The position numbers and the translations under genes are program-made. A stretch of 64,000 bases of DNA from a virus, in the IMG/VR virus record IMGVR_UViG_3300019850_000208, positions 44,575-108,574 of that record; one strand, given 5' to 3'. The number at the start of each line of letters is the position of its first letter. The first letter of the stretch is position 1. The notes beneath the pieces are model-generated. The model was not told where the DNA came from. It saw nothing but the letters and a program-made list of their open reading frames with translations, and made no database searches. This document shows, piece after piece, positions 1 through 64,000 of the stretch.

Positions 1-677
1 CCTTTTGTCTTTGTTCTTGCAAAGTTTTTATCTGTTCCGCTATATGCTGCATTAGCGGTTAAAGTCAGGGAAGTATCATTAGTAATTGTTTGGACAGTAC
101 CTATAACTTCTTCAGTATCAACCCTAACCAAAACACTGCCAGCCTCCAGTTGGGTTGTAAATAGAGTTCCACCGGTTCCCGATGAGCCGGTTACTGTCGC
201 GCTTCCGGTATTAAACGTTATTGTGCCAGTAAGAGAAAAGAAATTTTCATGAGAGAAGTAAGCTGTTACTTGGCCATTCTCACCATCATCTATTGGGTCA
301 TATGATGAATGCAATCTCATAAGACAGGTGTAATTTTGGCTTCCAAGGCCCCATTCAGCACTACTGTCGCCACTTGTCAATATACCTTCAGATGAACCAT
401 CTCTCGTATGAGCTAATGTTGTAGCAGCAGATTCAACCTCGGTAGTGACATTATCGCTATTAACGCCGCTAGTAGTCGTGAAATTTTCTATTTTGTCGAA
501 ATAGCCATCGAGTTTTGATTCTAAAACAGTTTGTTTCGCACCACTGGTCAAGTCGCCGCCTATGAGAGAATTAGTAAGGGCTAACTTGGAGTATGTTATA
601 CCAGCAGATGGCGACACCTTTGAGTTATTAACTAAGCCATCGCGGACCTGCTCACGCTTTACTTGTGTTGCTGCCAT
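1..677 (-). CDS. Tail fibre-like protein, N-terminal part (runs off left edge)
   Basis: An open frame of about 225 codons starts at ATG 677 and continues past base 1. A strong GGAGG lies 7 nt upstream of the start. The protein begins MAATQVKREQVRDG, and residues 1-50 are low in complexity and resemble the N-terminus of the collar fibre at 8671-10368 (KGSQIRDDSV...). Residues about 150-215 read as a small beta module with the pattern TGTITF-TGS-TVTG-GT-FTTQL-AGS, ending in SLTLT. Such modules are common in phage fibres. It is the last gene of the visible minus-strand run. The role as a fibre or adhesin is inferred from composition and neighbours. The receptor-binding end lies outside the window. 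Confidence 0.7.
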   Translation of the reverse strand, partial: MAATQVKREQVRDGLVNNSKVSPSAGITYSKLALTNSLIGGDLTSGAKQTVLESKLDGYFDKIENFTTTSGVNSDNVTTEVESAATTLAHTRDGSSEGILTSGDSSAEWGLGSQNYTCLMRLHSSYDPIDDGENGQVTAYFSHENFFSLTGTITFNTGSATVTGSSGTGGTLFTTQLEAGSVLVRVDTEEVIGTVQTITNDTSLTLTANAAYSGTDKNFARTKTK

Positions 678-759
678 TGTTTTTCCTCCATGTCATTAAG
701 AAAAAAAGTGGGATTAAATACTTTTACATTATCTTTGCTTTCTTGATGTGTTAAGTTAC

Positions 760-2634
760 TTACAACTTAATTATTTTTATTTTTATTTTTTCATTTTCCT
801 GCAAATCGTATCCCCCGAATCCTGTACCGGAGAATTTTATTAACTTTTTTGTATTACCGGAATCATAAAAATAGCGCCATTCATCATCATATTTTTCAAC
901 GCCATCTATTACTATATCAACCAATATATTGCTGCCTCGCAAAGTTGCCGGACTTATTAAAGTGTCAGCCTGTTCGGTCGGTAATATACTAGAATTGCTT
1001 TCTATTTCGTCATTTGTAGCCTCCGTGATATCTACTACATTTTCTTCATAAGAATGTTCTGGTTGATAGCTTCCAGTAGTAGGGTTGCCTATTACTGTGA
1101 TATAATCGCCCAATTCACCAGCTTGGACAAGAGTAATGGAAGTTGAAGAGGTTTCAGCATAATCTTCGGTTACTCTTTGCAGAAGACCATTATAGAACAC
1201 CAATATTTCATCATTTCCAACTTCATATGAATTAGTTAGATTAATAACTGTTTGGCCATTTGTTAAATTAAAATTTTCCTGCCATTTAACATCTGTTACT
1301 GGCTGCCACTCGCTTACGCTTTCTTTCCATCTATAAAGAACATTTTCGCTTAACACCAATCTAATGTCGCCATTAGTATTAGATGATAATGGTAAATCTA
1401 TGAAGTTGGGAACTGGTAATTCCCATCTTTCAACACCGGCAGAAATTAGTAACCAAACAGATCCGGTTGATTTCCATCTAAATACGTCGCTGGTATTTAA
1501 TACCAGCCTGACATCGCCATCGGAATTGCCGGATGCAGGTAATGCGCTTTCGGTGGCAACTGGTGCTTTCCAATAAGCTTCTGTTAAATCCGGCAAGTCA
1601 GTGAGGTTATTATAACTAATTTTTGGGCCCTGACCATTTGTACCATCGTGAATATGCCCTAAATCTTTATCAAAGAAGACATTCACTTCTGCGCTTGTGT
1701 AATAGCGAACATCTAAAGTACCATTTAGTAATTCCGATTCGGTATAGTATCTATCATCGAGAACATTATTACCAACACTGGCAGATGGATCAAGTTGCGT
1801 CTTTGTATAATATCTATCATCATGAAAGTGTGTGCCAGGAGATACCATCACCCAGCTAGATGTCGAAGAATTCCATCTGTAAATTCTATTACCATATGTA
1901 GTATCGGCAATGTTCTTTACATATCTAACATCACCATCAAGATTTCCGCTGGCCGGCAAGTCCCCATATGTCGGAACAGGAGAGTGCCAGTATCCTATTC
2001 CGCCTCCCCCACCAGAAATAGCTTCCCACTGAGATAAACCAGAATTCCACCTATAAAGTGTATTATTATCTAATACTAGTCTGATATCGCCATTATTATT
2101 GCCGGTAGATGGCAGATCACCTATGGAATTAACTGGATCAAGCCAATTACTTGAATTCACCTCTGATAATTTGGAGCCAATATATTTATATCCAGTTACT
2201 TTAAATGGGATTGTGTATGAGTGTGAATTCTGAATGAAAAGATAGCCTGGATTGTATTGCCAGAACCAATCCATAGAATCTGAACTGGAAATTTCTACAT
2301 CATTATTATCATACAGCCTAACGGTATATCCCTGTCCAAACTTTGGGGGGACCCATCCAGTTAGATTATCCGAGCTATAATAAGCATACCAGCCCTTGTG
2401 ATTTGAAACTGCGAAATCTTCTGTTAATGTTAGTAGGGTGTATTTTTGAACTATGCCATTAGTTTCGGCCACGCTTGGATTAGAATTAATTTCATCAACC
2501 CAAACATCATTGGCATAAACAGTGAAAGCTGATGAGCGTATTTCTTCGTATACTTGTTTTGAAATAGATGTCAATGTTTTATCATTCAAAAATTTGAATG
2601 AAAAATCTATTTTTGTATTATCAGATAAAGCCAA
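760..2634 (-). CDS. Repeat-rich tail fibre / adhesin protein
   Basis: 624 residues starting from TTG, with GAGG 8 nt upstream; no ATG is better placed. The first 150 residues are a unique beta-rich region. From about residue 165 there are four copies of a Trp-containing repeat (pattern DLPxxGNxxGDvRlV...YRW...W), separated by 'DDRYYT' spacers typical of phage fibre shafts. Near residues 440-520 is one copy of the 'NGQTVI...VFYNGLLQ...DY' beta module. The same two modules occur in the fibres at 8671, 10647, 24150 and 28281. It follows the gene at 2653 with an 18-nt gap. A distal tail adhesin is likely; the receptor is unknown. Confidence 0.75.
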   Translation of the reverse strand: MALSDNTKIDFSFKFLNDKTLTSISKQVYEEIRSSAFTVYANDVWVDEINSNPSVAETNGIVQKYTLLTLTEDFAVSNHKGWYAYYSSDNLTGWVPPKFGQGYTVRLYDNNDVEISSSDSMDWFWQYNPGYLFIQNSHSYTIPFKVTGYKYIGSKLSEVNSSNWLDPVNSIGDLPSTGNNNGDIRLVLDNNTLYRWNSGLSQWEAISGGGGGIGYWHSPVPTYGDLPASGNLDGDVRYVKNIADTTYGNRIYRWNSSTSSWVMVSPGTHFHDDRYYTKTQLDPSASVGNNVLDDRYYTESELLNGTLDVRYYTSAEVNVFFDKDLGHIHDGTNGQGPKISYNNLTDLPDLTEAYWKAPVATESALPASGNSDGDVRLVLNTSDVFRWKSTGSVWLLISAGVERWELPVPNFIDLPLSSNTNGDIRLVLSENVLYRWKESVSEWQPVTDVKWQENFNLTNGQTVINLTNSYEVGNDEILVFYNGLLQRVTEDYAETSSTSITLVQAGELGDYITVIGNPTTGSYQPEHSYEENVVDITEATNDEIESNSSILPTEQADTLISPATLRGSNILVDIVIDGVEKYDDEWRYFYDSGNTKKLIKFSGTGFGGYDLQENEKIKIKIIKL

Positions 2635-2652
2635 GTATAACGCCTCACTATT

Positions 2653-3684
2653 TTACCAATTAGCTACCGATAACGAGTTTAATTCACTCAGAGTAATATT
2701 GTTGGTATATGTTATTTTCATTATTATCATATATCCAGAATTATTAGTTGAAAATCCACCGAATGTAAAATAAAAATCATTCCCAGAACTTTGCGATGCT
2801 ACATGACATCCATCGCCATCCGAACCAGTAAAAGTGGCAGAGTTGTATGCCAAATCCCCTCTTAGCCATCCTGTTTGTGTTGGAAGTTTAAACTCAACTT
2901 TAATATTTGAATATGGCCAGGATGAAACGTTCCACGGATCAAATGTAATTATTATATTTGTATGCGGGTTGCCTGCATCTCGTAAAGCTCTTAGATAATA
3001 TTGTTCTCCGGTAAATCCACTTGAATAGTCCGCAGATTGGGCCGGATTATAGCCACTTGTATAATTTGTATCAGGATAGATTAAAACATTTGGCCACACC
3101 TGCAATTTCCCATTTGTTAATGTGCTGTTCGAATTCCATTGACCTGTAATAGCTCCCGGAACACTGTCATAACTTGCGCTTGGCAGCCTATAATATTCAT
3201 CTCTAAAATATTCATTAGTGTCATCCGCCTCATTGCCATAGGTGAGAACCATATTATTATCAGAAGAACTATAGGACGTTGTGCCGCTTCCAATAGGATC
3301 AGTTCCATATGCACTTAATCTCGCATTAGGAGACCATACACCGCTGGTAACCACTGTAATAGTATCTGAATAAGAAAAAGGATCGGTCTGATCTGGAGGA
3401 GTTGGTACACCAGAAGCTTCATTATCGGAATGACTTAATGTTTTATTGACGGCTGCAAATTGACTTGCATTTATATGAATTAAATTGTTTATAAAAGTAT
3501 TTCTGTATACATTATTTGCGGCAAGACTTATGTTAAATACATCATTAATAGAATAGAATCTTATGCCACTTAAATATTTTGAGCTATTAAGCATATTTTC
3601 GGAAATAGCTAAGCCAGTGACACCAGGCCGAGTAGGACTATCATCATAGAATATGTCTAGTTTATTGGTGCTTGACGTAGCCAA
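2653..3684 (-). CDS. Virion structural protein, probably adhesin
   Basis: 343 residues, starting from TTG immediately after the TAA of the upstream zinc-ribbon gene, with GGGATG as a modest ribosome site. It is rich in Ser, Thr, Asn and Tyr and has no TM segment, as expected of a beta-structured surface protein. A central 'RDEYYRLPSA' stretch and later 'LQVWPNVLIYP' look like conserved blocks. The C-terminal 90 residues include DPWNVSSWPYSNI and look like a beta-sandwich. I cannot name a family. Position among fibre genes suggests a tail appendage. Confidence 0.6.
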   Translation of the reverse strand: MATSSTNKLDIFYDDSPTRPGVTGLAISENMLNSSKYLSGIRFYSINDVFNISLAANNVYRNTFINNLIHINASQFAAVNKTLSHSDNEASGVPTPPDQTDPFSYSDTITVVTSGVWSPNARLSAYGTDPIGSGTTSYSSSDNNMVLTYGNEADDTNEYFRDEYYRLPSASYDSVPGAITGQWNSNSTLTNGKLQVWPNVLIYPDTNYTSGYNPAQSADYSSGFTGEQYYLRALRDAGNPHTNIIITFDPWNVSSWPYSNIKVEFKLPTQTGWLRGDLAYNSATFTGSDGDGCHVASQSSGNDFYFTFGGFSTNNSGYMIIMKITYTNNITLSELNSLSVANW

Positions 3685-3870
3685 TTATTCATCCCTTTTA
3701 TATTCATTATTGTGATCTAAGATAAATTCTTCATTACTACAAAAATCTACTGGTATCATTTTCGAGCCACAGTTAGGACAGTAAATTTCTTGTTTGCCGA
3801 ACTCCTCTGGGGATACATACACTTGCATTCTGTGTTCGCACACCAGACATTCAAATTCACAAGATGGCAT
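3685..3870 (-). CDS. Small zinc-ribbon protein
   Basis: 61 residues. Two CxxC pairs are visible: C8/C11 (ECLVCEH) and C31/C34 (YCPNCGS), the layout of a single zinc ribbon of the FmdB/rubredoxin-like type. An acidic, lysine-containing tail follows. AAGGAAA lies about 9 nt before the ATG. The next gene (2653-3684) starts directly after its stop, so the two are probably translationally coupled. Possible roles are a nucleic-acid or protein adaptor or a late regulator; nothing in the sequence decides this. Confidence 0.65.
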   Translation of the reverse strand: MPSCEFECLVCEHRMQVYVSPEEFGKQEIYCPNCGSKMIPVDFCSNEEFILDHNNEYKRDE

Positions 3871-3937
3871 TTAATAGTTTCCTTAACTTATTTTATTAAT
3901 AAAATCAAACTGTTGTTCTTGTTTAGCTTTTTATTTT

Positions 3938-4132
3938 TTATACACTTTGTAAATTCGCCTGTTCTGCTATTCTTCTTTGTAATATTTCTTCGTGTTCATT
4001 ACCTATTTCTGTTTGTGTAGGTTTTTTATCATACAAAACAACTTCAGTTTCAATGTTTCCTAAATCGTCTACAATCTCAAAAGTATACTCATAAGTAGGT
4101 AATACTCTATCAATTACTGAACCTTTTGTCAT
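3938..4132 (-). CDS. Small unknown protein
   Basis: 64 residues with an excellent ribosome site (GGAGATAACT before ATG). A beta-like first half (YEYTFEIVDDLGNIETEVVLYD) is followed by a charged helical second half (HEEILQRRIAEQANLQ). It sits just downstream of the collar fibre at 4142-4672. Phages often place a small fibre-associated or chaperone-like gene there, but no family is recognised. The gap after it (3871-3937) is AT-rich and holds nothing identifiable. Confidence 0.6.
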   Translation of the reverse strand: MTKGSVIDRVLPTYEYTFEIVDDLGNIETEVVLYDKKPTQTEIGNEHEEILQRRIAEQANLQSV

Positions 4133-4141
4133 AGTTATCTC

Positions 4142-4672
4142 CTATGCCATTTTCTTAATAAATATTAAACTATAATATGCTGGTTTGTTTTCGTGTGCTG
4201 AACCACCACCTGAATAGTTAGTTGGACATTGATTAGTGCCGCTTCGTATATCATTTGTAATTCCACCACCTGTATAACCTTTATAAGCAACGGTCCCTCC
4301 AGTTTCTCCACCCGTTTTTATTTCATGACTATGTATTGGCATTTCACTAATTGTCAATGTGTGGGTATCTTCACCACCTGTATTTCCACTTGCATTTTCA
4401 GACCGAATAAACCTATTGAGAAGGTTTGGAGCGCCATTGCCATTACAAACTTTCCATCCAGCAAGCGTTGCTGTATCGCCTGTTCTATCACCAATGTCTT
4501 CAGTTCTTGTAGCCACATCGGCTATACCAGTTCCATCATACATTAAAATCACGCCCACCGGCAAAGCGGCCTGTACATCATTTGCTGCAGCGCCAGATGT
4601 TACGGCAGTTTCCACTTTAGTTTCAAAACTGCTTGTCTCTATATCAGTGCCTTTTATTTTTGTTACTGGCAT
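4142..4672 (-). CDS. Short collar-type tail fibre, paralogue of 7974-8552
   Basis: 176 residues with GGAGG before ATG. The N-terminal ~95 residues (KGTDIETSSFETKVETAV, then ALPVGVILMYDGTG, LAGWKVCNGNG and LLNRFIR) match the tail-collar fold pattern. They are nearly identical to the paralogue at 7974-8552, including a 94-nt DNA segment with 5 mismatches. The remainder is Gly/Thr-rich with a His pair (MPIHSHEI) and differs from the paralogue until the shared ending NKPAxYSLIxIxKM. This is typical of a receptor-binding tip whose variable part has diverged between conserved ends. The receptor is unknown. Confidence 0.8.
   Translation of the reverse strand: MPVTKIKGTDIETSSFETKVETAVTSGAAANDVQAALPVGVILMYDGTGIADVATRTEDIGDRTGDTATLAGWKVCNGNGAPNLLNRFIRSENASGNTGGEDTHTLTISEMPIHSHEIKTGGETGGTVAYKGYTGGGITNDIRSGTNQCPTNYSGGGSAHENKPAYYSLIFIKKMA
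4552..4645. repeat. 94-nt near-identical direct repeat, copy 1
   Basis: This segment inside the 5' part of the collar fibre gene matches 8432-8525 at 89 of 94 positions by direct comparison. Similarity continues more weakly on the side encoding residues 45-70. It encodes the conserved N-terminal part of both paralogues. The DNA-level match suggests recent duplication or gene conversion. Confidence 0.9.
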
Positions 4673-4681
4673 TTATTCCTC

Positions 4682-5170
4682 CTATGAATAATTCCACACT
4701 ACCGCTTCCACACCGGTTCTATCTGAAGCGGAATTTATCTCCGTTTCTAATTGATTTGAATAATCACGAATGTTCTGACGTTCCAACAACAATGCTTGGT
4801 ATTCATTATCAGAAAGACTTGTGCTGGAGCCGGTGCTATCATCTGCTAATTGATCTCTGTGTCTTAACACTTTCCAATCAGTTGCTTTGAGTTCATAATA
4901 TGCAGACTGTTTAATGTATGCAATTCTATCGTCTTTAAGTTCCGCTAAAGGATAATAATCTTCTATATTTATTTCAACAATTTCTCCATCTATGTATTTA
5001 TATAGAAAATGATTATAAAAATCGGTTAGAATAAGATTATAATGCCGTTCAATTGTGCCTTCTGGGGTGATGCATATATCATTCTGTTGAGGTGTTTCGA
5101 AAGCATCTGAAAATGCATGGATTATGATATTGTTGTCATCTAATCTTACATAATGTTTATAGTTATTCAT
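4682..5170 (-). CDS. Tail fibre assembly chaperone-like protein
   Basis: 162 residues, starting at ATG that overlaps the stop of the upstream 89-residue gene (ATGA). The N-terminal half is beta-rich. The second half holds the pattern YYELKATDWKVLRHRDQ, then TSLSDNEYQALLLERQNIRD, and ends in a helix. A 'L-ATDW-v-RH-dQ ... LS--E---LL--RQ-iRD' arrangement is characteristic of small phage tail fibre assembly/chaperone proteins, which occur beside fibre genes. Here the gene lies between a collar fibre and a C1q-like fibre. Assignment is by motif memory only. Confidence 0.6.
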   Translation of the reverse strand: MNNYKHYVRLDDNNIIIHAFSDAFETPQQNDICITPEGTIERHYNLILTDFYNHFLYKYIDGEIVEINIEDYYPLAELKDDRIAYIKQSAYYELKATDWKVLRHRDQLADDSTGSSTSLSDNEYQALLLERQNIRDYSNQLETEINSASDRTGVEAVVWNYS

Positions 5171-5436
5171 TTTTTCCTCATTTCTTCTAATCTTTTGTTA
5201 CGCTCTTTTGCTAATTCCAAAGGAATATCCTTAACAAGATTTTTCTTTTCTCCAAATGATATTTTTTGTGGATTCTTATCTGTTCTATCAAGTATTATTC
5301 TATCTCGTACCCGTCTCACTTTTTCTCTTGCAGCATTTTCTAACCAATCAATAAATGAATAGCAATCTGTTTCTATTACCCGTTGGTCTTCATCATCTAT
5401 TTGAATTGTTTTTATTTCGTCTGATATTGTTATCAT
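5167..5436 (-). CDS. Small charged phage protein
   Basis: 89 residues with GGAGATTATA before ATG. After a short beta start it is mostly charged helix: FIDWLENAAREKVRRVRDR, DRTDKNPQKIS, then ELAKERNKRLEEM. Its stop overlaps the start of the 162-residue chaperone-like gene by 4 nt, so the two are co-translated. The helical block resembles small conserved phage proteins encoded beside fibre chaperones. Function unknown. Confidence 0.6.
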   Translation of the reverse strand: MITISDEIKTIQIDDEDQRVIETDCYSFIDWLENAAREKVRRVRDRIILDRTDKNPQKISFGEKKNLVKDIPLELAKERNKRLEEMRKK

Positions 5437-5445
5437 TATAATCTC

Positions 5446-6588
5446 CTATGCAAACTTATGTATGTTGAAATAATCATAAACAACATGTGCATATGTATTG
5501 ACTGCTCCACCCTGATTATGATAAGCCCTTATATCTACATAATCATTTTTTGCTAAATAAATATCAGTGGCTAATTTAGTATCTACATAAAATGTACCTG
5601 CTGCATAAACCATATTTCTGTAACCAAAAACTACCTCAACTTCATTCCTAAAAAGGGCTATACGCCAATATTCACCGGCATCCCATGCTACACTGTTAGA
5701 AAGTAAACCAGCATCTGCATGGTAATATCCGCCTTCTTTTGCCGTAAATCTGTAATTTGTAATATTATCATATTCATTATTAAGATCGTATTCTTTATCA
5801 TCATATTTTACAATTGTCCATGTATCATTAGGAATCGACTGTACATCATCTTTTGTAATTCTACATGCACTCTGCTTTGGGAAATCTATAATACCATTAT
5901 CGTGTATTCTTTGTGCTTCGACACCGGCTACTTTTGCAACAATTTCATCTTTGTCTGAAGTTTCTTCAACTTCGATATAAGTATCACCATCTGCATCACC
6001 TAATTTTTTACCAACTCCTAATATAGTATCTGATAATGTCGTAGTTCCACTAACCTCTAAAGTACTCAAAAACCACGCATCCCCAATTTGAGTAGGAGTA
6101 GATTTAATTTTACAAATTGATATAATAAGTTCATTAGCATACTCACTACTAAGACCACTATCATATAAACTACTATTATCATCATTTATAAGTGGTGCTA
6201 CAGCAAAATCACTATCTGGGTCATTAAGAGTTTGACCATTTGCTTCTACCCAGCCTGAAGGTAATTCTGGTTCATCATAAACAGCATAACTTTCATTTCC
6301 ATCTGGAAAAGCATTATAATCCAAAGTTAAATCATTTGCAGAAACATTTAGTACTACTGCAAATATTTTATCAGTAGAATTATAAACAATATCACCAACT
6401 GATATAGTAGAAAAAGCTTCCGAGGAATCCTTTAAATGATTTTCAGTATATGAATCTGCTGTACTAGATATTAGAGCAGTCTGAGTAATTGCATATCTGC
6501 TTTTCATCCAATACATAATTGTTCCAATAGGTGAATCATCAAAATAAAGTCTACCACCTATAGGCTGTGATAAATGTTTTGTACTCAA
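5446..6588 (-). CDS. Tail fibre protein with C1q-like C-terminal domain
   Basis: 380 residues from a TTG start with AGGAG 8 nt upstream. The N-terminal third carries a collar-like stretch (PIGTIMYWMKS, later LPSGWVEANGQTLNDP), as in fibre shafts. A middle region reads EVEETSDKDEIVAKVAGVEAQR, a typical linker before a trimeric head. Residues about 240-380 have the spacing of a C1q/TNF-like jelly roll: WTIVKYDD, then YRFTAKEGGYYHADAG, WRIALFRN, YLAKNDYVDIRAYHNQG, and a final hydrophobic strand. C1q-like heads are ligand-binding trimers, so this is probably a receptor-binding protein. Confidence 0.7.
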   Translation of the reverse strand: MSTKHLSQPIGGRLYFDDSPIGTIMYWMKSRYAITQTALISSTADSYTENHLKDSSEAFSTISVGDIVYNSTDKIFAVVLNVSANDLTLDYNAFPDGNESYAVYDEPELPSGWVEANGQTLNDPDSDFAVAPLINDDNSSLYDSGLSSEYANELIISICKIKSTPTQIGDAWFLSTLEVSGTTTLSDTILGVGKKLGDADGDTYIEVEETSDKDEIVAKVAGVEAQRIHDNGIIDFPKQSACRITKDDVQSIPNDTWTIVKYDDKEYDLNNEYDNITNYRFTAKEGGYYHADAGLLSNSVAWDAGEYWRIALFRNEVEVVFGYRNMVYAAGTFYVDTKLATDIYLAKNDYVDIRAYHNQGGAVNTYAHVVYDYFNIHKFA

Positions 6589-6603
6589 TTTAAATTCTCC
6601 TTA

Positions 6604-7686
6604 TTATAATTCTGCATCAAACGCTATATAAGATGTAATATTATTGTCAGAAGTTAGTTGATAAAGTTGACCTGCAGTCAACGATGAAGAAGCTGTCACA
6701 CTAAGATCAATACAATGAGAACTACTTTGATCAACTGACATATTAGTAACTGATGTATTAGCTGTTCCATCGAAAACTATTAAATTACCTGAATAACTAA
6801 GAGACGGAGCTGTACGCATTATCACAGGAAACTGTACATAAATATAAGCACCTCCATTACCATTCCCAACTCCTTGTCCATACCTTATATAAGCTGATTC
6901 AGCATTTTTTCTATGATAATATCTCATACTCCTTACTAACTCACTTTCATAATCATTAGGTATAAATGGAGTAGCGATTTTTCCAAGTTCAAATTTAACT
7001 CCAGCTAGGAAAATATTATTATCTGTACTATCACATGCATTGACTTGATTAAAAGTCGCTATATAATTTCCTGTTTGCCATGCATCAGGAGTAGTTTGAT
7101 ACGTTGAACCACTTGCAAATGTCCAGTTTATATATAAACCAGCTCCATTAGCATAGTCCCATGTACCATCTGAATAATCAAATGGAATTACTATAATTTT
7201 ATATTCCCAAGTATCAGTAACATTAACAGTATATTCAGCAACATAGCTTCTATCAGAAATAGAATTTCGAAAACCAACACAATAAGTTCCTATTTTAGTT
7301 GCTTTAACCCAAAAAGATAGAACGCCATAATTTCCTACATACTTCTTAAAATTATAACCTTCTATTGCTTGGTATAATTGACAATAATTACCTGCATCAA
7401 TATCTGAATCAGCAGTAGTACAATCTATTTTAAGAGAATAACTAATATCACTATTTGGTATATCTGTGTCACGAGTAATGTCATGAACCATAGTACCATT
7501 TTTAGTATAGCGAAACCTATCAGCATTATATGTAGCATGAGGTATTGAAGCAAAACTAGTTCCTCTTTGCCAAAATCTTAGACCCCCATTAATAATATCA
7601 TTGTGACCTACTAAGTTTTTACTACGTAAATAATCTTTCACATAAAGTGAATGGTCAAATATTTTAATTCCTTTAAATAATTTCAT
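6604..7686 (-). CDS. Tail fibre with carbohydrate-binding-like jelly roll
   Basis: 360 residues. The segment IINGGLRFWQRGTSF (about residue 32) and the later VKFELGKIATPFIPNDYESEL (about 232), followed by CMR-like RSMRYYHRK, form a signature of phage receptor-binding proteins. The domain between them is a CBM-like jelly roll that includes LSFWVKATKIGTYCVGFRN. The C-terminal ~100 residues form a separate beta domain. No catalytic motif is visible. It lies between the C1q-like fibre and a small helical gene. A saccharide-binding adhesin is likely. Confidence 0.75.
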   Translation of the reverse strand: MKLFKGIKIFDHSLYVKDYLRSKNLVGHNDIINGGLRFWQRGTSFASIPHATYNADRFRYTKNGTMVHDITRDTDIPNSDISYSLKIDCTTADSDIDAGNYCQLYQAIEGYNFKKYVGNYGVLSFWVKATKIGTYCVGFRNSISDRSYVAEYTVNVTDTWEYKIIVIPFDYSDGTWDYANGAGLYINWTFASGSTYQTTPDAWQTGNYIATFNQVNACDSTDNNIFLAGVKFELGKIATPFIPNDYESELVRSMRYYHRKNAESAYIRYGQGVGNGNGGAYIYVQFPVIMRTAPSLSYSGNLIVFDGTANTSVTNMSVDQSSSHCIDLSVTASSSLTAGQLYQLTSDNNITSYIAFDAEL

Positions 7687-7705
7687 TTAATTTTCAATCC
7701 TTAAT

Positions 7706-7963
7706 TTATGTTATATTACCAGTTTTGAAATTAATGTTATGCGGTTGTACATAATCAAAATTGTATTTCTTTCCCATTTTCTCCCACCATATTTCGCTCA
7801 ATCTGTTCATCTTTACATATTTATTTAATATTTCATATAGCAATTCTTTATTCTTAATTGGTACTGTTTTCATGAGCAATTTATCAAGTAACTCCTCAAT
7901 TCCCATCTTTTTATCAATGATATTTTGAATTGTTTTTCTTTCTCTCTCGGTAACTGTTATCAT
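7706..7963 (-). CDS. Small helical phage protein
   Basis: 85 residues with GGAGTCTAAA before ATG. Mostly helical, with KTIQNIIDKKMGIEELLDKLL, then ELLYEILNKYVKMNRLSEIWWEKMGKKYNF. The 'L--il-KY----l-e-WW--M--kY-F' pattern looks conserved but I cannot attach a family name. It sits just after the second collar fibre in transcription order. It may be a fibre chaperone or unrelated filler. Confidence 0.55.
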   Translation of the reverse strand: MITVTERERKTIQNIIDKKMGIEELLDKLLMKTVPIKNKELLYEILNKYVKMNRLSEIWWEKMGKKYNFDYVQPHNINFKTGNIT

Positions 7964-7973
7964 TTTAGACTCC

Positions 7974-8552
7974 TTAACTCATTTTTATTATCGGTATTAA
8001 ACTATAAAATGCTGGTTTATTCGCTCCTGTTCCTGAACTTCCAGCATTATCTATTGTTACTGTGTGATTATGAGCTTGATTATTATTTCCTACCCTACTA
8101 TTTATTGCTTCACATGTAGCTGCAGATGCAGCAGCATAACCAAGTAATGAACCGTTGCCAGTCTCAAGGTTAACATTATGGTCATGATTTGCACTTTGAT
8201 TTCCAACAGAATTTGTGTGAGTATGGCTTACCACTATTGCATCATCACTGCCACCAGTATTACCAGAGGCAGATTCCATCCTTAGAAATCTATTAAGCAT
8301 ATTTGGTGTACCTGCGTTGCCATTGCAAGCCTTCCAGCCCGGCAAAGATATCGTATCTCCGGTCCTGTCTCCAATGTCTTCAGTTCTTGAGGCGGCATCT
8401 GCAATGCCAGAGCCATTATACATTAGAATTACACCCACCGGCAAAGCGGGTTGTACATCATTCGCTGCAGCGCCAGATGTTACGGCAGTATCCACTTTAG
8501 TTTCAAAACTGCTTGTCTCTATATCGTGGCCTTTGACTTGTGTTGCTGACAT
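7974..8552 (-). CDS. Short collar-type tail fibre, paralogue of 4142-4672
   Basis: 192 residues. The start is ATG with AAGGGG about 11 nt upstream. The N-terminal ~95 residues parallel those of the 4142 gene almost residue for residue (DIETSSFETKVDTAV, LPVGVILMYNGSG, LPGWKACNGNAG, MLNRFLR). Then come a His-rich variable section (VVSHTHTNS, NHDHNVNLE, QAHNHTVTI) and the shared end NKPAFYSLIPIIKM. Repeated His-x-His motifs in collar fibres can bind metal ions along the trimer axis, as in T4 gp12-type fibres; here that is an analogy. Probably an alternative receptor-binding tip. Confidence 0.8.
   Translation of the reverse strand: MSATQVKGHDIETSSFETKVDTAVTSGAAANDVQPALPVGVILMYNGSGIADAASRTEDIGDRTGDTISLPGWKACNGNAGTPNMLNRFLRMESASGNTGGSDDAIVVSHTHTNSVGNQSANHDHNVNLETGNGSLLGYAAASAATCEAINSRVGNNNQAHNHTVTIDNAGSSGTGANKPAFYSLIPIIKMS
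8432..8525. repeat. 94-nt near-identical direct repeat, copy 2
   Basis: Second copy of the segment at 4552-4645, same orientation, with 5 mismatches in 94 nt. It lies at the corresponding position of the paralogous collar fibre gene. The shared tract could support recombination that swaps the downstream variable tips. Confidence 0.9.
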
Positions 8553-8670
8553 ATAATAATCACCCCTTGTTTAAAAACATCTTTGAATATTGTCATCTTT
8601 CTTCTGCTGTTTTATATCCCCTTTTATTTCAGCATTCATTATAGCTTCTATAAGTTCTATTATTTTATTC

Positions 8671-10368
8671 TTAATACTTTATAATAAAATTAACCCCTAC
8701 ATTATTAGGCCTTGTTTCATTTGACGTTCTCGGAGTTCCATTTGCTCCGTCGGTTATAATGTTCCTTGCTTCTATATGCTCAAATGTACCCGAAACCTCA
8801 GTATAACTATATGCATCTCCGTCCGTTGTACCAGGATCACCTATTATAAAGGTAGCTCTATCGCTTTTCAATTCATGCCAATGCCCCTGAAAACTATCAT
8901 CTTCTGCGGTTCCTAATACTGTTGTATGATTTTGTGTAAATTTCGTAGAAGTTCCAACGCCTCTTGGGAATGCCCCTCTCATATCGGGTACATTAAAAGT
9001 TGTTGAGCCGTCTCCTGTCCCATAAGTTGTTCCTATGACAGCAAACAAAGCAGCATAAGTTGTCCTGCTAACTGCTGCACCATTACAAAGAAGCCATCCT
9101 GTTGGAGCTGTTGCTGCCCCATACATTGTGATTGCACCTATTATAATAAGGTCATATACAGCATCTGCACTGGGAGCATGAGTAGTATCACCATCAGTTA
9201 TATTCTGTGTAATAAAACTACTATAATCATTTTTAGTAGCTTCGCCAACATTGATATCAATTTCGGTGGTGGATTTGGCTACCCCAAGCCATACTCTATA
9301 TTCATCAGAGGATATTAAATCCGTATCCTGAATTATAGCTCCACTGTCGCCAAGAAATACTGGATCTCCAGCCGTCAATCCAGTAAAGCCATCCAAAAGG
9401 CCAGATCCCTGAACCGTAACATTATGTGATGAACTCGCCGCGGCAGTTGAAATTCCTATAACTTCTATTTTAGAACTATAGCGCTTATCGGCGGCTACAG
9501 CCTGATCTATGGTGCTGTTTTTGGCGCAAACTTTATAGGCGCCGATGCTTTCTCCAGCGGTATATGTTTTACTAGAAGTTCCTGATGAACCAGATGCTGT
9601 ATAATCCCTGGCTTTGCGTATAACTACAATGTCACCATTGACCAGGCCATTATTAAAAGCTATTTGGCCATCTGCAGTTTCCTGATAGTCATTACCTGAT
9701 CCTTCCAGCATCAAAAGACCATTTTTGAATACATCCACTTCTTGATTGCCATGAGTAAATGAAAATGTAGTGTTGAACACAGTTTGACTGGCTGTTGCCG
9801 TAAAACTCTCTACCTCACCATAAAAATTATTATTTGGATTGCCTATTATGAATGATACATCATCGCCTGCGACGACTGTGTATTCGAATGTTACTGTGTG
9901 CTCATCAGTTTCAGTATAATCATAGCCTGCGCCATTTTTCATCAAAAGACCATTTTTATACACGCGTAGGTTATCCGTGCCGGGCACATAATCATGACTC
10001 AAAGTAAAGGTGGTTTGTCCAGGTCCTGAGGAAACAACATAATCTTCGCGAATTGTGTTTACAACATTTCCAGAAAATGATACAGCATTCCATTCAGATG
10101 CTGAAGAATCCCACTGGTAAAACTCTTCTCGATTATTGACAAATCTTATATCATTATCAGAATTCCCGGTTGCAGGCAAATCACTATAAGCATCAACACT
10201 GCCCTTAAGACTGCCCAATGAATCGCTAATCCAACCGGTAACGCTATTGATTTTAGATTGAGCTATATCTGCGCCGGAATTTACATCAGCATTCTTTATA
10301 GTTCCGTCTTTTATGTCTACAGATTCAACTGAATCATCTCTAATTTGAGAACCTTTGATTCCAGGCAT
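8671..10368 (-). CDS. Tail fibre with two NG repeats and a Tail Collar domain
   Basis: 565 residues with AGGA before ATG. Order of parts: an N-terminal anchor (IRDDSVESVDIKDGTIKNADV), one Trp repeat (DLPATGNSDNDIRFV...YQWDSS), two 'NG' beta modules (LRVYKNGLLM..., VDVFKNGLLM...), a beta linker, and a C-terminal Tail Collar domain. The collar shows AITMYGAATAPTGWLLCNG, YAALFAVIGTTYG, GSTTFNVPDMRGAFPRG and a His-containing tip (FQGHWHEL). This is the layout of a trimeric receptor-binding fibre. The gap 8553-8670 after it has a start-less open frame of about 33 codons on the minus strand and no assignable gene. Confidence 0.85.
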   Translation of the reverse strand: MPGIKGSQIRDDSVESVDIKDGTIKNADVNSGADIAQSKINSVTGWISDSLGSLKGSVDAYSDLPATGNSDNDIRFVNNREEFYQWDSSASEWNAVSFSGNVVNTIREDYVVSSGPGQTTFTLSHDYVPGTDNLRVYKNGLLMKNGAGYDYTETDEHTVTFEYTVVAGDDVSFIIGNPNNNFYGEVESFTATASQTVFNTTFSFTHGNQEVDVFKNGLLMLEGSGNDYQETADGQIAFNNGLVNGDIVVIRKARDYTASGSSGTSSKTYTAGESIGAYKVCAKNSTIDQAVAADKRYSSKIEVIGISTAAASSSHNVTVQGSGLLDGFTGLTAGDPVFLGDSGAIIQDTDLISSDEYRVWLGVAKSTTEIDINVGEATKNDYSSFITQNITDGDTTHAPSADAVYDLIIIGAITMYGAATAPTGWLLCNGAAVSRTTYAALFAVIGTTYGTGDGSTTFNVPDMRGAFPRGVGTSTKFTQNHTTVLGTAEDDSFQGHWHELKSDRATFIIGDPGTTDGDAYSYTEVSGTFEHIEARNIITDGANGTPRTSNETRPNNVGVNFIIKY

Positions 10369-10369
10369 A

Positions 10370-10636
10370 TTATTTTCCTATTATTGCTTTAATAACTGGT
10401 TCAAGATGCATTTCATATTCAAAACACAGCTTTACGAAAAGCCGTCTGTTTTTATCTGGTGTATGCAATATCTTAAAAGACCTCAGGTTTCTTGTGATTG
10501 GGTTATCTGTTTTGATTATACCAGATACCATAGCTAGGTCATTTTTAAAAAATACATAACCTATAATATTTACCACATCATTAGAGTGTAACTTTTGCAA
10601 ATGTTCTACTTTCATTTCAATGTTTTTAGTATTCAC
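10370..10636 (-). CDS. Small unknown protein
   Basis: 88 residues from GTG, with GAGG 8 nt upstream; an in-frame ATG at codon 8 is the alternative. Mixed alpha/beta with a basic centre (ITRNLRSFKILHTPDKNRRLFVK) and no TM segment or known motif. It lies between two fibre genes with 1-nt and 10-nt spacings. It could be a fibre accessory protein; no evidence fixes this. Confidence 0.55.
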   Translation of the reverse strand: MNTKNIEMKVEHLQKLHSNDVVNIIGYVFFKNDLAMVSGIIKTDNPITRNLRSFKILHTPDKNRRLFVKLCFEYEMHLEPVIKAIIGK

Positions 10637-10646
10637 TCTTTGTTCC

Positions 10647-11681
10647 TCAGTATTGATGTCTAACTTCTATATTGGGATTGTCACCAGGTACAATCCAGCC
10701 ACTATTAAACACTATATGAAATGTACCATATTGATTGAATGGCACATTATTATACATGCCTATAAATGTGGCTATTATATATCCATTACCACTGGTCCAT
10801 GGAACGCCAGACTGATTCCCGGCTCTTTCGCCTTCATTAAAATTGCTAATAAGATCCAAAGTATCTATTAAAATATTATTCTTATATAAGTATAATGCCC
10901 CTTTATCTGCTGGCCCAAAATCTATATTCCCAGAATTGACTGGTAATGAGTTTATAATGCCATTATGAGCGTCTCCTGGACTATAATCTACGAAATATGT
11001 TCCAGAACCACTATAGTCGGACAAGAATCCGTTATAGACAGGCGATATTGGAATATCTCCAGATAGTGGATCATGTCCTGGTGGCAGCAATTTAGCGGCT
11101 AAGCTGGCGTGTATATCAATCCAGTCACTTTGACTTTGATCCCATCTAAAGACGTCATTTGTATCTTTTGTCAGTCTAACGTGTCCATCTATATTGCCAG
11201 TTAATGGCAAATCTCCTTCAGAGCTTACAGGCGCCAACCACCATGAACCACCGCCCCCGCCGCCAGATATTGTTTGCCATACCGAATATTCACCATTCCA
11301 ACGGTATATGGTATTAAGTTCTAATACAAGTCTTGCTTCTCCATTCAGATTGCCAGTTAATGGCAGATCGCCATATGCCTCTACCGGCTCCCCCCAGTAA
11401 TTTCCTATAACTGGAAGCCAATCGCCAATAAATACTGGGTTGCCAAATTGATCGAATCCAGCTTCCTCAACCCAAATCCATACTTTTTTATTGTCTAATG
11501 TCAGTCGTGCATCGCCATGCTTATTTCCTGATAAAGGCAGCTCGTCAAATGCGGATACTGGTTGTAGCCAATATGTTTGATCTTTGCGGTAGTAGCGATC
11601 ATCGTGCACTTTCGGCGGATGAACATTGCTAACGGCTGTAAATCGTCCATATTCGTCGACTATTACATAACGTACTGACAT
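10647..11681 (-). CDS. Tail fibre / adhesin built of Trp repeats
   Basis: 344 residues with AAGGAATAA before ATG. After a short anchor ending in HDDRYYRKDQTYW there are three tandem Trp repeats: DELPLSGNKHGDARLTL with an inserted loop, GDLPLTGNLNGEARLVL...YRW, and GDLPLTGNIDGHVRLTK...FRW. A Gly-rich linker (ISGGGGGGSWW) joins the last two. The C-terminal ~120 residues form a different beta domain. Module content is closest to the fibre at 760-2634. Confidence 0.75.
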   Translation of the reverse strand: MSVRYVIVDEYGRFTAVSNVHPPKVHDDRYYRKDQTYWLQPVSAFDELPLSGNKHGDARLTLDNKKVWIWVEEAGFDQFGNPVFIGDWLPVIGNYWGEPVEAYGDLPLTGNLNGEARLVLELNTIYRWNGEYSVWQTISGGGGGGSWWLAPVSSEGDLPLTGNIDGHVRLTKDTNDVFRWDQSQSDWIDIHASLAAKLLPPGHDPLSGDIPISPVYNGFLSDYSGSGTYFVDYSPGDAHNGIINSLPVNSGNIDFGPADKGALYLYKNNILIDTLDLISNFNEGERAGNQSGVPWTSGNGYIIATFIGMYNNVPFNQYGTFHIVFNSGWIVPGDNPNIEVRHQY

Positions 11682-11691
11682 TTATTCCTTC

Positions 11692-11967
11692 TTAATGTAT
11701 TATATCAAAAGCATGTTTAATAACAAATTTTTTGTTTTTACCAGTTTTGAGATGGTTTGCGTGAATCTCAAACTCCTGATCCTGGCCTGCGACAGTCGGG
11801 CGGTTAATGTCGCTAATTGTTTTAACAATCCATGAATTCCACCATTTATTGGCGGAAGATGATGACAATAGCTTTAGTAGTTTAACAACAGAAATATTAT
11901 ACCTATCATAGCCCCACTGAACAGCAGCTACTCTCACATCACCTACTCGTGGTTTGTTAAGTTTCAT
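11692..11967 (-). CDS. Small unknown protein, third gene of the coupled cassette
   Basis: 91 residues. Its ATG overlaps the TGA of the 116-residue gene (ATGA), so translation is probably coupled. It contains 'GDVRVAAVQWGYDRY', a Trp pair (NKWWNSW) and a basic C-terminus. No family recognised. It shares a three-gene unit with the YiiX-like hydrolase and the DWHIGG protein, which is the only functional hint. Confidence 0.6.
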   Translation of the reverse strand: MKLNKPRVGDVRVAAVQWGYDRYNISVVKLLKLLSSSSANKWWNSWIVKTISDINRPTVAGQDQEFEIHANHLKTGKNKKFVIKHAFDIIH

Positions 11968-12314
11968 AGCTGCATATCTCCGAATAATTTCATTATAAAT
12001 TGCTGCTTCTTTATAAGTTCAAGTGCCAATTCTACCCATAAGCCTGCCAACTTGCTGCTGCCGCCTATATGCCAATCTCTTATGTTCTCTGTTTCCAAAC
12101 CCTCATCTCCAAGGTAGTTTTTGCCGGTTTTATAATTATAGATAGTGGCCACCATATCGCCGGGAAATTTTAGATCCCATTCGGCATCTGTCTTAAAACC
12201 GTCGCTGAAGTGTGGCTCTCCAAATGTGCCTACCAGCTTTTTATAACTTATGTCTATTTCATCTTTAAGACCTGTCCTAGCAATATTAGTAGTTTTGCCC
12301 CAAAATTTTTTCAT
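11964..12314 (-). CDS. Conserved phage protein with DWHIGG motif
   Basis: 116 residues. ATG overlaps the upstream hydrolase stop (ATGA). The pattern is SYKKLVGTFGEPHFSDGFKT, then AEWDLKFPGDMVATIYNYK, then RDWHIGG. I recognise this 'Y--L---FGeP---d-fKt--eW-l-f-d--vATIYnyK...dWhIGG' pattern from uncharacterised proteins found in many phages and some bacteria. Their function is not established. It is compact, soluble and alpha/beta. Its coupling to the YiiX-like hydrolase gene is the notable context. Confidence 0.65.
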   Translation of the reverse strand: MKKFWGKTTNIARTGLKDEIDISYKKLVGTFGEPHFSDGFKTDAEWDLKFPGDMVATIYNYKTGKNYLGDEGLETENIRDWHIGGSSKLAGLWVELALELIKKQQFIMKLFGDMQL

Positions 12315-12877
12315 TCTGGATGTCTTCCTCTTTTTAGTTTCGTGCGCCGCATGCCAAGATATGCGCCAATAAATCTTAATACTTTTGATCTTCCAATATC
12401 GGCCGGACTCTCTTGGCCTTCAGTTTTATTTGGTATTAAATCGATTCCAACCTTTTTATATGCTCTACTCACTAGCTCACTGCAGATTTTAGCCTCTTTT
12501 TCAACAAAAGGATTTCTCCATTTATCCGGCAATAACGCCATAAGTGGAAACAAAAATAACATTATATAATTATAAGATTCTCCTACATGATTCATAACTT
12601 CCGAGCATATTTTTTCGGCCTTATCATCGGATAAATTTGGATATCTAAGAATATCAATTCTATAAAACCTTTGAGCTGTTTGTTTTAATGTTCTCACTCT
12701 AACACCCTTGCCGAATTTATTAGTAGCATCCACAATGCCTCCGCCGCCGATATAGACTGCGGCATGAGAATAAATGCTTTTTGTGAATTTTTCAATCAGT
12801 TTTCCCAAAATCGTATTATTGCACGTGACTAAGATATCCGCGCGTTTAAGATCTCTAACTAAATCGTATCTGTTCAT
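12311..12877 (-). CDS. Permuted NlpC/P60 (YiiX/YebB-like) hydrolase
   Basis: 188 residues with GGGGGAG before ATG. The order of key residues is that of circularly permuted papain-like proteins: ADILVTCNN, then His38 in YSHAAVYIGGGGIVDA, and later the likely nucleophile Cys132 in KICSELVSRAYKKVG. In unpermuted NlpC/P60 enzymes Cys comes before His. Family members include YiiX-like peptidases or amidases and lipid hydrolases. In a tail region a cell-wall or envelope hydrolase is plausible. A hydrophobic stretch (IMLFLFPLMALL, about 105-116) could contact membrane. No signal peptide. Confidence 0.75.
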   Translation of the reverse strand: MNRYDLVRDLKRADILVTCNNTILGKLIEKFTKSIYSHAAVYIGGGGIVDATNKFGKGVRVRTLKQTAQRFYRIDILRYPNLSDDKAEKICSEVMNHVGESYNYIMLFLFPLMALLPDKWRNPFVEKEAKICSELVSRAYKKVGIDLIPNKTEGQESPADIGRSKVLRFIGAYLGMRRTKLKRGRHPE

Positions 12878-12911
12878 GATTTTGTTCTCCCCCTTTATTG
12901 ATACTATTACA

Positions 12912-15242
12912 TCAGTCTGTAGAGTGTCCTCCTTCGCACCATCTCGTATAGTAAGGAGTTAAATTGATTACTGAGATGTTGCCTCCATTTGAGTCCAGAG
13001 AGCCATCTCTTTCAATTCCTATCCAAAGCATGTCGCCAGTGCCGCCACTTCTTCTGGAAATCATGTCGCGTATATTAATTTGGATATTTACTGTAACTTG
13101 GGTCTCTGATAATGGGACATCGACTATTTTTGTGATAGAAACTTCTGATGGAGCCGTTGCCGGGGCGGCAGAAGTGCTAGTATACACACCATCTCCGTCA
13201 GCTGTTTTTGCTATCTTGGCCACCCATCTTACAGTTCCGCCCGCAGACGATGATATAAATCGTAAGCTTAAATTAATAGGACAGCTTGTATCTAAATCAA
13301 ATGGCAGATTGGTTACAAATCCGACTTTGTCTAGTGCACCTTTAGAGAATGAATTTTCAATTCGTCCTACGCTCAAGTCATCAGACACATAAAGTTCTTG
13401 ATTATCTGGACTGTTTTGACCAGCCGCCTCTGTGAGACCCCAATCCCAGGCTAATCTACCTACAGGCCTGGCATTTCCAAAATACTCTATCCAACCATCC
13501 CCATTTACTTTTGCTCTATTTGTATGTATTTTAATATATTGAATTGTGGCGCCGGTAGTAATAGCAGATACAACTCTGAATCTTAACCAGTATGTGCTGT
13601 TTCCAGTGCCAAGAGGGTTGTTTTTTTGCCAATTGTGATTTGATTCATAATTACTGAATCTTATATTCGATAGACCAGTAGTTTCAAAACTATGACCATC
13701 GGAAGGAAAATATGCCGGCTCTGCCTGAGTGACCATTTCATTGATGTTTGCCCAACTGCTTCCATTCCAGTATTCCCATATAGCGTATCCACCTCCATTG
13801 ACTAAAGCGCTGGACACATCAGTATAAATTCCAAAAAATTTGGAGTAATCGGATGTTGTTGAATTGATTAAATCCCATGTAATATAGATTGCGTCATCAA
13901 CATCGGTTCCCATTGTAAATGTTGAACCGCTCGGGCTGGCAGCTATAATAGTCATATCAGTGAATGCGGCATTGTCGTAATTATATATCCTCATGCCTCT
14001 GACTGTCGGGAATCCTTCCCCTAGACATGTATCATATCCCTTTTCAGCTATCCCTACATTTAATGTCTTCGCAAAGTGATGTCCTGGATTGTCCTCTTGA
14101 AGACTAACAAAATCGACAGTTATGTTGCTCCAGTCGACTACACTAATTTTTCTCACATCAAGAGTGCTGCTTGTTAATGCGACAATTCCAGTACTGTCTT
14201 CTTGAAAGATATCATAAGTTGAAATATTACCAGAAAATACATTGTCACCTTTAATTTCTCCATTTGTTCTCGCTCTAATTGTGTAAGTGGCAGTTTTCAC
14301 ACCAATATCGGCGCATGAAATGCTACCTCCATTTTCAGCAAATAATCCGTTAGTTGTATTACTCATTATAATGGATTGACCAGATTGAATTACCACATTG
14401 GCTCCATCTGCGTGAAAAACAGATGTAATATTAGAAGTCATTGATGCTACAACATGCACAGTGGCCATAGCACCAGCTGTAACATATACCAAATTGGAAA
14501 TTACATTTGCACCGGTGGTTGAACCCTCCAGTTCTGAACAGTTTACAGCCGCATATGCGTTGCTGACTATTATACCATTCTGGCAATTCTTAATTTTAAT
14601 ATCAACTATGTTAGCATATCCAGGAGTATTCATCAGAAACCCGGCCGCACCTGTTGCTCCTTCTAATGTAAAGTATCTCAAAGAAGAAGCATTAATTCCA
14701 TTAATAAGATCTTGATTCGTATTAAGAGCTTTTATTGTATTGGCTATTGTTCCTCCAGAGCCTCTTAAACTAACATATGATTTTAAATTTACAGGATTGT
14801 CCTCTGTATATATTCCAGGGGATACTATGATAGTATATGGATTTATAGAACTCGCATCGGTAATGGTTGATAAAGCATGTTTAATTGTGGCGTAAGGCCT
14901 GCTTACTGTGCCATTGCCGGTAATATCGCTGCCCTCTATGGTAACATATACTATTTTTGGGAGGCTCGCTGCTAATGTTATATTGACCCATGTGGCGCCA
15001 TCCCACACATACATATTACTCTCATTAGTATTCCAAAATATTTGGCCTTCTTGTGGCCCGGTTGGAGGCAATAAGTCTTTGGGCAGAATTATTTGACTGT
15101 TTGAGAAATCCATAGTGCCTGAAAAATCAAATTCTGCATTTTCTAAATATTCAAGGGATATACCGTCGGTAGGATTTTCTGGTGGGGGCATATTGATGAT
15201 ACGACTTGCCCCCTGCAAATCTATATTTCCTCGCCATTTCAT
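12912..15242 (-). CDS. Tail spike with pectin-lyase-like beta-helix
   Basis: 776 residues with CAGGAG before ATG. The N-terminus (WRGNIDLQGASRIINM) looks like a virion anchor. Residues about 60-95 carry a 'PQEGQIFWNT...MYVWDGATWV' module related to the Trp repeats. From about 105 the sequence SDITGNGTVSRPYATIKHALSTI is the usual entry to a right-handed parallel beta-helix, and Asn/Gly/Val-rich rungs continue to about 350. The C-terminal half is several beta-sandwich-like segments, including SSWANINEM and STYWLRFRVV. Such spikes often bind or cleave surface polysaccharide. I see no assignable catalytic triad. Transcribed divergently from 15393. Confidence 0.75.
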   Translation of the reverse strand: MKWRGNIDLQGASRIINMPPPENPTDGISLEYLENAEFDFSGTMDFSNSQIILPKDLLPPTGPQEGQIFWNTNESNMYVWDGATWVNITLAASLPKIVYVTIEGSDITGNGTVSRPYATIKHALSTITDASSINPYTIIVSPGIYTEDNPVNLKSYVSLRGSGGTIANTIKALNTNQDLINGINASSLRYFTLEGATGAAGFLMNTPGYANIVDIKIKNCQNGIIVSNAYAAVNCSELEGSTTGANVISNLVYVTAGAMATVHVVASMTSNITSVFHADGANVVIQSGQSIIMSNTTNGLFAENGGSISCADIGVKTATYTIRARTNGEIKGDNVFSGNISTYDIFQEDSTGIVALTSSTLDVRKISVVDWSNITVDFVSLQEDNPGHHFAKTLNVGIAEKGYDTCLGEGFPTVRGMRIYNYDNAAFTDMTIIAASPSGSTFTMGTDVDDAIYITWDLINSTTSDYSKFFGIYTDVSSALVNGGGYAIWEYWNGSSWANINEMVTQAEPAYFPSDGHSFETTGLSNIRFSNYESNHNWQKNNPLGTGNSTYWLRFRVVSAITTGATIQYIKIHTNRAKVNGDGWIEYFGNARPVGRLAWDWGLTEAAGQNSPDNQELYVSDDLSVGRIENSFSKGALDKVGFVTNLPFDLDTSCPINLSLRFISSSAGGTVRWVAKIAKTADGDGVYTSTSAAPATAPSEVSITKIVDVPLSETQVTVNIQINIRDMISRRSGGTGDMLWIGIERDGSLDSNGGNISVINLTPYYTRWCEGGHSTD

Positions 15243-15392
15243 AGGGCTTTCTCCTGATCGTTAGTAGGAAGGCATTATTCGATCATATATTACGGCCGAA
15301 AGCCGCATTGCCTTGAAAATATCTTGTCGTTAAATATTAAAAAGATATTGTTTTTTGCCAAGATAAAGTTAGTATATAGAAGGAGCGAATGA
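15243..15392. promoter_or_regulatory. Divergent intergenic region, possible promoters both ways
   Basis: 150 bp between the minus-strand spike gene and the lone plus-strand gene. On the plus strand TTGAAA, 16 nt, TATTAA (about 15313-15340) is a fair sigma70-type match. On the minus strand TTGGCA, 17 nt, AATATT overlaps it. Strong ribosome sites are present for both genes. A lone plus-strand gene must have its own promoter, so at least one of these is expected to be real. Which one is inference. Confidence 0.4.
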
Positions 15393-15896
15393 GTGTCGAC
15401 TTCAGGAGCTTTTGGATTTCGAGAGAATGGAAAAGAATATTTCAACTATGTGAATTTTGATGCTAATCCAGGCGCATTCATTCCAAACATTAAGTTTTTG
15501 GTTTATGCTTTTGGATGGCCAAAGTTCAAACAAGAGATGCAAAAGGTTAAGTGCTATAGGTCGATTTGTTTTGTCGGTGCCATTATTGACTATATAGGTC
15601 AAGGTTCCGATCGAAAATTAAAACTGCATCTGCCTGAATTTTGGCGTCAATTAAGGCTTATAAAGCAGCGCAAACTCGGAGAATATTCGCCGCAATCAGA
15701 CTATTGTAAATCATTGCCTGGGTCCTTGAAGAAAATGAAGCGTGAAATGGATTTGCAATATATCTATGCAATAAACAAGAATTCAATACGTTATAATGAC
15801 GTTGTTTATGCTAGACAGGACAAGACAGTCCCACTTGCTCCCGATGAAGAAATGAAAAAAACATGGATATTGGGAAGATTACTGGAGTTGGGTTAA
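15393..15896 (+). CDS. Lone plus-strand conserved hypothetical protein
   Basis: 167 residues starting from GTG at 15393, with GAAGGAG 7 nt upstream. The ATG at 15389 is out of frame and opens only a short ORF. The start, STSGAFGFRENGKEYFNYVN followed by FDANPGAF, matches a pattern I recall for uncharacterised phage and bacterial proteins beginning MGTRGAxGFR-nG-d---YNHFDsyP. A basic middle (KQRKLGEYSPQSDYCKSLPG) follows. It is the only complete plus-strand gene here and lies within a minus-strand virion gene run. It behaves like a moron-type insertion with its own transcription. Function unknown. Confidence 0.75.
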   Translation: MSTSGAFGFRENGKEYFNYVNFDANPGAFIPNIKFLVYAFGWPKFKQEMQKVKCYRSICFVGAIIDYIGQGSDRKLKLHLPEFWRQLRLIKQRKLGEYSPQSDYCKSLPGSLKKMKREMDLQYIYAINKNSIRYNDVVYARQDKTVPLAPDEEMKKTWILGRLLELG

Positions 15897-15924
15897 ATAT
15901 CCGGCCAGCATTTGGTTACGAAAG

Positions 15925-16101
15925 TTATTTTTTCTTGAATATTTTTTTTACAAAAGCAAATGCCTTTTTTATTCCTGCGATAATCTTATTGCCGAGTGTT
16001 ACAAATTGCTGTGGATTAAGTTTTCCTGTTGCGAACAATACAGAAATAACACCGACAACAATGGCAATACCTATAATTTTCCAAATTAACCATGCAATCA
16101 T
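15925..16101 (-). CDS. 58-residue one-TM peptide with basic tail (holin-like candidate)
   Basis: Found by reading the gap between larger genes. ATG at 16101 has AAAGGAGAG upstream at good spacing, and the stop is TAA at 15925. Residues 3-24 (AWLIWKIIGIAIVVGVIS and on) form one hydrophobic TM helix. Residues 40-58 are lysine-rich and amphipathic (KIIAGIKKAFAFVKKIFKKK). One TM segment plus a basic C-terminal tail is the layout of small class III-type holins and of some phage membrane toxins. The gene is convergent with 15393-15896, with only 28 bp between them. A holin role is unproven. Confidence 0.6.
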   Translation of the reverse strand: MIAWLIWKIIGIAIVVGVISVLFATGKLNPQQFVTLGNKIIAGIKKAFAFVKKIFKKK

Positions 16102-16114
16102 AGTTTCTCTCCTT

Positions 16115-16429
16115 TTAAGCTACTACAACAATTTTTCCATCAAACATTGAGCCACCAACTTGTCTAGCCCACACTCTTGCTGTTGCTCTGTCTAAATTAC
16201 CGGAGTCAAAGAACACTCTTATTCTTTCAGGAAATATTTCATCAAAATCATTTGCGGCGTTTTCTTCATATAATCCAACCAAGGCATTAGTTGTGTGTAA
16301 TACCAAGCTAACCTCATACACGAAATCAATGTAGTAGAGACTGCCATTATCATGGATCCAATCGGAAGCTGTGAATGATAGTGTAGCTTTATTACCGCCT
16401 GTTAGTCTTTTTGTAAATGCTATATTCAT
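16115..16429 (-). CDS. Small virion-associated protein
   Basis: 104 residues. Its ATG overlaps the stop of the 133-residue gene (ATGA). Mostly beta: KRLTGGNKATLSFTASDWIHD, later RIRVFFDSGNLDRATARVWARQ and a hydrophobic end (DGKIVVVA). It is the last of a coupled run of small structural genes (16115-17889). I recognise no family. Probably a small tail or decoration protein. Confidence 0.55.
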   Translation of the reverse strand: MNIAFTKRLTGGNKATLSFTASDWIHDNGSLYYIDFVYEVSLVLHTTNALVGLYEENAANDFDEIFPERIRVFFDSGNLDRATARVWARQVGGSMFDGKIVVVA

Positions 16430-16827
16430 GGCGTCGCATACTCATTTTTCGAAGTTAGTGTTATTTTAACTGTAATATCTTCTGAACTCATATTTTTAAT
16501 ATATATTTTCCTAAATTTGAAATTACTTAGCGCTAAATTAATTTCATTAGGAAATAATGGTATCTTATCATATTTATTCGGATTATGGAACTGTACATAA
16601 ATTGGTTCCAGCCGATCAACAGATGAATCTGTTCTTATATTGACATTTTCCCACATTATATTAGTATCAGCATACAAATTAGTAAATACATCATATAAAG
16701 ATTGCGGGTGCACCGTGAATTCGTAGCTGTGATATACATTCCCAAATTCCACGCCCCTGACAACTGCGAATGGAACCTCTTTTTTGATAAATAAAACACC
16801 AGCATTATCATCAACCCATAAAATCAT
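16426..16827 (-). CDS. Small structural protein, paralogue of 22496-22822
   Basis: 133 residues, starting at ATG overlapping the TAA of the upstream gene (TAATG). The C-terminal 60 residues share a block with the 22496 gene: YVQFHNPNKYDKIPLFPNE, then LSNFKFRKIYIKN, against YVQFHRTDFDKIPIYNNEE and LGNFKFRNIFIGN. The N-terminal half (DDNAGVLFIKKEVPF, then FAVVRGVEFGNVYHSYEFTV) also aligns loosely with its paralogue. Two copies in one tail cluster suggest a duplicated structural subunit, perhaps a connector or adaptor. Function unknown. Confidence 0.65.
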   Translation of the reverse strand: MILWVDDNAGVLFIKKEVPFAVVRGVEFGNVYHSYEFTVHPQSLYDVFTNLYADTNIMWENVNIRTDSSVDRLEPIYVQFHNPNKYDKIPLFPNEINLALSNFKFRKIYIKNMSSEDITVKITLTSKNEYATP

Positions 16828-17606
16828 TATACAATCCTTCTGCCTCCGTTAGCAAGATCATATTGTCTCCATAGTGTTGTTTTATCCTCTTTATATATAT
16901 TAATTATATTTCCATCTTTTGTTACATCATTTGCCAATAGTCTTTCTATTATCTGTACCCACTCCCCCATTGTACCTATCTGTAGGTGTCCAGACTTAAG
17001 AGCATTCCAAACAGAGTTTGCTACCTCATCATAATCAATAGCAGAATCTACTATTTGCTGGAATAAAGCGCCAAAGGAGCCGGAGTTATCATGTTCATCA
17101 ACTTGTTCGTCATAGACCTGATCGGCAATTTCCTCTTTGCTGGCGGTTTTATTCTGTAAATAGCCCATAGTGCCAGGCGCATTATGGGTTGGCCCGGCCG
17201 CATCCCATACCTGTGTGCCCACAGACGTAATGGCAATAGCGATGGCATCAATAGATCTTTGGATAATAACATTAACTGTATAATCTCCCAATGTCGGAAC
17301 AGCTAAAGGCTCTGGCGGGTCTTCATTAGAATATAAATTTCCTTGCAGCAGAAGCTCATGATCGGCTTCATAGGGACGAATTCTCCATCCACTTTTAAGA
17401 AAGTATTTAGAGCCGGAATATTTTCCTTCACCAATAGCATCGCCGCCAGTAGTTCGCCACGGAAATTCATATTTACGTAATTCCGAATCTGCCAGCCAGT
17501 CTTCTTTCATATCAGAGTAAAGATCTACTTTGACATCTAAAGACGTGATCCCACTCTTTACTATAATAAGTTTATTCACCGGATCTATTGTTATTTTCGC
17601 TGCCAT
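16827..17606 (-). CDS. Virion structural protein
   Basis: 259 residues. The N-terminal ~95 residues hold 'VDLYSDMKEDWLADSELRKY' followed by FPWRTTGGD and LKSGWRIRP. This resembles the N-terminal block of the 517-residue protein at 17905 (IYSFLKEVWQSNP...KFPLKAIT...LIRDGGW), so the two probably share a domain. The pattern is common in phage virion proteins. The middle is helical (ASKEEIADQVYDEQVDEHD) and the C-terminus contains EDKTTLWRQYDL. It overlaps the upstream 105-residue gene by 35 nt. Confidence 0.65.
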   Translation of the reverse strand: MAAKITIDPVNKLIIVKSGITSLDVKVDLYSDMKEDWLADSELRKYEFPWRTTGGDAIGEGKYSGSKYFLKSGWRIRPYEADHELLLQGNLYSNEDPPEPLAVPTLGDYTVNVIIQRSIDAIAIAITSVGTQVWDAAGPTHNAPGTMGYLQNKTASKEEIADQVYDEQVDEHDNSGSFGALFQQIVDSAIDYDEVANSVWNALKSGHLQIGTMGEWVQIIERLLANDVTKDGNIINIYKEDKTTLWRQYDLANGGRRIV

Positions 17607-17889
17607 TATTCTTCAGCTCCGTTGCTGGTAATGGTGATACATTTCTTTTCAGTTTTGCTTCCCATTGTTCCCATACACTAAAGTATCGTTCAACCACTAC
17701 TAATGGTTGAGTAAGAGATACATCCCATGATTTCGCGAATTCGCGCCAACCTCGGAACTCCTCCTGGTGTTCCATACACCTCTTGAGACCTCTGGGAGCA
17801 CCTTTAGAACTAGTGCCATCATTAATCTCGGTCTGAAATCTAAAACACCAATAGCGTACATCTCTCCTGGAAAGATCTGATAACACCAT
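17572..17889 (-). CDS. Small conserved phage protein
   Basis: 105 residues with an excellent ribosome site, TAAGGAGATAATAAT before ATG. Arg/Trp-rich: RRDVRYWCFRFQTEINDGTS, GAPRGLKRCMEHQEEFRGW, then FAKSWDVSLTQPLVVVERYF. It is compact and soluble and overlaps the 259-residue gene start by 35 nt. The 'VRYWCFRF...GL-R--E---F-GW--FA--WDV' pattern looks conserved, which favours a real gene over a shadow. Function unknown. Confidence 0.65.
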   Translation of the reverse strand: MVLSDLSRRDVRYWCFRFQTEINDGTSSKGAPRGLKRCMEHQEEFRGWREFAKSWDVSLTQPLVVVERYFSVWEQWEAKLKRNVSPLPATELKNNGSENNNRSGE

Positions 17890-17904
17890 ATTATTATCTC
17901 CTTA

Positions 17905-19458
17905 TTATGCTGGGTTAGCATAGTTACGTTCATCAGGCGCATTAACCGGGAATGTTAACCCAGTTGCTCTTGTGATCGTAAATTCTGCCTCAACCCACTC
18001 AGAACTACCTAAACCCATTGCGATGACTACAACATCGGCATCGGTACCAGACGATCTGCCACCCTGCACATTTGTATCATAATCAAAGCTGAATGTAATG
18101 TTTTGCTGTGATACCTGGCCAGTAATGTCAAGACTATCACCATCATCTACAATAATGGCATTAGTTGTATCATACTGATTACCATTAGCATTTTTAAAGA
18201 ACATTGTGTAAACTGTATTAGCATTAGTTTCATTAACAAGATTAGATGAGAATACTAGAGTGCCAGCAGAAACAAATGGAAATGTTCTTTTTGTGCTTGT
18301 TGCAGGTACAGATTCAGTATCTAAGCCACCACCATCAGCTGTGATGTCAAAAAACTCAATTCTGTTCTGGTCGTTGACGTTAAAATCATCAACATAGACG
18401 CCAGGTTGAGTTTGTAGTGTGTCACCTAAGAAGCCTAATAATAATACAGCAACATTGCCATTGACAGTACCAAAGTTATCGCCATTGTCATTAGAGTTTA
18501 TATTTGAATTTTTTCTGAGCTGCCTCTCAGCCCATTCGTAAATCTGTTCAGCTGTGGGGTTGGTGCCTGTACCGGTATTCGCATCAATTATTCTATTGAA
18601 TGCATACCAATTAGTACCAATCTGTCGCTCGCCAGGATATCTCTCCCAATTAGCTGTTGGAGTTGTTGGCTCTTCACTGTTAGAATCTGTAAGAGATCTC
18701 CACCATCTACCGCCGTTTGTGACTACATCATCTGTGTCATAGGAACCAGCCGCCCAGCTTGTAAAACCGGAGCCATTAAGGAAATCAAGCGACATAGTCG
18801 TATAAGGTGTTGTAGTATCAATATCGTTGTCGGTATGAGTTACCTTAATGTCTGTAGCATTGGCAAGAGGCAATCTATACACAGCATAATCAAGAGCTGA
18901 TAAATCCTGATCAACAAGAAGATTAGTTTCTGAATATAACTTAGCCTCTTCGCGAAGATATACTTTTAGGAAACCAGTGTAATCATTTGTGCCATCATAG
19001 ATTCGAATTGCCTCATTGAGCTCGCCTGTTTTATCAAAATTAACAACGGATTGATCGAAACCAGTGATTTGCTGATAGTATGCTTGATCACTATTCGGAT
19101 CATTCATATCACCCAATGATATAATGCCAGCATATTCGTCATCATTCAAGATCTCATGCCAGCCACCATCACGGATTAAATTTCTAGTTTGCTGATCGGC
19201 CCAGTCCCAGTTATTGATAACATCCATTTTTGCCTCAGTAATTGCCTTGAGCGGAAACTTAAATTTGTTATAACTCGGATTAGATTGCCAGACTTCTTTC
19301 AAGAATGAATATATCGCTTGAAGGGTAACGCCTGAGGTTTTACCCGGGCTATTATCATCTAAGTTACCTGCTCCAAGTAGCTGAATTGTTTTTGCATTAG
19401 CATCAACAACAATCTCTGTAGCTAAATTCAGCTGATCAGGATCAACAATTTTAGCCAT
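17905..19458 (-). CDS. Virion structural protein, 517 residues
   Basis: AGGAGGG precedes the ATG. The N-terminal ~120 residues show a domain with VTLQAIYSFLKEVWQSNP, FKFPLKAITEAKMD, LIRDGGWHEI and DEYAGIISLGD. I recognise this from uncharacterised virion proteins of large phages. The centre has TNYTGFLKVYLREEA-like strands and a Trp-rich stretch (GGRWWRSLTDS, ANWERYPGERQIG). It ends in a beta domain rich in Asn, Thr and Asp. No enzyme motif. Long and well expressed in appearance; likely a major tail or appendage component. Confidence 0.65.
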   Translation of the reverse strand: MAKIVDPDQLNLATEIVVDANAKTIQLLGAGNLDDNSPGKTSGVTLQAIYSFLKEVWQSNPSYNKFKFPLKAITEAKMDVINNWDWADQQTRNLIRDGGWHEILNDDEYAGIISLGDMNDPNSDQAYYQQITGFDQSVVNFDKTGELNEAIRIYDGTNDYTGFLKVYLREEAKLYSETNLLVDQDLSALDYAVYRLPLANATDIKVTHTDNDIDTTTPYTTMSLDFLNGSGFTSWAAGSYDTDDVVTNGGRWWRSLTDSNSEEPTTPTANWERYPGERQIGTNWYAFNRIIDANTGTGTNPTAEQIYEWAERQLRKNSNINSNDNGDNFGTVNGNVAVLLLGFLGDTLQTQPGVYVDDFNVNDQNRIEFFDITADGGGLDTESVPATSTKRTFPFVSAGTLVFSSNLVNETNANTVYTMFFKNANGNQYDTTNAIIVDDGDSLDITGQVSQQNITFSFDYDTNVQGGRSSGTDADVVVIAMGLGSSEWVEAEFTITRATGLTFPVNAPDERNYANPA

Positions 19459-19482
19459 ATTTTACCCTCCTGTTTTATTACC

Positions 19483-21636
19483 TTACGGATTACTATAATT
19501 TGGGTCGGTTACTTGACTAACCCTTAAATTTGCATTACTGTTTGCTAAAGTGATATTTTCAAAAGTGCCGGATTCCGGCGTATAATTAACATTCCATATT
19601 AATATATCTACAATAATATCTTGGCCCTTGTAGGGGTAAGTATACTGAGTTTCTCCACCAGCGTCTACACTTTCTATATGGTAAAGGACTTCCTGGTCCG
19701 AAACTCTAACGTAAGTTAATTCGGAGCCTGCGGCTATATTTGTTAATGTATGTGTATAGCTCTCTTCAAATATGGTTGCTCCAGGGATTGCACCAGCTTC
19801 TTCTCCAGTATAGGCATTAGAACCATCTAATAGTGTGATTACAATTACGCCGCCAACTCGCACATAGAAGGCGGCATCTTTTCCATTATTGGCCGCCCAA
19901 GTTTCGGTATAAGTTGAAAAGTTACCAGTGTGTGTAGGTGTACTTGCATCTACACCAACATTTATATAATTTGCACCATCTCCACCATTATATTCAAGAG
20001 TAATAACATATTCAGTATCTGCTGTTAAGTCATAGCTATCTGAGAATTCAAAGGTTGTTAGTGTCAATGCTCCTGTCAATGTAGATACATCAAAATTTTG
20101 AGTTGCGGCCAGAGCATTTCCAGTTGGCACACTACTTGTGCCATATGTTCCACTATGAGCATATAATTTTGCAATAGCATTGCCAGTCGGATTTCCGGTC
20201 TTTGAAAGATAAAAGAGCGCATTTGCAATTTTAGCAGGAGAACCTGTTCCAAGTGAGCTAAATGATTGCCCTACTGCAGTAGTGGTTCCATCTCCAAGAT
20301 TTTGAGTTGCATCCTGATTCGCTTCTGAATATGAATCAGCAACTGTCGCAATGCTTGTATTATCTATATCAAAATCATTACCAGTAAATTGTAAATTATA
20401 ATAATTAAATTCTCCGGTTGTATCATGCTGGATAGCATGAGGATCATTTGTAACATCTGTATTAGCGATGAAACTACAATTTTTAATATCTATATTAGGA
20501 TTCCATAATAAGGCTGAGCCATCGCTATTATTATCGGTAGTGCTAGAAAAAGTACAATTACGAATTAATACTGCGCCTACTGGGTCAAATTGCCCGCATT
20601 GATCAACAATAGCTCCTATGAATTCGTGATTTGAATCATTGCCCCAACTAATTCCGCCCATCAGTCTCAAGGTAGTGCCATAGAGTTGAACTAAATTGTT
20701 GGCGTGACTGCCATCATATAAATCAACAGTTGTGACATGCAGATCAGAACCAATAAATGTACTTCCATTTCGGCCACTTGCCGCATCTCCGGAGCCGACC
20801 TTAACGCCATCTTGGAATGTTGTTGCATTCGTAGCATTACCTACTATATCTAATCTCTGAAAACTATTAGATATAGAAAGAGACCATGATGTTCCATTCC
20901 AATATTCTTGGCTTATCCATTTGATAGTGCGTGAGCTATCAGTGAATGTTGTCCCATTAGTTCCAATATTATCACCAACTTCTAATCTACCATAACAGTA
21001 AAAAATGCCTTGAACATCTTGAAGTATGCCATATTTGTTGGCCTTGGTGTTCATGTCAGCATCTGCAACATCTTGCCAACCATCTGTATCAGTGCCATAA
21101 ATTCTTAGGCCCCAGCCAACATCTATTCTATCAATAATTAGGTTCTCGGCTTTTGCGGCGCCTGTAGTATTTATGTAAATTCCGAATAATTGAACAGAAG
21201 CTGTGTTAAATGTTCCAGTTGTCGCCGTTGGTGTAGAGGTTGGATCTATAACCAATCTTATCCAACCACCATTGTATCTATCTAATGTATCATTCCCTAA
21301 TATATACCATTCAGCATAATTATTTGTATCTGTTCCTAACCAAATTCTTAATCCACCGTTTGCGACAGTGTCTATAGCTCCAAGAGTAGTACAGTTCATC
21401 CAGATAAAAATATGCTGACCTGCATAAGTTGTAGTGAAGTCTAACCCAGTTCCATTATCATAGTAAAGGGCACCATCTTTGTTGGAGGCTTTCATTGATA
21501 CAGCATAATCGCCTTGAAGAACAATATCTGTTTCTTGAACAGGTGCACCAAGACCACCATCTCCCATACTGGACCAGCCAGTTGTGTTTTCGGCAGTTGT
21601 TATATTTGTTCCATTGAAGACTACTGTAGCTGCCAT
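19483..21636 (-). CDS. Virion structural protein with beta-helix and beta-sandwich domains
   Basis: 717 residues. The start codon overlaps the stop of the 282-residue gene by 1 nt. The N-terminal 200 residues form a lectin-like sandwich (WSSMGDGGLGAPVQETDIV, LRIWLGTDTNNYAEWYI). Residues about 230-440 have short repeated rungs typical of a parallel beta-helix. Around 465-600 is a sandwich of the type GQSFSSLGTGSPAKIANALF, then GNAIAKLYAHSGT. A final strand-rich segment follows. This is a large tail-surface protein; carbohydrate binding is plausible but not shown. Confidence 0.65.
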   Translation of the reverse strand: MAATVVFNGTNITTAENTTGWSSMGDGGLGAPVQETDIVLQGDYAVSMKASNKDGALYYDNGTGLDFTTTYAGQHIFIWMNCTTLGAIDTVANGGLRIWLGTDTNNYAEWYILGNDTLDRYNGGWIRLVIDPTSTPTATTGTFNTASVQLFGIYINTTGAAKAENLIIDRIDVGWGLRIYGTDTDGWQDVADADMNTKANKYGILQDVQGIFYCYGRLEVGDNIGTNGTTFTDSSRTIKWISQEYWNGTSWSLSISNSFQRLDIVGNATNATTFQDGVKVGSGDAASGRNGSTFIGSDLHVTTVDLYDGSHANNLVQLYGTTLRLMGGISWGNDSNHEFIGAIVDQCGQFDPVGAVLIRNCTFSSTTDNNSDGSALLWNPNIDIKNCSFIANTDVTNDPHAIQHDTTGEFNYYNLQFTGNDFDIDNTSIATVADSYSEANQDATQNLGDGTTTAVGQSFSSLGTGSPAKIANALFYLSKTGNPTGNAIAKLYAHSGTYGTSSVPTGNALAATQNFDVSTLTGALTLTTFEFSDSYDLTADTEYVITLEYNGGDGANYINVGVDASTPTHTGNFSTYTETWAANNGKDAAFYVRVGGVIVITLLDGSNAYTGEEAGAIPGATIFEESYTHTLTNIAAGSELTYVRVSDQEVLYHIESVDAGGETQYTYPYKGQDIIVDILIWNVNYTPESGTFENITLANSNANLRVSQVTDPNYSNP

Positions 21637-22484
21637 TAACTCTCCTCAATCCAACCATTATCTACTGTGTTTCTTGCAACTAAAATGGCCCCATCTAAGG
21701 AGATATTAGCCCATAGTTCCCAAGCCCCCGTGTCCTGATTGAATATAAATGCATGTTTAGATATATCATAACCCTTAATGGCAAACTGGGTATAAGCATA
21801 CATGATGTCTCCGGGAGACAAGCCAATTTTATTCCAACTTCCCAAACGATAAGCTAAAGCACCAGCTAAACAGTACCTGGATGTTATATTTGTCTTATAT
21901 GCTCTGGGCTTTTCGGCGGCATCGGTAGTAATTTTATATATTTCATGTAGTGTCACATTATCTGTTGCTTCCGTATTAGATGTGCCTATACTGTCTCCGC
22001 TGCTATATCCATTTTGAATAGAACCTAAATCATCAGTATCTGGGCCCTTAGTTGCTATAAATCCAGCAAGAGCTAAATTATTAAGGCCTGGCAAACTTCC
22101 CTCTCCGGTATCAGGATTTGATGTGCTTCCTAAATCAACGAATTTTTTAGATCCAAAAACATCAACATTGCTATATTCAAGAACTATGGCCACTTTATAA
22201 GCAGGATATGTTGGTCCTGGCCATGATATTGTGATATCACGAGTTTGACCTCCCGCAATAATTATTGGCCTCGAATTGAGTTGTAAGCATATACCGCCAC
22301 CTAAAATTCTATGCGTAAGTGGAATACCAGAACTGCCCCATGCTATAGTTGGATTCCCATTACCATCTTCGTAGGCATTTGCTATTATGATCATAGAATT
22401 CGCGCCTATAGTGACATCAGAAATCGTAAGATTTGTTGAGCCACTTTGATCTGAAGTATCGCCACGAAATATATGGGTTATCAT
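21636..22484 (-). CDS. Virion structural protein, 282 residues
   Basis: GAAGGC precedes the ATG. The first ~200 residues have a beta-sandwich pattern (LTISDVTIGANSMIIIANAY, YKVAIVLEYSNVDVFGSKKF, ALAGFIATKGPD, AGALAYRLGSWNKIG). Similar patterns occur in uncharacterised phage and bacterial surface proteins. It ends in DTGAWELWANISLDGAILVA, a Trp-containing tail segment. The gene is coupled to the 717-residue gene by a TAATG overlap, so the two are probably made and assembled together. Confidence 0.6.
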   Translation of the reverse strand: MITHIFRGDTSDQSGSTNLTISDVTIGANSMIIIANAYEDGNGNPTIAWGSSGIPLTHRILGGGICLQLNSRPIIIAGGQTRDITISWPGPTYPAYKVAIVLEYSNVDVFGSKKFVDLGSTSNPDTGEGSLPGLNNLALAGFIATKGPDTDDLGSIQNGYSSGDSIGTSNTEATDNVTLHEIYKITTDAAEKPRAYKTNITSRYCLAGALAYRLGSWNKIGLSPGDIMYAYTQFAIKGYDISKHAFIFNQDTGAWELWANISLDGAILVARNTVDNGWIEES

Positions 22485-22495
22485 TTTATGCCTTC

Positions 22496-22822
22496 TTATG
22501 CTACTACGTTATCAGATAGTAGTAATAAACGTATTCTTATAGTAAAATCGTTTTCGTTTCCAATAAAAATATTCCTAAATTTAAAATTACCTAATGTCAA
22601 GCTCTCCTCGTTATTATAAATAGGTATTTTATCAAAATCGGTTCTGTGAAATTGTACATAGCAAGGGGCGCTTACATAAATGCTTGCGTCAGTATAAGCA
22701 GCCTGGCTTTTTCTATAATGTTTTCTTCTAACATCATAAACATTGTTAGCTGGCACATCAAACACCAGGCAACGATACAGGTGACTGCCTCTTGGAATAG
22801 TTGATCTCTGGGTGGTTGCCAT
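22496..22822 (-). CDS. Small structural protein, paralogue of 16426-16827
   Basis: 108 residues. It starts with a basic segment (TTQRSTIPRGSHLYRCLVFD). The C-terminal ~60 residues share the YVQFH...DKIP...NE...L-NFKFR-I-I-N block with the 133-residue protein at 16426. Both lie in the same structural cluster. The shorter N-terminus distinguishes this copy. Likely a small tail component; the biochemical role is unknown. Confidence 0.65.
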   Translation of the reverse strand: MATTQRSTIPRGSHLYRCLVFDVPANNVYDVRRKHYRKSQAAYTDASIYVSAPCYVQFHRTDFDKIPIYNNEESLTLGNFKFRNIFIGNENDFTIRIRLLLLSDNVVA

Positions 22823-22830
22823 AGCTCTTC

Positions 22831-24120
22831 TTACCTAATTAGCATCCAAATTTTTGAATTTTCACCATTTTGAAGTACCTTCCCTATTATTGCACCTCTA
22901 TGAAATATTCTTTCTAATATATTCGCCTTGATGGCACTTCCATCCTTATATGATACCAGTTCATCTCCAACTTTTACTTTACCGTTAACTTTGACCTTGA
23001 TCTTGCCTGATAAACCAACTGGTATTTTATTGTCTGACTTATTATCGCCTCCAAGAGCAAAACCGTAATTATCAGAATAAACTCCAATGACTCTAATGTC
23101 AGCTCTTTTATTGGAAATGATAATACTATCACCAACATCAATCATTACGTTTCCTGGCTTTGCAACCGGGCCTTTATAAGGCATGAATTCAGCAAGGTCT
23201 CCATAAACTGCGTTGTAAAATCTGGTGGCATAGAAATATCCATTATATCCCAACACAGTTTCTCCAGTTGGATCGCTTTTATTGTGTTCTAACCAGCCGC
23301 CGGAAGTTGTAATTCTAACTTTACCACCAATCTCAACATTCTGCGCACTTTGGCTTCCAGCCGCGGCGCCCGATTCGCCTGTCCCAATACCAATTCTTGT
23401 GCTGCCGTCAATTCTTGCGCCTTCTATGTAAAGCTCTCCATCTAAATTATTATAAAGGTGTATAGAATCTATTTCTAATTGTGAAAAGCTTCCAGAGTTA
23501 TCAGAATTTACCGTAGACAGTGATTGAATTAAGCCATCATTGGGACCTGTAATTGTTCCATCCGCATTTATTGTACTTGTTGTTGAAATGGCTCCATTAG
23601 AGTTAAGAGTAATTGTACTATTGCCAATATAAACTATGCTGCCATATTTATTGAGATATAATGGCGCACCGGCACCATTATTTCTTGCCATAATTTCATC
23701 ACTATCCAATGTTATATTATATCCACCAACAGCTCCTATAGTAAGTGCCCCATCATGAGAGAAATCACTGTCGGTAGCATCATAAATATATAATTTACCG
23801 GTTTCTTTCAGTTCCATTAAACCGGAGCCACCAGGAAAAGTATCAGTATCTTTTCTCCATTGGAAACTTTCATTCGTGGTGCTATTATCATTATCAATAA
23901 CAAAAATCATACTGTCTTCGGCGGAGATGAAGGAATCACTATAGAAAAATAAGTCGGAGCCAAGTGAGCCATTATTGTGACCTCTTAATTCAATTGCTGT
24001 GCCCACCTTGAAATTGCCTGACACAACATAATTTCCTGTTATTGTGCCTCCACCAGTAGATGATAAAAAAGATTGATTTAAATTCTTATAATTGGCTTCT
24101 GATCCTTTGCTAATTCCCAT
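22831..24120 (-). CDS. Tail fibre with conserved 'DLAE' C-terminal domain
   Basis: 429 residues with AGGAGAATT before ATG. The shaft (residues about 1-290) is Gly/Ser/Asn-rich with repeating short strands (GDLFFYSDSF-like, GSIVYIGNSTITLNSNG). The C-terminal ~130 residues contain YGDLAEFMPYKGPVAKPGNV, IIISNKRADIRVIGVYSD, IPVGLSGKIKVKVNGKVKVG and ILERIFHRGAIIGKVLQ. This matches the end domain of many phage fibres and bacterial surface proteins (pattern dlAE...pGdv...vpVa..G.v.vkV.G.vkvGd.l). That domain may mediate trimerisation or processing, but this is not settled. Confidence 0.75.
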   Translation of the reverse strand: MGISKGSEANYKNLNQSFLSSTGGGTITGNYVVSGNFKVGTAIELRGHNNGSLGSDLFFYSDSFISAEDSMIFVIDNDNSTTNESFQWRKDTDTFPGGSGLMELKETGKLYIYDATDSDFSHDGALTIGAVGGYNITLDSDEIMARNNGAGAPLYLNKYGSIVYIGNSTITLNSNGAISTTSTINADGTITGPNDGLIQSLSTVNSDNSGSFSQLEIDSIHLYNNLDGELYIEGARIDGSTRIGIGTGESGAAAGSQSAQNVEIGGKVRITTSGGWLEHNKSDPTGETVLGYNGYFYATRFYNAVYGDLAEFMPYKGPVAKPGNVMIDVGDSIIISNKRADIRVIGVYSDNYGFALGGDNKSDNKIPVGLSGKIKVKVNGKVKVGDELVSYKDGSAIKANILERIFHRGAIIGKVLQNGENSKIWMLIR

Positions 24121-24149
24121 AATTACAATTCTCCTATCTATTATTTTTC

Positions 24150-27100
24150 TTAAACTATAATAGACTTAAAACCCTTCGGATAAAATGGCGCATCTGATTT
24201 ATACCATGTCATAATTTCTCTCGGATCACGATTAATGCTATCTAATCTTAATTCATCCATTTTGCCAAAAAGATTTTTATTTATAATGAAACCTTCTGGA
24301 CTATTTGCTACTGATCTATAAGTTTTTGTATATGTTCCATCAGAGCCGCCATTTATATATATTTTGAAGTTATTACTCTGATTCCAACTTCCAGATTGAT
24401 TTACCGGGTTCCATTGCCATTGATAGTAATAGTTCACATTTATCTTTCTTAATTTTCCGCTATTACTTACAAAGTCCCAATCCCAAACATAGAATTCATC
24501 TGGATCAGGATCTGTTACTTTGTAAACCCATCCATTTTGATCAGAAGTATGACCTGCCACAGCTATTCCTAATGCGGCAAGCGTAGGATAAGTGGTAGCC
24601 TGATATTTTTTAGGCTCTTGTGTTACAACAGATACATAGCCATCTTCCCAAACCGTCAAAGCAGACAAATCGGTATACTTATCATAAATCCCATCCGGGG
24701 CTTTCTTTGCCCAATGACCACCATCCCATATCCAATAATCCCCGGTATCCTTGACTTTATATACATAACCATCTTCATTCGCACTTAATGCTGGCAGATC
24801 TCCCTGTGTTGGCACTTCAATCTGAAACCACTGCACACCCAGGAGTGACCATGTCATAGATATAGAAGTCCACGCATCTGTTTGCATGGCGGGCAGAGTA
24901 ATAATTGTATAGTCATTCGCTTGACCTATTATTGCGCGAAATTTGTTCTCTTCATTCATATCTCTTTCAATTTTGCATAGAGTCCAGTACCATTGAGAAG
25001 CTGTGTTATAGGTAAATGATAAAACTGTTGGTCCCTGTATATGAATCCATGAACTACCGTCATACTTCCAATATTCATATGTGTCAACTGTTCTATAAAC
25101 ATTGCCTGTGATTGCTGAGATCCCCGACAAAGCCGTGTAATTCGTCACTTCACCTTGATAATCAATAATATCAATTAAATCTATAGCATACGGTTTTATA
25201 TAGAATGTTAATGTCCCCTCACGCTCATCTGTATGAATATTATAGTTCAAGTTTGTTGTTTGTAGTTTGCCAGATACATAGGTGTCTTTTGATGGTGGCC
25301 CTTCTTCCAGTTTAACATTTTTAATCCATACTGTGCCTGTTGTATCCTCTACGTAATTTGTTGTGTATTGTGTATCCAAAATAGAATTGGAATCAACATC
25401 ATAACCATAATGAGTTTCTTGTAAATAAAAGCTGGTATTAGCTACAGTAGGGATAGCGATCATAACTGTTAATTTATCACCTGAAGAAAATGGCGCCTTA
25501 ATATCAATTGTTTGATTGTCTGAATTTTCAACATAATCATATGTAGTTCCCTTTCTCTGCAACATACCATTTATGAAGACAATCAGCGAATTATCGCCTT
25601 CTGTATATGGTTGAGATGTTTTATAGAGCGTAATGCTTTCATCCATTATGTAATCTTCTCTTACATACTGTTTCGTTCCTGGTCCCGTGCCTGATATATA
25701 TATAATTCTTAAAGTTGTAATTAACTCGCCATGATATGCCGGCAGTATCAGCTGAAACGAATCGCTGAAGTGATTTGTTACATAATCATCTTCCTCTGTC
25801 ATTAATAGGCCATTGCGATAAATATATAGATCATCTTCTGGGTCATATCCGCCTGGCACATTAAATGTAACCTGGCCCGCTGTTGCTGGTAGATAATCAT
25901 ATCTTTCATAGTAGAAACCATTACCAGCAGAAAATATATTTGTGACATAATCTAATACATTTGAGGCATAATCTTCTGACATCGCCATGCCATTAATTAA
26001 TACCATTCTAAACACATTTTCATCTTCTTGAACAGCAAATGAGAACAATGTTTCTGGTGATGCCAATTCCCATGTGTCAGTACTATATTCGTAGTTTGGT
26101 CCCAACACCATAATTGTAATATTATCGCCAGCCGATGGCGCATAAATCAAGCTTACGGTATTATCATTAAGTTCATGGTAATCGTCATCGGCCGAGAGCA
26201 TTTCACCATTTTGGAATACAAGTAGATGCTGCTTATCATTAACATAAGTAATGCCTGTGGGCAGATCAAAATCTGTCTGCCCTGTTCCGGCTTCATATTC
26301 ATATCTATTAATGACGGCGTTTTTCCAGAAGATTACTTTTATTATATCATCTGCCAATAGATTATATGTAAAATTTATTCTCCAAACTGAGGTCTCCAGC
26401 GTAGTATTATAATCTACAGTTTCTTTCAGTAATTGGCCATTACGGAAAACGTGTAATCTATTTGTCGGATCTGATACATAATTGCCTGTTTTAATTGTGT
26501 TAACAGGAGTTACTATTTTGTACATTTCTTCAGCAGCTGCTGAAATAGCAGCGCCGGTGGATATATCGACAAAATGCCGAATTTGGACTTTATTGCCAGA
26601 TAGTACTGGATCATTAAAAGTGATTCTATAGGCTGTTGTATCATAACTGGATGTTGATTTGGATAATATATTAATTATATCATTCGCACCCGGCTGAAAT
26701 TCAAATTCAATCTTATTGTCGTTCAATTCTGTAAAATCATCGCCGCGTTTCAAAAGGATACCATTATAATATACAAATAGAGTTTCAGCTTCTAATAAAT
26801 CAGGTTCTGTTATAACCAATCTATCCATGCTGTTCGTGGCTGTGGTTTTAGATATACCGTTAACTACTATTTTTCTCCAAACATTGTTCAGATAGGTTAT
26901 TTCATCAGCTTCCCATCCAACAGTTTCTGTAAGAGGATTAATAACATTAATTCTGCGAAATCCAATCGGAGCGGTTGATCTGGCGTAAAACGAAAGCGTA
27001 TAGTTTTTATCTGGAGACAAGCCATTTGGCATATCTATTTGGATGATATTTTTAATATTCTGAATGTTATCAAAATACACCTTGAAAGAACCGTCATCAT

Positions 27101-27959
27101 CCTGTTCTACGATTACACTGCCATTTCCACTTGTGCCAACTGACCAAGCTTCTGTCCCATATTTAAGATCTCCATTCCATACCATATTGGTCATAATATC
27201 GGCCAATTCTACTGCGCCGCCAAAATTACCATCATTTTGGTCTATTAAATAGGTTTTTGGGGTTAACTCATTATCGATTAAATTCACATCTCTAAAGAAC
27301 ATTTGCAATTGTCTAATTCCAAATTGCATGTCAGAAGTCAAATTATCGAATTGAATAAATATCCTGGCATATTTTGTATCAGTTGGCCACTTTTCTATGT
27401 CACCTTGATAACTAGATTCTCCTGTTTTGTAGCGATATCCAGAAACATCAATCAATGCCTTGTTATTATATAATTGCCAGCTTAATATGTCAGGCCCTCC
27501 ATAAGGAATTGCTTCATTGTTGATGCACCACTTATCATAATCTACGCCTGATGGTCGGCCCTGTGGAATTTTGGTATTCAGATCAGTATAATTGACTGTT
27601 CCGACTGTAACCCTGTTACTGACAGTGTTATCGTTTATATTAAGAAGATTAATTATGAGAGAAAATTTACTACTTGGATTTATTTCTATAAAATCTTTGC
27701 TTAATAAAGTAAATGTGCCAATAATTCCAGTTATTAATATACTTCCATCATTCTGAATTTCTATATTATTTGTTGTCCCGCCAGTTAGTTCCCATTTATC
27801 GGGATCTAATATCGTATTAAGATCTAAATATCTATCCAGAGCATCATTAACATTAATGTCATAATGCATCAAGGCTTTATTTTCCAAGCCTATTGACATA
27901 ACATGTCGCTGTCGATCTAATATTGATTTAGAATGAGCTAAACTAACCTGACGCGCCAT
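24150..27959 (-). CDS. Giant repeat-containing tail fibre, 1269 residues
   Basis: The ATG has GGGAG about 13 nt upstream. Residues about 1-360 contain lectin-like sandwiches (DPDKWELTGGTTN, LTSDMQFGIRQLQM, YTLSFYARSTAPIGFRRI). Residues about 380-850 carry about six copies of the 'NG' beta module, with anchors such as LFVYYNGILL, LHVFRNGQLL, LLVFQNGEML, LYIYRNGLLM and SLIVFINGMLQ, each followed by D-D-Y. Residues about 950-1180 add Trp repeats (DTGDYWIWDGGHW and relatives). The end carries SPEGFIINKNLFGKMDELRL. No enzyme motif. Probably a multivalent side fibre. Confidence 0.8.
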   Translation of the reverse strand: MARQVSLAHSKSILDRQRHVMSIGLENKALMHYDINVNDALDRYLDLNTILDPDKWELTGGTTNNIEIQNDGSILITGIIGTFTLLSKDFIEINPSSKFSLIINLLNINDNTVSNRVTVGTVNYTDLNTKIPQGRPSGVDYDKWCINNEAIPYGGPDILSWQLYNNKALIDVSGYRYKTGESSYQGDIEKWPTDTKYARIFIQFDNLTSDMQFGIRQLQMFFRDVNLIDNELTPKTYLIDQNDGNFGGAVELADIMTNMVWNGDLKYGTEAWSVGTSGNGSVIVEQDDDGSFKVYFDNIQNIKNIIQIDMPNGLSPDKNYTLSFYARSTAPIGFRRINVINPLTETVGWEADEITYLNNVWRKIVVNGISKTTATNSMDRLVITEPDLLEAETLFVYYNGILLKRGDDFTELNDNKIEFEFQPGANDIINILSKSTSSYDTTAYRITFNDPVLSGNKVQIRHFVDISTGAAISAAAEEMYKIVTPVNTIKTGNYVSDPTNRLHVFRNGQLLKETVDYNTTLETSVWRINFTYNLLADDIIKVIFWKNAVINRYEYEAGTGQTDFDLPTGITYVNDKQHLLVFQNGEMLSADDDYHELNDNTVSLIYAPSAGDNITIMVLGPNYEYSTDTWELASPETLFSFAVQEDENVFRMVLINGMAMSEDYASNVLDYVTNIFSAGNGFYYERYDYLPATAGQVTFNVPGGYDPEDDLYIYRNGLLMTEEDDYVTNHFSDSFQLILPAYHGELITTLRIIYISGTGPGTKQYVREDYIMDESITLYKTSQPYTEGDNSLIVFINGMLQRKGTTYDYVENSDNQTIDIKAPFSSGDKLTVMIAIPTVANTSFYLQETHYGYDVDSNSILDTQYTTNYVEDTTGTVWIKNVKLEEGPPSKDTYVSGKLQTTNLNYNIHTDEREGTLTFYIKPYAIDLIDIIDYQGEVTNYTALSGISAITGNVYRTVDTYEYWKYDGSSWIHIQGPTVLSFTYNTASQWYWTLCKIERDMNEENKFRAIIGQANDYTIITLPAMQTDAWTSISMTWSLLGVQWFQIEVPTQGDLPALSANEDGYVYKVKDTGDYWIWDGGHWAKKAPDGIYDKYTDLSALTVWEDGYVSVVTQEPKKYQATTYPTLAALGIAVAGHTSDQNGWVYKVTDPDPDEFYVWDWDFVSNSGKLRKINVNYYYQWQWNPVNQSGSWNQSNNFKIYINGGSDGTYTKTYRSVANSPEGFIINKNLFGKMDELRLDSINRDPREIMTWYKSDAPFYPKGFKSIIV

Positions 27960-27987
27960 CTTATTATTAATCTCCCATAGAATTTAT

Positions 27988-28281
27988 TTAAGCCGTGATC
28001 CTAATTATCCTTTTTTTTAGCTTGTTTAAGCCTGCCTTACTTACAACGGGAAGCAAGCTGAATAGATATCTGTCTTCATCATCCCATATTTTTATTGGGA
28101 TTTGACGGTCGCTAAACGCCACCCTGTGTGTGTCACCATAATAGACTATAGTCAATGAACCAACCACCGCATCGTCTTTTTTTGTAATGAATATGTAGGA
28201 CTCTAAGTCCAAACTTGCCCTGTTATTTCGGAAAACCATCCCAACTTTGAGATCTTTGAATTTCATTAAACGATAACTCAT
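27988..28281 (-). CDS. Small unknown protein between two giant fibres
   Basis: 97 residues. ATG overlaps the TAA of the 905-residue fibre (TAATG). Beta-rich core: FKDLKVGMVFRNN, SYIFITKKDDAVVGSLTIVYY, RQIPIKIWDDED, then a basic end (GLNKLKKRIIRI). The 'lk-GmvF---' opening recalls small beta-barrel folds, but no family is assigned. Sandwiched between fibre genes and coupled to one, so it may assist fibre assembly. Confidence 0.55.
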   Translation of the reverse strand: MSYRLMKFKDLKVGMVFRNNRASLDLESYIFITKKDDAVVGSLTIVYYGDTHRVAFSDRQIPIKIWDDEDRYLFSLLPVVSKAGLNKLKKRIIRITA

Positions 28282-30998
28282 TAAATAATAACCTTCTTAT
28301 AGCGCCAGTCGTAAATAATATCTGTTTCATACCAACTTTGGACTACCTGAGAATTGACATTTATGGCTGTTATTACTCCCGCTTCAGTTGTGGAATAATC
28401 AATATTCAATGATTGTAAAATGCCGCTGCTATTAATCATATTGTAAACATAATATGCATATTCATTGGTGAAATTGAATTTAAATTGCGTTGACACTATA
28501 TCGTAAATATCATGTTCGATGCGTGCTGGACCATCAAGCTTGAATACTGTTACAAAATCACCATTTTCTCTTGGTGTATTAAATGTGATTGTGGAGCCAC
28601 TAGCTTCATAATAATCTCTTGAAGCATCACCGGTATACCTATTGCCCTCAATTTGCATCACGCCATTTGTAAAAACCATCAAATGCTCATGATCATTTGT
28701 ATAGGCACCGATGTTAAATGTGCTTTGGCTCCCTGCACTTATATAATCATTTCTGTGAAATGTTAATGTATCTTCATTTATTACGACTATTTTTATTATG
28801 TCATTAATATGAACATCTGATACAAAATGTACCGTTGTCTGTTCACCAGCGGATGAAACTGTGTAATCATTTGTCGGCCCTCTTTGCTGCAATATGCCAT
28901 TTGCAAATACTAGAAGGTGATCATCTAAATTGACCGGAGGACTCATATCAATGGTAAAGTCTTTCATTAGTTTATTGGCCTGGAATATAAATTCAAACGC
29001 GCCAAGAACACTGCCATCCGGATCTATGTGTAAAATGTCCAGGTAATCTCCCGCCTCCCTGGCCTGGATAAATCTTACAAATGATTGTAAAATATTTACA
29101 CGCCCTGGCTCAATTCGCGTATTTTTTAGATAGGCATTTAACAGATCTTGAGTGGATGAGGTATAATCATAGGTGTTAATATTTAAAATGCCATTTGAAA
29201 ATACTATCAAAGAATCTGATTGCAGATGAACAGGATTCAGCTGAAAAGCCGCCTGCCCTTGAGTGGCCGTGAAGTCTTGGACTTCAAATTGATCACTTCC
29301 AGCAAATTTAAAAGCCGAGATTGTATCTTCCGCTTCGCGAGGAGAATTAAAGGTAAAAGTCGTAGTATTAGTCTCTATATAATCCGAGCTAGCTCCTCTG
29401 GTCATGCATATGCCATTGCAGAACACAAGCAGATGAGAACCATCTGCCGTATATACGGGCAGCGTAAAAACCGTCTGACTCGGAGTAGAGGTCCAATCAT
29501 AACGAACTACATTAGCCCCCACAGAATCTTGGATTATATATATTTGAACTACATCTCCCTGCCCCCTGGCACTATTGAATGAGACCGTAAATGGCGCCGG
29601 CGGTCCGGTTGCATTAACTATGGTATAATCAGACGATTCTTTCTGTAAAACACCATTTGAGAATACCCAAACTTGATTATTGCTGTCGCTTGGTTCACCT
29701 ATAGGAATATCAAAATTGTTTGTTGGCGCTCCAACCTGGAAGTTGAAATCTATTATATGCTGTGTTGATGGATTGTCATAAAATAATCCGGAGCCCGGAT
29801 TGAAAGTTACAACTTTCACTTTATCATTCAAATCCCTGGGCTCAAATAAGAAGATCGTAGTTATTTGATTAGATGATATCAGATTAGGATCTTTGCCAAC
29901 ATATAATTGTTTTGATTCGATATTATTAACACTATCATCCAAATAGTATATAAGTTCAGATGTTGTCGTGCTACTGTCTCTCAATATATAATCCAAGTAA
30001 ATAGATATCTTTCTTCCGGAGAATATGCCTGTTACCATATGCCATTCATTTTCCGGCAGCAAATCAAGATCAAAACTGGCCCGGGCGAATGAACCATCAA
30101 ATAGATGTACAGCAAATTCAATAACACCTGCGGGACTTTTCCATAGCTTATATCCAGAAGTGGCGCAGCCAATAATGGTTTGTGCCAAACCAATATGATA
30201 ATGTGTAAATTTCACCCATGTAGAAATAGCTATTTGATCTTCTGGGAAGAATGCAGGATAGGTTTCAAAGTCCGAAAGTTTGAGATAGCCGTCTCCCCTG
30301 TTTCCGGATTGGTCATACCAGGCGCTAGCATGATTTCCGCTTTCCAGTTGTATGCCTGTTATGTCGATATAACCATCAAAATTTATGCTGAACTGAATAA
30401 ATTGTGTTGTAGCCCCGCCTCCGGTTGTGAAACTAACTTCGCCCCGCGTCCAGCTATCCGTTAAATTAAACTCTTCATTATCTAAATATTTTCCATCGAC
30501 AGTATCTTCAACTGTGACTTTCAATTTTCCAGTTTCGGTATTTGTCGCGGTTCGGTAATAAAAAGACAAAGTATATTCAGATAGTGGAGGCATGAAAGCG
30601 TAAGTGTCAGTTTTAAGAATAACGGCATCAGTTATATCTTGATCACTCTGTAATCTCACCATATAGAAGGCTTGATTTGTTGGGCTATCTGCAACTAATG
30701 TTGTCGCAAAATCATTGGAAGTATTTGTGATGATATTCCAGCCACTCAAATCGGTAAATCTCGTATTGACACCATTAGATTCTAAAGAGTTCCGCGTATC
30801 CTCCTCGACAGCCAGGACATAACCACCAGTTTTGTTCTCTAAGCCAACTAAACTATAAACACCATTCAGTGCTGGGTATTTTCCATCAGCGGATATTACA
30901 TCGTGCCACGGATAAAAAATGGTAGTTGGATATACAGAAAGCACTTCTGAGCTTAAATTCAGATAGCTATCTTTATGTGCTGTAATTTCTCTTGGCAT
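28281..30998 (-). CDS. Tail fibre with LamG-like domain and five NG repeats
   Basis: 905 residues. Residues about 85-390 form two sandwich regions: a CBM-like part (YTLSFYYRTATNTETGKLKV) and a LamG/concanavalin-like part (IAISTWVKFTHYH, ENEWHMVTGIFSGRKISIYL, then QLYVGKD). Residues about 400-840 hold five 'NG' beta modules with VWVFSNGVLQ, LLVFCNGICM, LIVFSNGILN, LLVFANGILQ and LMVFTNGVMQ. The last ~60 residues form a short cap. The architecture parallels the neighbouring 1269-residue fibre, so the two probably arose by duplication and shuffling. Glycan binding is inferred from the LamG-like fold. Confidence 0.8.
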   Translation of the reverse strand: MPREITAHKDSYLNLSSEVLSVYPTTIFYPWHDVISADGKYPALNGVYSLVGLENKTGGYVLAVEEDTRNSLESNGVNTRFTDLSGWNIITNTSNDFATTLVADSPTNQAFYMVRLQSDQDITDAVILKTDTYAFMPPLSEYTLSFYYRTATNTETGKLKVTVEDTVDGKYLDNEEFNLTDSWTRGEVSFTTGGGATTQFIQFSINFDGYIDITGIQLESGNHASAWYDQSGNRGDGYLKLSDFETYPAFFPEDQIAISTWVKFTHYHIGLAQTIIGCATSGYKLWKSPAGVIEFAVHLFDGSFARASFDLDLLPENEWHMVTGIFSGRKISIYLDYILRDSSTTTSELIYYLDDSVNNIESKQLYVGKDPNLISSNQITTIFLFEPRDLNDKVKVVTFNPGSGLFYDNPSTQHIIDFNFQVGAPTNNFDIPIGEPSDSNNQVWVFSNGVLQKESSDYTIVNATGPPAPFTVSFNSARGQGDVVQIYIIQDSVGANVVRYDWTSTPSQTVFTLPVYTADGSHLLVFCNGICMTRGASSDYIETNTTTFTFNSPREAEDTISAFKFAGSDQFEVQDFTATQGQAAFQLNPVHLQSDSLIVFSNGILNINTYDYTSSTQDLLNAYLKNTRIEPGRVNILQSFVRFIQAREAGDYLDILHIDPDGSVLGAFEFIFQANKLMKDFTIDMSPPVNLDDHLLVFANGILQQRGPTNDYTVSSAGEQTTVHFVSDVHINDIIKIVVINEDTLTFHRNDYISAGSQSTFNIGAYTNDHEHLMVFTNGVMQIEGNRYTGDASRDYYEASGSTITFNTPRENGDFVTVFKLDGPARIEHDIYDIVSTQFKFNFTNEYAYYVYNMINSSGILQSLNIDYSTTEAGVITAINVNSQVVQSWYETDIIYDWRYKKVII

Positions 30999-31000
30999 GC

Positions 31001-32248
31001 TTATACCTGTCCAACATAGTAATATGGATTATACAATGGCATTTCATTTATATATAAGTGCTCTATCAGCGCATCATCAAAAACTCTTGAACTGATTATA
31101 ATATCATTGATATATCCATTAATGAAGTCTTCTTCGAACCATGTTCCGATATAGAATTGAGAAGATGCTCTGAATTGCAGCTTACGACTTTCAGTTATAT
31201 CATCATCCTGAATTCCATTTATATACAATTTGTAATTAATACCGTCATACGTCATCATTACATGAAACCATGCTCCTGTGCCGACATTATATGATGAGTT
31301 TATATTAAAAAGCTGATTTGTATGATCTGCGCCCTGCACTATAATTTTGTTATTGTTTATGTTATCCGTAAATGCCACAAGTCTATAAAGTGCATTGTAA
31401 TCATTACAGATGCTGAACAATGCATTTCTGGGCCCATCGAAATTTTTAATATAGAACCACCCACCTATTGTAAAACTATCCGGCGAAAAATAGGAATTGC
31501 TATAAGATAATATACCTTCATTTCTTGTTCCACTTGTCCAGGAAGTTGCAAATTCATGCAATTCTATTTGTGGATGAAATATAAGCAATTTAGTCGCATC
31601 TGCTGATGTTTCAATATGGAATTGTCTTATCTGCCCGCCAGAAGCCAGATCTGATGGTTTAATGGTATAAGGAGCTGATTCTACAAAGAACCAATTGCCG
31701 CCTGGAATGGTAATATAGTTATCATAATTATGTCCTGTTTCCGTTGAGTATATTGAAAATCTAATAGCAGTCGCATCAGTACTAACCCAACATGATTGAA
31801 CTATAGTATCGCCTGCTATAACACCAGAAATAAAATTTTGGCTATAACTTTTGGCAACCTGCGCCCCAAATCCATCATTGCGCAATGTTTTTTCTGTAGT
31901 TCCAGCGAAATTGGCAGGTTTATAAATATCGTTCTCATCTATTGTGCCGCCCCCTGGTACCGTAGACCAGTTTGTGCCAAAATTAACAGTATCCAAAAAT
32001 GCGCTATCGGTAATTTTATTGCTTGTTTCGGCTTCAATTGCCATTGAACTCTGCCCAAAGCGCCCAATACCAAAATACGGAGTAGTCACATTATTGCTGG
32101 GATACATCTCATGCCCTTTGCCATCAACGGCGATGGCAGTTCCATCGCTGCTGAATAATAAATCATTCGGTTCGATAACAGTAGGATAGCCTTTTAAGAT
32201 ACCTAAAGTGTCTCTGTGTGCCAGTGTAACTCTAAATTTTTCTATCAT
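31001..32248 (-). CDS. LamG-like domain tail protein
   Basis: 415 residues. The first half has a sandwich pattern ending 'HPQIELHEFATSWTSGTR'. The second half has a LamG/concanavalin-like pattern: FTIGGWFYIKNFDG, GAWFHVMMTYDGINYKLYIN, QFYIGTWFEEDFINGYINDI and IISSRVFDDALIEHLY. The N-terminus (DTLGILKGYPTVIEP) is broadly similar to the start of the 905-residue neighbour. LamG-like domains bind sugars or peptides; in tail proteins they are usually adhesins. No catalytic residues are assigned. Confidence 0.75.
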   Translation of the reverse strand: MIEKFRVTLAHRDTLGILKGYPTVIEPNDLLFSSDGTAIAVDGKGHEMYPSNNVTTPYFGIGRFGQSSMAIEAETSNKITDSAFLDTVNFGTNWSTVPGGGTIDENDIYKPANFAGTTEKTLRNDGFGAQVAKSYSQNFISGVIAGDTIVQSCWVSTDATAIRFSIYSTETGHNYDNYITIPGGNWFFVESAPYTIKPSDLASGGQIRQFHIETSADATKLLIFHPQIELHEFATSWTSGTRNEGILSYSNSYFSPDSFTIGGWFYIKNFDGPRNALFSICNDYNALYRLVAFTDNINNNKIIVQGADHTNQLFNINSSYNVGTGAWFHVMMTYDGINYKLYINGIQDDDITESRKLQFRASSQFYIGTWFEEDFINGYINDIIISSRVFDDALIEHLYINEMPLYNPYYYVGQV

Positions 32249-32251
32249 ATC

Positions 32252-35200
32252 TTAACTCATCGTGATGCCGGATGTTATTGGAATTTGTTCGCTTATCGTG
32301 ACAAATACAATAATTTTGCCATCATTAGGATCAATCCAATTGCTAGGATTAATATCATTTGTTGTTATCATGGTGTTTTCATCATCAAGTTTTACAACTA
32401 ATGTGTTTGCATTGCTCAATACCGGATCCCAATACACATGCCTTAATGGGCTTGAGGTTCCGATGCTCACAACCATACGCTCTTGTGGTATATTGAGATT
32501 ATGATTAATACTTGCCTGTGTATGGCCCGGCGCGCCTGATACACGTCCATTAAATACTAATTTATAACTCTGCATATATCTGATGCCATTGGAGCTATTG
32601 TTATTATGTAGAGCAAATTCGGATATAATAATCGGTGATGGTTCAACTGCGCCTGTGCCTGATTGATCCTTTGTTATTTTTACGCAATCTTGCGCTCCTT
32701 GATTGTCATTCAGATCTACTAAGGCTGATTCTATTACGTTTGCAACGAGAGGCGAGGCTGAGTTCGGCTCACTTTCATTTGTCAAATGAGCTTTTCGGAA
32801 ATAGAGCTCCGCATTTTGATCGATTCTAAGTGTCTGCCATGTATCATTGTTCACAGAGAAATACACACTGTTAGCGTCCATTCCTGGCTCAATATGACCG
32901 CTCTTACTTAATTGAAGGTTATATTTCTGAACGCCTCCAATTTTGCCACTGAATACGGTTATTTCACTATTATCAACAATACTTTCTATGTAATTTGGTC
33001 TTACCGCATTCATTCTTAATGAACCTAGTGAACCTCCACTGTTATAAACTTGCAATTCTACATTGCTGTTTGGATCATTCTCAGTTCTCAATACCATACT
33101 ATCAACAAGAGTGTCATTATTGATATATATACCATCCTGAGCGAAAACTTTGATTGCGCTTTTACCATTCTCAAATGTTATTGAAGCCTCTTTCGCTGGA
33201 TTGGCGATAGGTGCGGCAATAATAACTTTTCGTAATCTTAAATCCTGTGTTTCATGAGGAATTTCATAATTTGTCAAATCTATAGTGGTCTTCGCAAAGC
33301 TTTCATTTTGATGTTGAATGCTGGCAGAGGAAGCTCCCGATGTTATTACTTCTATATAGACTGTAATTTGATCAACTTCATTATTTTCATATATTATTCT
33401 AAATAATTGGTCGGTGTAAGAAGTGGTAATTTGAAATTCATTACTGTGATGCTCCACTTCAGTTAGGTCATGCAGTTGAGCTACAGTATATATCCTTGCA
33501 TATAACGGAGTGGTTGAGCTTTTGAGTTGCAGTTGCAGTGTCCAGGTTCCTTCTGAATGCTGATACATAGGTGTCGGATTATTGTCCGATTTGGTTATTA
33601 TAGTGTAAATTGAATTATCAATACCTGTGCCAGTGCCGGAATTAACACTCCAGGAGGCACCTGCAAGTACATTGTCACCATATAGTATATCAAATTTGCT
33701 AAGTTCAATTAAATCCCATTCATCATTCACCTCATTCCATATAAATGATGAATCGTATGTCTCTTCATCCGGTTGTCTATAGGATTTAAGACCAGACTGA
33801 GCTGGACTTGATATATTTGGTATTCCTATCCAATTTCCGTCTTCATCAAATTCCTGTATTCTATTGACTTCAACTATATTGTCTTCAATGATCATCTTGC
33901 TAACATTGTTGATAACCTCGGTACCCATTACATACAGATCCCCTTCAACAAACATATCATTAAGCCTCATGTCGGCATACGCTCCTGTGGTGCCATTTAT
34001 AAGCTCTGTTTCATTACCGAGAGTTATTATATTATCGAATACCGGAATATTATTCGCATCCAAAAATGGGAGTCTTTTGTTAATCCAAAGTTTGGCTTTG
34101 TCGTAGTTAATAGATGTATTTTCAACTCTAAATTCTGATAAAAATCCCTCCGCTATAATTTCACGCCATGTAACGGTTTCGGTGGCCGGATTGTATGATT
34201 GTTTAAGCCAACCACCACCAATTTGAATTTTTTCAGTTAAATTTTCAACAAAATTAGGATCGATAATTATTAATTTACTGATAGGATCTTGATCATCAAG
34301 AAAGAGCGTCATCAAGAACTGCCAGTTGTTAAATCCATCAGAGAATCTGGCTTCATCAGGATACATTTCATCCAATCGCTGCCATGTAATCAAAAATGTG
34401 TGAAATAACTGCAGATCTTCATTGTTATCGTATTTTAATCTTGTTTTATTGTCTGTGCTGTTTGTATCAAGAGCATAGCTTCTATACTTGAAGTTTATAT
34501 CGCCCTGTTGAATATTCATTTGGCGCGCATAAAATACAACTTTGAATGAGTTGTAGTAATTGCCACCTTCTGCTGGCCATCTAGGATAAGGATTTGTATC
34601 TGTGCCTAAATTATAAAAGTCATCTTTTGCTAAAGCTTCCTGCGTGTTGTAGTTTTTTGCATCATAAATAACCTGGAAGTAGTTTTCAGTGTCAGTTATG
34701 CTTCTGCTATCGAAGACAACAATACTCGAATTATCAACTTCATTTAAATTGTAACGCCATAGTGGTTTGAATTTAAAATACATAGAACCAGCCAGGCCAT
34801 TTAATGGAACTGGATATGTAATTCTCTCGCCAATTCTCGCTGCACTCTGATAGAACTTAGTTGTATCTATTCCAGTTCTATAAAATCGTGAACCTGATAG
34901 ATAGAGATTTAACTTGGCTTTATAATTGCCAGCAAAGAAGTGCGTACCGCCTACATATCTAGGGTCTCCTCCGCCAAACTCATCTGACTCGTCCCAGCCA
35001 GATATGATTATCTCTATTCTTTTCGGTATTATAGCAGCTTCAGTGGTAACACTGATAAGATTCAATTTATCCTCTATTAGATCATCCGAGCTGCCTGTGT
35101 ATGCTCTTGTTGTGCTGTAGTACTGCTCGCCTGTTGCCCCTTCCTCATCATAATATACTCTTAATTCAATATAACTTGATGAGCTGGCATTGTAAGCATT

Positions 35201-38200
35201 TTCCAAGAAATACCAGATATCAAATCTATAAATGTCTTTTGGCAATGTGGGATTACTGGAACTATCCAGGAAGCTTTGACTTATTGTCATATTTCTATTG
35301 ATTTGCAAGGCATTCTTATTATCAAACGCCACACCAGTACTTTTCGCACTTATTACATAAAGACCCCTTGGAATCCCAGGATTATCCGGTAGGCCATCTG
35401 CTCTCCACTTTCTGACGCCGTATTCATCTACCAATGATAAGCCAAAGTAATCGGGTGTATATTCCCACCAGACCTTGAACTCAGATTCGCTGTCATAAAA
35501 TTCCTGCTCATCAAACTCCCCTGGAAAATCTGCGAACTCGATCAAGTTCTCACTTGTTATTTCCTCGATAGTTGAATTTTGGACAGCACTTGTTGGATCG
35601 CCAGGAACTTTAGGCTCTGGAATAAATTTGCCATTGGAAGACACAAAGCTTCTTGAAAATGGAAAATATGCTGCTGTGTCGGATTTAATACCAATGAAAT
35701 AATCCCATAATTGCAGCTTAGTAATATAATATCGTTTATCATAAATATCATTTAGGAAGTAATCTTGTTGACTCACATTCATTGTATACATTTTGATAGC
35801 TGCTGTTGTAGGTACATAGCCTTCCCACACATGCTGTCTGGTTATGGTGCCACCGCTTCCTGATATAGCATCTTCGAGAGCTGTTTCATCAAATATAGAT
35901 GGATTTGGTTCTTGAGGCGCGCCTTCTTCTGGCTCACCCATTGTAATAGATGTTACAAAGCCTTCTTCATCCCAATTCTCATTCAGCTGAATTATATCAA
36001 CTCTTGGAATGCTAAATTTATAGCTTGAATAAATTGGATGTATTCTCTGATTCCTACTATAGGCTATTATATGAAACTTTTCAGTCCATACATGCGCAGA
36101 AATAAAATCGGTTACATAATCATATGGCTTCAAATTATATTTAATGCCGGTTATAGGGGTATTAAAATTGACATTGGTATCATCTATGCCTTTGAATATT
36201 TTAGTATAAATAAAATCGCAGAACAGCTCATAGTTAGCCTCCAACACACTTCCTGGAAGGTTAATTGTAGCAGTTCTATCTTCTATATTGAGGTCTTTAT
36301 ATCCTTCTTCAGACCCTGCTACTTCTTCATAGATTTTGAAGTATTTATACTCAATATATACTTGTTGATCTGGTTCAATTCTTCCATAACCGGTCATTTC
36401 GTATAGTGGATTTGGCTTCCTTTTTATTTTACCATAGTTAGGGCTGTTAGGATCGTATTCTATTTCATAGTCTCTGCCCTCTATATAGTCTACTCTACTG
36501 TTAGGCGCATTCCTAACAAATACTGAGCCCTTTATAAGTCTTATTTTGTCTTTATTGACATCTTGTAATAATGCGTTTGAGATGAACGTATGCCATTGAG
36601 GTGAAGCCGGATCGGTAAGTTGGATAATATTGTCTGATGCTGGAATTTTTATAATAGCTCTAAATGTCAATGGAACATTACTATCATCATAAAGAGATAC
36701 ATAATCGCTGGAGCTAGCTTCAACTTCTGAATGAACCTTAAATAATCTGGATTTACTGCCTGCCCACACCGTACCATGCGAATCTTGGAAGAAAGTAAAA
36801 AAATCGGTGCCATATGCTGTGTTATAAAGCATTAATTGGTCAATATAATATAATCCCTCATTGCTGGATAGATAATCTATTACATCCTCATCAATAGTGT
36901 TGGTTGAGTTTCCATCAACAGTATCTATGCCGGAGTTAATACCACCATCAGGCCTTGATGGATATTCTTCATCAGCAGGAGCTCCTGGAGGGTATGTATA
37001 TCCAGGCTCATCTTTCTGACCGCCATATTCGCCCTTTATGTCTCTTTCGCCGCCCAATATTATATGATCATTAAATGAAATCATATCGTTTATGGAGCAT
37101 GCATGTTTAGATGGTGTAAAATCCGTTTCATCAATGCCGCCGGAATTAAATTCTTTTGCTACCGCACCTTCTTCAAATCTCGCGGCATCTATTCCTATAT
37201 CAACTGCTGTTGTCGCTTCAACATATACCCTTGCCTGAACAATAGCAGTGCTAGAGAATGTTGCAGATACGCTATATCTGTTCCAGACATTCTGTGATGT
37301 AATAGATATTGTTGAGCTTTGGCTATCTAGCACATTTATTCCGGTACCATCGAGGCCTTCTATGCCAAATGTCACACTGGCAGAGCTGGCGTTTAAATTA
37401 TCCATATAGATGGAAAAAGTGAAAGTTTTGGATTCAATTGCTGTTATGCCCAATCCACCAGCTGGTGCATAATTCTGAAAGACTCTTAGGCTATTGGCCG
37501 CCGGATTGTGAATCTGGCCCTTGTAAAGATTAAATTTGCCATTTTCTGTCTTGGTAAATGTTCCACTGCCTAATTGAGTTGACCAATTGGTGGGTGGAAC
37601 TCCAAGTTCGAAATCAGCATTTTTTAGAAGATTACCTATTTTCCATGTTGTACTCTCATAAAGATTAATTCTTTGATATGCAAAACTTTCGTGATCGCCC
37701 TCATTATTTCCATCAATTAATCTCCACAGTTCATTATCGTCAACCGTATGATGGCCAAAATCATCATCCCAATCAGATGCAGATATCTCATTATCTAATT
37801 CAACGAGCATATAGATATTTGAATCCTGTTGAGATTTGTGTTTAATGAATTTTTTTATGGTGCAATAATTATTAGAGAAATCTGGCGCAAACTGTACATC
37901 GCCACTTCCATCAAGAACGAAGTTTGTATAATTATCATCATGATGGAATTCTCTTCCTGAATTGAAATCTCTATCGCCATAATAATAAATACCTTTATTC
38001 TGAGTGCCAATAATAAGAGTTTGGACAAATCCAGCTCCATATTTGGAAACTTCGGTAAAAGCCGTAACTTTTGTAAATGAAATAGGTGGCGACTCTGTTC
38101 CAAGATCTTCGATTGTTACATTTGAAGGAATTCCACCAATGTGCTTTAAAAGTCTAAAGCCCTGATCCGTGCCAATCGCGAGCTGATTTGTAGCCTGCCA

Positions 38201-40000
38201 TACATACAATGCATTTATGAATTGCAGATCTGCTGGATTCCCTATCACAGTGACCTGCTCTATTATGTTGTTTCCTCCTGTAACTCCTTGTTGAAATCTG
38301 TATAAATAGCCGTTGGATGTGCCTATATATAGCCATCCATCATATGTAACAATAGAAGATATGAAATTTGTGGCATCAAAATCATTTGAATCATTACCAT
38401 CAACTCTATTGTCATTAACGCTTACGTTCTGCCCAAATGTAAATTCACCTTCATCAATTGAAGTTGAAATATTATCCAGTGATGGCCCTTCGTGTGGATA
38501 TGGCAAGTTTGGATTTTGAACCAGTCTGTATAACTTGTGATGATACGCAAAATATATGGCATTATCGAATTCGGCTATAGTTGTCACATTTTTGATAGCA
38601 TAAGGATCTGGTTCATAACCTGATATCCAGGTTCCATAAAAATCATCCCATCGGCCTTCGCCCTGTATTATATGTTGCGTAAATTCATAACTGAGTTCTA
38701 GCTGCGTAGATTGATTTTGAATTGGAATAAGAACATTGGCTACACCGCCAACTGCACCACTTGTATCAATTGTTGCTTCTTTTGCTTCGAACTCTCTTTG
38801 CATTACTACGTTATTTACAGGTAGAATACCTCTTCCATCGCAATCAAAGTTTCGGCCAGATTGTCGTATGATGATATTAGGATCGGCAGATTGTTGATAA
38901 GCATATCCTGATGTTTGAACTTTATATCGCGGATCATACTCTCTGAATGATATATTTTCACGATCAATATTGTATATTTGAGCAGGATGAGGTACTATAA
39001 TCTCACCAATGTCGAATGCCATCTGATATAAATTATCTAATTTTGGTGAATTATCCCAAGCTATGTTAGCAACCATAAGTGGAATAAACTGACCATGATA
39101 TACTATTGTGCTAGATCCTATGGTGACATAAAAATCATACTCATCATGTGGATCGACTCCAGTTACGTCTTCTTCAGTTACTACCAGGGTGACTTCCCAT
39201 GTGTTTGGGTTAGCATCTGGATAGCGAAGTTTTATTTCATCCTCCATCTCCTTAATCAATGTATCCACATTGGAGGATGTATCATAATGTTTTACTGAGC
39301 CAACCATATGATATGAAGTTTCATCATAAACGGCTTTATCGTCGGCAATGGTGGAATAGTTACCATTAATAAAAGCAACACCACTCGATATGTGCAACGG
39401 AGTTATGCCTTCCAGGTGAACTCTGTTTTGCAGAACTTCTTTTACAAGTTCTCGGTCTCCAGAATCTGTTATAACTGTGCTGGTATCTACTTCTGCGAAT
39501 GTTGGATCGGTCAGATTTCCATCTACATATTCTTTCCAATACCATCGTGCAGTATCTGTTGTGCTTTCAGAACCAATTGTTGTGTTGAAATCTTCAGAGA
39601 GGCTATCTTCTATATCAGTCCAGAAATAACGATAGCCCTTCGGCAACTGCATGTTGATGACCTTGAAACGTTCCTCTGCAAATCTAATTATATCATAAAT
39701 CTCGCTCAAAGTCATTTTATTATCAACAATACTCGCAAGAAATTGATTTCCAAGTTCTTGAAATATACCATTACCTATTTGTAAAGAATTAAGTTCAATA
39801 TTAGAGTTGAGCTTTTCGTCATTATCTGTAAGATCTATGAGTGGCCTGTTGTCAGTTCTCCAATCTACAAAATCAGTAGGAACATAACCCTGAACACCTG
39901 GCTTGCCTTCATTATCCAGGCCCTGTGTATAAGTTACATTGTCTATGGTTATTGGTCCTTTTCCAAGCTCACCAATGCTCCACCGTTTAATTATTGCCAT
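32252..40000 (-). CDS. Giant multidomain tail / adhesin protein, 2582 residues
   Basis: The largest gene here, with GGAG 8 nt before ATG. Residues about 1-110 look like a baseplate-binding head (FVDWRTDNRPLIDLTDND, then a helix). About 480-700 is propeller-like, with repeated 'WLYIGTSNGYLYRF', 'ALYVWQATNQLAIGTDQGF' and 'TLIIGTQNKGIYYYG' blades. About 790-940 and 1550-1680 are CBM-like jelly rolls (NADFELGVPPTNW; YRFDIWYFLENAY). About 1735-1950 is LamG-like. Near 2035, 'GDLYVMGTEVINNVSKMII' plus EDNIVEVN is the standard fibre-shaft junction. The C-terminal ~200 residues (MYTMNVS-type strands) form a tip. Adhesin or distal baseplate role inferred. Confidence 0.8.
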   Translation of the reverse strand: MAIIKRWSIGELGKGPITIDNVTYTQGLDNEGKPGVQGYVPTDFVDWRTDNRPLIDLTDNDEKLNSNIELNSLQIGNGIFQELGNQFLASIVDNKMTLSEIYDIIRFAEERFKVINMQLPKGYRYFWTDIEDSLSEDFNTTIGSESTTDTARWYWKEYVDGNLTDPTFAEVDTSTVITDSGDRELVKEVLQNRVHLEGITPLHISSGVAFINGNYSTIADDKAVYDETSYHMVGSVKHYDTSSNVDTLIKEMEDEIKLRYPDANPNTWEVTLVVTEEDVTGVDPHDEYDFYVTIGSSTIVYHGQFIPLMVANIAWDNSPKLDNLYQMAFDIGEIIVPHPAQIYNIDRENISFREYDPRYKVQTSGYAYQQSADPNIIIRQSGRNFDCDGRGILPVNNVVMQREFEAKEATIDTSGAVGGVANVLIPIQNQSTQLELSYEFTQHIIQGEGRWDDFYGTWISGYEPDPYAIKNVTTIAEFDNAIYFAYHHKLYRLVQNPNLPYPHEGPSLDNISTSIDEGEFTFGQNVSVNDNRVDGNDSNDFDATNFISSIVTYDGWLYIGTSNGYLYRFQQGVTGGNNIIEQVTVIGNPADLQFINALYVWQATNQLAIGTDQGFRLLKHIGGIPSNVTIEDLGTESPPISFTKVTAFTEVSKYGAGFVQTLIIGTQNKGIYYYGDRDFNSGREFHHDDNYTNFVLDGSGDVQFAPDFSNNYCTIKKFIKHKSQQDSNIYMLVELDNEISASDWDDDFGHHTVDDNELWRLIDGNNEGDHESFAYQRINLYESTTWKIGNLLKNADFELGVPPTNWSTQLGSGTFTKTENGKFNLYKGQIHNPAANSLRVFQNYAPAGGLGITAIESKTFTFSIYMDNLNASSASVTFGIEGLDGTGINVLDSQSSTISITSQNVWNRYSVSATFSSTAIVQARVYVEATTAVDIGIDAARFEEGAVAKEFNSGGIDETDFTPSKHACSINDMISFNDHIILGGERDIKGEYGGQKDEPGYTYPPGAPADEEYPSRPDGGINSGIDTVDGNSTNTIDEDVIDYLSSNEGLYYIDQLMLYNTAYGTDFFTFFQDSHGTVWAGSKSRLFKVHSEVEASSSDYVSLYDDSNVPLTFRAIIKIPASDNIIQLTDPASPQWHTFISNALLQDVNKDKIRLIKGSVFVRNAPNSRVDYIEGRDYEIEYDPNSPNYGKIKRKPNPLYEMTGYGRIEPDQQVYIEYKYFKIYEEVAGSEEGYKDLNIEDRTATINLPGSVLEANYELFCDFIYTKIFKGIDDTNVNFNTPITGIKYNLKPYDYVTDFISAHVWTEKFHIIAYSRNQRIHPIYSSYKFSIPRVDIIQLNENWDEEGFVTSITMGEPEEGAPQEPNPSIFDETALEDAISGSGGTITRQHVWEGYVPTTAAIKMYTMNVSQQDYFLNDIYDKRYYITKLQLWDYFIGIKSDTAAYFPFSRSFVSSNGKFIPEPKVPGDPTSAVQNSTIEEITSENLIEFADFPGEFDEQEFYDSESEFKVWWEYTPDYFGLSLVDEYGVRKWRADGLPDNPGIPRGLYVISAKSTGVAFDNKNALQINRNMTISQSFLDSSSNPTLPKDIYRFDIWYFLENAYNASSSSYIELRVYYDEEGATGEQYYSTTRAYTGSSDDLIEDKLNLISVTTEAAIIPKRIEIIISGWDESDEFGGGDPRYVGGTHFFAGNYKAKLNLYLSGSRFYRTGIDTTKFYQSAARIGERITYPVPLNGLAGSMYFKFKPLWRYNLNEVDNSSIVVFDSRSITDTENYFQVIYDAKNYNTQEALAKDDFYNLGTDTNPYPRWPAEGGNYYNSFKVVFYARQMNIQQGDINFKYRSYALDTNSTDNKTRLKYDNNEDLQLFHTFLITWQRLDEMYPDEARFSDGFNNWQFLMTLFLDDQDPISKLIIIDPNFVENLTEKIQIGGGWLKQSYNPATETVTWREIIAEGFLSEFRVENTSINYDKAKLWINKRLPFLDANNIPVFDNIITLGNETELINGTTGAYADMRLNDMFVEGDLYVMGTEVINNVSKMIIEDNIVEVNRIQEFDEDGNWIGIPNISSPAQSGLKSYRQPDEETYDSSFIWNEVNDEWDLIELSKFDILYGDNVLAGASWSVNSGTGTGIDNSIYTIITKSDNNPTPMYQHSEGTWTLQLQLKSSTTPLYARIYTVAQLHDLTEVEHHSNEFQITTSYTDQLFRIIYENNEVDQITVYIEVITSGASSASIQHQNESFAKTTIDLTNYEIPHETQDLRLRKVIIAAPIANPAKEASITFENGKSAIKVFAQDGIYINNDTLVDSMVLRTENDPNSNVELQVYNSGGSLGSLRMNAVRPNYIESIVDNSEITVFSGKIGGVQKYNLQLSKSGHIEPGMDANSVYFSVNNDTWQTLRIDQNAELYFRKAHLTNESEPNSASPLVANVIESALVDLNDNQGAQDCVKITKDQSGTGAVEPSPIIISEFALHNNNSSNGIRYMQSYKLVFNGRVSGAPGHTQASINHNLNIPQERMVVSIGTSSPLRHVYWDPVLSNANTLVVKLDDENTMITTNDINPSNWIDPNDGKIIVFVTISEQIPITSGITMS

Positions 40001-40015
40001 CGAGGTAACTCCATG

Positions 40016-40330
40016 TTATAATTTAAGGACTTGTACAGTTTGTCCTTGATCATTTTTAATTATAATTTTATTATTTGTTATGTCAATGTCCCAGCCAGCC
40101 TGATTGATGTTGAATGTTTTAAGTGTATTTATATCCAGCTTACTAATAAATTGTTTTATTAACATCAAATGTTTCTTTAAATTAGGATATTTCGCTGCTT
40201 CATTGTCTATTTGATTGATACTAGTATTAATATTTAACACCTGCTGATTTGGGGATAAATATTTAATCTTAAGCTTATCCTTACTATAAACTTCTGCCGA
40301 TATTCTTTCTAATATTTTATTAAGTTTCAT
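40016..40330 (-). CDS. Small unknown protein
   Basis: 104 residues from the ATG at 40330. A GGGGA lies 5 nt upstream of it, so this start is preferred over the ATG at 40342 that contains the same bases. Helical and charged: LNKILERISAEVYSKDKLK, then LKKHLMLIKQFISKLDINTLK, ending in a beta hairpin (DIDITNNKIIIKNDQGQT). The start codon overlaps the stop of a 23-residue mini-ORF (TAATG). Lies just upstream of the giant fibre gene. Function unknown. Confidence 0.6.
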   Translation of the reverse strand: MKLNKILERISAEVYSKDKLKIKYLSPNQQVLNINTSINQIDNEAAKYPNLKKHLMLIKQFISKLDINTLKTFNINQAGWDIDITNNKIIIKNDQGQTVQVLKL

Positions 40331-40401
40331 TATAATCCCCATTTAAAATTGTTATAATAAACCTTTTGTGATTTATCCTTATTTACCGTTTTCTCAGTCA
40401 T
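40330..40401 (-). CDS. 23-residue mini-ORF, possible coupling peptide
   Basis: Starts at ATG 40401 and ends in TAA overlapping the ATG of the next gene (TAATG), the same coupling used elsewhere in this run. The predicted peptide is MTEKTVNKDKSQ followed by KVYYNNFKWGL. The ribosome site is weak (AGCAAGG). Just upstream another short frame reads TKKQEVEKIISKA before a TGA that overlaps this ATG, without an ordinary start codon. Both may be remnants of a decayed gene. Confidence 0.3.
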   Translation of the reverse strand: MTEKTVNKDKSQKVYYNNFKWGL

Positions 40402-40440
40402 GCCTTGCTGATTATCTTTTCTACTTCTTGTTTTTTAGTT

Positions 40441-40755
40441 TCACTCTATCGCCGACTTTTTATATCTTCTTATAAACTTTGATAAAAATGGAAATTGCTC
40501 TTTTAGCGCTTGATATCTTTTTAGTTTCTTTTTTCTCTGAAAAAGCTTTACCTCTTTTTTAAGAAATCTATCAACTCTCGATTTAAGATGGTCTTTATCT
40601 CCATTATAATAATTTAGATTATAGCCTAGCAAACTATTACCTTTATAATTATTATCTAGAACTATCAGATCTGGAGTTGGATCATGTATAACGTATTCGG
40701 AACGGCTGCCGGAATAACCAAATTCTTTTCGTTTTAATTTTTCATAAAGTCGCAT
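40441..40755 (-). CDS. Small protein with HDPxP motif
   Basis: 104 residues. The first half has YVIHDPTPDLIVLDNNY followed by LLGYNLNYYNGD. This resembles YIIHDPRPTVFILSSD and TTGINAHYIG in the 200-residue protein at 59728, suggesting a shared domain. The second half is strongly basic and helical (FLKKEVKLFQRKKKLKRYQ), suitable for nucleic-acid or acidic-surface binding. Small phage virion proteins with a 'h-HDp-P----l...G-N--Y' core exist, but I will not name one. Confidence 0.6.
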   Translation of the reverse strand: MRLYEKLKRKEFGYSGSRSEYVIHDPTPDLIVLDNNYKGNSLLGYNLNYYNGDKDHLKSRVDRFLKKEVKLFQRKKKLKRYQALKEQFPFLSKFIRRYKKSAIE

Positions 40756-40786
40756 AATATCTGCCTTATTTTTATAAAAATGTCAA

Positions 40787-41734
40787 CTAAAATAGAATTG
40801 ACCAGACAAATGTAAAACTCACGCTTGGCTCTTTTTTTATTCCATTAAAATACCTTTTTGCCAACAACATCCCTCTTTCCATATCTGCATTTTCACCAGG
40901 AGTATTGGGAGATAGAACCAAACCGGCGCTTGAGTAAAGACCAACTTCATTAATCTTAACTCCATCATAGGGATAATTACTACCACTTCCGGTAGCGCCA
41001 TATGCTAAATCTGGAAGCGTAACGGAATATATTGTTCTATTGCTAGCCAATGAACCCTGGGTCGCGCCAACTGTGATATGAAAATCATGTTCTCTATTGA
41101 TCATAACAAATGGAGCAGGATTATCATTTGCGTCTGTTGGATTTTCTAATACAGTTCTATCGGTATCTATTGCAGAACCTGGAATGCCGCCCTTACCAAA
41201 TAAATATTTGGCAATCATAAAAGGATATACATTGCCCCCATCCAACATTGTATGATTTGAATCCGGATTTGAGCCACCCGTCCATGAATTTTTATCGTTG
41301 TATACCAATCTATCGTATACCCCATATGGTTTGTCCTGGCCATTAGCAGTACTATCTATATACCCCGATCGATATTTCCATGGGCACCCGAATGTCTGGG
41401 TGGTACTACCCGCTGGTGGATTATCAATTCCAGAAGTGGAATCAACATAGTAGTCCTGCAGGGCTGTAAAGGGCACTGTCTCCTGCATTTGCCCACTATC
41501 ATCTAAATATCCTGTATGCTCTCCAAAGCTTGAGAATGGATAGCCGGCAATTAAATACGCCAATGACGGTTTCAGCCAACTCATAATTTGATTAGGCCCA
41601 TGATCTTCATATATCACTTTACCCCTTTCTTGAACATAAATATCTAATTTACCTATGGGTGTCGGTATCCGATCTGGGTCCAGACCGATTCTCTCGTATA
41701 TCAGTTTGTCGGCCGGATGTTTGAATTTTCTCAT
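40787..41734 (-). CDS. Virion structural protein with phage 'EVGLYS' motif
   Basis: 315 residues from ATG 41734 with CGGAG 9 nt upstream. The N-terminal part has ERGKVIYEDHGPNQIMSWLK and AYLIAGYPFS. The C-terminal part has KINEVGLYSSAGLVLS, then GMLLAKRYFNGIKKEPSVSF and a short strand end. The 'i-EvGLy...a-k-F--i-K----f-f-W' pattern is found at the end of many phage baseplate or fibre-connector proteins. It follows tail protein I, where fibre connectors usually lie. A 55-codon ORF (41649-41816) overlaps its first 29 codons in another frame. Confidence 0.65.
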   Translation of the reverse strand: MRKFKHPADKLIYERIGLDPDRIPTPIGKLDIYVQERGKVIYEDHGPNQIMSWLKPSLAYLIAGYPFSSFGEHTGYLDDSGQMQETVPFTALQDYYVDSTSGIDNPPAGSTTQTFGCPWKYRSGYIDSTANGQDKPYGVYDRLVYNDKNSWTGGSNPDSNHTMLDGGNVYPFMIAKYLFGKGGIPGSAIDTDRTVLENPTDANDNPAPFVMINREHDFHITVGATQGSLASNRTIYSVTLPDLAYGATGSGSNYPYDGVKINEVGLYSSAGLVLSPNTPGENADMERGMLLAKRYFNGIKKEPSVSFTFVWSILF

Positions 41735-41816
41735 GATATTTCTCCGATTTACTTGCTTTTTTTATTTTTATAGTCAATGAATCAGTTGGCAAATTTACTT
41801 TATCTTTCATTGCCAT
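41649..41816 (-). CDS. Upstream overlapping ORF, possible frameshifted extension
   Basis: 55 codons from ATG 41816 with GGGAG upstream, a better ribosome site than many here. The first 20 residues (MAMKDKVNLPTDSLTIKIKK) look coding. A run of seven A lies at its codons 18-20. One base fewer in that run would fuse the ORF in frame to the 315-residue protein. It may therefore be a small leader, a programmed frameshift, or an indel. The tail of the ORF, read out of frame over the next gene, looks non-coding (RENRSGPRSDTDTHR). Confidence 0.35.
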   Translation of the reverse strand: MAMKDKVNLPTDSLTIKIKKASKSEKYHEKIQTSGRQTDIRENRSGPRSDTDTHR

Positions 41817-41985
41817 TATTTACTCCCTATGCTATAATATCATTTCGTTTTAAATATTACGAAAAGTTATTTGTTTGTATATATCTTTCAAGCTTCCTTT
41901 CCATTCGGAGGATTCGGCCGATACTAATCTCATAACCGACTTGAATTAATATAAATTTCAGATTTATATTCAGGTATAGATACCG
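41817..41985. other. Intergenic region after tail protein I
   Basis: 169 bp, among the longest gene-free stretches. On the minus strand an open frame continues for 43 codons directly after the TAA of tail protein I (including EISIGRILRMERKLERYIQ) but has no usable start apart from a late ATG. A 27-codon ORF from ATG 41933 lacks a ribosome site. A TATTAT-like hexamer precedes the GGGAG of the ORF at 41816, without a convincing -35. No hairpin terminator was seen. Confidence 0.4.
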
Positions 41986-43632
41986 TTATATCTGGCCCCA
42001 AGTTGTACCGCTCCATTCATAAAAACTATTCTCAGCTACTGCCCAATACACATATCCATTATCTTCCGGGTTCAATGTTGGCAAGCTTGCCGCATCTGGA
42101 ACTATAGGATGTGTTGGATATGGATTCGTTTTCAGCCACTCCAAGAACTCGTCTCCTGTCAGTGAGAAATCCCAATTTGTATGTTTAACATTGGCTATTA
42201 CGCTTTCGAGAGCTGTCTCAAAGGTTAATACGTGCTGCAATCCTATAATGTGTGATATATTATTTTTGCCCCTTGCATGGACTCCATTATGTCTGATATA
42301 ATCACCAATTCTATCCTCTTCATCACTTAAGGGCGCGCCCTCTGTAGTTACATTTAGTATTCTTAATAATTGTTCATCAATAGCCTCTATGGTTTGAATA
42401 TCGTATTCTGTATCTGTGGTGTTATAGTCTGATTTTAGTTGTTCCCATTCACTCCCGGAGCTATTAACACCAATTAAATCATAAATGTTCTTAATTAATT
42501 CTATTGTAAACTCTTCATAAACCGGTATAGGCCCGTCCGTATATGGCGTTAGGTTAATATTTATTGAAGATTGTATATAACTTGGCGATAAAAATTTAAT
42601 ATATTTATTAATTATTTTATCAACTATATCAGGATCACTCGGCAGCAGCTCTGTATCACCCTGATAGAATTGAGTTAATTCCTGCTGAACAAAGTTAGTC
42701 TTAAAATAGGTATATGGATCAGGAAATCCAGCCACTCTGCCAAGTAACAAATCAAGATCAATCCCCCGGCCCGCCGGATCAGCCAACCAGTCAAACATCT
42801 CCAGATTTTTTGTTTCGGTAAATAGGGCAGGATTTATAGGTGCTGAAATTACTTCTCCTGTGTTGGGGTCTGTCTCGAATCTTTTTCTTGGATCAACAGA
42901 TGTTAGATAGTTTGCGGCCGTGATTGGAGACTCTCCTGGCTCATCGCGATCCCTATCAAAGTATTTTTCAATTATCTCATAATCAAAACCAAGGAATTTG
43001 AAGAAGAATTTAAAGCTGTAATTAGTTCCTTTTATTTTATATATTTCAAGAGCGTTCTTGACTATCTCTCTGAAAGAAACATCGCCTAATTGAAAATCTT
43101 CTTTTTCATAGCCAAGCAGTTGAGCCAGATAAGCCAGATATTCGTCTGGTATTTCATTAATATCTCCCAGCTGCGTAATCTTTGTTATCTGTTCTTCAAT
43201 TTTATCAAATTCAAGGCCTATTGCCTCAAATAATAGCCTAAGTTGATCGTGTTCTGATATCTGAGCATTGTCATATCTTGGGAGAAAGTCCAGTATGTGG
43301 TCATTCCAGTATGGCTCAATGGAACCGAACTTGTATACATAAACCATATAGATATATAAATAGCGCGCCGGAATTCCCTTTTGAGGGGATACAAATACGC
43401 TTCCATCCGGATTATACAATCCATAACCAGCTTTGTCTGATATCCTCTGCATCAGCTGTTCATCTAAATAGAGGTCTTGTATTGTGGTATTGGTAATATA
43501 GCCTTCAGCATTCTCCACATCCAGGAGCGTAGCTATATCGTAGACAACTTCTTTTGTGATATTCTCAAAATCTTCTAATAGATCATTGAGTGTAGTGTTG
43601 TTCTGCAGTGCCGCTGCTCTTTCGGCAGTCAT
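41986..43632 (-). CDS. Tail protein I (gpI-like) with C-terminal Trp repeat
   Basis: 548 residues; ATG overlaps the stop of the J/gp6-like gene (TAATG). Residues about 115-215 match the P2 gpI-type pattern: LPRYDNAQISEHDQLRLLFE, a helix, IPDEYLAYLAQLLGYE, then FREIVKNALEIYKIKGT and KFFFKFLGFDYE. The J-then-I order is that of P2/Mu-like contractile baseplates, where gpI connects wedge to fibre. The last ~40 residues (AASLPTLNPEDNGYVYWAVA, then FYEWSGTTWGQ) are a Trp repeat like those in the fibres. That fusion is unusual. Confidence 0.8.
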   Translation of the reverse strand: MTAERAAALQNNTTLNDLLEDFENITKEVVYDIATLLDVENAEGYITNTTIQDLYLDEQLMQRISDKAGYGLYNPDGSVFVSPQKGIPARYLYIYMVYVYKFGSIEPYWNDHILDFLPRYDNAQISEHDQLRLLFEAIGLEFDKIEEQITKITQLGDINEIPDEYLAYLAQLLGYEKEDFQLGDVSFREIVKNALEIYKIKGTNYSFKFFFKFLGFDYEIIEKYFDRDRDEPGESPITAANYLTSVDPRKRFETDPNTGEVISAPINPALFTETKNLEMFDWLADPAGRGIDLDLLLGRVAGFPDPYTYFKTNFVQQELTQFYQGDTELLPSDPDIVDKIINKYIKFLSPSYIQSSININLTPYTDGPIPVYEEFTIELIKNIYDLIGVNSSGSEWEQLKSDYNTTDTEYDIQTIEAIDEQLLRILNVTTEGAPLSDEEDRIGDYIRHNGVHARGKNNISHIIGLQHVLTFETALESVIANVKHTNWDFSLTGDEFLEWLKTNPYPTHPIVPDAASLPTLNPEDNGYVYWAVAENSFYEWSGTTWGQI

Positions 43633-45878
43633 TATTCAACCACCTCGGTGTAATCTAAAATCATTCCATGTAATTGAAATTCCACTGATTGAGTCGCTCC
43701 TATGAATTCATTTTTCGATAGAACTATGATTTCATTATATTTTGCTTCTATTGGTTCACGGCCGTAATCTTTGGCCGAATCTGGTGGGTTGTTAGGATCA
43801 TTTTTGTATGTGGAATAATCAACACCAAAATAAGTTATTGAGACATATCTAACTCCAGCAACCGATTGAATAAGTGCTATTATTTCCGGCAACTGTACAT
43901 TTTGGCTATAATCCTGGTTTAGAAGGCTATATCTCAAGAATAATAATGATTCAACCTGTTCTTTTACCAAATTCTGATTATAATTTTTTTCAACATATAC
44001 AATACCTTTGATATCAAAAGCCGTATAAAGCGTATCTATATATACATTGTCTATACTTACCATTTTTTTATTTTTTAAATAATTTTCGAGTGTAGTTACA
44101 TCCGAAACAGCATCTACCTGTTGATCCCAATACCACCACATTATAGAAAGTGGTGTGTTAACTGGGATGCCGAATCCTCCCATATAATTATATCTGGTAA
44201 TTAAGCCTTTATCATAATCAAACACATAATCAACATTTTGTAAATAAGTCGTCAAACCTCCTGTTATAATATTTATGGCAGGATATCTCGGATAAACAGG
44301 AACATATTCGCTTGGCAACTGCAAGACATAAGAACTAATTCCGAAATTTTGGTTGGTTGCGGCAAAAAGTGGAGGATTTTTAAGGTGTAGTATATCATTT
44401 GTGCCAGTTTCAATAGTATCCACTACGCCAACAAATATTTCAGAACCAGTTCCAGTTCCAGGAATTGCTATAGCATCATCCGGTTCAAGCTCAGGAGGAA
44501 ATAATGTTCCATTGCCCGTTACTTTCGTTGAATCTAAACCAGCTGGATCAAATGAAATAGTGCCTGTTAATAATGATGGAGATGAAAAACTCAAAGTGGC
44601 ATTTTTTATTTCATATGGCTTCGTCAGCTGGAGTTCTGTATTATATTCAGTTCTTGGATCCAGAACTGACCAGTTTTTGTATGAAGGAACTGCGTAAATC
44701 CAAGTTTCAAAAGTCGGAATTGTATATCCATATTCATCTGAAACTGCAGCTGGTTCATTAACTTTGCCATATGCAGCTGTAGTCAATATATTTGGATGCA
44801 GTAGTAGAATACGTTTATAATCTAATGGTGTAACAGTTTTATCAGCTGTTGTGATATAAAGCGGAGCTCTCTTTTTTGCTTCATTGACTGATTCGGAACT
44901 AGCTCCACCTGAGCCGGCTTCATTGTTTGTAAAAGTTGCCAACACAGAATTACCGCCAACCACAAATGATTTCGTTTCTCTTATAGAATTTAAAACAATA
45001 TTGCCTTTTGAGCCTCCGCCTATTCTATAATATATTCTGATAGAATCTCCAGCTGTAAATATGTTAGCTATAGCGGAGCTCGCGAATCTCGCCGTTACTT
45101 TATTATCAGCATCTACATCAATCATAAAAGGTGGAACCAATAATGGAGATCCATCGGATTTTTGTTGCGCGTCTTCGGCAACAAAGCTATTCACTAGAGG
45201 CAGTCTTTCGATCGGCTCATCATTAGCGTTCAATGTCCATATTTGGATACTGTTCTCAATTACGGGAAAATCATTCAAAACTATAGTTTCATTATCTATT
45301 CCCTGCATTGTCTCATTTTGAATTCTGCTGCTTCCTTCGAAAAATGTTAGACCTTCATTCCCAGTAAATGATATGATTTGACTTGTAATAGTACCAGTAT
45401 TTACGGTGACTATTGCGTCATCACCAAAGTATATAAATTCTCCGTCTGCATCCTTGGGTATTAACTCGAAAGTAATTGGATCTCCATTTCTATCTGTTGC
45501 CGTTACCGACATGAGAGATGGCAAATCAAATGGTTCAACCCAATTAGATAAAGTCATATCAACTTTTGCCGATGCGGCCTGTGGTAATGTGATCCGGTAG
45601 TTAATTAGCTTTAGTAGATTTATAGCTGACTGTTTCTGAGTTGCTGTGCCAATGAAATTCTCATTCGCTTTCCAGTCAACCCTAAAAGCCAGAATATCGA
45701 CAATATAGGATATCAACTCAATTATCATTTTCCCTGCATTGGATTCTAAGAAATCTTCCCAGGATTCATTATAGGCCGGATTTTCGATAATTATCCGCCT
45801 AATGTCCGAGATTATTGTTTCAAAATCCAATGCCGTATATGAGAATCGCGGTAGAGCTATTAAATCATCAGTGGCCAT
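43632..45878 (-). CDS. Baseplate wedge protein, J/gp6-like
   Basis: 748 residues with AGAGGAAGGG before ATG. The N-terminus has FETIISDIRRIIIENPAYNE, then WEDFLESNAGKMIIELISYI and FRVDWKANENFIGTATQKQS, the typical helical start of Baseplate_J proteins. The central part has GGGSKGNIVLNSI and, later, ESVNEAKKRAPLYITTADKTV plus PLDYKRILL, matching the J-family signature (vNEak-raPl...-T--Dy--l---). The C-terminus has a dimerisation-like region (VYVEKNYNQNLVKEQVESLL). T4 gp6 and P2 gpJ form the baseplate ring; the same role is inferred. Adjacent gp25-like and gpI-like genes support it. Confidence 0.85.
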   Translation of the reverse strand: MATDDLIALPRFSYTALDFETIISDIRRIIIENPAYNESWEDFLESNAGKMIIELISYIVDILAFRVDWKANENFIGTATQKQSAINLLKLINYRITLPQAASAKVDMTLSNWVEPFDLPSLMSVTATDRNGDPITFELIPKDADGEFIYFGDDAIVTVNTGTITSQIISFTGNEGLTFFEGSSRIQNETMQGIDNETIVLNDFPVIENSIQIWTLNANDEPIERLPLVNSFVAEDAQQKSDGSPLLVPPFMIDVDADNKVTARFASSAIANIFTAGDSIRIYYRIGGGSKGNIVLNSIRETKSFVVGGNSVLATFTNNEAGSGGASSESVNEAKKRAPLYITTADKTVTPLDYKRILLLHPNILTTAAYGKVNEPAAVSDEYGYTIPTFETWIYAVPSYKNWSVLDPRTEYNTELQLTKPYEIKNATLSFSSPSLLTGTISFDPAGLDSTKVTGNGTLFPPELEPDDAIAIPGTGTGSEIFVGVVDTIETGTNDILHLKNPPLFAATNQNFGISSYVLQLPSEYVPVYPRYPAINIITGGLTTYLQNVDYVFDYDKGLITRYNYMGGFGIPVNTPLSIMWWYWDQQVDAVSDVTTLENYLKNKKMVSIDNVYIDTLYTAFDIKGIVYVEKNYNQNLVKEQVESLLFLRYSLLNQDYSQNVQLPEIIALIQSVAGVRYVSITYFGVDYSTYKNDPNNPPDSAKDYGREPIEAKYNEIIVLSKNEFIGATQSVEFQLHGMILDYTEVVE

Positions 45879-46237
45879 TATTGCCCTTCCTCTAAATTGA
45901 TTTCAAATTCTATTAAATCTTCGTTCAGTGGATTGCCTACTTCATTAAACAATATTTTCATAAATATTATATTTCCATCCGCATTGACGACTACATCGCG
46001 AACATTAACCCTTGGTTCATATAAATTTATGGCGCTCTCTATCATTCTTTTAAGATCCTGCAAGTAAATATCGTTAGTGGTTTCAAAAAGCAGCTTACGT
46101 AGCCCACTTCCAAAGTTTGGCCTGCCAACTCGTTCTCCCGGTGTCGTCATTAATATACGTGAAATTGATTCTGATATTAAATTCTTATCAGACTTAATCT
46201 TTAAAAATGTGTTATTATAGAATCCTGGACCTACCAT
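45878..46237 (-). CDS. Baseplate wedge protein, gp25-like
   Basis: 119 residues with GAGAGGAATAA before ATG. The core signature is complete: ISESISRILMTTPGERVGRP, NFGSGLRKLLFE, a helix, then NLYEPRVNVRDVVVN with the EPR motif at 74-76. This is the gpW/gp25 lysozyme-like family, without enzyme activity, found in every contractile-tail baseplate. Its gene sits just before J/gp6 and gpI in transcription order, as in P2-type phages. Its 3' end overlaps the J start. Confidence 0.9.
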   Translation of the reverse strand: MVGPGFYNNTFLKIKSDKNLISESISRILMTTPGERVGRPNFGSGLRKLLFETTNDIYLQDLKRMIESAINLYEPRVNVRDVVVNADGNIIFMKILFNEVGNPLNEDLIEFEINLEEGQ

Positions 46238-46246
46238 TTATTCCTC

Positions 46247-46528
46247 TCAGCTATATCTTTCAAAATATTGTCTTATAACTATTCCTTTGTTGCCTCTTAT
46301 AAATCTCGCAATTATTTTCGGATCCGCCGGCTTTACATATTCCAATTCATGCGGACGAACAGGCATTTTTGATATATACATCGTCATTAAATTTCCATTT
46401 GGCTTTGTTACTACATATATTGTACCATAGTCAAAACGTTTCGGCGTTTTTATTGGAAAAAAGAAAATTCGATTGTCCTCGAGAGTAGATTCCTCTTCAT
46501 ACCATTTATAAAGTCCTGGACTCATCAT
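46247..46528 (-). CDS. Small unknown baseplate-cluster protein
   Basis: 93 residues. AGGA lies 4 nt before the first of two adjacent ATGs, so either could serve. Beta-rich: EDNRIFFFPIKTPKRFDYGT, IYVVTKPNGNLMTMYISKMP, then KIIARFIRGNKGIVIRQYF. No family recognised. Between the FN3-containing protein and gp25, where small wedge-associated proteins occur. Confidence 0.6.
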   Translation of the reverse strand: MMSPGLYKWYEEESTLEDNRIFFFPIKTPKRFDYGTIYVVTKPNGNLMTMYISKMPVRPHELEYVKPADPKIIARFIRGNKGIVIRQYFERYS

Positions 46529-46544
46529 TTATTCCTATAATAGT

Positions 46545-48479
46545 TTATCCCCTCAATGCTCCGGAATTCAAAAAACCGTCTAGTATTACTAAGTTGCCGC
46601 TGACTACGGCGCGCCACACTTTGCTATCATAAAAATTCAAACTCAAGAAGCTTTCCGTGGCATCCTCAGGATTAGTAGATTCTTTACTGCTATTATATGG
46701 TGGAGGGAATCCCTTACCATCATTATGAACCTTTATTTTATAGTAATAATAATGTTCAGTCTCTAATCCAGTATATGTATCGTCATATCTAGTTACAGGT
46801 AATCCATCTGAATCTATAGCATCGATCGTATCAATAATTACAAATAAATTGTCTGGAGGACCATCTGGTGTATTATATAATCTCGCGGCATCTCCGGTAC
46901 CAGCATCAAATCTGTATATATCGTATCCCGTTGCCTGCATGACCATTTTCCAGGTAATTCTAATCCTATCTGTAAATTCCATTCTACTACAATCAACATC
47001 TATCGTTCTTGGCTCCCTTTCGGTGTCGGGTATTCTAAGAGAACCCAATTGATCATTGAGCAAATTAGATTTTTTTGTCAAAATATCAATGCCCTGATCA
47101 TTTGAAAATCTATCTACCAATGTTCCACCTGACTTATTTATCCGCGCATCTACCCATAAATATCGGATTGCGCGTAGTGCCGAAAATGAGCCATCCGCGG
47201 TCACAGGGCTAAGTTGCCCTAATATATTATTTTCTATCTCTGTCATTCTATTATTTATCTTTGTATTGAAATCATTAGTTAAAGCATTTACCGCCCCTAT
47301 TTCGCTATCGCTATAACCAGGACCATGTAGCGTGGGGCTTGCCGGCAAGTGCGCGCTCAATTGGCTCACCCATGAGCCGCTTCCACCTCCAGTCGTTACT
47401 TCTGTATAAAAGGTATTTGTTTCTGTCCACCCAAATGCGATGTCTCCAGAATTATCCCATGTTCCAGTACCACCTAATAATTCCCAATTAGTTGTTGTGC
47501 TACCAACTATTGATGTTGTGGCTTTATAATAATCAATTATATCAATTAAAATTGGTGGTATTCCATTTATAGCGTTTATGAGACTTGTTAATGCATTGTA
47601 ATAGATTGTCAAAGCAGCCGGAAAATCTGACCATCCAAGGCCATCCTTATTAGACCACCAGTCATTGTCCGTTGCTCTTTGATTATTGTTCCAAATATAA
47701 TAATTTCTTACTATCGCTGGATGAGGACCACCACTCCAATCTGGAATTGAATTTCCACCTTCTTCATGATCAGTAATAAATGTATAATAGCCTTGCCACT
47801 GATATGATTGTGTTGTTGCATTATATACCTTATATATCATTACCGGGGATAGCCATCCTAACCAATTAACATCATTTGCCTCTATATAATACTTACCATT
47901 CTGTAGCGGAGTACTCTGGCCGGGAATAATTACTCTTATTCCTATATAGTTAGGAGGCAGATTTGAATCTGATTGCAATGTAACCGTAGTTCCTGCGGCA
48001 GCTGACCACCGACTTTCAGAATAAGCAGCTTCAGAAAATATATAACCATTTAATAACTGGTCTGAAACACTTGCTAAATTATTTACTAATCCAACTATAC
48101 CACTAGTTCCGCTTCCTGATGTTCCATTTGTATAAACTTGCGGTGCCAACTTGTATGTATTCATTTCCAAATACTGTTGGCTCAAAGTCGGAAAAGTATC
48201 AAAATCAGATGCCTTTACAGAAAGGCGCCATGGAGATGTACTTGATAAATTATTCCATGCTCCCATAAATTTATTAACTGTTTTGCCATTCAGAGCCGTT
48301 CTCTCACCATAATATTTTATAATTGCATTTTCAACAGCTGTAAATAACTGGCCATTAGCTTGATCATTTGATCGTATGGAGATTCTTTCCATGTTCCACA
48401 TATACCAAACGCTGAATTTATTCGCGCGGGCATCAGCTTTGATGGATTCCTTTTTCTGTTCGAAGGTTGTTAAACCCAC
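46545..48479 (-). CDS. Tail protein with FN3-like domain
   Basis: 644 residues from GTG 48479; the nearby ATG 48481 is out of frame and belongs to the HNH gene. The N-terminal half mixes helices with Trp-rich strands (GKTVNKFMGAWNNLSSTSPW, WLGWLSPVMIYKVYN). Residues about 490-590 read as a fibronectin type III-like sandwich: RIRITWKMVMQATGYDIYRF, then TYTGLETEHYYYYKIKV. FN3 domains are frequent on phage tails and may aid surface adhesion. A few final strands follow. It belongs to the baseplate cluster, so a tail-tip or baseplate-peripheral position is likely. Confidence 0.65.
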   Translation of the reverse strand: MGLTTFEQKKESIKADARANKFSVWYMWNMERISIRSNDQANGQLFTAVENAIIKYYGERTALNGKTVNKFMGAWNNLSSTSPWRLSVKASDFDTFPTLSQQYLEMNTYKLAPQVYTNGTSGSGTSGIVGLVNNLASVSDQLLNGYIFSEAAYSESRWSAAAGTTVTLQSDSNLPPNYIGIRVIIPGQSTPLQNGKYYIEANDVNWLGWLSPVMIYKVYNATTQSYQWQGYYTFITDHEEGGNSIPDWSGGPHPAIVRNYYIWNNNQRATDNDWWSNKDGLGWSDFPAALTIYYNALTSLINAINGIPPILIDIIDYYKATTSIVGSTTTNWELLGGTGTWDNSGDIAFGWTETNTFYTEVTTGGGSGSWVSQLSAHLPASPTLHGPGYSDSEIGAVNALTNDFNTKINNRMTEIENNILGQLSPVTADGSFSALRAIRYLWVDARINKSGGTLVDRFSNDQGIDILTKKSNLLNDQLGSLRIPDTEREPRTIDVDCSRMEFTDRIRITWKMVMQATGYDIYRFDAGTGDAARLYNTPDGPPDNLFVIIDTIDAIDSDGLPVTRYDDTYTGLETEHYYYYKIKVHNDGKGFPPPYNSSKESTNPEDATESFLSLNFYDSKVWRAVVSGNLVILDGFLNSGALRG

Positions 48480-48643
48480 ATCTTAACCCCTTTTTTCAAA
48501 TTGTCTTTAGCCCATAGTGGTTGAAGATTAGTATAGTGAAAGCATCTCTTTTGTTGTTCGGGATCAGTCAAATCAAAGCGGCAGCAGGGTATAATGTGAT
48601 CCATATGTATTTCGCCACATTTGGAACATCTTTTTGTTTTCAT
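48470..48643 (-). CDS. 57-residue minimal HNH endonuclease-like protein
   Basis: Too short for a 60-codon cut-off, found by reading the gap. ATG 48643 is preceded by AAAGGAG at good spacing; the TAA at 48470 overlaps the FN3-protein start by 10 nt. The sequence begins with a CxxC zinc site (KRCSKCGE), then MDHIIPCCRFDLTDPEQQKR and CFHYTNLQPLWAKDNLKKG. This is the HNH core (D15-H16, N39, N48) of small phage and mobile HNH nucleases, without the usual extra N-terminal part. It may be an active nickase-like enzyme or a remnant. Confidence 0.75.
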   Translation of the reverse strand: MKTKRCSKCGEIHMDHIIPCCRFDLTDPEQQKRCFHYTNLQPLWAKDNLKKGVKMWV

Positions 48644-48658
48644 CTATTTTTAACTCCT

Positions 48659-50182
48659 TTATGCTTTTACAAAAACCTGTCCAGCACTAGGTGTGCTGCA
48701 AGGCCCACCTGATACGCCAGGAGGCGATATAATAAGGGCAGTTTGATTTAGAATTGAAGCTACAGCCGCTCCAAGATCAACCATTGAACCAATTGTCACT
48801 TTTGCATTCCCTATAATTTTCACTTTCGCATTAGCATTTATTTCAGCATTTGCATTAGCATTCACTTTGAAATTCATACTATCAGATTTTGTGTCATTAG
48901 CATCCAATTTAAGTGTTCCAAGACTGTCTGTTATTGTTATTAATTGCGGTTCTATTGAGATCGAACCCTTATCATTCGCGGTATCAAATTTAAGTATTCC
49001 AGAATCAACGCTTATTGTCTCCAGTGGGTTATTGCTCGTATCAACTCTTTTAATGCTTATTTCACCTAGCGTGTTAACGAGTAATCCTGGTGTTTCGTTG
49101 TTAAATCTCAAGACTTCAAAACTATCACCATATTCATAACTTCCAGTTGGATCACTGACTTGAGGATTATCAGTAGCGTTGGCACCATGCACCCACATAC
49201 CATTTTTTTGCATTTTGATAAAATTTCCCCAATCATCCTCCATATCAAAAGCTGTATTATCACTGCCCAGACCTGACGCTATGATGTGGATGCCATCTTT
49301 CTCAAGATTTATGGAGTTATTCCATACATCATCCATATGAATTCCATCATCATCCATCCATACAGAACTATAAGATGCAAACTCAGTATCTTTCTGATCT
49401 TCATTTCTCTTTGTTACTTTTGTTTTATAAAATAATCGTATTTCATCATCTTGAATTCTAAAAAAATTGGAATAGTTGTTGTTTAGCGGGTCGTTTCTAT
49501 CCGAATCATCTGATATCTCGCCTTCTAGTATAACATCATCATCTATAGAATAAGGTTCATAATTATATGTATATCCGATCTCATAGCCATCATTAGATGT
49601 CCGGCCTTGATTATATTTCAATATTGTAAATTCCTTTTCGGATAGTTTTAATAGATTTTCAGATTTAATCCATGAATCAGAATCATCACCATCCGCATAA
49701 AAATTCATATTATATTGATCATCGCTTCGAGTTGGGTATTGTGTTTTCCAGACAATTGTTGTCGGATCATTGTCCATCTCTACTGGTAATGCTGGAATAG
49801 TAAAACTCGTTTCTCCATCTTTTTGAATATCTAATTTCTGTAAATTGGAAGTGCCAAGCCAAATTGGAGTGGAACCATCGCCATCTAAATATGCAATGAA
49901 CCCTATAGAACCTATCGGCGGAATAATACATATTCCAGAATTTTGAGGGCCACCATTCAGAGTAAGAACAAAAGACCATGTGTAGTTTTCATCACTTTCA
50001 GATGGTGTATCGAATTTTAGAACTCTAACCCTCACCCTACCTCTATTTTGAGGGTCATTTGTGTTGATTACTTTGGCCCTATAAATGGCATTATATTGTC
50101 CTGATCTTAGATTATCCATCTCCGCGGGGAGATATCTTTTTACCGTTAAATCACTATTTGAAGCTCTTGTTCTTGTTTCCAT
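48659..50182 (-). CDS. Baseplate spike, gp5/VgrG-like OB-fold protein
   Basis: 507 residues with GGAG before ATG. Residues about 25-115 have an OB-fold pattern seen at the top of T4 gp5/VgrG spikes: YNAIYRAKVINTNDPQNRGR, VRVRVLKFDTPS, then SICIIPPIGSIGFIAYLDGD and TPIWLGT. Residues about 130-400 are insertions, partly acidic. The C-terminus holds a regular run of alternating-residue strands (KVNANANAEINANAKVKII), typical of the triangular beta-helix needle. No lysozyme domain is visible. As the central puncturing device it would assemble on the hub. Position next to the LysM-like gene is standard. Confidence 0.8.
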   Translation of the reverse strand: METRTRASNSDLTVKRYLPAEMDNLRSGQYNAIYRAKVINTNDPQNRGRVRVRVLKFDTPSESDENYTWSFVLTLNGGPQNSGICIIPPIGSIGFIAYLDGDGSTPIWLGTSNLQKLDIQKDGETSFTIPALPVEMDNDPTTIVWKTQYPTRSDDQYNMNFYADGDDSDSWIKSENLLKLSEKEFTILKYNQGRTSNDGYEIGYTYNYEPYSIDDDVILEGEISDDSDRNDPLNNNYSNFFRIQDDEIRLFYKTKVTKRNEDQKDTEFASYSSVWMDDDGIHMDDVWNNSINLEKDGIHIIASGLGSDNTAFDMEDDWGNFIKMQKNGMWVHGANATDNPQVSDPTGSYEYGDSFEVLRFNNETPGLLVNTLGEISIKRVDTSNNPLETISVDSGILKFDTANDKGSISIEPQLITITDSLGTLKLDANDTKSDSMNFKVNANANAEINANAKVKIIGNAKVTIGSMVDLGAAVASILNQTALIISPPGVSGGPCSTPSAGQVFVKA

Positions 50183-50185
50183 GAT

Positions 50186-50533
50186 TTAAGCTCCAGAAAT
50201 ACTAAGCACTCTAAATGAATCTGGAATTCTTATGGTTGTTCCAGCTTTAAGATCTTTAATTGGGTGTTGAATGTTATTGGTTTTGGCGATTACCCACCAC
50301 AATTTTGTTGTTCCATAAAATTTAAGAGATATTAAATCGGGTCTGTATTGCGTCGCATTATCGATAACGTAAAATGTATCCAATTCTCCTCTGGGAAATG
50401 AAGGCAAATTTTGATAGCCAAGACCAATTCTATATGTAGATATATTCTCATCGTATATAATATCATAGTATTGATATCGATTGTCTTCAGTAAATAAATT
50501 ATTTTTCTTTTTAGAAGAAGTAGTATAAGCCAT
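50186..50533 (-). CDS. Small LysM-like baseplate / tail protein (gp53-type)
   Basis: 115 residues. The C-terminal 65 residues show the LysM-like pattern used in tail assembly: FYVIDNATQYRPDLISLKFY, then TTKLWWVIAKTNNIQHPIKD and LKAGTTIRIPD. A basic, Ser/Lys-rich N-terminus (YTTSSKKKNNLFTEDNRYQY) precedes it. In contractile tails small LysM-like proteins and gp53 bridge tube end, hub and wedge. It lies directly before the spike gene. Confidence 0.8.
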   Translation of the reverse strand: MAYTTSSKKKNNLFTEDNRYQYYDIIYDENISTYRIGLGYQNLPSFPRGELDTFYVIDNATQYRPDLISLKFYGTTKLWWVIAKTNNIQHPIKDLKAGTTIRIPDSFRVLSISGA

Positions 50534-50544
50534 AAATTTTCTCC

Positions 50545-53500
50545 TTAGAATGGCCTTATTTTATCTATGATAGATTGTTTGAGTGTAGCCGATTGTCCTG
50601 GCTGCGGTTGCAAAGGTATATATCCTGATAGATCTCTAAATCCTTCGTATGTAAAAATGTCTTCATCAACTTCTATCATATTAAGTGAAATAGTGAGTTT
50701 TTGATTTCTCTTCGTTTCTGGATTAATTTGACCTTCATGTGCTAGGCTGACTTGAGTCACAATGAATAATGGATCTATATCATCTTTTTGAACAATCTGG
50801 CCATTTTTATCTTTCCAGCTAACGCGCTTTTTAAAGTAATGCCCATAATGTAGTCTTACTACCGGAGGAGCTGTGTTATCTGAACGATGATATTGTGGAA
50901 CTACCAGGCCTCTTAATGTATTGGCAATCCAATAAACAGTATCTTCATCCCAGCCAACTAAATCTTCCATCCCCTGATACTCTTTTGCTTTTAACTGCCC
51001 CAATGTGCTAACTGCAGCACTCGGGACATTCATAGCTCCCTTTCTAATTGTTGATTTCGCCAGATCACTTATTGTTGTTGCTATTATCTCCGTAGGGTTA
51101 TTTGTTGTAACTGGCGGTTCAAGAACAGCATAAGTTAAATTGATCTGCAAACTTCTGTTTTGAGAACCTGTATATGTATAGAGACTATTAGATCTGCCAA
51201 GGATCTGTAATGCTGACCAATTGGCCGATTTAGAATCGCCACTAATTTCTGGCTTGAACTGAAATGGAATCCTGGATGGAATGCTCAAGGTTTCTTGACC
51301 ATATCTAGTAGCGCGTGCGCCAGGTTTTGGAGGTCTATAAATACTGTTCTTACCTGAACCATAGCCTCCCTCCTCAGCCATATTTAATGGCTCTCCTGAA
51401 TTATTAACATTTCCTTTGGAAAATACTTCTAAATACCCATAGCCTCTTAAAGTCTTTTTATTTGGAGTTATAATAACTACAGGCTTTACTGTATGCAACG
51501 TATCGCTTGATGTTTTTGGAACCTGCCCGGGTGTAACTTCCACTTCGGTTCCATCCATTTTAAGTATTTTTCTGGCCTTGGTTTTTGCCCAATTCGAAAC
51601 CGCTCCACGTGGCCCCAATGGCCGCGAAAGTCTATTTGCTGTGAAATATAGATCATAGTAGGGCATTTCCTGCCCCAAGTTAAATGGCCCAACATTTATT
51701 CTCATTTCTTCTGGAAGAGAATTTAATTTTTTTGGGTCTATTCCAAGAGTCCTCGCCGCCTGGCCAATAGATTCAAAACCAGGAATATCACTTAAGTGAA
51801 GATCCAATGGAAGTTTTTTCTCAAAGCCCATACCTCTTTCTGCTAGCACCTGTCTTACCATTCCATTAACAGTTCGTCTATCATCAAAATCTCGATCTAC
51901 AGAATCAGTTACATCAATCTGATTGTCAGGAGCATCCTTAGACAGTCCAGACTTTTGGGATATATTCAGTGCACCGACTGATCCCGGTCTTAGATAAGCT
52001 ACTGGAGCTATAAAATCTCCGGGATTGAATTCATACGCCCGTCCTAATTTATCAAATTGCCTCTCAGGCGCCTCACTGTAAGTTTTTATATTTACCATCA
52101 ATCTTGGAGCGCCCTGGGTCCCTTTCACTTCAGCTGCAGAGCTCTGCATTGGCACTGAGAGTTCTGCTGTATTTGGAGCGTACCTGTCTGCTGGTCTGTT
52201 AAAAGGTGTTTCGATAATTTGATTGCCTGCAGCATCCACGCCAACAACTACATTTGCTATATCTGGAGAATTAGATTTTATCACATCAGAATCTGTTATC
52301 ATATTCAATGATTCATTCTCAGAAAATGTTGTTATAGTAGGTCTATACAGAGCCGGATCCCTTAAAATATTATATTGAACTCTTGGATCGTTTGCTGTTC
52401 CTTTGACCAAGCCGGCATCTGATTGCATACTATTATTTAGGCTATTTATATTAATACCAGGTGTTATTGCTTCTTTATGAATAGTTCTGTCAATAGGCGC
52501 CATTGGCTCGATTGAATCTCCCTTAGCATGACCGGCCGCTGACATCATTCCTGCAGATTGTTGCGTTCCAGGTTTGTTAGTGCCGGCGATATTATCAATC
52601 AATGGTGAAAAATTATAGGATACTGTTTGTGATTCCGGCTTTATCAATCTGGCATCGCTCAAGTCAAAATGATTTTGGGAATTTCTGGCTCCTGCCCCGG
52701 CGGTTACGCCTGTCAAACTGATCCTTCCGGAAGCATCAAAAGGCAATGGCCTTACTGTCACCACCGATATTTGCTCTTTGTATTCAGGTATAATAGTATT
52801 TATATTTTGTTTTTCGGCAATTCTGGGATTAAAGTTATATGATAATTCATTGGTATTTTTAGCTGGAGAGCCTATCTCCACAAGACCGATCCTATTATTA
52901 GAACCGACAGAGGTCCCAGATACAGTTACTGATTGACTGATATCTTCAGGTGATATTGTTTCCGAAAAATGTTGGGATCCTCTGAGAAATGCTCTGTCTG
53001 ATATGGAAGCATTAATAACGTTTAAATTATCTGATTTAATTAATTTATCTGAATCATGAAATGTGTCTGATAGATAATTATCAACATTAGATGGTATTTC
53101 AAAAACAGCATCGGCTATATTCTTATCCTGTTTACTAATACGCACTTTCTCAGCAATATCTGCAACTACAAGAGCTATTATGTCTTCAAAACTTGAAGGT
53201 TTAATGGAACTGTTATCATTTACAGGATTGTTTCGGATATAATTTTGATCTGCTTCTAGATTTCTATGGCCTAATTTAATTGTTTTTTCTTCTGGTTTTG
53301 CATTTGTGCTGTATAATTCTGGTCTTTCGCTTACATCGCCATAAAGTTCTCTAATTTTTGAACGAGAAAATTGCTTTATGTCAAGAACCTTCTGATTTGC
53401 AACTTCGTCTTTTATGTTTTCAACAACCTGATTCCATGATATCTCCACGTCTTCTTTATTCTTTTGCAATTCTGGAGGCAGTACATCTTTTAATGATTTA

Positions 53501-54384
53501 GCCAGATGCTGCAATTCTGGTATATTTATTTCTTCTTTTGATTTATGTTTATCTGTTTCTTTTATACTCTTATCAATTTTTGAATCATGGCCAGGGGTAT
53601 AAATATCAATGAAATTCTTTGGAAGATGTGCATAAGCGACGATATCTTTTGTACCTTTGAAATCATGTTCAGGTGGTATAAAGTTTGTTTCGGTTTTGTT
53701 GGTTCCTGCTGGCGCATCCTGTAAATCCAGCAGTTGCTTATCATTTTCAGAACGAGGAATTGATATATTCTGCTGTGTTTTATTTTCACCGCCAGGCGGC
53801 TCCGCTATATTGATTTCTGACTTGTTTAATTTGCCTTTTGGATTAACATCAACAGACGCTTTCTGTAAGTTGGCATCTATATTAATAGGACTATCAATTT
53901 TGCTTTCTTTAGTGGCTGAACTTTCAATTACATGTTCTGTTTTTGCACCATGTTCCAAAGTATTTATGGGTTGTTGTTCTTTACTGCTCGTTCTTTCATG
54001 AATATTTATATCTAATAATTGTTTCCAAAGATATGCACCAGGAATTTCTTCTATTTTCTCCTGTTTTCCGGATGTCTGCTGTGTCTGTTCTATTTCTGTG
54101 ACAGTTTTATTAGACCGTTCCAAAGGCTCTTTTATTTCAGCTTCTGTTTTTTTTGCTACTCCTTCGATATTTTCAACTTTAATTGATTCTTTCCCTGGAC
54201 CCTGTTCTGGAGTTAATACCTGTTCATTTTTATGCGAAGAATTGGTTGTAATATCTACACTGGCAGATTCCTTAGCGGCGTTAGTGACAGGCAAAGTTAC
54301 CTCTTGATGTTCTTTTTTGGGCTCATCTTTATGCGGTTCTGCTCCATACCCGCTTCCAGTGTTTAAACAATCTTTATCTGCCAT
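50545..54384 (-). CDS. 1279-residue tail protein with long disordered N-terminus
   Basis: Residues about 1-400 are Lys/Glu/Gln/Asn/Pro-rich and predicted disordered, with degenerate short repeats. Residues about 480-770 hold loose repeats around 'MQSDAGLVKGTANDPRVQYN' and 'MQSSAAEVKGTQGAPRLMVN'. From about 880 the sequence is ordered: IPFQFKPEISGDSKSANWSA, LQILGRSNSLYTYTGSQNRS, and later YWIANTLRGLVVPQYHRSD. The 'F-P-is--s-anW----lGRs-----Y-gs--R' pattern matches tail-tube-initiator or LysM-associated baseplate proteins of contractile phages. The gene lies between tape measure and LysM-like genes. The disordered extension is very unusual. Confidence 0.55.
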   Translation of the reverse strand: MADKDCLNTGSGYGAEPHKDEPKKEHQEVTLPVTNAAKESASVDITTNSSHKNEQVLTPEQGPGKESIKVENIEGVAKKTEAEIKEPLERSNKTVTEIEQTQQTSGKQEKIEEIPGAYLWKQLLDINIHERTSSKEQQPINTLEHGAKTEHVIESSATKESKIDSPINIDANLQKASVDVNPKGKLNKSEINIAEPPGGENKTQQNISIPRSENDKQLLDLQDAPAGTNKTETNFIPPEHDFKGTKDIVAYAHLPKNFIDIYTPGHDSKIDKSIKETDKHKSKEEINIPELQHLAKSLKDVLPPELQKNKEDVEISWNQVVENIKDEVANQKVLDIKQFSRSKIRELYGDVSERPELYSTNAKPEEKTIKLGHRNLEADQNYIRNNPVNDNSSIKPSSFEDIIALVVADIAEKVRISKQDKNIADAVFEIPSNVDNYLSDTFHDSDKLIKSDNLNVINASISDRAFLRGSQHFSETISPEDISQSVTVSGTSVGSNNRIGLVEIGSPAKNTNELSYNFNPRIAEKQNINTIIPEYKEQISVVTVRPLPFDASGRISLTGVTAGAGARNSQNHFDLSDARLIKPESQTVSYNFSPLIDNIAGTNKPGTQQSAGMMSAAGHAKGDSIEPMAPIDRTIHKEAITPGININSLNNSMQSDAGLVKGTANDPRVQYNILRDPALYRPTITTFSENESLNMITDSDVIKSNSPDIANVVVGVDAAGNQIIETPFNRPADRYAPNTAELSVPMQSSAAEVKGTQGAPRLMVNIKTYSEAPERQFDKLGRAYEFNPGDFIAPVAYLRPGSVGALNISQKSGLSKDAPDNQIDVTDSVDRDFDDRRTVNGMVRQVLAERGMGFEKKLPLDLHLSDIPGFESIGQAARTLGIDPKKLNSLPEEMRINVGPFNLGQEMPYYDLYFTANRLSRPLGPRGAVSNWAKTKARKILKMDGTEVEVTPGQVPKTSSDTLHTVKPVVIITPNKKTLRGYGYLEVFSKGNVNNSGEPLNMAEEGGYGSGKNSIYRPPKPGARATRYGQETLSIPSRIPFQFKPEISGDSKSANWSALQILGRSNSLYTYTGSQNRSLQINLTYAVLEPPVTTNNPTEIIATTISDLAKSTIRKGAMNVPSAAVSTLGQLKAKEYQGMEDLVGWDEDTVYWIANTLRGLVVPQYHRSDNTAPPVVRLHYGHYFKKRVSWKDKNGQIVQKDDIDPLFIVTQVSLAHEGQINPETKRNQKLTISLNMIEVDEDIFTYEGFRDLSGYIPLQPQPGQSATLKQSIIDKIRPF

Positions 54385-54387
54385 TGT

Positions 54388-57300
54388 TTATACCCTCTCT
54401 GCTATTTGCGGCATTAAGCGTGCCAGCAATGTAGTGGTTCGCTCTGCGTTATCTCTTATGTCTTCTATTTTTTCTGCAACAGCTTTCATGGCTATTGTTG
54501 ATTCTTTCATCAGCTCTGCATTTGTATCTAATCTTGAGACCATTTGCTCGGCGGTTTCTTGCTGTATCTGTTTCGCCTCTGTGGTTGTCGTTGTTTGCTT
54601 GTTTATCTGCTTCGATAAATCCACAGCCTTCACTGTTGTTTCTTTGCCTTGAAACGCTCCAGCTCCTGCTTCAGCTCCTGCTCCGGCACCAGCTCCGGCG
54701 CCTTGTAAGCTGCCTGCTCCAGTTTGTAAATTATACTGCCAATTAAGGCCCTTGAATAATTCCGCAAAGAACCCTTCTTTTGCTGCTTCTGATGGTTTCG
54801 GTGCTTTTTCTTCCCTTTTGCCAATATGCAAAAGGCTATGAATCGTCTTAAAAAGCTTATCGAATTTTTCAAATATCCATTTAAACACCTTCGTTATTAA
54901 TTCTACGTATTTAGCTGCTAATCTTATTACTATTACAATAATGTTCAACAAATATTTGAGCAATGGCCCAAGCAAGTCTAATATTGTATTAGTAAGTGTT
55001 ATGGCTAGATCTAATGCTGGCATCATAGCATCAATTACTGGTCCTAATGCATCTACAATGGACTGTATTATAGGGCCTAACATCTGCATGATCATAGCGA
55101 CTACATCGAAGATCTTCGATAACGCTGGAGCTAATTTTACCATTAATTTAGCTATCATGTCACCAATCATGCCCCATAGCTGTGAGAAAGCATCAAATAT
55201 TGGCTTCAGAGCCTTTATGATATTAATAATGGCTGGCATTATGGCTTCAAGAACTTTAGATATTGCTTGGAAAATATGGGTAAGCGGGCCTTTTAAATTA
55301 TTTATTATGTCACCAATAATATTTCCAAATGTCTCAAATACAGGGCCAAGCGCCTTTACTATAATTCTTATAGTTGGCATCAACGCACTAATAAGGCTCG
55401 TAATTAGATCCGTTATCGGTCCTATTATCTGTTGTACGAATCCCAAGGCCGCTTCAATAGCGGGCTGTAATGCGTCAGTTACAGTCATTACTGCATCTAG
55501 AATTGGCGGGACTATTGTCATGAAAGAATCAGCAAGCGTAGTTAATATCCTTTCGACAATTGGCATAAATTTCATAACCATATCGACTATTTTTTGGACT
55601 ATCACAAGAGCTTTATTAAAAATAGAATCCTCTCCGCCGCCGAAGAATACCTTTGCCACTCTCCCAACCAACTCGAACAATGGCGCAATCAACTTGCTCA
55701 TCATTCCTGCTGCTTGGCCCATCCAATCTGCGATTTGTTTAATATATGGTCTGGCATCTTTAAAGGCCTTATTCAGGCGCGTCATAAAATCACGAAGAAG
55801 TTCCATTATTGGCTGGATAACATCTATCATGAGTAGAGCCATTCTATTTCTAGCCTCTTCAAATTGCTCTTTAGTTTGCTTTCTCTGTCTATCCCTCTGT
55901 TTCTTTAAAACATCATCGGCCCCTTTTGCAGTCCGACCCATTATTTTATTCACCTTGCCTACCTGATCTTCTGTCAGGCCTGCGAGTTGTTGAGCCATTC
56001 CATAAGACATGTTCATCGCCTTGGCGTATTCCTTACCAGCAATAGGCCCCATTGATGCAATTCTTTTTGAAAGTTTTACGAATTTAGCAGCCATATCCTC
56101 TGGTATTTCACTTGAGCCCTGCATAATGGCGCTGGCTTTAGTCACGCTCATTCCAAGTTGTGAATAAAGTGCTATATTATTTTCGAGCTGATCTGGATTA
56201 AACAAATCTGCCACCTTCTGCGCGGCGGCATCTGCTTCAAGACCTACCTGTATGAATGTTGCCGCTAAGCTTGTTGTGGCTCTTGTGTATGATCTGATTA
56301 CTTTGGATGTCGCGCCCATCTGTCTCAAACGGCCTGTCGTCTTCATTATGTTCTGAGCCAGTCCCTGTGTTTCAGCAGCTGACAATCCCAGACTCTGTTG
56401 TAATGCCGCAAACTGATTAAGAACACCTTTGATCTCTTTTTGGGATAATCTGCCTACATGTTGTAATGTTCCAACTAATTGAGTAGATTGTTCATAGCTC
56501 ATTCCAAGGCCCTTTGCGGCTTCAAATGACATATCAGCAAGGCCTTTGAGATCTCCTACGGGAATATGTTGCCCTGCCAATGTGGCGTATATGTTTGACA
56601 TATCCTGAACTGCTGCTCCAGCATCCATCGCAGAGTCTTTAATATCAGTCATTAACCGTTTTGTTGTTTCTCCAAATTTCTTGCTACTCTCAACTCCACC
56701 GGTCATAGTTCTTGCTATATCATTTACAGCGGCATCCAAATCTACCGAACTTTTGATTGCGTTAATAAATGAAAGTCCACCCAGAAGTTTTAACAGGTTC
56801 CCTACGAGTTTCATAACCATACCAACCGGGCCCATTATGGTGCGCCACATAATTTTGGCTATGCCCGCAGCGCCTTTCATGGCTCCTATTGCTGATTCCC
56901 CAAATACTACTGCCGCCTTACCGGCCGTTCTGAAGGCGAAACGGATAACCTGAAGGCCCTTTCCCAAAAGACCACCATCTTCTATTGCTCTATCCATTCC
57001 ATCCTTTAACCTTTTAAATAAGCTTTGCTGTTCTTTATTTGTGTGAGACAATGCCGTTTGCATTAAAGACTGCTGCGTTTCGAACTCAGCAGCCCCTTTA
57101 GTAATAACTCCGAACATTCCACCGGCCGCTTTACTAACTCTTTGTGCTAATCTGCCAAAAAAGCCAAGATTGGCGTTCTGCTCTTTCTGAGCTTTTTGCG
57201 CATTTTCCGCTAGCTTTGCCAGTTTCTCATCATCTTTCTTTTCTTGTTTTCTTTTTTTGAGCATAGCGTCTTCAAAGGTATCGGACTTTTTCATATATTT

Positions 57301-57621
57301 TTCACTCTTATCGGTGAATTCGCCAAGTCTTTTTTGCATTTCTTCTATTTCTGGTTTAGACTTTTTGACAAACTTGCCAACCATTTCTATCATCATTTTC
57401 ATGAATTCGGCGCCGCTTTTTTGAGCCTTGGCGAAATTTTGAGCCATTTGTATGGTAATAACATCTCCCAGGCTTATGCCCCAATTCTGCGTTTTGGCCT
57501 TTATATCAGTAAGCTCGAGTGATATGGTACCAGCCTGCTTTCTAAATTGGTCTGCCAGTGTCTGAAGATTACTCTGGACATCAATCATAAAATCTAATTT
57601 TGTTTCAACGCCAGCTGGCAT
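54388..57621 (-). CDS. Tape measure protein
   Basis: 1077 residues with AGGAGGAGAG before ATG. N-terminal 200 residues: charged coiled coil (KKSDTFEDAMLKKRKQEKKD, QKAQKEQNANLG). About 290-480: Ala/Gly-rich helical core with MTGGVESSKKFGETTKRL and LGMSYEQSTQLVGTLQHVGR, the classic TMP core pattern. About 640-940: hydrophobic, Ile/Leu/Pro-rich repeats (IIGPITDLITSLISALMPTI and relatives) that could cross membrane during DNA ejection. C-terminal ~130 residues: a Gly-Ala linker (GAGAGAGAEAG) and amphipathic helix. At the usual 1.5 Angstrom per residue the tail would be about 160 nm. No peptidase motif. Confidence 0.9.
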   Translation of the reverse strand: MPAGVETKLDFMIDVQSNLQTLADQFRKQAGTISLELTDIKAKTQNWGISLGDVITIQMAQNFAKAQKSGAEFMKMMIEMVGKFVKKSKPEIEEMQKRLGEFTDKSEKYMKKSDTFEDAMLKKRKQEKKDDEKLAKLAENAQKAQKEQNANLGFFGRLAQRVSKAAGGMFGVITKGAAEFETQQSLMQTALSHTNKEQQSLFKRLKDGMDRAIEDGGLLGKGLQVIRFAFRTAGKAAVVFGESAIGAMKGAAGIAKIMWRTIMGPVGMVMKLVGNLLKLLGGLSFINAIKSSVDLDAAVNDIARTMTGGVESSKKFGETTKRLMTDIKDSAMDAGAAVQDMSNIYATLAGQHIPVGDLKGLADMSFEAAKGLGMSYEQSTQLVGTLQHVGRLSQKEIKGVLNQFAALQQSLGLSAAETQGLAQNIMKTTGRLRQMGATSKVIRSYTRATTSLAATFIQVGLEADAAAQKVADLFNPDQLENNIALYSQLGMSVTKASAIMQGSSEIPEDMAAKFVKLSKRIASMGPIAGKEYAKAMNMSYGMAQQLAGLTEDQVGKVNKIMGRTAKGADDVLKKQRDRQRKQTKEQFEEARNRMALLMIDVIQPIMELLRDFMTRLNKAFKDARPYIKQIADWMGQAAGMMSKLIAPLFELVGRVAKVFFGGGEDSIFNKALVIVQKIVDMVMKFMPIVERILTTLADSFMTIVPPILDAVMTVTDALQPAIEAALGFVQQIIGPITDLITSLISALMPTIRIIVKALGPVFETFGNIIGDIINNLKGPLTHIFQAISKVLEAIMPAIINIIKALKPIFDAFSQLWGMIGDMIAKLMVKLAPALSKIFDVVAMIMQMLGPIIQSIVDALGPVIDAMMPALDLAITLTNTILDLLGPLLKYLLNIIVIVIRLAAKYVELITKVFKWIFEKFDKLFKTIHSLLHIGKREEKAPKPSEAAKEGFFAELFKGLNWQYNLQTGAGSLQGAGAGAGAGAEAGAGAFQGKETTVKAVDLSKQINKQTTTTTEAKQIQQETAEQMVSRLDTNAELMKESTIAMKAVAEKIEDIRDNAERTTTLLARLMPQIAERV

Positions 57622-57623
57622 TA

Positions 57624-59672
57624 TTAACTCTCCTCCTCAGTAGAGGCCAATGAAACTCTAAGCTGCTCGGTTTGTTCTTCGCGTGCTGTTATTAAGGTCA
57701 TGGATGTTGAATATCCATTTCTGCTAATATTATGGGTTACACCTGTTGGGAGAAATAAGTAGTAATTAGTAAGCAAGGACGGCTTTCCATCAGGTCTATT
57801 AACAATGACCCTAACTCTGGATGTTTCAAATGGAATACGAACTCCGTCAAGATATGGATCTCCCAATACTGTTAAATTCAGTCTTAAGACCATATCTTCA
57901 TTGATGGTGGTCATTAATCTTCCCAATATAAATTCATCTCTGGCCGCTCTATCCTGTATGCCTTCTCCATCAGTGCCCTGCGGAATTGTTGGTATTGGTT
58001 TAAATTCGCTATGGTTTTTAATATAGTCATCATAAGTTCTGTCTATGCTCTTCGTTGCTTTTTCCTTGTCTGCTGTTATTTGCGCATTTACACTTGCAAC
58101 TTTATTTATTCCATCCTGTCTGTCTTTAGCTATTTTATTGAACTCTTCTCTTAGGTCGGAATATGTTTTCGGCCTCGTGGTTTTCTGGCCTGTTTCCGGA
58201 TCCGTAACTGTAATAGTATCATTCTCCTGTTCTACTAATATCCAATTGTCATTTTCGTCTTTTATGAGGTTGCCTTTTTTGTCTTTCTTACCATATTTCT
58301 TTAAGAATGTGGTCATCTTCTTATTTAGACCCCCATAGCCGACTTCTTGTTTAGATAATGTTTTTTGGGCTTGTTTAAGTTTTTCTGATAGTTTGGGATC
58401 ACTTTCACGATGTTTTAGTTGTACTTCTTTATCATGCAGAGTTTTTACCTGATCTTTTAGTGTGCTCAGTGCCTTTACTTCTCCATTATCAAATCTAACA
58501 ATTTGTTCGGCTACATTGCCATTATCATCTAAAGTTACTCCAAGAAAGCTCAGGCTGGCAAAACCAAGAAAATATCCCTCAGGTATTTGTGCTTCAAGGC
58601 TTTGTACAACCGAAGTCGGGGTATCGCGCCATTCATATACTCTCTTTATAAAATCTCCAGCAGCATTACTGCCTCTTTTGTTTAATGGCTGTTTAAGTTC
58701 CCATTTTTTTATCAAGCCATACTTTTCAAAATCTTCTTCCTTATCTGGCTTGGCAACCGAAGTTTCTATAGTTGTTATACCCTGCTCTTTGGTACCACTA
58801 TCATGTAAAATTTGCAGTTTCAATGTTTCATTTATAAATGTTATCAGAGATGTATCGCTCTTAAGAAAAGAATTGATATAGCCATGGAATGTATCTACGG
58901 CAAATTGATGATCAAATCCTTCACCAAGTTTATAGTGCACTCCATTCTTTAAATTAAATCTTTTTAGAAATGTCTCCAAGTATTCTTGTATAGTGCCATT
59001 ATCCTTTTTATCTCCATTTTTATCCAGAGGGAATATTTTATCTATCCTTCTGGTTCCCAGTTTTGTAATTTGAAAGAAATATTGGCTGTTCCCTATCAAT
59101 TCCAGGCTGATTGTAAGCCATGTCCCTCTTATTCCATACTTAAATCCTGTAAGTATCATGGTTAGCCAATTGCTTGTGATGGGTTTTGTAACGCCTTCCC
59201 ACCCCCATCTTAACCTGGCAAATCCAGGTGCGGCAAACGGTTCTTCCCATACCCCCTCCTGTCTCTTCAGAATGGTCTCATTATAAAGAGCAAGAGCCCG
59301 AATTGTAAATTTTTCTATCCATGTAAATTGATTATCAGCTAAAGTAATACTGGCTTTTGGATATGGATAAGTGTTGACACTAAAATCACTTACAAAATTG
59401 TATGGAACTTTAAAAATATTTTCACCATAGTCCTCATGGCCTTTGTCTATATCAGTTAATAGCTTTATTTCTATAAATGGCTTGAATGGATATACCGGAC
59501 GAAGAGACACACCATCTTCAACCCAAAAATCCCGGAGCTCCACCTCTGGCGGAGTATCTTGAACAACACGCTGCTTTTTTGTCAGCTCTTCATATGCTCT
59601 CTGCTTTTTAGCAGTAACTTCTGCTGTTGCGGCCGCTATGTTTTTCTGGTATATATCTTTCAATGCTGCCAT
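57624..59672 (-). CDS. Baseplate hub-like protein with coiled-coil insertion
   Basis: 682 residues with GAGG before ATG. The N-terminal ~220 residues are beta-rich (YPFKPFIEIKLLTDIDKGHE, KASITLADNQFTWIEKF, ARLRWGWEG). Residues about 405-545 are a highly charged coiled coil inserted in the protein. The C-terminal ~120 residues carry LRLNLTVLGDPYLDGVRIPF, then YYLFLPTGVTHNISRNGYST and SMTLITA. The pattern 'l-vlGdP-l-G...y-v--vtHnis--GysT---L' is typical of gp27/gpD-type hub proteins. Its position before, not after, the tape measure gene is unusual for a hub. Assignment by motif only. Confidence 0.6.
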   Translation of the reverse strand: MAALKDIYQKNIAAATAEVTAKKQRAYEELTKKQRVVQDTPPEVELRDFWVEDGVSLRPVYPFKPFIEIKLLTDIDKGHEDYGENIFKVPYNFVSDFSVNTYPYPKASITLADNQFTWIEKFTIRALALYNETILKRQEGVWEEPFAAPGFARLRWGWEGVTKPITSNWLTMILTGFKYGIRGTWLTISLELIGNSQYFFQITKLGTRRIDKIFPLDKNGDKKDNGTIQEYLETFLKRFNLKNGVHYKLGEGFDHQFAVDTFHGYINSFLKSDTSLITFINETLKLQILHDSGTKEQGITTIETSVAKPDKEEDFEKYGLIKKWELKQPLNKRGSNAAGDFIKRVYEWRDTPTSVVQSLEAQIPEGYFLGFASLSFLGVTLDDNGNVAEQIVRFDNGEVKALSTLKDQVKTLHDKEVQLKHRESDPKLSEKLKQAQKTLSKQEVGYGGLNKKMTTFLKKYGKKDKKGNLIKDENDNWILVEQENDTITVTDPETGQKTTRPKTYSDLREEFNKIAKDRQDGINKVASVNAQITADKEKATKSIDRTYDDYIKNHSEFKPIPTIPQGTDGEGIQDRAARDEFILGRLMTTINEDMVLRLNLTVLGDPYLDGVRIPFETSRVRVIVNRPDGKPSLLTNYYLFLPTGVTHNISRNGYSTSMTLITAREEQTEQLRVSLASTEEES

Positions 59673-59727
59673 TTGCCACCTCTTTAGATTATCTTAAATG
59701 TTGTTGAAAAATCATCGTATTTTTAAT

Positions 59728-60330
59728 TTATTCTTCTGGAGTGGTAGGTGGCGGTTGATAGGAAATTCGCTGCTTGAACGGCGAACTCGTAATTGGGTGA
59801 TAATTGGTCAATCTAGCATTATTTACTATATTTTGTGCCATTGACTTATCAGAGGCATAAGTTTTAGCACCTGGTTTATAGAGGGTTTGATTAATTCTTC
59901 TAATCCATGGCTCGGCAATTGTTTGGATAGCATTTGGCTGAGGCATATTTGACATTCCTGGACTGACCAACCTGCCTCTTAGATTGTTTGTGAAGTACTT
60001 TCTGAATGCGCTTTTGGTAATAAATGGATACATTCTCTTTAACAAAGTATATATAACTAAGCCATTTAATTGCATACCGGAATTTCTCGCATTAATTATA
60101 AAAGATGCAAATGTGTATTGCATAGCACCTATATAGTGGGCGTTAATGCCAGTGGTATATTGCATATCTGAACTCAATATAAATACTGTTGGTCTCGGAT
60201 CATGGATAATATAGCCTGGTCTGCCTGAGCGGTAGGTGCATTGATATATCATACCTGGCGCGAAAGGCATAACCCTTGCATTGAAGCTTCGCCTGAATAC
60301 CAATGATATAATTCTGCGGAATAAATTCAT
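59728..60330 (-). CDS. 200-residue phage protein with HDPxP motif
   Basis: CAGGAG precedes the ATG. Begins with a basic helix (MNLFRRIISLVFRRSFNARV), then FAPGMIYQCTYRSGRPGYII, HDPRPTVFILSSDMQYTTGI and NAHYIGAMQYTF. The middle has LLKRMYPFITKSAFRKYFTN, and a Pro-rich tail (YQPPPTTPEE) closes it. The HDPxP/G-N-HYI block recurs in the 104-residue protein at 40441. Similar small virion proteins occur in large phages. Virion or tail-completion role inferred from context only. Confidence 0.6.
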   Translation of the reverse strand: MNLFRRIISLVFRRSFNARVMPFAPGMIYQCTYRSGRPGYIIHDPRPTVFILSSDMQYTTGINAHYIGAMQYTFASFIINARNSGMQLNGLVIYTLLKRMYPFITKSAFRKYFTNNLRGRLVSPGMSNMPQPNAIQTIAEPWIRRINQTLYKPGAKTYASDKSMAQNIVNNARLTNYHPITSSPFKQRISYQPPPTTPEE

Positions 60331-60400
60331 ATAATTCTCCTGTTATTATCTTGATAAGTATCAATCTTTTTAGATAGTTTAGTGGAGCATTATATGAGCA

Positions 60401-60769
60401 TTACCGGTAATTTTCTGGTTTGTTTTCTAATAATATTTTATTATGACGATCATTAATATATTTCCAGCTTGCTTCGTAGATTTGATATCTATGAGCCCCA
60501 TTTTCCAGCAATTTCCATGCAACACTTTCGACCATTTTATGACATGATCTGCATAGCGTTACCAAGTTTAGGTCTTCATTCGAGTGAGATATTTTTAATG
60601 GTACTATATGATGCACATGCAGGTTTTTTGTGCTACCGCAGATCTTACATCTATTTCCATCTCTTAGCAAAACCTTTTTTCTTATTGTGGGCCAATCTTT
60701 TCCATATTTTGCTTTGGTTTTCCTTGAGTATAAATTATATTTTTGTTTAATCTTAACTTTCTTGGGCAT
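60401..60769 (-). CDS. HNH endonuclease
   Basis: 122 residues. Complete HNH with zinc cysteines: RKKVLLRDGNRCKICGSTKN with C41/C44, LHVHHIVPLKISHSNEDLNL with H53-H54 and N68, then TLCRSCHKMVE with C73/C76 and H77. This is the McrA-type beta-beta-alpha-metal nuclease. The gene overlaps the PAS gene stop by 17 nt and lacks a strong ribosome site, as for inserted freestanding nucleases. It could act in packaging, homing or host DNA attack; no neighbouring terminase was seen. Confidence 0.85.
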   Translation of the reverse strand: MPKKVKIKQKYNLYSRKTKAKYGKDWPTIRKKVLLRDGNRCKICGSTKNLHVHHIVPLKISHSNEDLNLVTLCRSCHKMVESVAWKLLENGAHRYQIYEASWKYINDRHNKILLENKPENYR

Positions 60770-61295
60770 AATCCAGAACTATCTTATAGACTTTATCTAG
60801 TAGCGAAACTAGTTGTTTTAATGATGTATTCATGTCATCTACCAATTGGTAGTTGCTATTTTCTTTCATTTTCATTTGCAATATCTGGGAATAACCATAT
60901 ATGATATCTAACAGAGATTTTATATTAAATATCAAGTCAGGAAATAATTTGTCGATCTGATTTGGATTTTCTACTGCATTTCTGATTTTGTTAAGTGGCT
61001 CATCATTTATCACCAGCAATATAACATACTTCTTTTTCTTACGAAATAGATAGCCTATATGAATAGATAGATGCTCATTATTTAATTGGGTTTTAATATG
61101 CCCTATTCCGTCATGCGATATTAAATTTTCATACTGATTAAAAACTTCCTGTGATGGAAATAAAAAATTAACATGCGTGTTACTCACGTCCTCATTTGAT
61201 ATCTCATAGTATTCGCGCGCCTTTTTGTTCATTTGTATTATTTTATTATTTTTGATGATAATAATACCTAATGGTAATCGTCCGAAACGAAACAT
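60753..61295 (-). CDS. PAS domain protein with degenerate DHp (histidine-kinase-like) domain
   Basis: About 180 residues. GAGGA lies 6 nt before the ATG at 61295; the ATG at 61301 is too close to it. Numbering from 61301: residues 8-100 have a PAS pattern (LPLGIIIIKNNKIIQMNKKA, REYYEISNEDVSNTHV). Residues 119-175 align with the DHp helices of histidine kinases (FNIKSLLDIIYGYSQILQMK). The HEIRTPLN-type phosphoacceptor His is Phe125 and the conserved Pro is Leu130. No ATPase domain follows. It may be a sensor or decoy that engages host two-component systems; unproven. Confidence 0.7.
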   Translation of the reverse strand: MFRFGRLPLGIIIIKNNKIIQMNKKAREYYEISNEDVSNTHVNFLFPSQEVFNQYENLISHDGIGHIKTQLNNEHLSIHIGYLFRKKKKYVILLVINDEPLNKIRNAVENPNQIDKLFPDLIFNIKSLLDIIYGYSQILQMKMKENSNYQLVDDMNTSLKQLVSLLDKVYKIVLDYAQES

Positions 61296-61321
61296 AAACA
61301 TTCCTCAAATTATAGTATAAT

Positions 61322-61342
61322 AGCTCGCCGCAGGGACGAGCT
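61322..61342 (-). promoter_or_regulatory. Small hairpin in the PAS-gene leader
   Basis: A 7-bp perfect stem (TAGCTCG/CGAGCTA, 61321-61327 with 61337-61343) and 9-nt loop lie about 15 nt upstream of the GAGGA of the PAS gene. The region 61344-61393 holds AT-rich sequence with possible -10 matches but no convincing -35. The hairpin could protect the transcript 5' end or affect initiation. Confidence 0.35.
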
Positions 61343-61393
61343 AGCTAGGCTATTATCTTGGCTATAAGCATGACTATTAACATTATATTTACC

Positions 61394-61424
61394 AAAAAAA
61401 ATGCCCCATGCTATAACATGGGGC
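61394..61424 (-). terminator. Intrinsic terminator after the methyltransferase pair
   Basis: On the minus strand an 8-bp perfect stem (GCCCCATG / CATGGGGC, 61417-61424 with 61403-61410) and 6-nt loop are followed by AT and seven T. It ends the unit containing the methyltransferase (61904-63502) and the 147-residue protein, and separates it from the PAS gene onward. Confidence 0.85.
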
Positions 61425-61473
61425 AAAGACAGGAGGAGTTGGAGAAATTGACATTTCCCCAGGAAAAATATTT

Positions 61474-61917
61474 TTAGGCCTGCTTCAGATCTGAAACAGA
61501 TATCTGCTTCAAGTTTTGAAGCTGACTACTCATTTTAATATTTGATAATTTGATTTCTTGCCTGGCGGTATTCTTGAGCGCCGATATCGCCTCTTTTAAA
61601 ATGTTCATTTTATCGCTTTTTATATTTCCTTGTACATATGCATTATCTCGAAAAGTAATAGACGCTATTTCATCATGTTCATCATCAATTATTTGATAAG
61701 TGCGCTCAATCTGATTGGCTCTATTTCTCTTTATACTTCTTGAAATTTGGTATTTCCCAACAGCTAGTGCAGTCTGCTCAACATCACTCTCTAACTGTAA
61801 AATATCATGCAGTACATCTATAATGTATGTTATGCTCTGCCATGCTGCAGAAAGATCATGTCTTAAAGCTCGGTCATTTGATAGTTTAATACTTAAATCG
61901 TCATCAATCAGTACCAT
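61474..61917 (-). CDS. Helical protein overlapping the methyltransferase gene
   Basis: 147 residues from ATG 61917. AGGAAGG at 61924-61930 is 6 nt upstream, so this start is preferred to the ATG at 61941, which lacks such a site. The start overlaps the methyltransferase 3' end by 14 nt. Largely helical: LRHDLSAAWQSITYIIDVLH, a basic turn (QISRSIKRNRANQIERTYQI), and a coiled-coil end (MNILKEAISALKNTARQEIK). No motif named. Coupling suggests a methyltransferase partner. Confidence 0.65.
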   Translation of the reverse strand: MVLIDDDLSIKLSNDRALRHDLSAAWQSITYIIDVLHDILQLESDVEQTALAVGKYQISRSIKRNRANQIERTYQIIDDEHDEIASITFRDNAYVQGNIKSDKMNILKEAISALKNTARQEIKLSNIKMSSQLQNLKQISVSDLKQA

Positions 61918-63502
61918 TTTTTTCCTTCCTAATAAAGTCATTCGCTAGTCTTACATATTCCTCAGATATATCAAACCCTATCCAGCGATATCCCTTTTTG
62001 TACTTTTTATTAAGCCTGACGGCAGCCTGAGGAGTACTGGCACTCCCGCAGAATGGATCTACTATCAATCCCCCTTTAGGCAGATAAAGCTCAATAAATC
62101 TTTTGGCCAAATCCACACTGAATGGAGCGGGATGATGCCTCACTTTTGTGTTCGTTGGGGCTATGTCCCAATTATCAGTAAAGGTACGCCAAAAAACCGC
62201 AAAGCTTTCTGCCAGGGCGTCTTTGATGTGGCCTTCATTGTGCTTCAAGGCCGTCTTTAATTTATTGACAACCTGCCGGGACATTTTCGCCATAACTTCG
62301 TCCACTTTTGCCTTATATATTTCTTTAAGAGCTTTATTTATTTTTGTTGGGGTTAGAGCGCTCCCATTCTTGAGCTTTGGTCTAACCTCATTTAGTGCCC
62401 GAGCCGCCATCTCTTCAATTGCACCATCCATAACGGCCATGGTTTTACCAATCCATTGTACAGCCAGATCTGGAATACTATCTTTAATTTTTAATTTATC
62501 GATATCCGAGCTTATCATAGATTTAGTCTGGCTTTCTTTTAACTGAAGCTCGGTTTTATCATACCAAACATTATATAGTTGGTCTTTGGCCTGTTTAAGA
62601 TCTATAGTTGTCTTGTTGGTAATGTTAGGGCCCTTTGTTAATATCCAAATATATTCACTAATTGGATTAGGATGATATACCTGGGCCGCCTCTTGCTCTA
62701 GTATCGCCTTATTTTCCTTGATGGTCCCGCCTTGTGCGAATAAGCTCAAAACTCTAATTTGGTTGTTAATATTATATCTCTCTAAATCAAGGGCTTTGTA
62801 TTGAGCATCATTTGTATTTTTTATTTCACGGAGCTCCGCCAGTATTTCCTTCTTCTTTTCTCTAAACAACTCTAATTGTTGCGATGCTTCCTGTGGATCT
62901 GAGTTAGATTTCATATCTAAAAGCTTTAAACGATCTTGGTATTTTTGATACGAAATAATATAAGAACCGGTTCTTTGCTTGCCTGCGCCCAAAGGTTTGA
63001 CCCACATAATCTGTTCTTGAAATGTGAAGCCACTATCAATAGCTATATTAAGCAAATCTATTCCAGTGGGTCTTTTTTCACCCTCCGACATCACATTGGA
63101 AATATTAAGACCGAAAACACCGCCTTCTTTAAGAGCAGCATAGGCCGAATTTATAAAACGTTTCATCAGCACAAGATAATCATGATAGGGCATGCTGTCA
63201 TTATATTCGTAATTATCGCTGACGTTGTCTCCATAATCTTTGGAACACAAATATGGCGGCGATGTAAAAATAGCATCTATTTGATTACGAAGTTTTAATA
63301 ATCCGGTTATACAATTTTCGTTATATATATTATCAGGTTCGAGACCTTCTTCTATCTCGAAACTTTGCTTTTTGGCATTGTCAAAGGACTTCTTGCTCAA
63401 TGACGGCTGGTTAAAACCTGCTACTGGCTTCGTACTTTTTGAGTTCATATCATAAAGAAAAACATTTTTATCAGAAACGATCTCAAGATATTTTGTTGTC
63501 AT
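61904..63502 (-). CDS. Beta-class DNA methyltransferase (N4-cytosine-like)
   Basis: 532 residues from ATG 63502, with AGGGG 5 nt upstream; the GTG at 63508 is an alternative. Motif IV, TSPPY (about residue 80), comes before motif I, DPFCGSAST (about 482). This order is that of the beta class, and SPP rather than DPP favours N4-cytosine. YHPNPISEYIWIL (about 276) fits motif VIII. A charged coiled coil (about 183-270) and a second helical insertion (about 320-440) separate the motifs, making the protein longer than usual. Likely protects phage DNA or marks it. The target site is unknown. Confidence 0.85.
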   Translation of the reverse strand: MTTKYLEIVSDKNVFLYDMNSKSTKPVAGFNQPSLSKKSFDNAKKQSFEIEEGLEPDNIYNENCITGLLKLRNQIDAIFTSPPYLCSKDYGDNVSDNYEYNDSMPYHDYLVLMKRFINSAYAALKEGGVFGLNISNVMSEGEKRPTGIDLLNIAIDSGFTFQEQIMWVKPLGAGKQRTGSYIISYQKYQDRLKLLDMKSNSDPQEASQQLELFREKKKEILAELREIKNTNDAQYKALDLERYNINNQIRVLSLFAQGGTIKENKAILEQEAAQVYHPNPISEYIWILTKGPNITNKTTIDLKQAKDQLYNVWYDKTELQLKESQTKSMISSDIDKLKIKDSIPDLAVQWIGKTMAVMDGAIEEMAARALNEVRPKLKNGSALTPTKINKALKEIYKAKVDEVMAKMSRQVVNKLKTALKHNEGHIKDALAESFAVFWRTFTDNWDIAPTNTKVRHHPAPFSVDLAKRFIELYLPKGGLIVDPFCGSASTPQAAVRLNKKYKKGYRWIGFDISEEYVRLANDFIRKEKNGTD

Positions 63503-63520
63503 TTTCACCCCTATCGATAA

Positions 63521-63727
63521 CTATATATGCTTCCTTTGTACTTGGTAGAACTTATCCTTCAATAATAATAAATAGATTTTGTCACTGGTTGTTTCACCAT
63601 CCTTTGATATTAAAGTTATATCTTCCAGTAATAACTTGGCAATCTTTCTTTTTACTATCATTTCCTCTACTTCTATTGTGTCCGGCCACCACCGTGACAA
63701 TTGTATTGAATAAGGAAAAAAATGCAT
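63521..63727 (-). CDS. Possible small ORF before the methyltransferase
   Basis: 68 codons from ATG 63727, with AAGG 5 nt upstream. The second half (KRKIAKLLLEDITLISKDGE, then DKIYLLLLKDKFYQVQRK) looks coding, while the first 20 residues are Trp/Phe-rich and less convincing; an internal ATG at 63661 (MIVKRK) is an alternative start. The stop lies 18 nt before the methyltransferase ATG. It may be a small leader gene of that unit, or a shadow. Confidence 0.4.
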   Translation of the reverse strand: MHFFPYSIQLSRWWPDTIEVEEMIVKRKIAKLLLEDITLISKDGETTSDKIYLLLLKDKFYQVQRKHI

Positions 63728-63804
63728 TGATGCCTTTTTATAATGAATGAATTGTCCTTGACTTCCTCTCTTATATATGTGTCAGCACAAAGATAAATGT
63801 AGTG

Positions 63805-64000
63805 ATGATTAAAAAGGGAGATATAGTCAGATTTCGTAATCATATAGTATTTATAATAGGCCCGGGGACAGGCATCATAATAGCTGATGTGCCCGAAAGG
63901 GCCCCAATTAGTCACAAAACAGAGACAACGCTTAAGTTTAGAAAAATTAAGAATATTAAGTTTATAATTTCGCCATCTATATTCGGGAGGGGGTGGCGAG
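63805..64000 (+). CDS. Plus-strand gene, N-terminal part (runs off right edge)
   Basis: An open frame from ATG 63805 continues to the end, 65 codons. It begins MIKKGDIVRFRNHIVFIIGP and GTGIIIADVPERAPISHKTE, then KFRKIKNIKFIISPS. 'kkGDiVrf' starts are typical of small beta-barrel (KOW/SH3-like) or phage regulatory proteins. No clear ribosome site precedes it, which lowers confidence. Transcribed away from the methyltransferase unit; 63728-63804 would be a divergent control region. A -35-like TTGACT is present, without a good -10. Confidence 0.5.
   Translation, partial: MIKKGDIVRFRNHIVFIIGPGTGIIIADVPERAPISHKTETTLKFRKIKNIKFIISPSIFGRGWR

Follow-up and report, generated by a model that had tools for sequence, protein, structure and literature searches.

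The locus examined here raises the question of whether a small phage protein can combine a PAS domain with a histidine kinase DHp domain that has lost its phosphoacceptor, and of what such a protein would do. The window, i.e. the whole 64,000-nucleotide stretch of DNA that was analysed, covers bases 44575-108574 of a 108,574-base IMG/VR record. Its proteins include a baseplate wedge and hub, other tail proteins, an end-protector-like protein and phage-type HNH proteins, and by these markers in its sequence the source is a tailed phage with a baseplate of the contractile-tail type. tRNA and Rfam matches were searched for and none was found. The phage record is probably incomplete.

An initial annotation, made from the letters of the window, had placed the gene at 60753-61301, in a unit with HNH and structural genes. 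The open reading frame was present there on the minus strand, with an ATG start and 182 aa, and the proposed unit was borne out and refined, the PAS gene being the first after a strong terminator and overlapping the HNH gene. A homologue with 47% identity occupied the equivalent place in two IMG/VR contigs, G001 (82 kb) and G002 (131 kb), which are near-identical to each other and are therefore counted as one independent homologue, not two (hereafter the relative). The features of the neighbourhood are as follows:

57624..59672, minus strand: conserved protein of 682 aa in the structural region, 56% identical to its counterpart at the equivalent position in G001/G002
59728..60330, minus strand: DNA end protector-like protein, 200 aa (phrog_429, E 2.1e-5; 64-65% identity to the relative)
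60401..60769, minus strand: HNH endonuclease, 122 aa (Pfam HNH, E 5.6e-10; 17-base overlap with the PAS gene)
60753..61301, minus strand: PAS plus pseudo-DHp protein, 182 aa, with the syntenic homologue in G001/G002
61402..61425, minus strand: intrinsic terminator (10-pair stem followed by T8) that separates the 155-aa gene from the PAS gene
61426..61439, minus strand: conserved 14-mer ACTCCTCCTGTCTT directly before the terminator, an identical block at the equivalent place in both phage lineages
61474..61941, minus strand: upstream neighbour of 155 aa that belongs to no clear family, 29% identical to the syntenic ORF
61904..63508, minus strand: DNA methyltransferase of the N6/N4 type (Pfam E 5.3e-33; about 60% identity to the relative)

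Since a strong intrinsic terminator separates it from the preceding 155-aa gene, the PAS gene is apparently the first of a new unit, which continues with the HNH, end-protector-like and 682-aa protein genes and a 1077-aa tape-measure-like ORF. This gene order was identical in the relative, where the overlap of the PAS and HNH genes was also present and an equivalent terminator lay at the matching place (L012:9912-9941). In the relative, the 14-mer was found at L012:9898-9911 (+), the aligned stretch around it being 73% identical between the lineages and the compared proteins of the two phages only 29-68% identical. It is preceded by a GGGG...CTCC element and could be a conserved regulatory or processing site. 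A 7-bp perfect inverted repeat (TAGCTCG/CGAGCTA; window 61321-61343, minus strand) lies some 20 bases before the start codon of the PAS gene.

The baseplate wedge protein (68% identity) gave access to the homologues, which were then found by searching the records that it identified. Direct scans of IMG/VR, GTDB genomes, phages and plasmids with the 182-aa protein or the alignment returned only the two near-identical contigs or nothing, and a further route through the wedge and end-protector proteins led only to a 9.7-kb contig, in which the wedge was distant and a PAS gene was lacking; relatives beyond these two phage lineages were thus not found in IMG/VR, GTDB genomes, phages or plasmids. 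Neighbouring proteins were 51-65% identical to those of the relative, with the exception of the 155-aa protein (29%). Between the two PAS genes, 62% of third codon positions and 23% of second positions differed (NG86 dN of 0.46 and dS of 2.8, the latter saturated), a pattern of nucleotide change that marks a protein under constraint.

Two-component parts were also found elsewhere in G002. A hybrid histidine kinase of 668 aa (L021:9797-11803, minus strand; PAS-PAS-HisKA(AHDFNN)-HATPase-REC) is encoded among replication genes, between those for a DNA polymerase and a deaminase, and its best plasmid homologue among the matches listed reached at most about 33% identity. This complete kinase shows that the phage group can carry two-component parts; no close relationship linked it to the 182-aa protein, and the idea that the latter is its copy or paralogue was rejected. 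The DnaE-type DNA polymerase of G002 is apparently split into two ORFs (L021:7673-9781 and 14663-15883, both minus strand), separated by about 4.9 kb in which the hybrid kinase and other genes lie. A receiver protein of 110 aa in the same contig (L021:6482-6814, minus strand) is of the cREC type (PF20274), which has been linked to NAD/ADP-ribose systems in jumbo phages and reportedly never accompanies two-component kinases (PMC7824862). On this ground the protein was discarded as a candidate response-regulator partner. In the left part of the window's phage record, sulfotransferase-, glycosyltransferase-, radical SAM-, APS-kinase- and NeuB-like ORFs were recognised by eye (L002:344-883, L002:16236-19774, L003:383-8072), and this cluster may be a surface-sugar modification island. 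By eye, a 670-aa ORF at L003:14515-16527 (plus strand) showed many TNLKKYGVxxxxQ-type repeats followed by an endonuclease-like C-terminus.

Within the 182-aa protein, the following parts were delimited:

61005..61277, minus strand: PAS domain, residues 9-99 (Pfam PAS_9, AlphaFold2 topology, Foldseek matches to PAS, LOV and FixL)
60759..60965, minus strand: DHp-like helical hairpin, residues 113-181 (CreC register, kinase models, HisKA, E. coli DHp profile, AlphaFold2 model, Foldseek)
60927..60929, minus strand: Phe125, at the position of the phospho-accepting His and replaced by Leu in the relative (CreC, HisKA and profile-profile alignments)
60912..60926, minus strand: Asn126, Ile127, Lys128, Ser129 and Leu130, the rest of the degenerate H-box (alignment; position roles from PMC3510030)

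The N-terminal half is a PAS domain, judging from family models and a predicted fold. The initial annotation had called for Pfam searches with PAS and HisKA: the PAS match stood in the relative (30.9 bits, cut-off 27; best E 1.2e-6), whereas PAS_9 remained sub-threshold for the window protein (E 0.0033), and HisKA stayed below its cut-off in the window protein, with no HisKA (PF00512) match reported for the relative. An AlphaFold2 model computed from an alignment of two sequences only predicted the canonical PAS topology (E12-17 E20-24 H26-32 H36-41 H44-47 H51-62 E67-73 E76-87 E90-99), with pLDDT values of about 62-85 over residues 11-110 and mostly 72-85 over residues 11-80, and Foldseek searches with it retrieved LOV, FixL, DOS and other PAS or heme-PAS structures. 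From a single sequence the AlphaFold2 model was poor (pLDDT 45) and the fold search made from it meaningless. A Pfam match to IFNGR1_D2 (E 0.001), located inside the PAS region and absent from the homologue, was judged to be due to chance.

The C-terminal half had been read as two helices that follow the PAS-like fold in register with a DHp domain, with the motif GYSQIL in place. The motif was confirmed, and family models, residue register, conservation in the second phage and the fold search agreed on the arrangement, HisKA remaining sub-threshold (E 0.15 and 12.6 bits with the whole protein; E 0.022 and 15.2 bits with the C-terminal half alone against all of Pfam; cut-off 26.9). Two NCBIfam models matched PAS and DHp collinearly, namely MASE3_PAS_HK (E 1.3e-5, residues 9-163) and AtoS (E 9.8e-4, residues 12-170), and the CreC model matched the DHp part only, ungapped, with residues 103-172 on 243-312 (E 0.004). 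As the phospho-His of CreC is residue 265, Phe125 sits on the His position. The Pfam HisKA match begins past the H-box, at residue 131, which is aligned to model position 17. Counting back from there, Phe125 falls on position 11; if neither match has a gap in this part, His300 of the G002 kinase falls on that position too. A profile-profile alignment of the family with nine E. coli kinases likewise paired Phe125 with the His (P 0.0012), so that all three alignments agree with the residue singled out by the initial annotation.

With a DHp profile of the same nine kinases, the C-terminal half scored 14.3 bits, reached by 0 of 4851 scored shuffles; for the relative the score was 9.0 bits, a value that 2 of 4876 shuffles attained. 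When 2326 stop-to-stop frames taken from several phages were ranked, the window protein came first (E 0.019), with the true G002 kinase behind it and the relative in fifth place. The AlphaFold2 model predicted helices at residues 123-146 and 155-181, with modest confidence (pLDDT 43-59 over residues 111-180). Its best PDB matches in Foldseek extended across both halves over 180-196 columns (YF1, E 1.3e-5 with 194 columns; SB2F1, WalK and VicK); the rmsd to these structures was large, and the hinge angles are therefore not reproduced in the model. Taken together, kinase models, DHp profile, AlphaFold2 model and Foldseek support a two-helix hairpin in DHp register after the PAS domain. The evidence is weaker than for the PAS half but convergent, and DHp ancestry of the hairpin, if not proven, is likely.

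The residues required for catalysis have been replaced. The phospho-accepting His is Phe125 in the window protein and Leu in the relative; the Glu that follows it in kinases is Asn126 in both; and the Thr/Asn of kinases at +4 is Ser129 in the window protein and Ala in the relative. The conserved Pro (H+5) corresponds to Leu130, as had been proposed. Neither protein thus has the acidic residue after the His or the Thr/Asn at +4, which in HisKA domains are needed for kinase and phosphatase activity, respectively, according to the available text of PMC3510030, in which Ser is not among the substitutions tested at the phosphatase position +4. The HATPase_c domain (PF02518) was absent from the window's phage record (G000) and from G001, in line with the earlier remark that no ATPase domain follows, and occurred in G002 only in the separate hybrid kinase. 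Because the His, Glu and Pro are replaced and HATPase_c is absent from the record, the sequence rules out kinase activity. As for phosphatase activity, it would be unlikely for the window protein, with its Ser129, and very unlikely for the relative.

The distribution of changes between the two phages bears on what has been kept. The DHp half was 58% identical (48/83) and the PAS half 38% (37/97), and within residues 119-141 (LFPDLIFNIKSLLDIIYGYSQIL) 19 of the 23 positions were invariant, the variable ones being 125, 129, 133 and 140, i.e. the former His and Thr/Asn sites and two others. That the DHp half is better conserved than the PAS half, yet varies at the His and Thr/Asn sites, suggests a binding module that works without phosphotransfer. 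Such a pattern would be expected for a domain kept for packing or binding, not for chemistry, and with two sequences only it is an indication, not a test. In terms of sequence, the protein is a pseudo-histidine kinase reduced to PAS plus DHp, and its reading as a non-phosphorylatable sensor-plus-dimerisation module is supported by the alignments and the model.

As a function, we tentatively favour a small soluble protein, derived from a PAS-type histidine kinase, that dimerises and binds a two-component partner through its pseudo-DHp domain without transferring phosphate. Its hairpin would pair into a four-helix bundle; a ligand or redox state may set the PAS half, which would alter the shape of the bundle; and the bundle would dock on, or heterodimerise with, a host kinase, a response regulator or a phage-borne kinase, acting by binding and not by phosphotransfer. 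The collinear PAS-DHp matches to kinase models, the three alignment methods that put Phe125 on the His, the fold matches to PAS/LOV histidine kinases and the conservation of the DHp half argue for this proposal; the HisKA score below the curated cut-off, the weak DHp score of the relative, the modest pLDDT of the helices and the position of the gene among morphogenesis genes argue against it. A decoy or regulator of host two-component signalling, as initially suggested, would be one form of such docking and is plausible in that it fits the anatomy of the protein, but a fast arms race with a host target would not be expected to leave the DHp half so strongly conserved. It is somewhat unlikely that the two proteins represent a phage-specific family of stand-alone PAS/pseudo-DHp proteins that, devoid of kinase and phosphatase residues, rewires signalling late in infection by docking on two-component proteins or heterodimerising with them, in response to a PAS-sensed cue.

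A literature search aimed at such a PAS/pseudo-DHp phage protein found no description of one. The PAS/LOV histidine kinases (YF1, SB2F1, WalK and VicK, with AtoS and CreC by sequence) share the passage from PAS to DHp hairpin, the register and the predicted fold; in contrast to them, the phage-borne protein has only 182 aa and lacks the phospho-His, the adjacent Glu, the Pro and the ATPase domain. DivL-type pseudo-histidine kinases likewise combine PAS and DHp with a residue other than His at the His site. DivL, the closest functioning precedent for the proposed mechanism, has Tyr there (Ala in one species), needs no phosphorylated DHp to function and can dispense with its ATPase domain, and it is its DHp-CA region that binds a response regulator (PMC4211667); unlike the phage protein, it has several PAS domains and retains both an ATPase domain and the other H-box residues, the two having been compared in sequence via a general DHp profile only. 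Sda and KipI are small DHp-binding proteins able to shut kinases off (PMC8534201). They resemble the phage protein, which could act on DHp domains, in being small and non-catalytic, a likeness that is functional and hypothetical only, and differ from it in that they are not themselves DHp-derived but attach to DHp from outside.

Small phage proteins with a PAS-like fold also occur among BFVD entries (A0A6J5KZZ3, 169 aa; A0A6J5RGP7) and in Cellulophaga phages (phi18:3 gp090, phi19:1 gp108), the BFVD entries for the latter having been matched to their ORFs, presumptively, by phage name and length. The Cellulophaga proteins examined carry a hydrophobic segment at the N-terminus and the PAS-like part at the C-terminus, lie near lysozyme-type genes and lack a C-terminal DHp hairpin. 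Three loci of this kind (L040:39102-39620, L036:39447-39986, L042:5641-6363) encode small, unannotated proteins that are PAS-like by fold search, near glycosyl hydrolase/lysozyme genes, and may possibly be membrane-anchored sensors in lysis regions.

Other explanations share much of this evidence. Because the gene heads a morphogenesis unit and its DHp half evolves slowly, a role inside the phage is nearly as likely as the binding of a two-component partner: the pseudo-DHp would be a dimerisation coil only, in a late regulator or assembly factor that controls or scaffolds the HNH, end-protector/head-completion and tail genes. The gene is the first past a conserved terminator, overlaps the HNH gene in both lineages and is followed by end-protector-like and structural genes, and the whole block is syntenic in the two lineages. 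That the related phage G002 has a complete hybrid kinase of its own also fits a role inside the phage. No direct sign of interaction with HNH, end-protector or tail proteins was seen, however, and the near-invariance around the former H-box exceeds the needs of a plain coil.

An ordinary helical dimerisation element that resembles DHp but has no kinase ancestry, placed after a PAS domain as a coiled coil, would account for the sub-threshold HisKA match, for the shuffles that equalled the relative's DHp score and for an unrelated phage frame that nearly equals the window protein (10.8 against 12.0 bits); it is nevertheless clearly unlikely in view of the ungapped 70-residue CreC register, the collinear PAS-DHp matches, the first rank among the scored frames and the fold matches to full kinases across both halves. 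Far less probable still is a decaying, functionless remnant of a captured histidine kinase. The loss of the catalytic parts and the complete hybrid kinase in the related phage G002 would agree with it, but that kinase is not a close relative, and an open frame, a kept position, 47% identity and amino-acid-conserving changes in two diverged lineages speak against decay. A remnant of a once fused kinase was unsupported, the HNH gene being immediately next in both lineages.

If the preferred reading of a PAS/pseudo-DHp protein that binds a two-component partner is true, phages would have converted the part of a histidine kinase that senses and dimerises into a regulator that acts by binding alone. 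It would then offer a compact dominant-negative or decoy of natural origin against two-component systems, and signal transmission could be followed in a minimal pair of PAS and DHp, free of catalysis. Were the protein a structural regulator and nothing more, its link to a phage morphogenesis unit would still make it unusual among PAS proteins.
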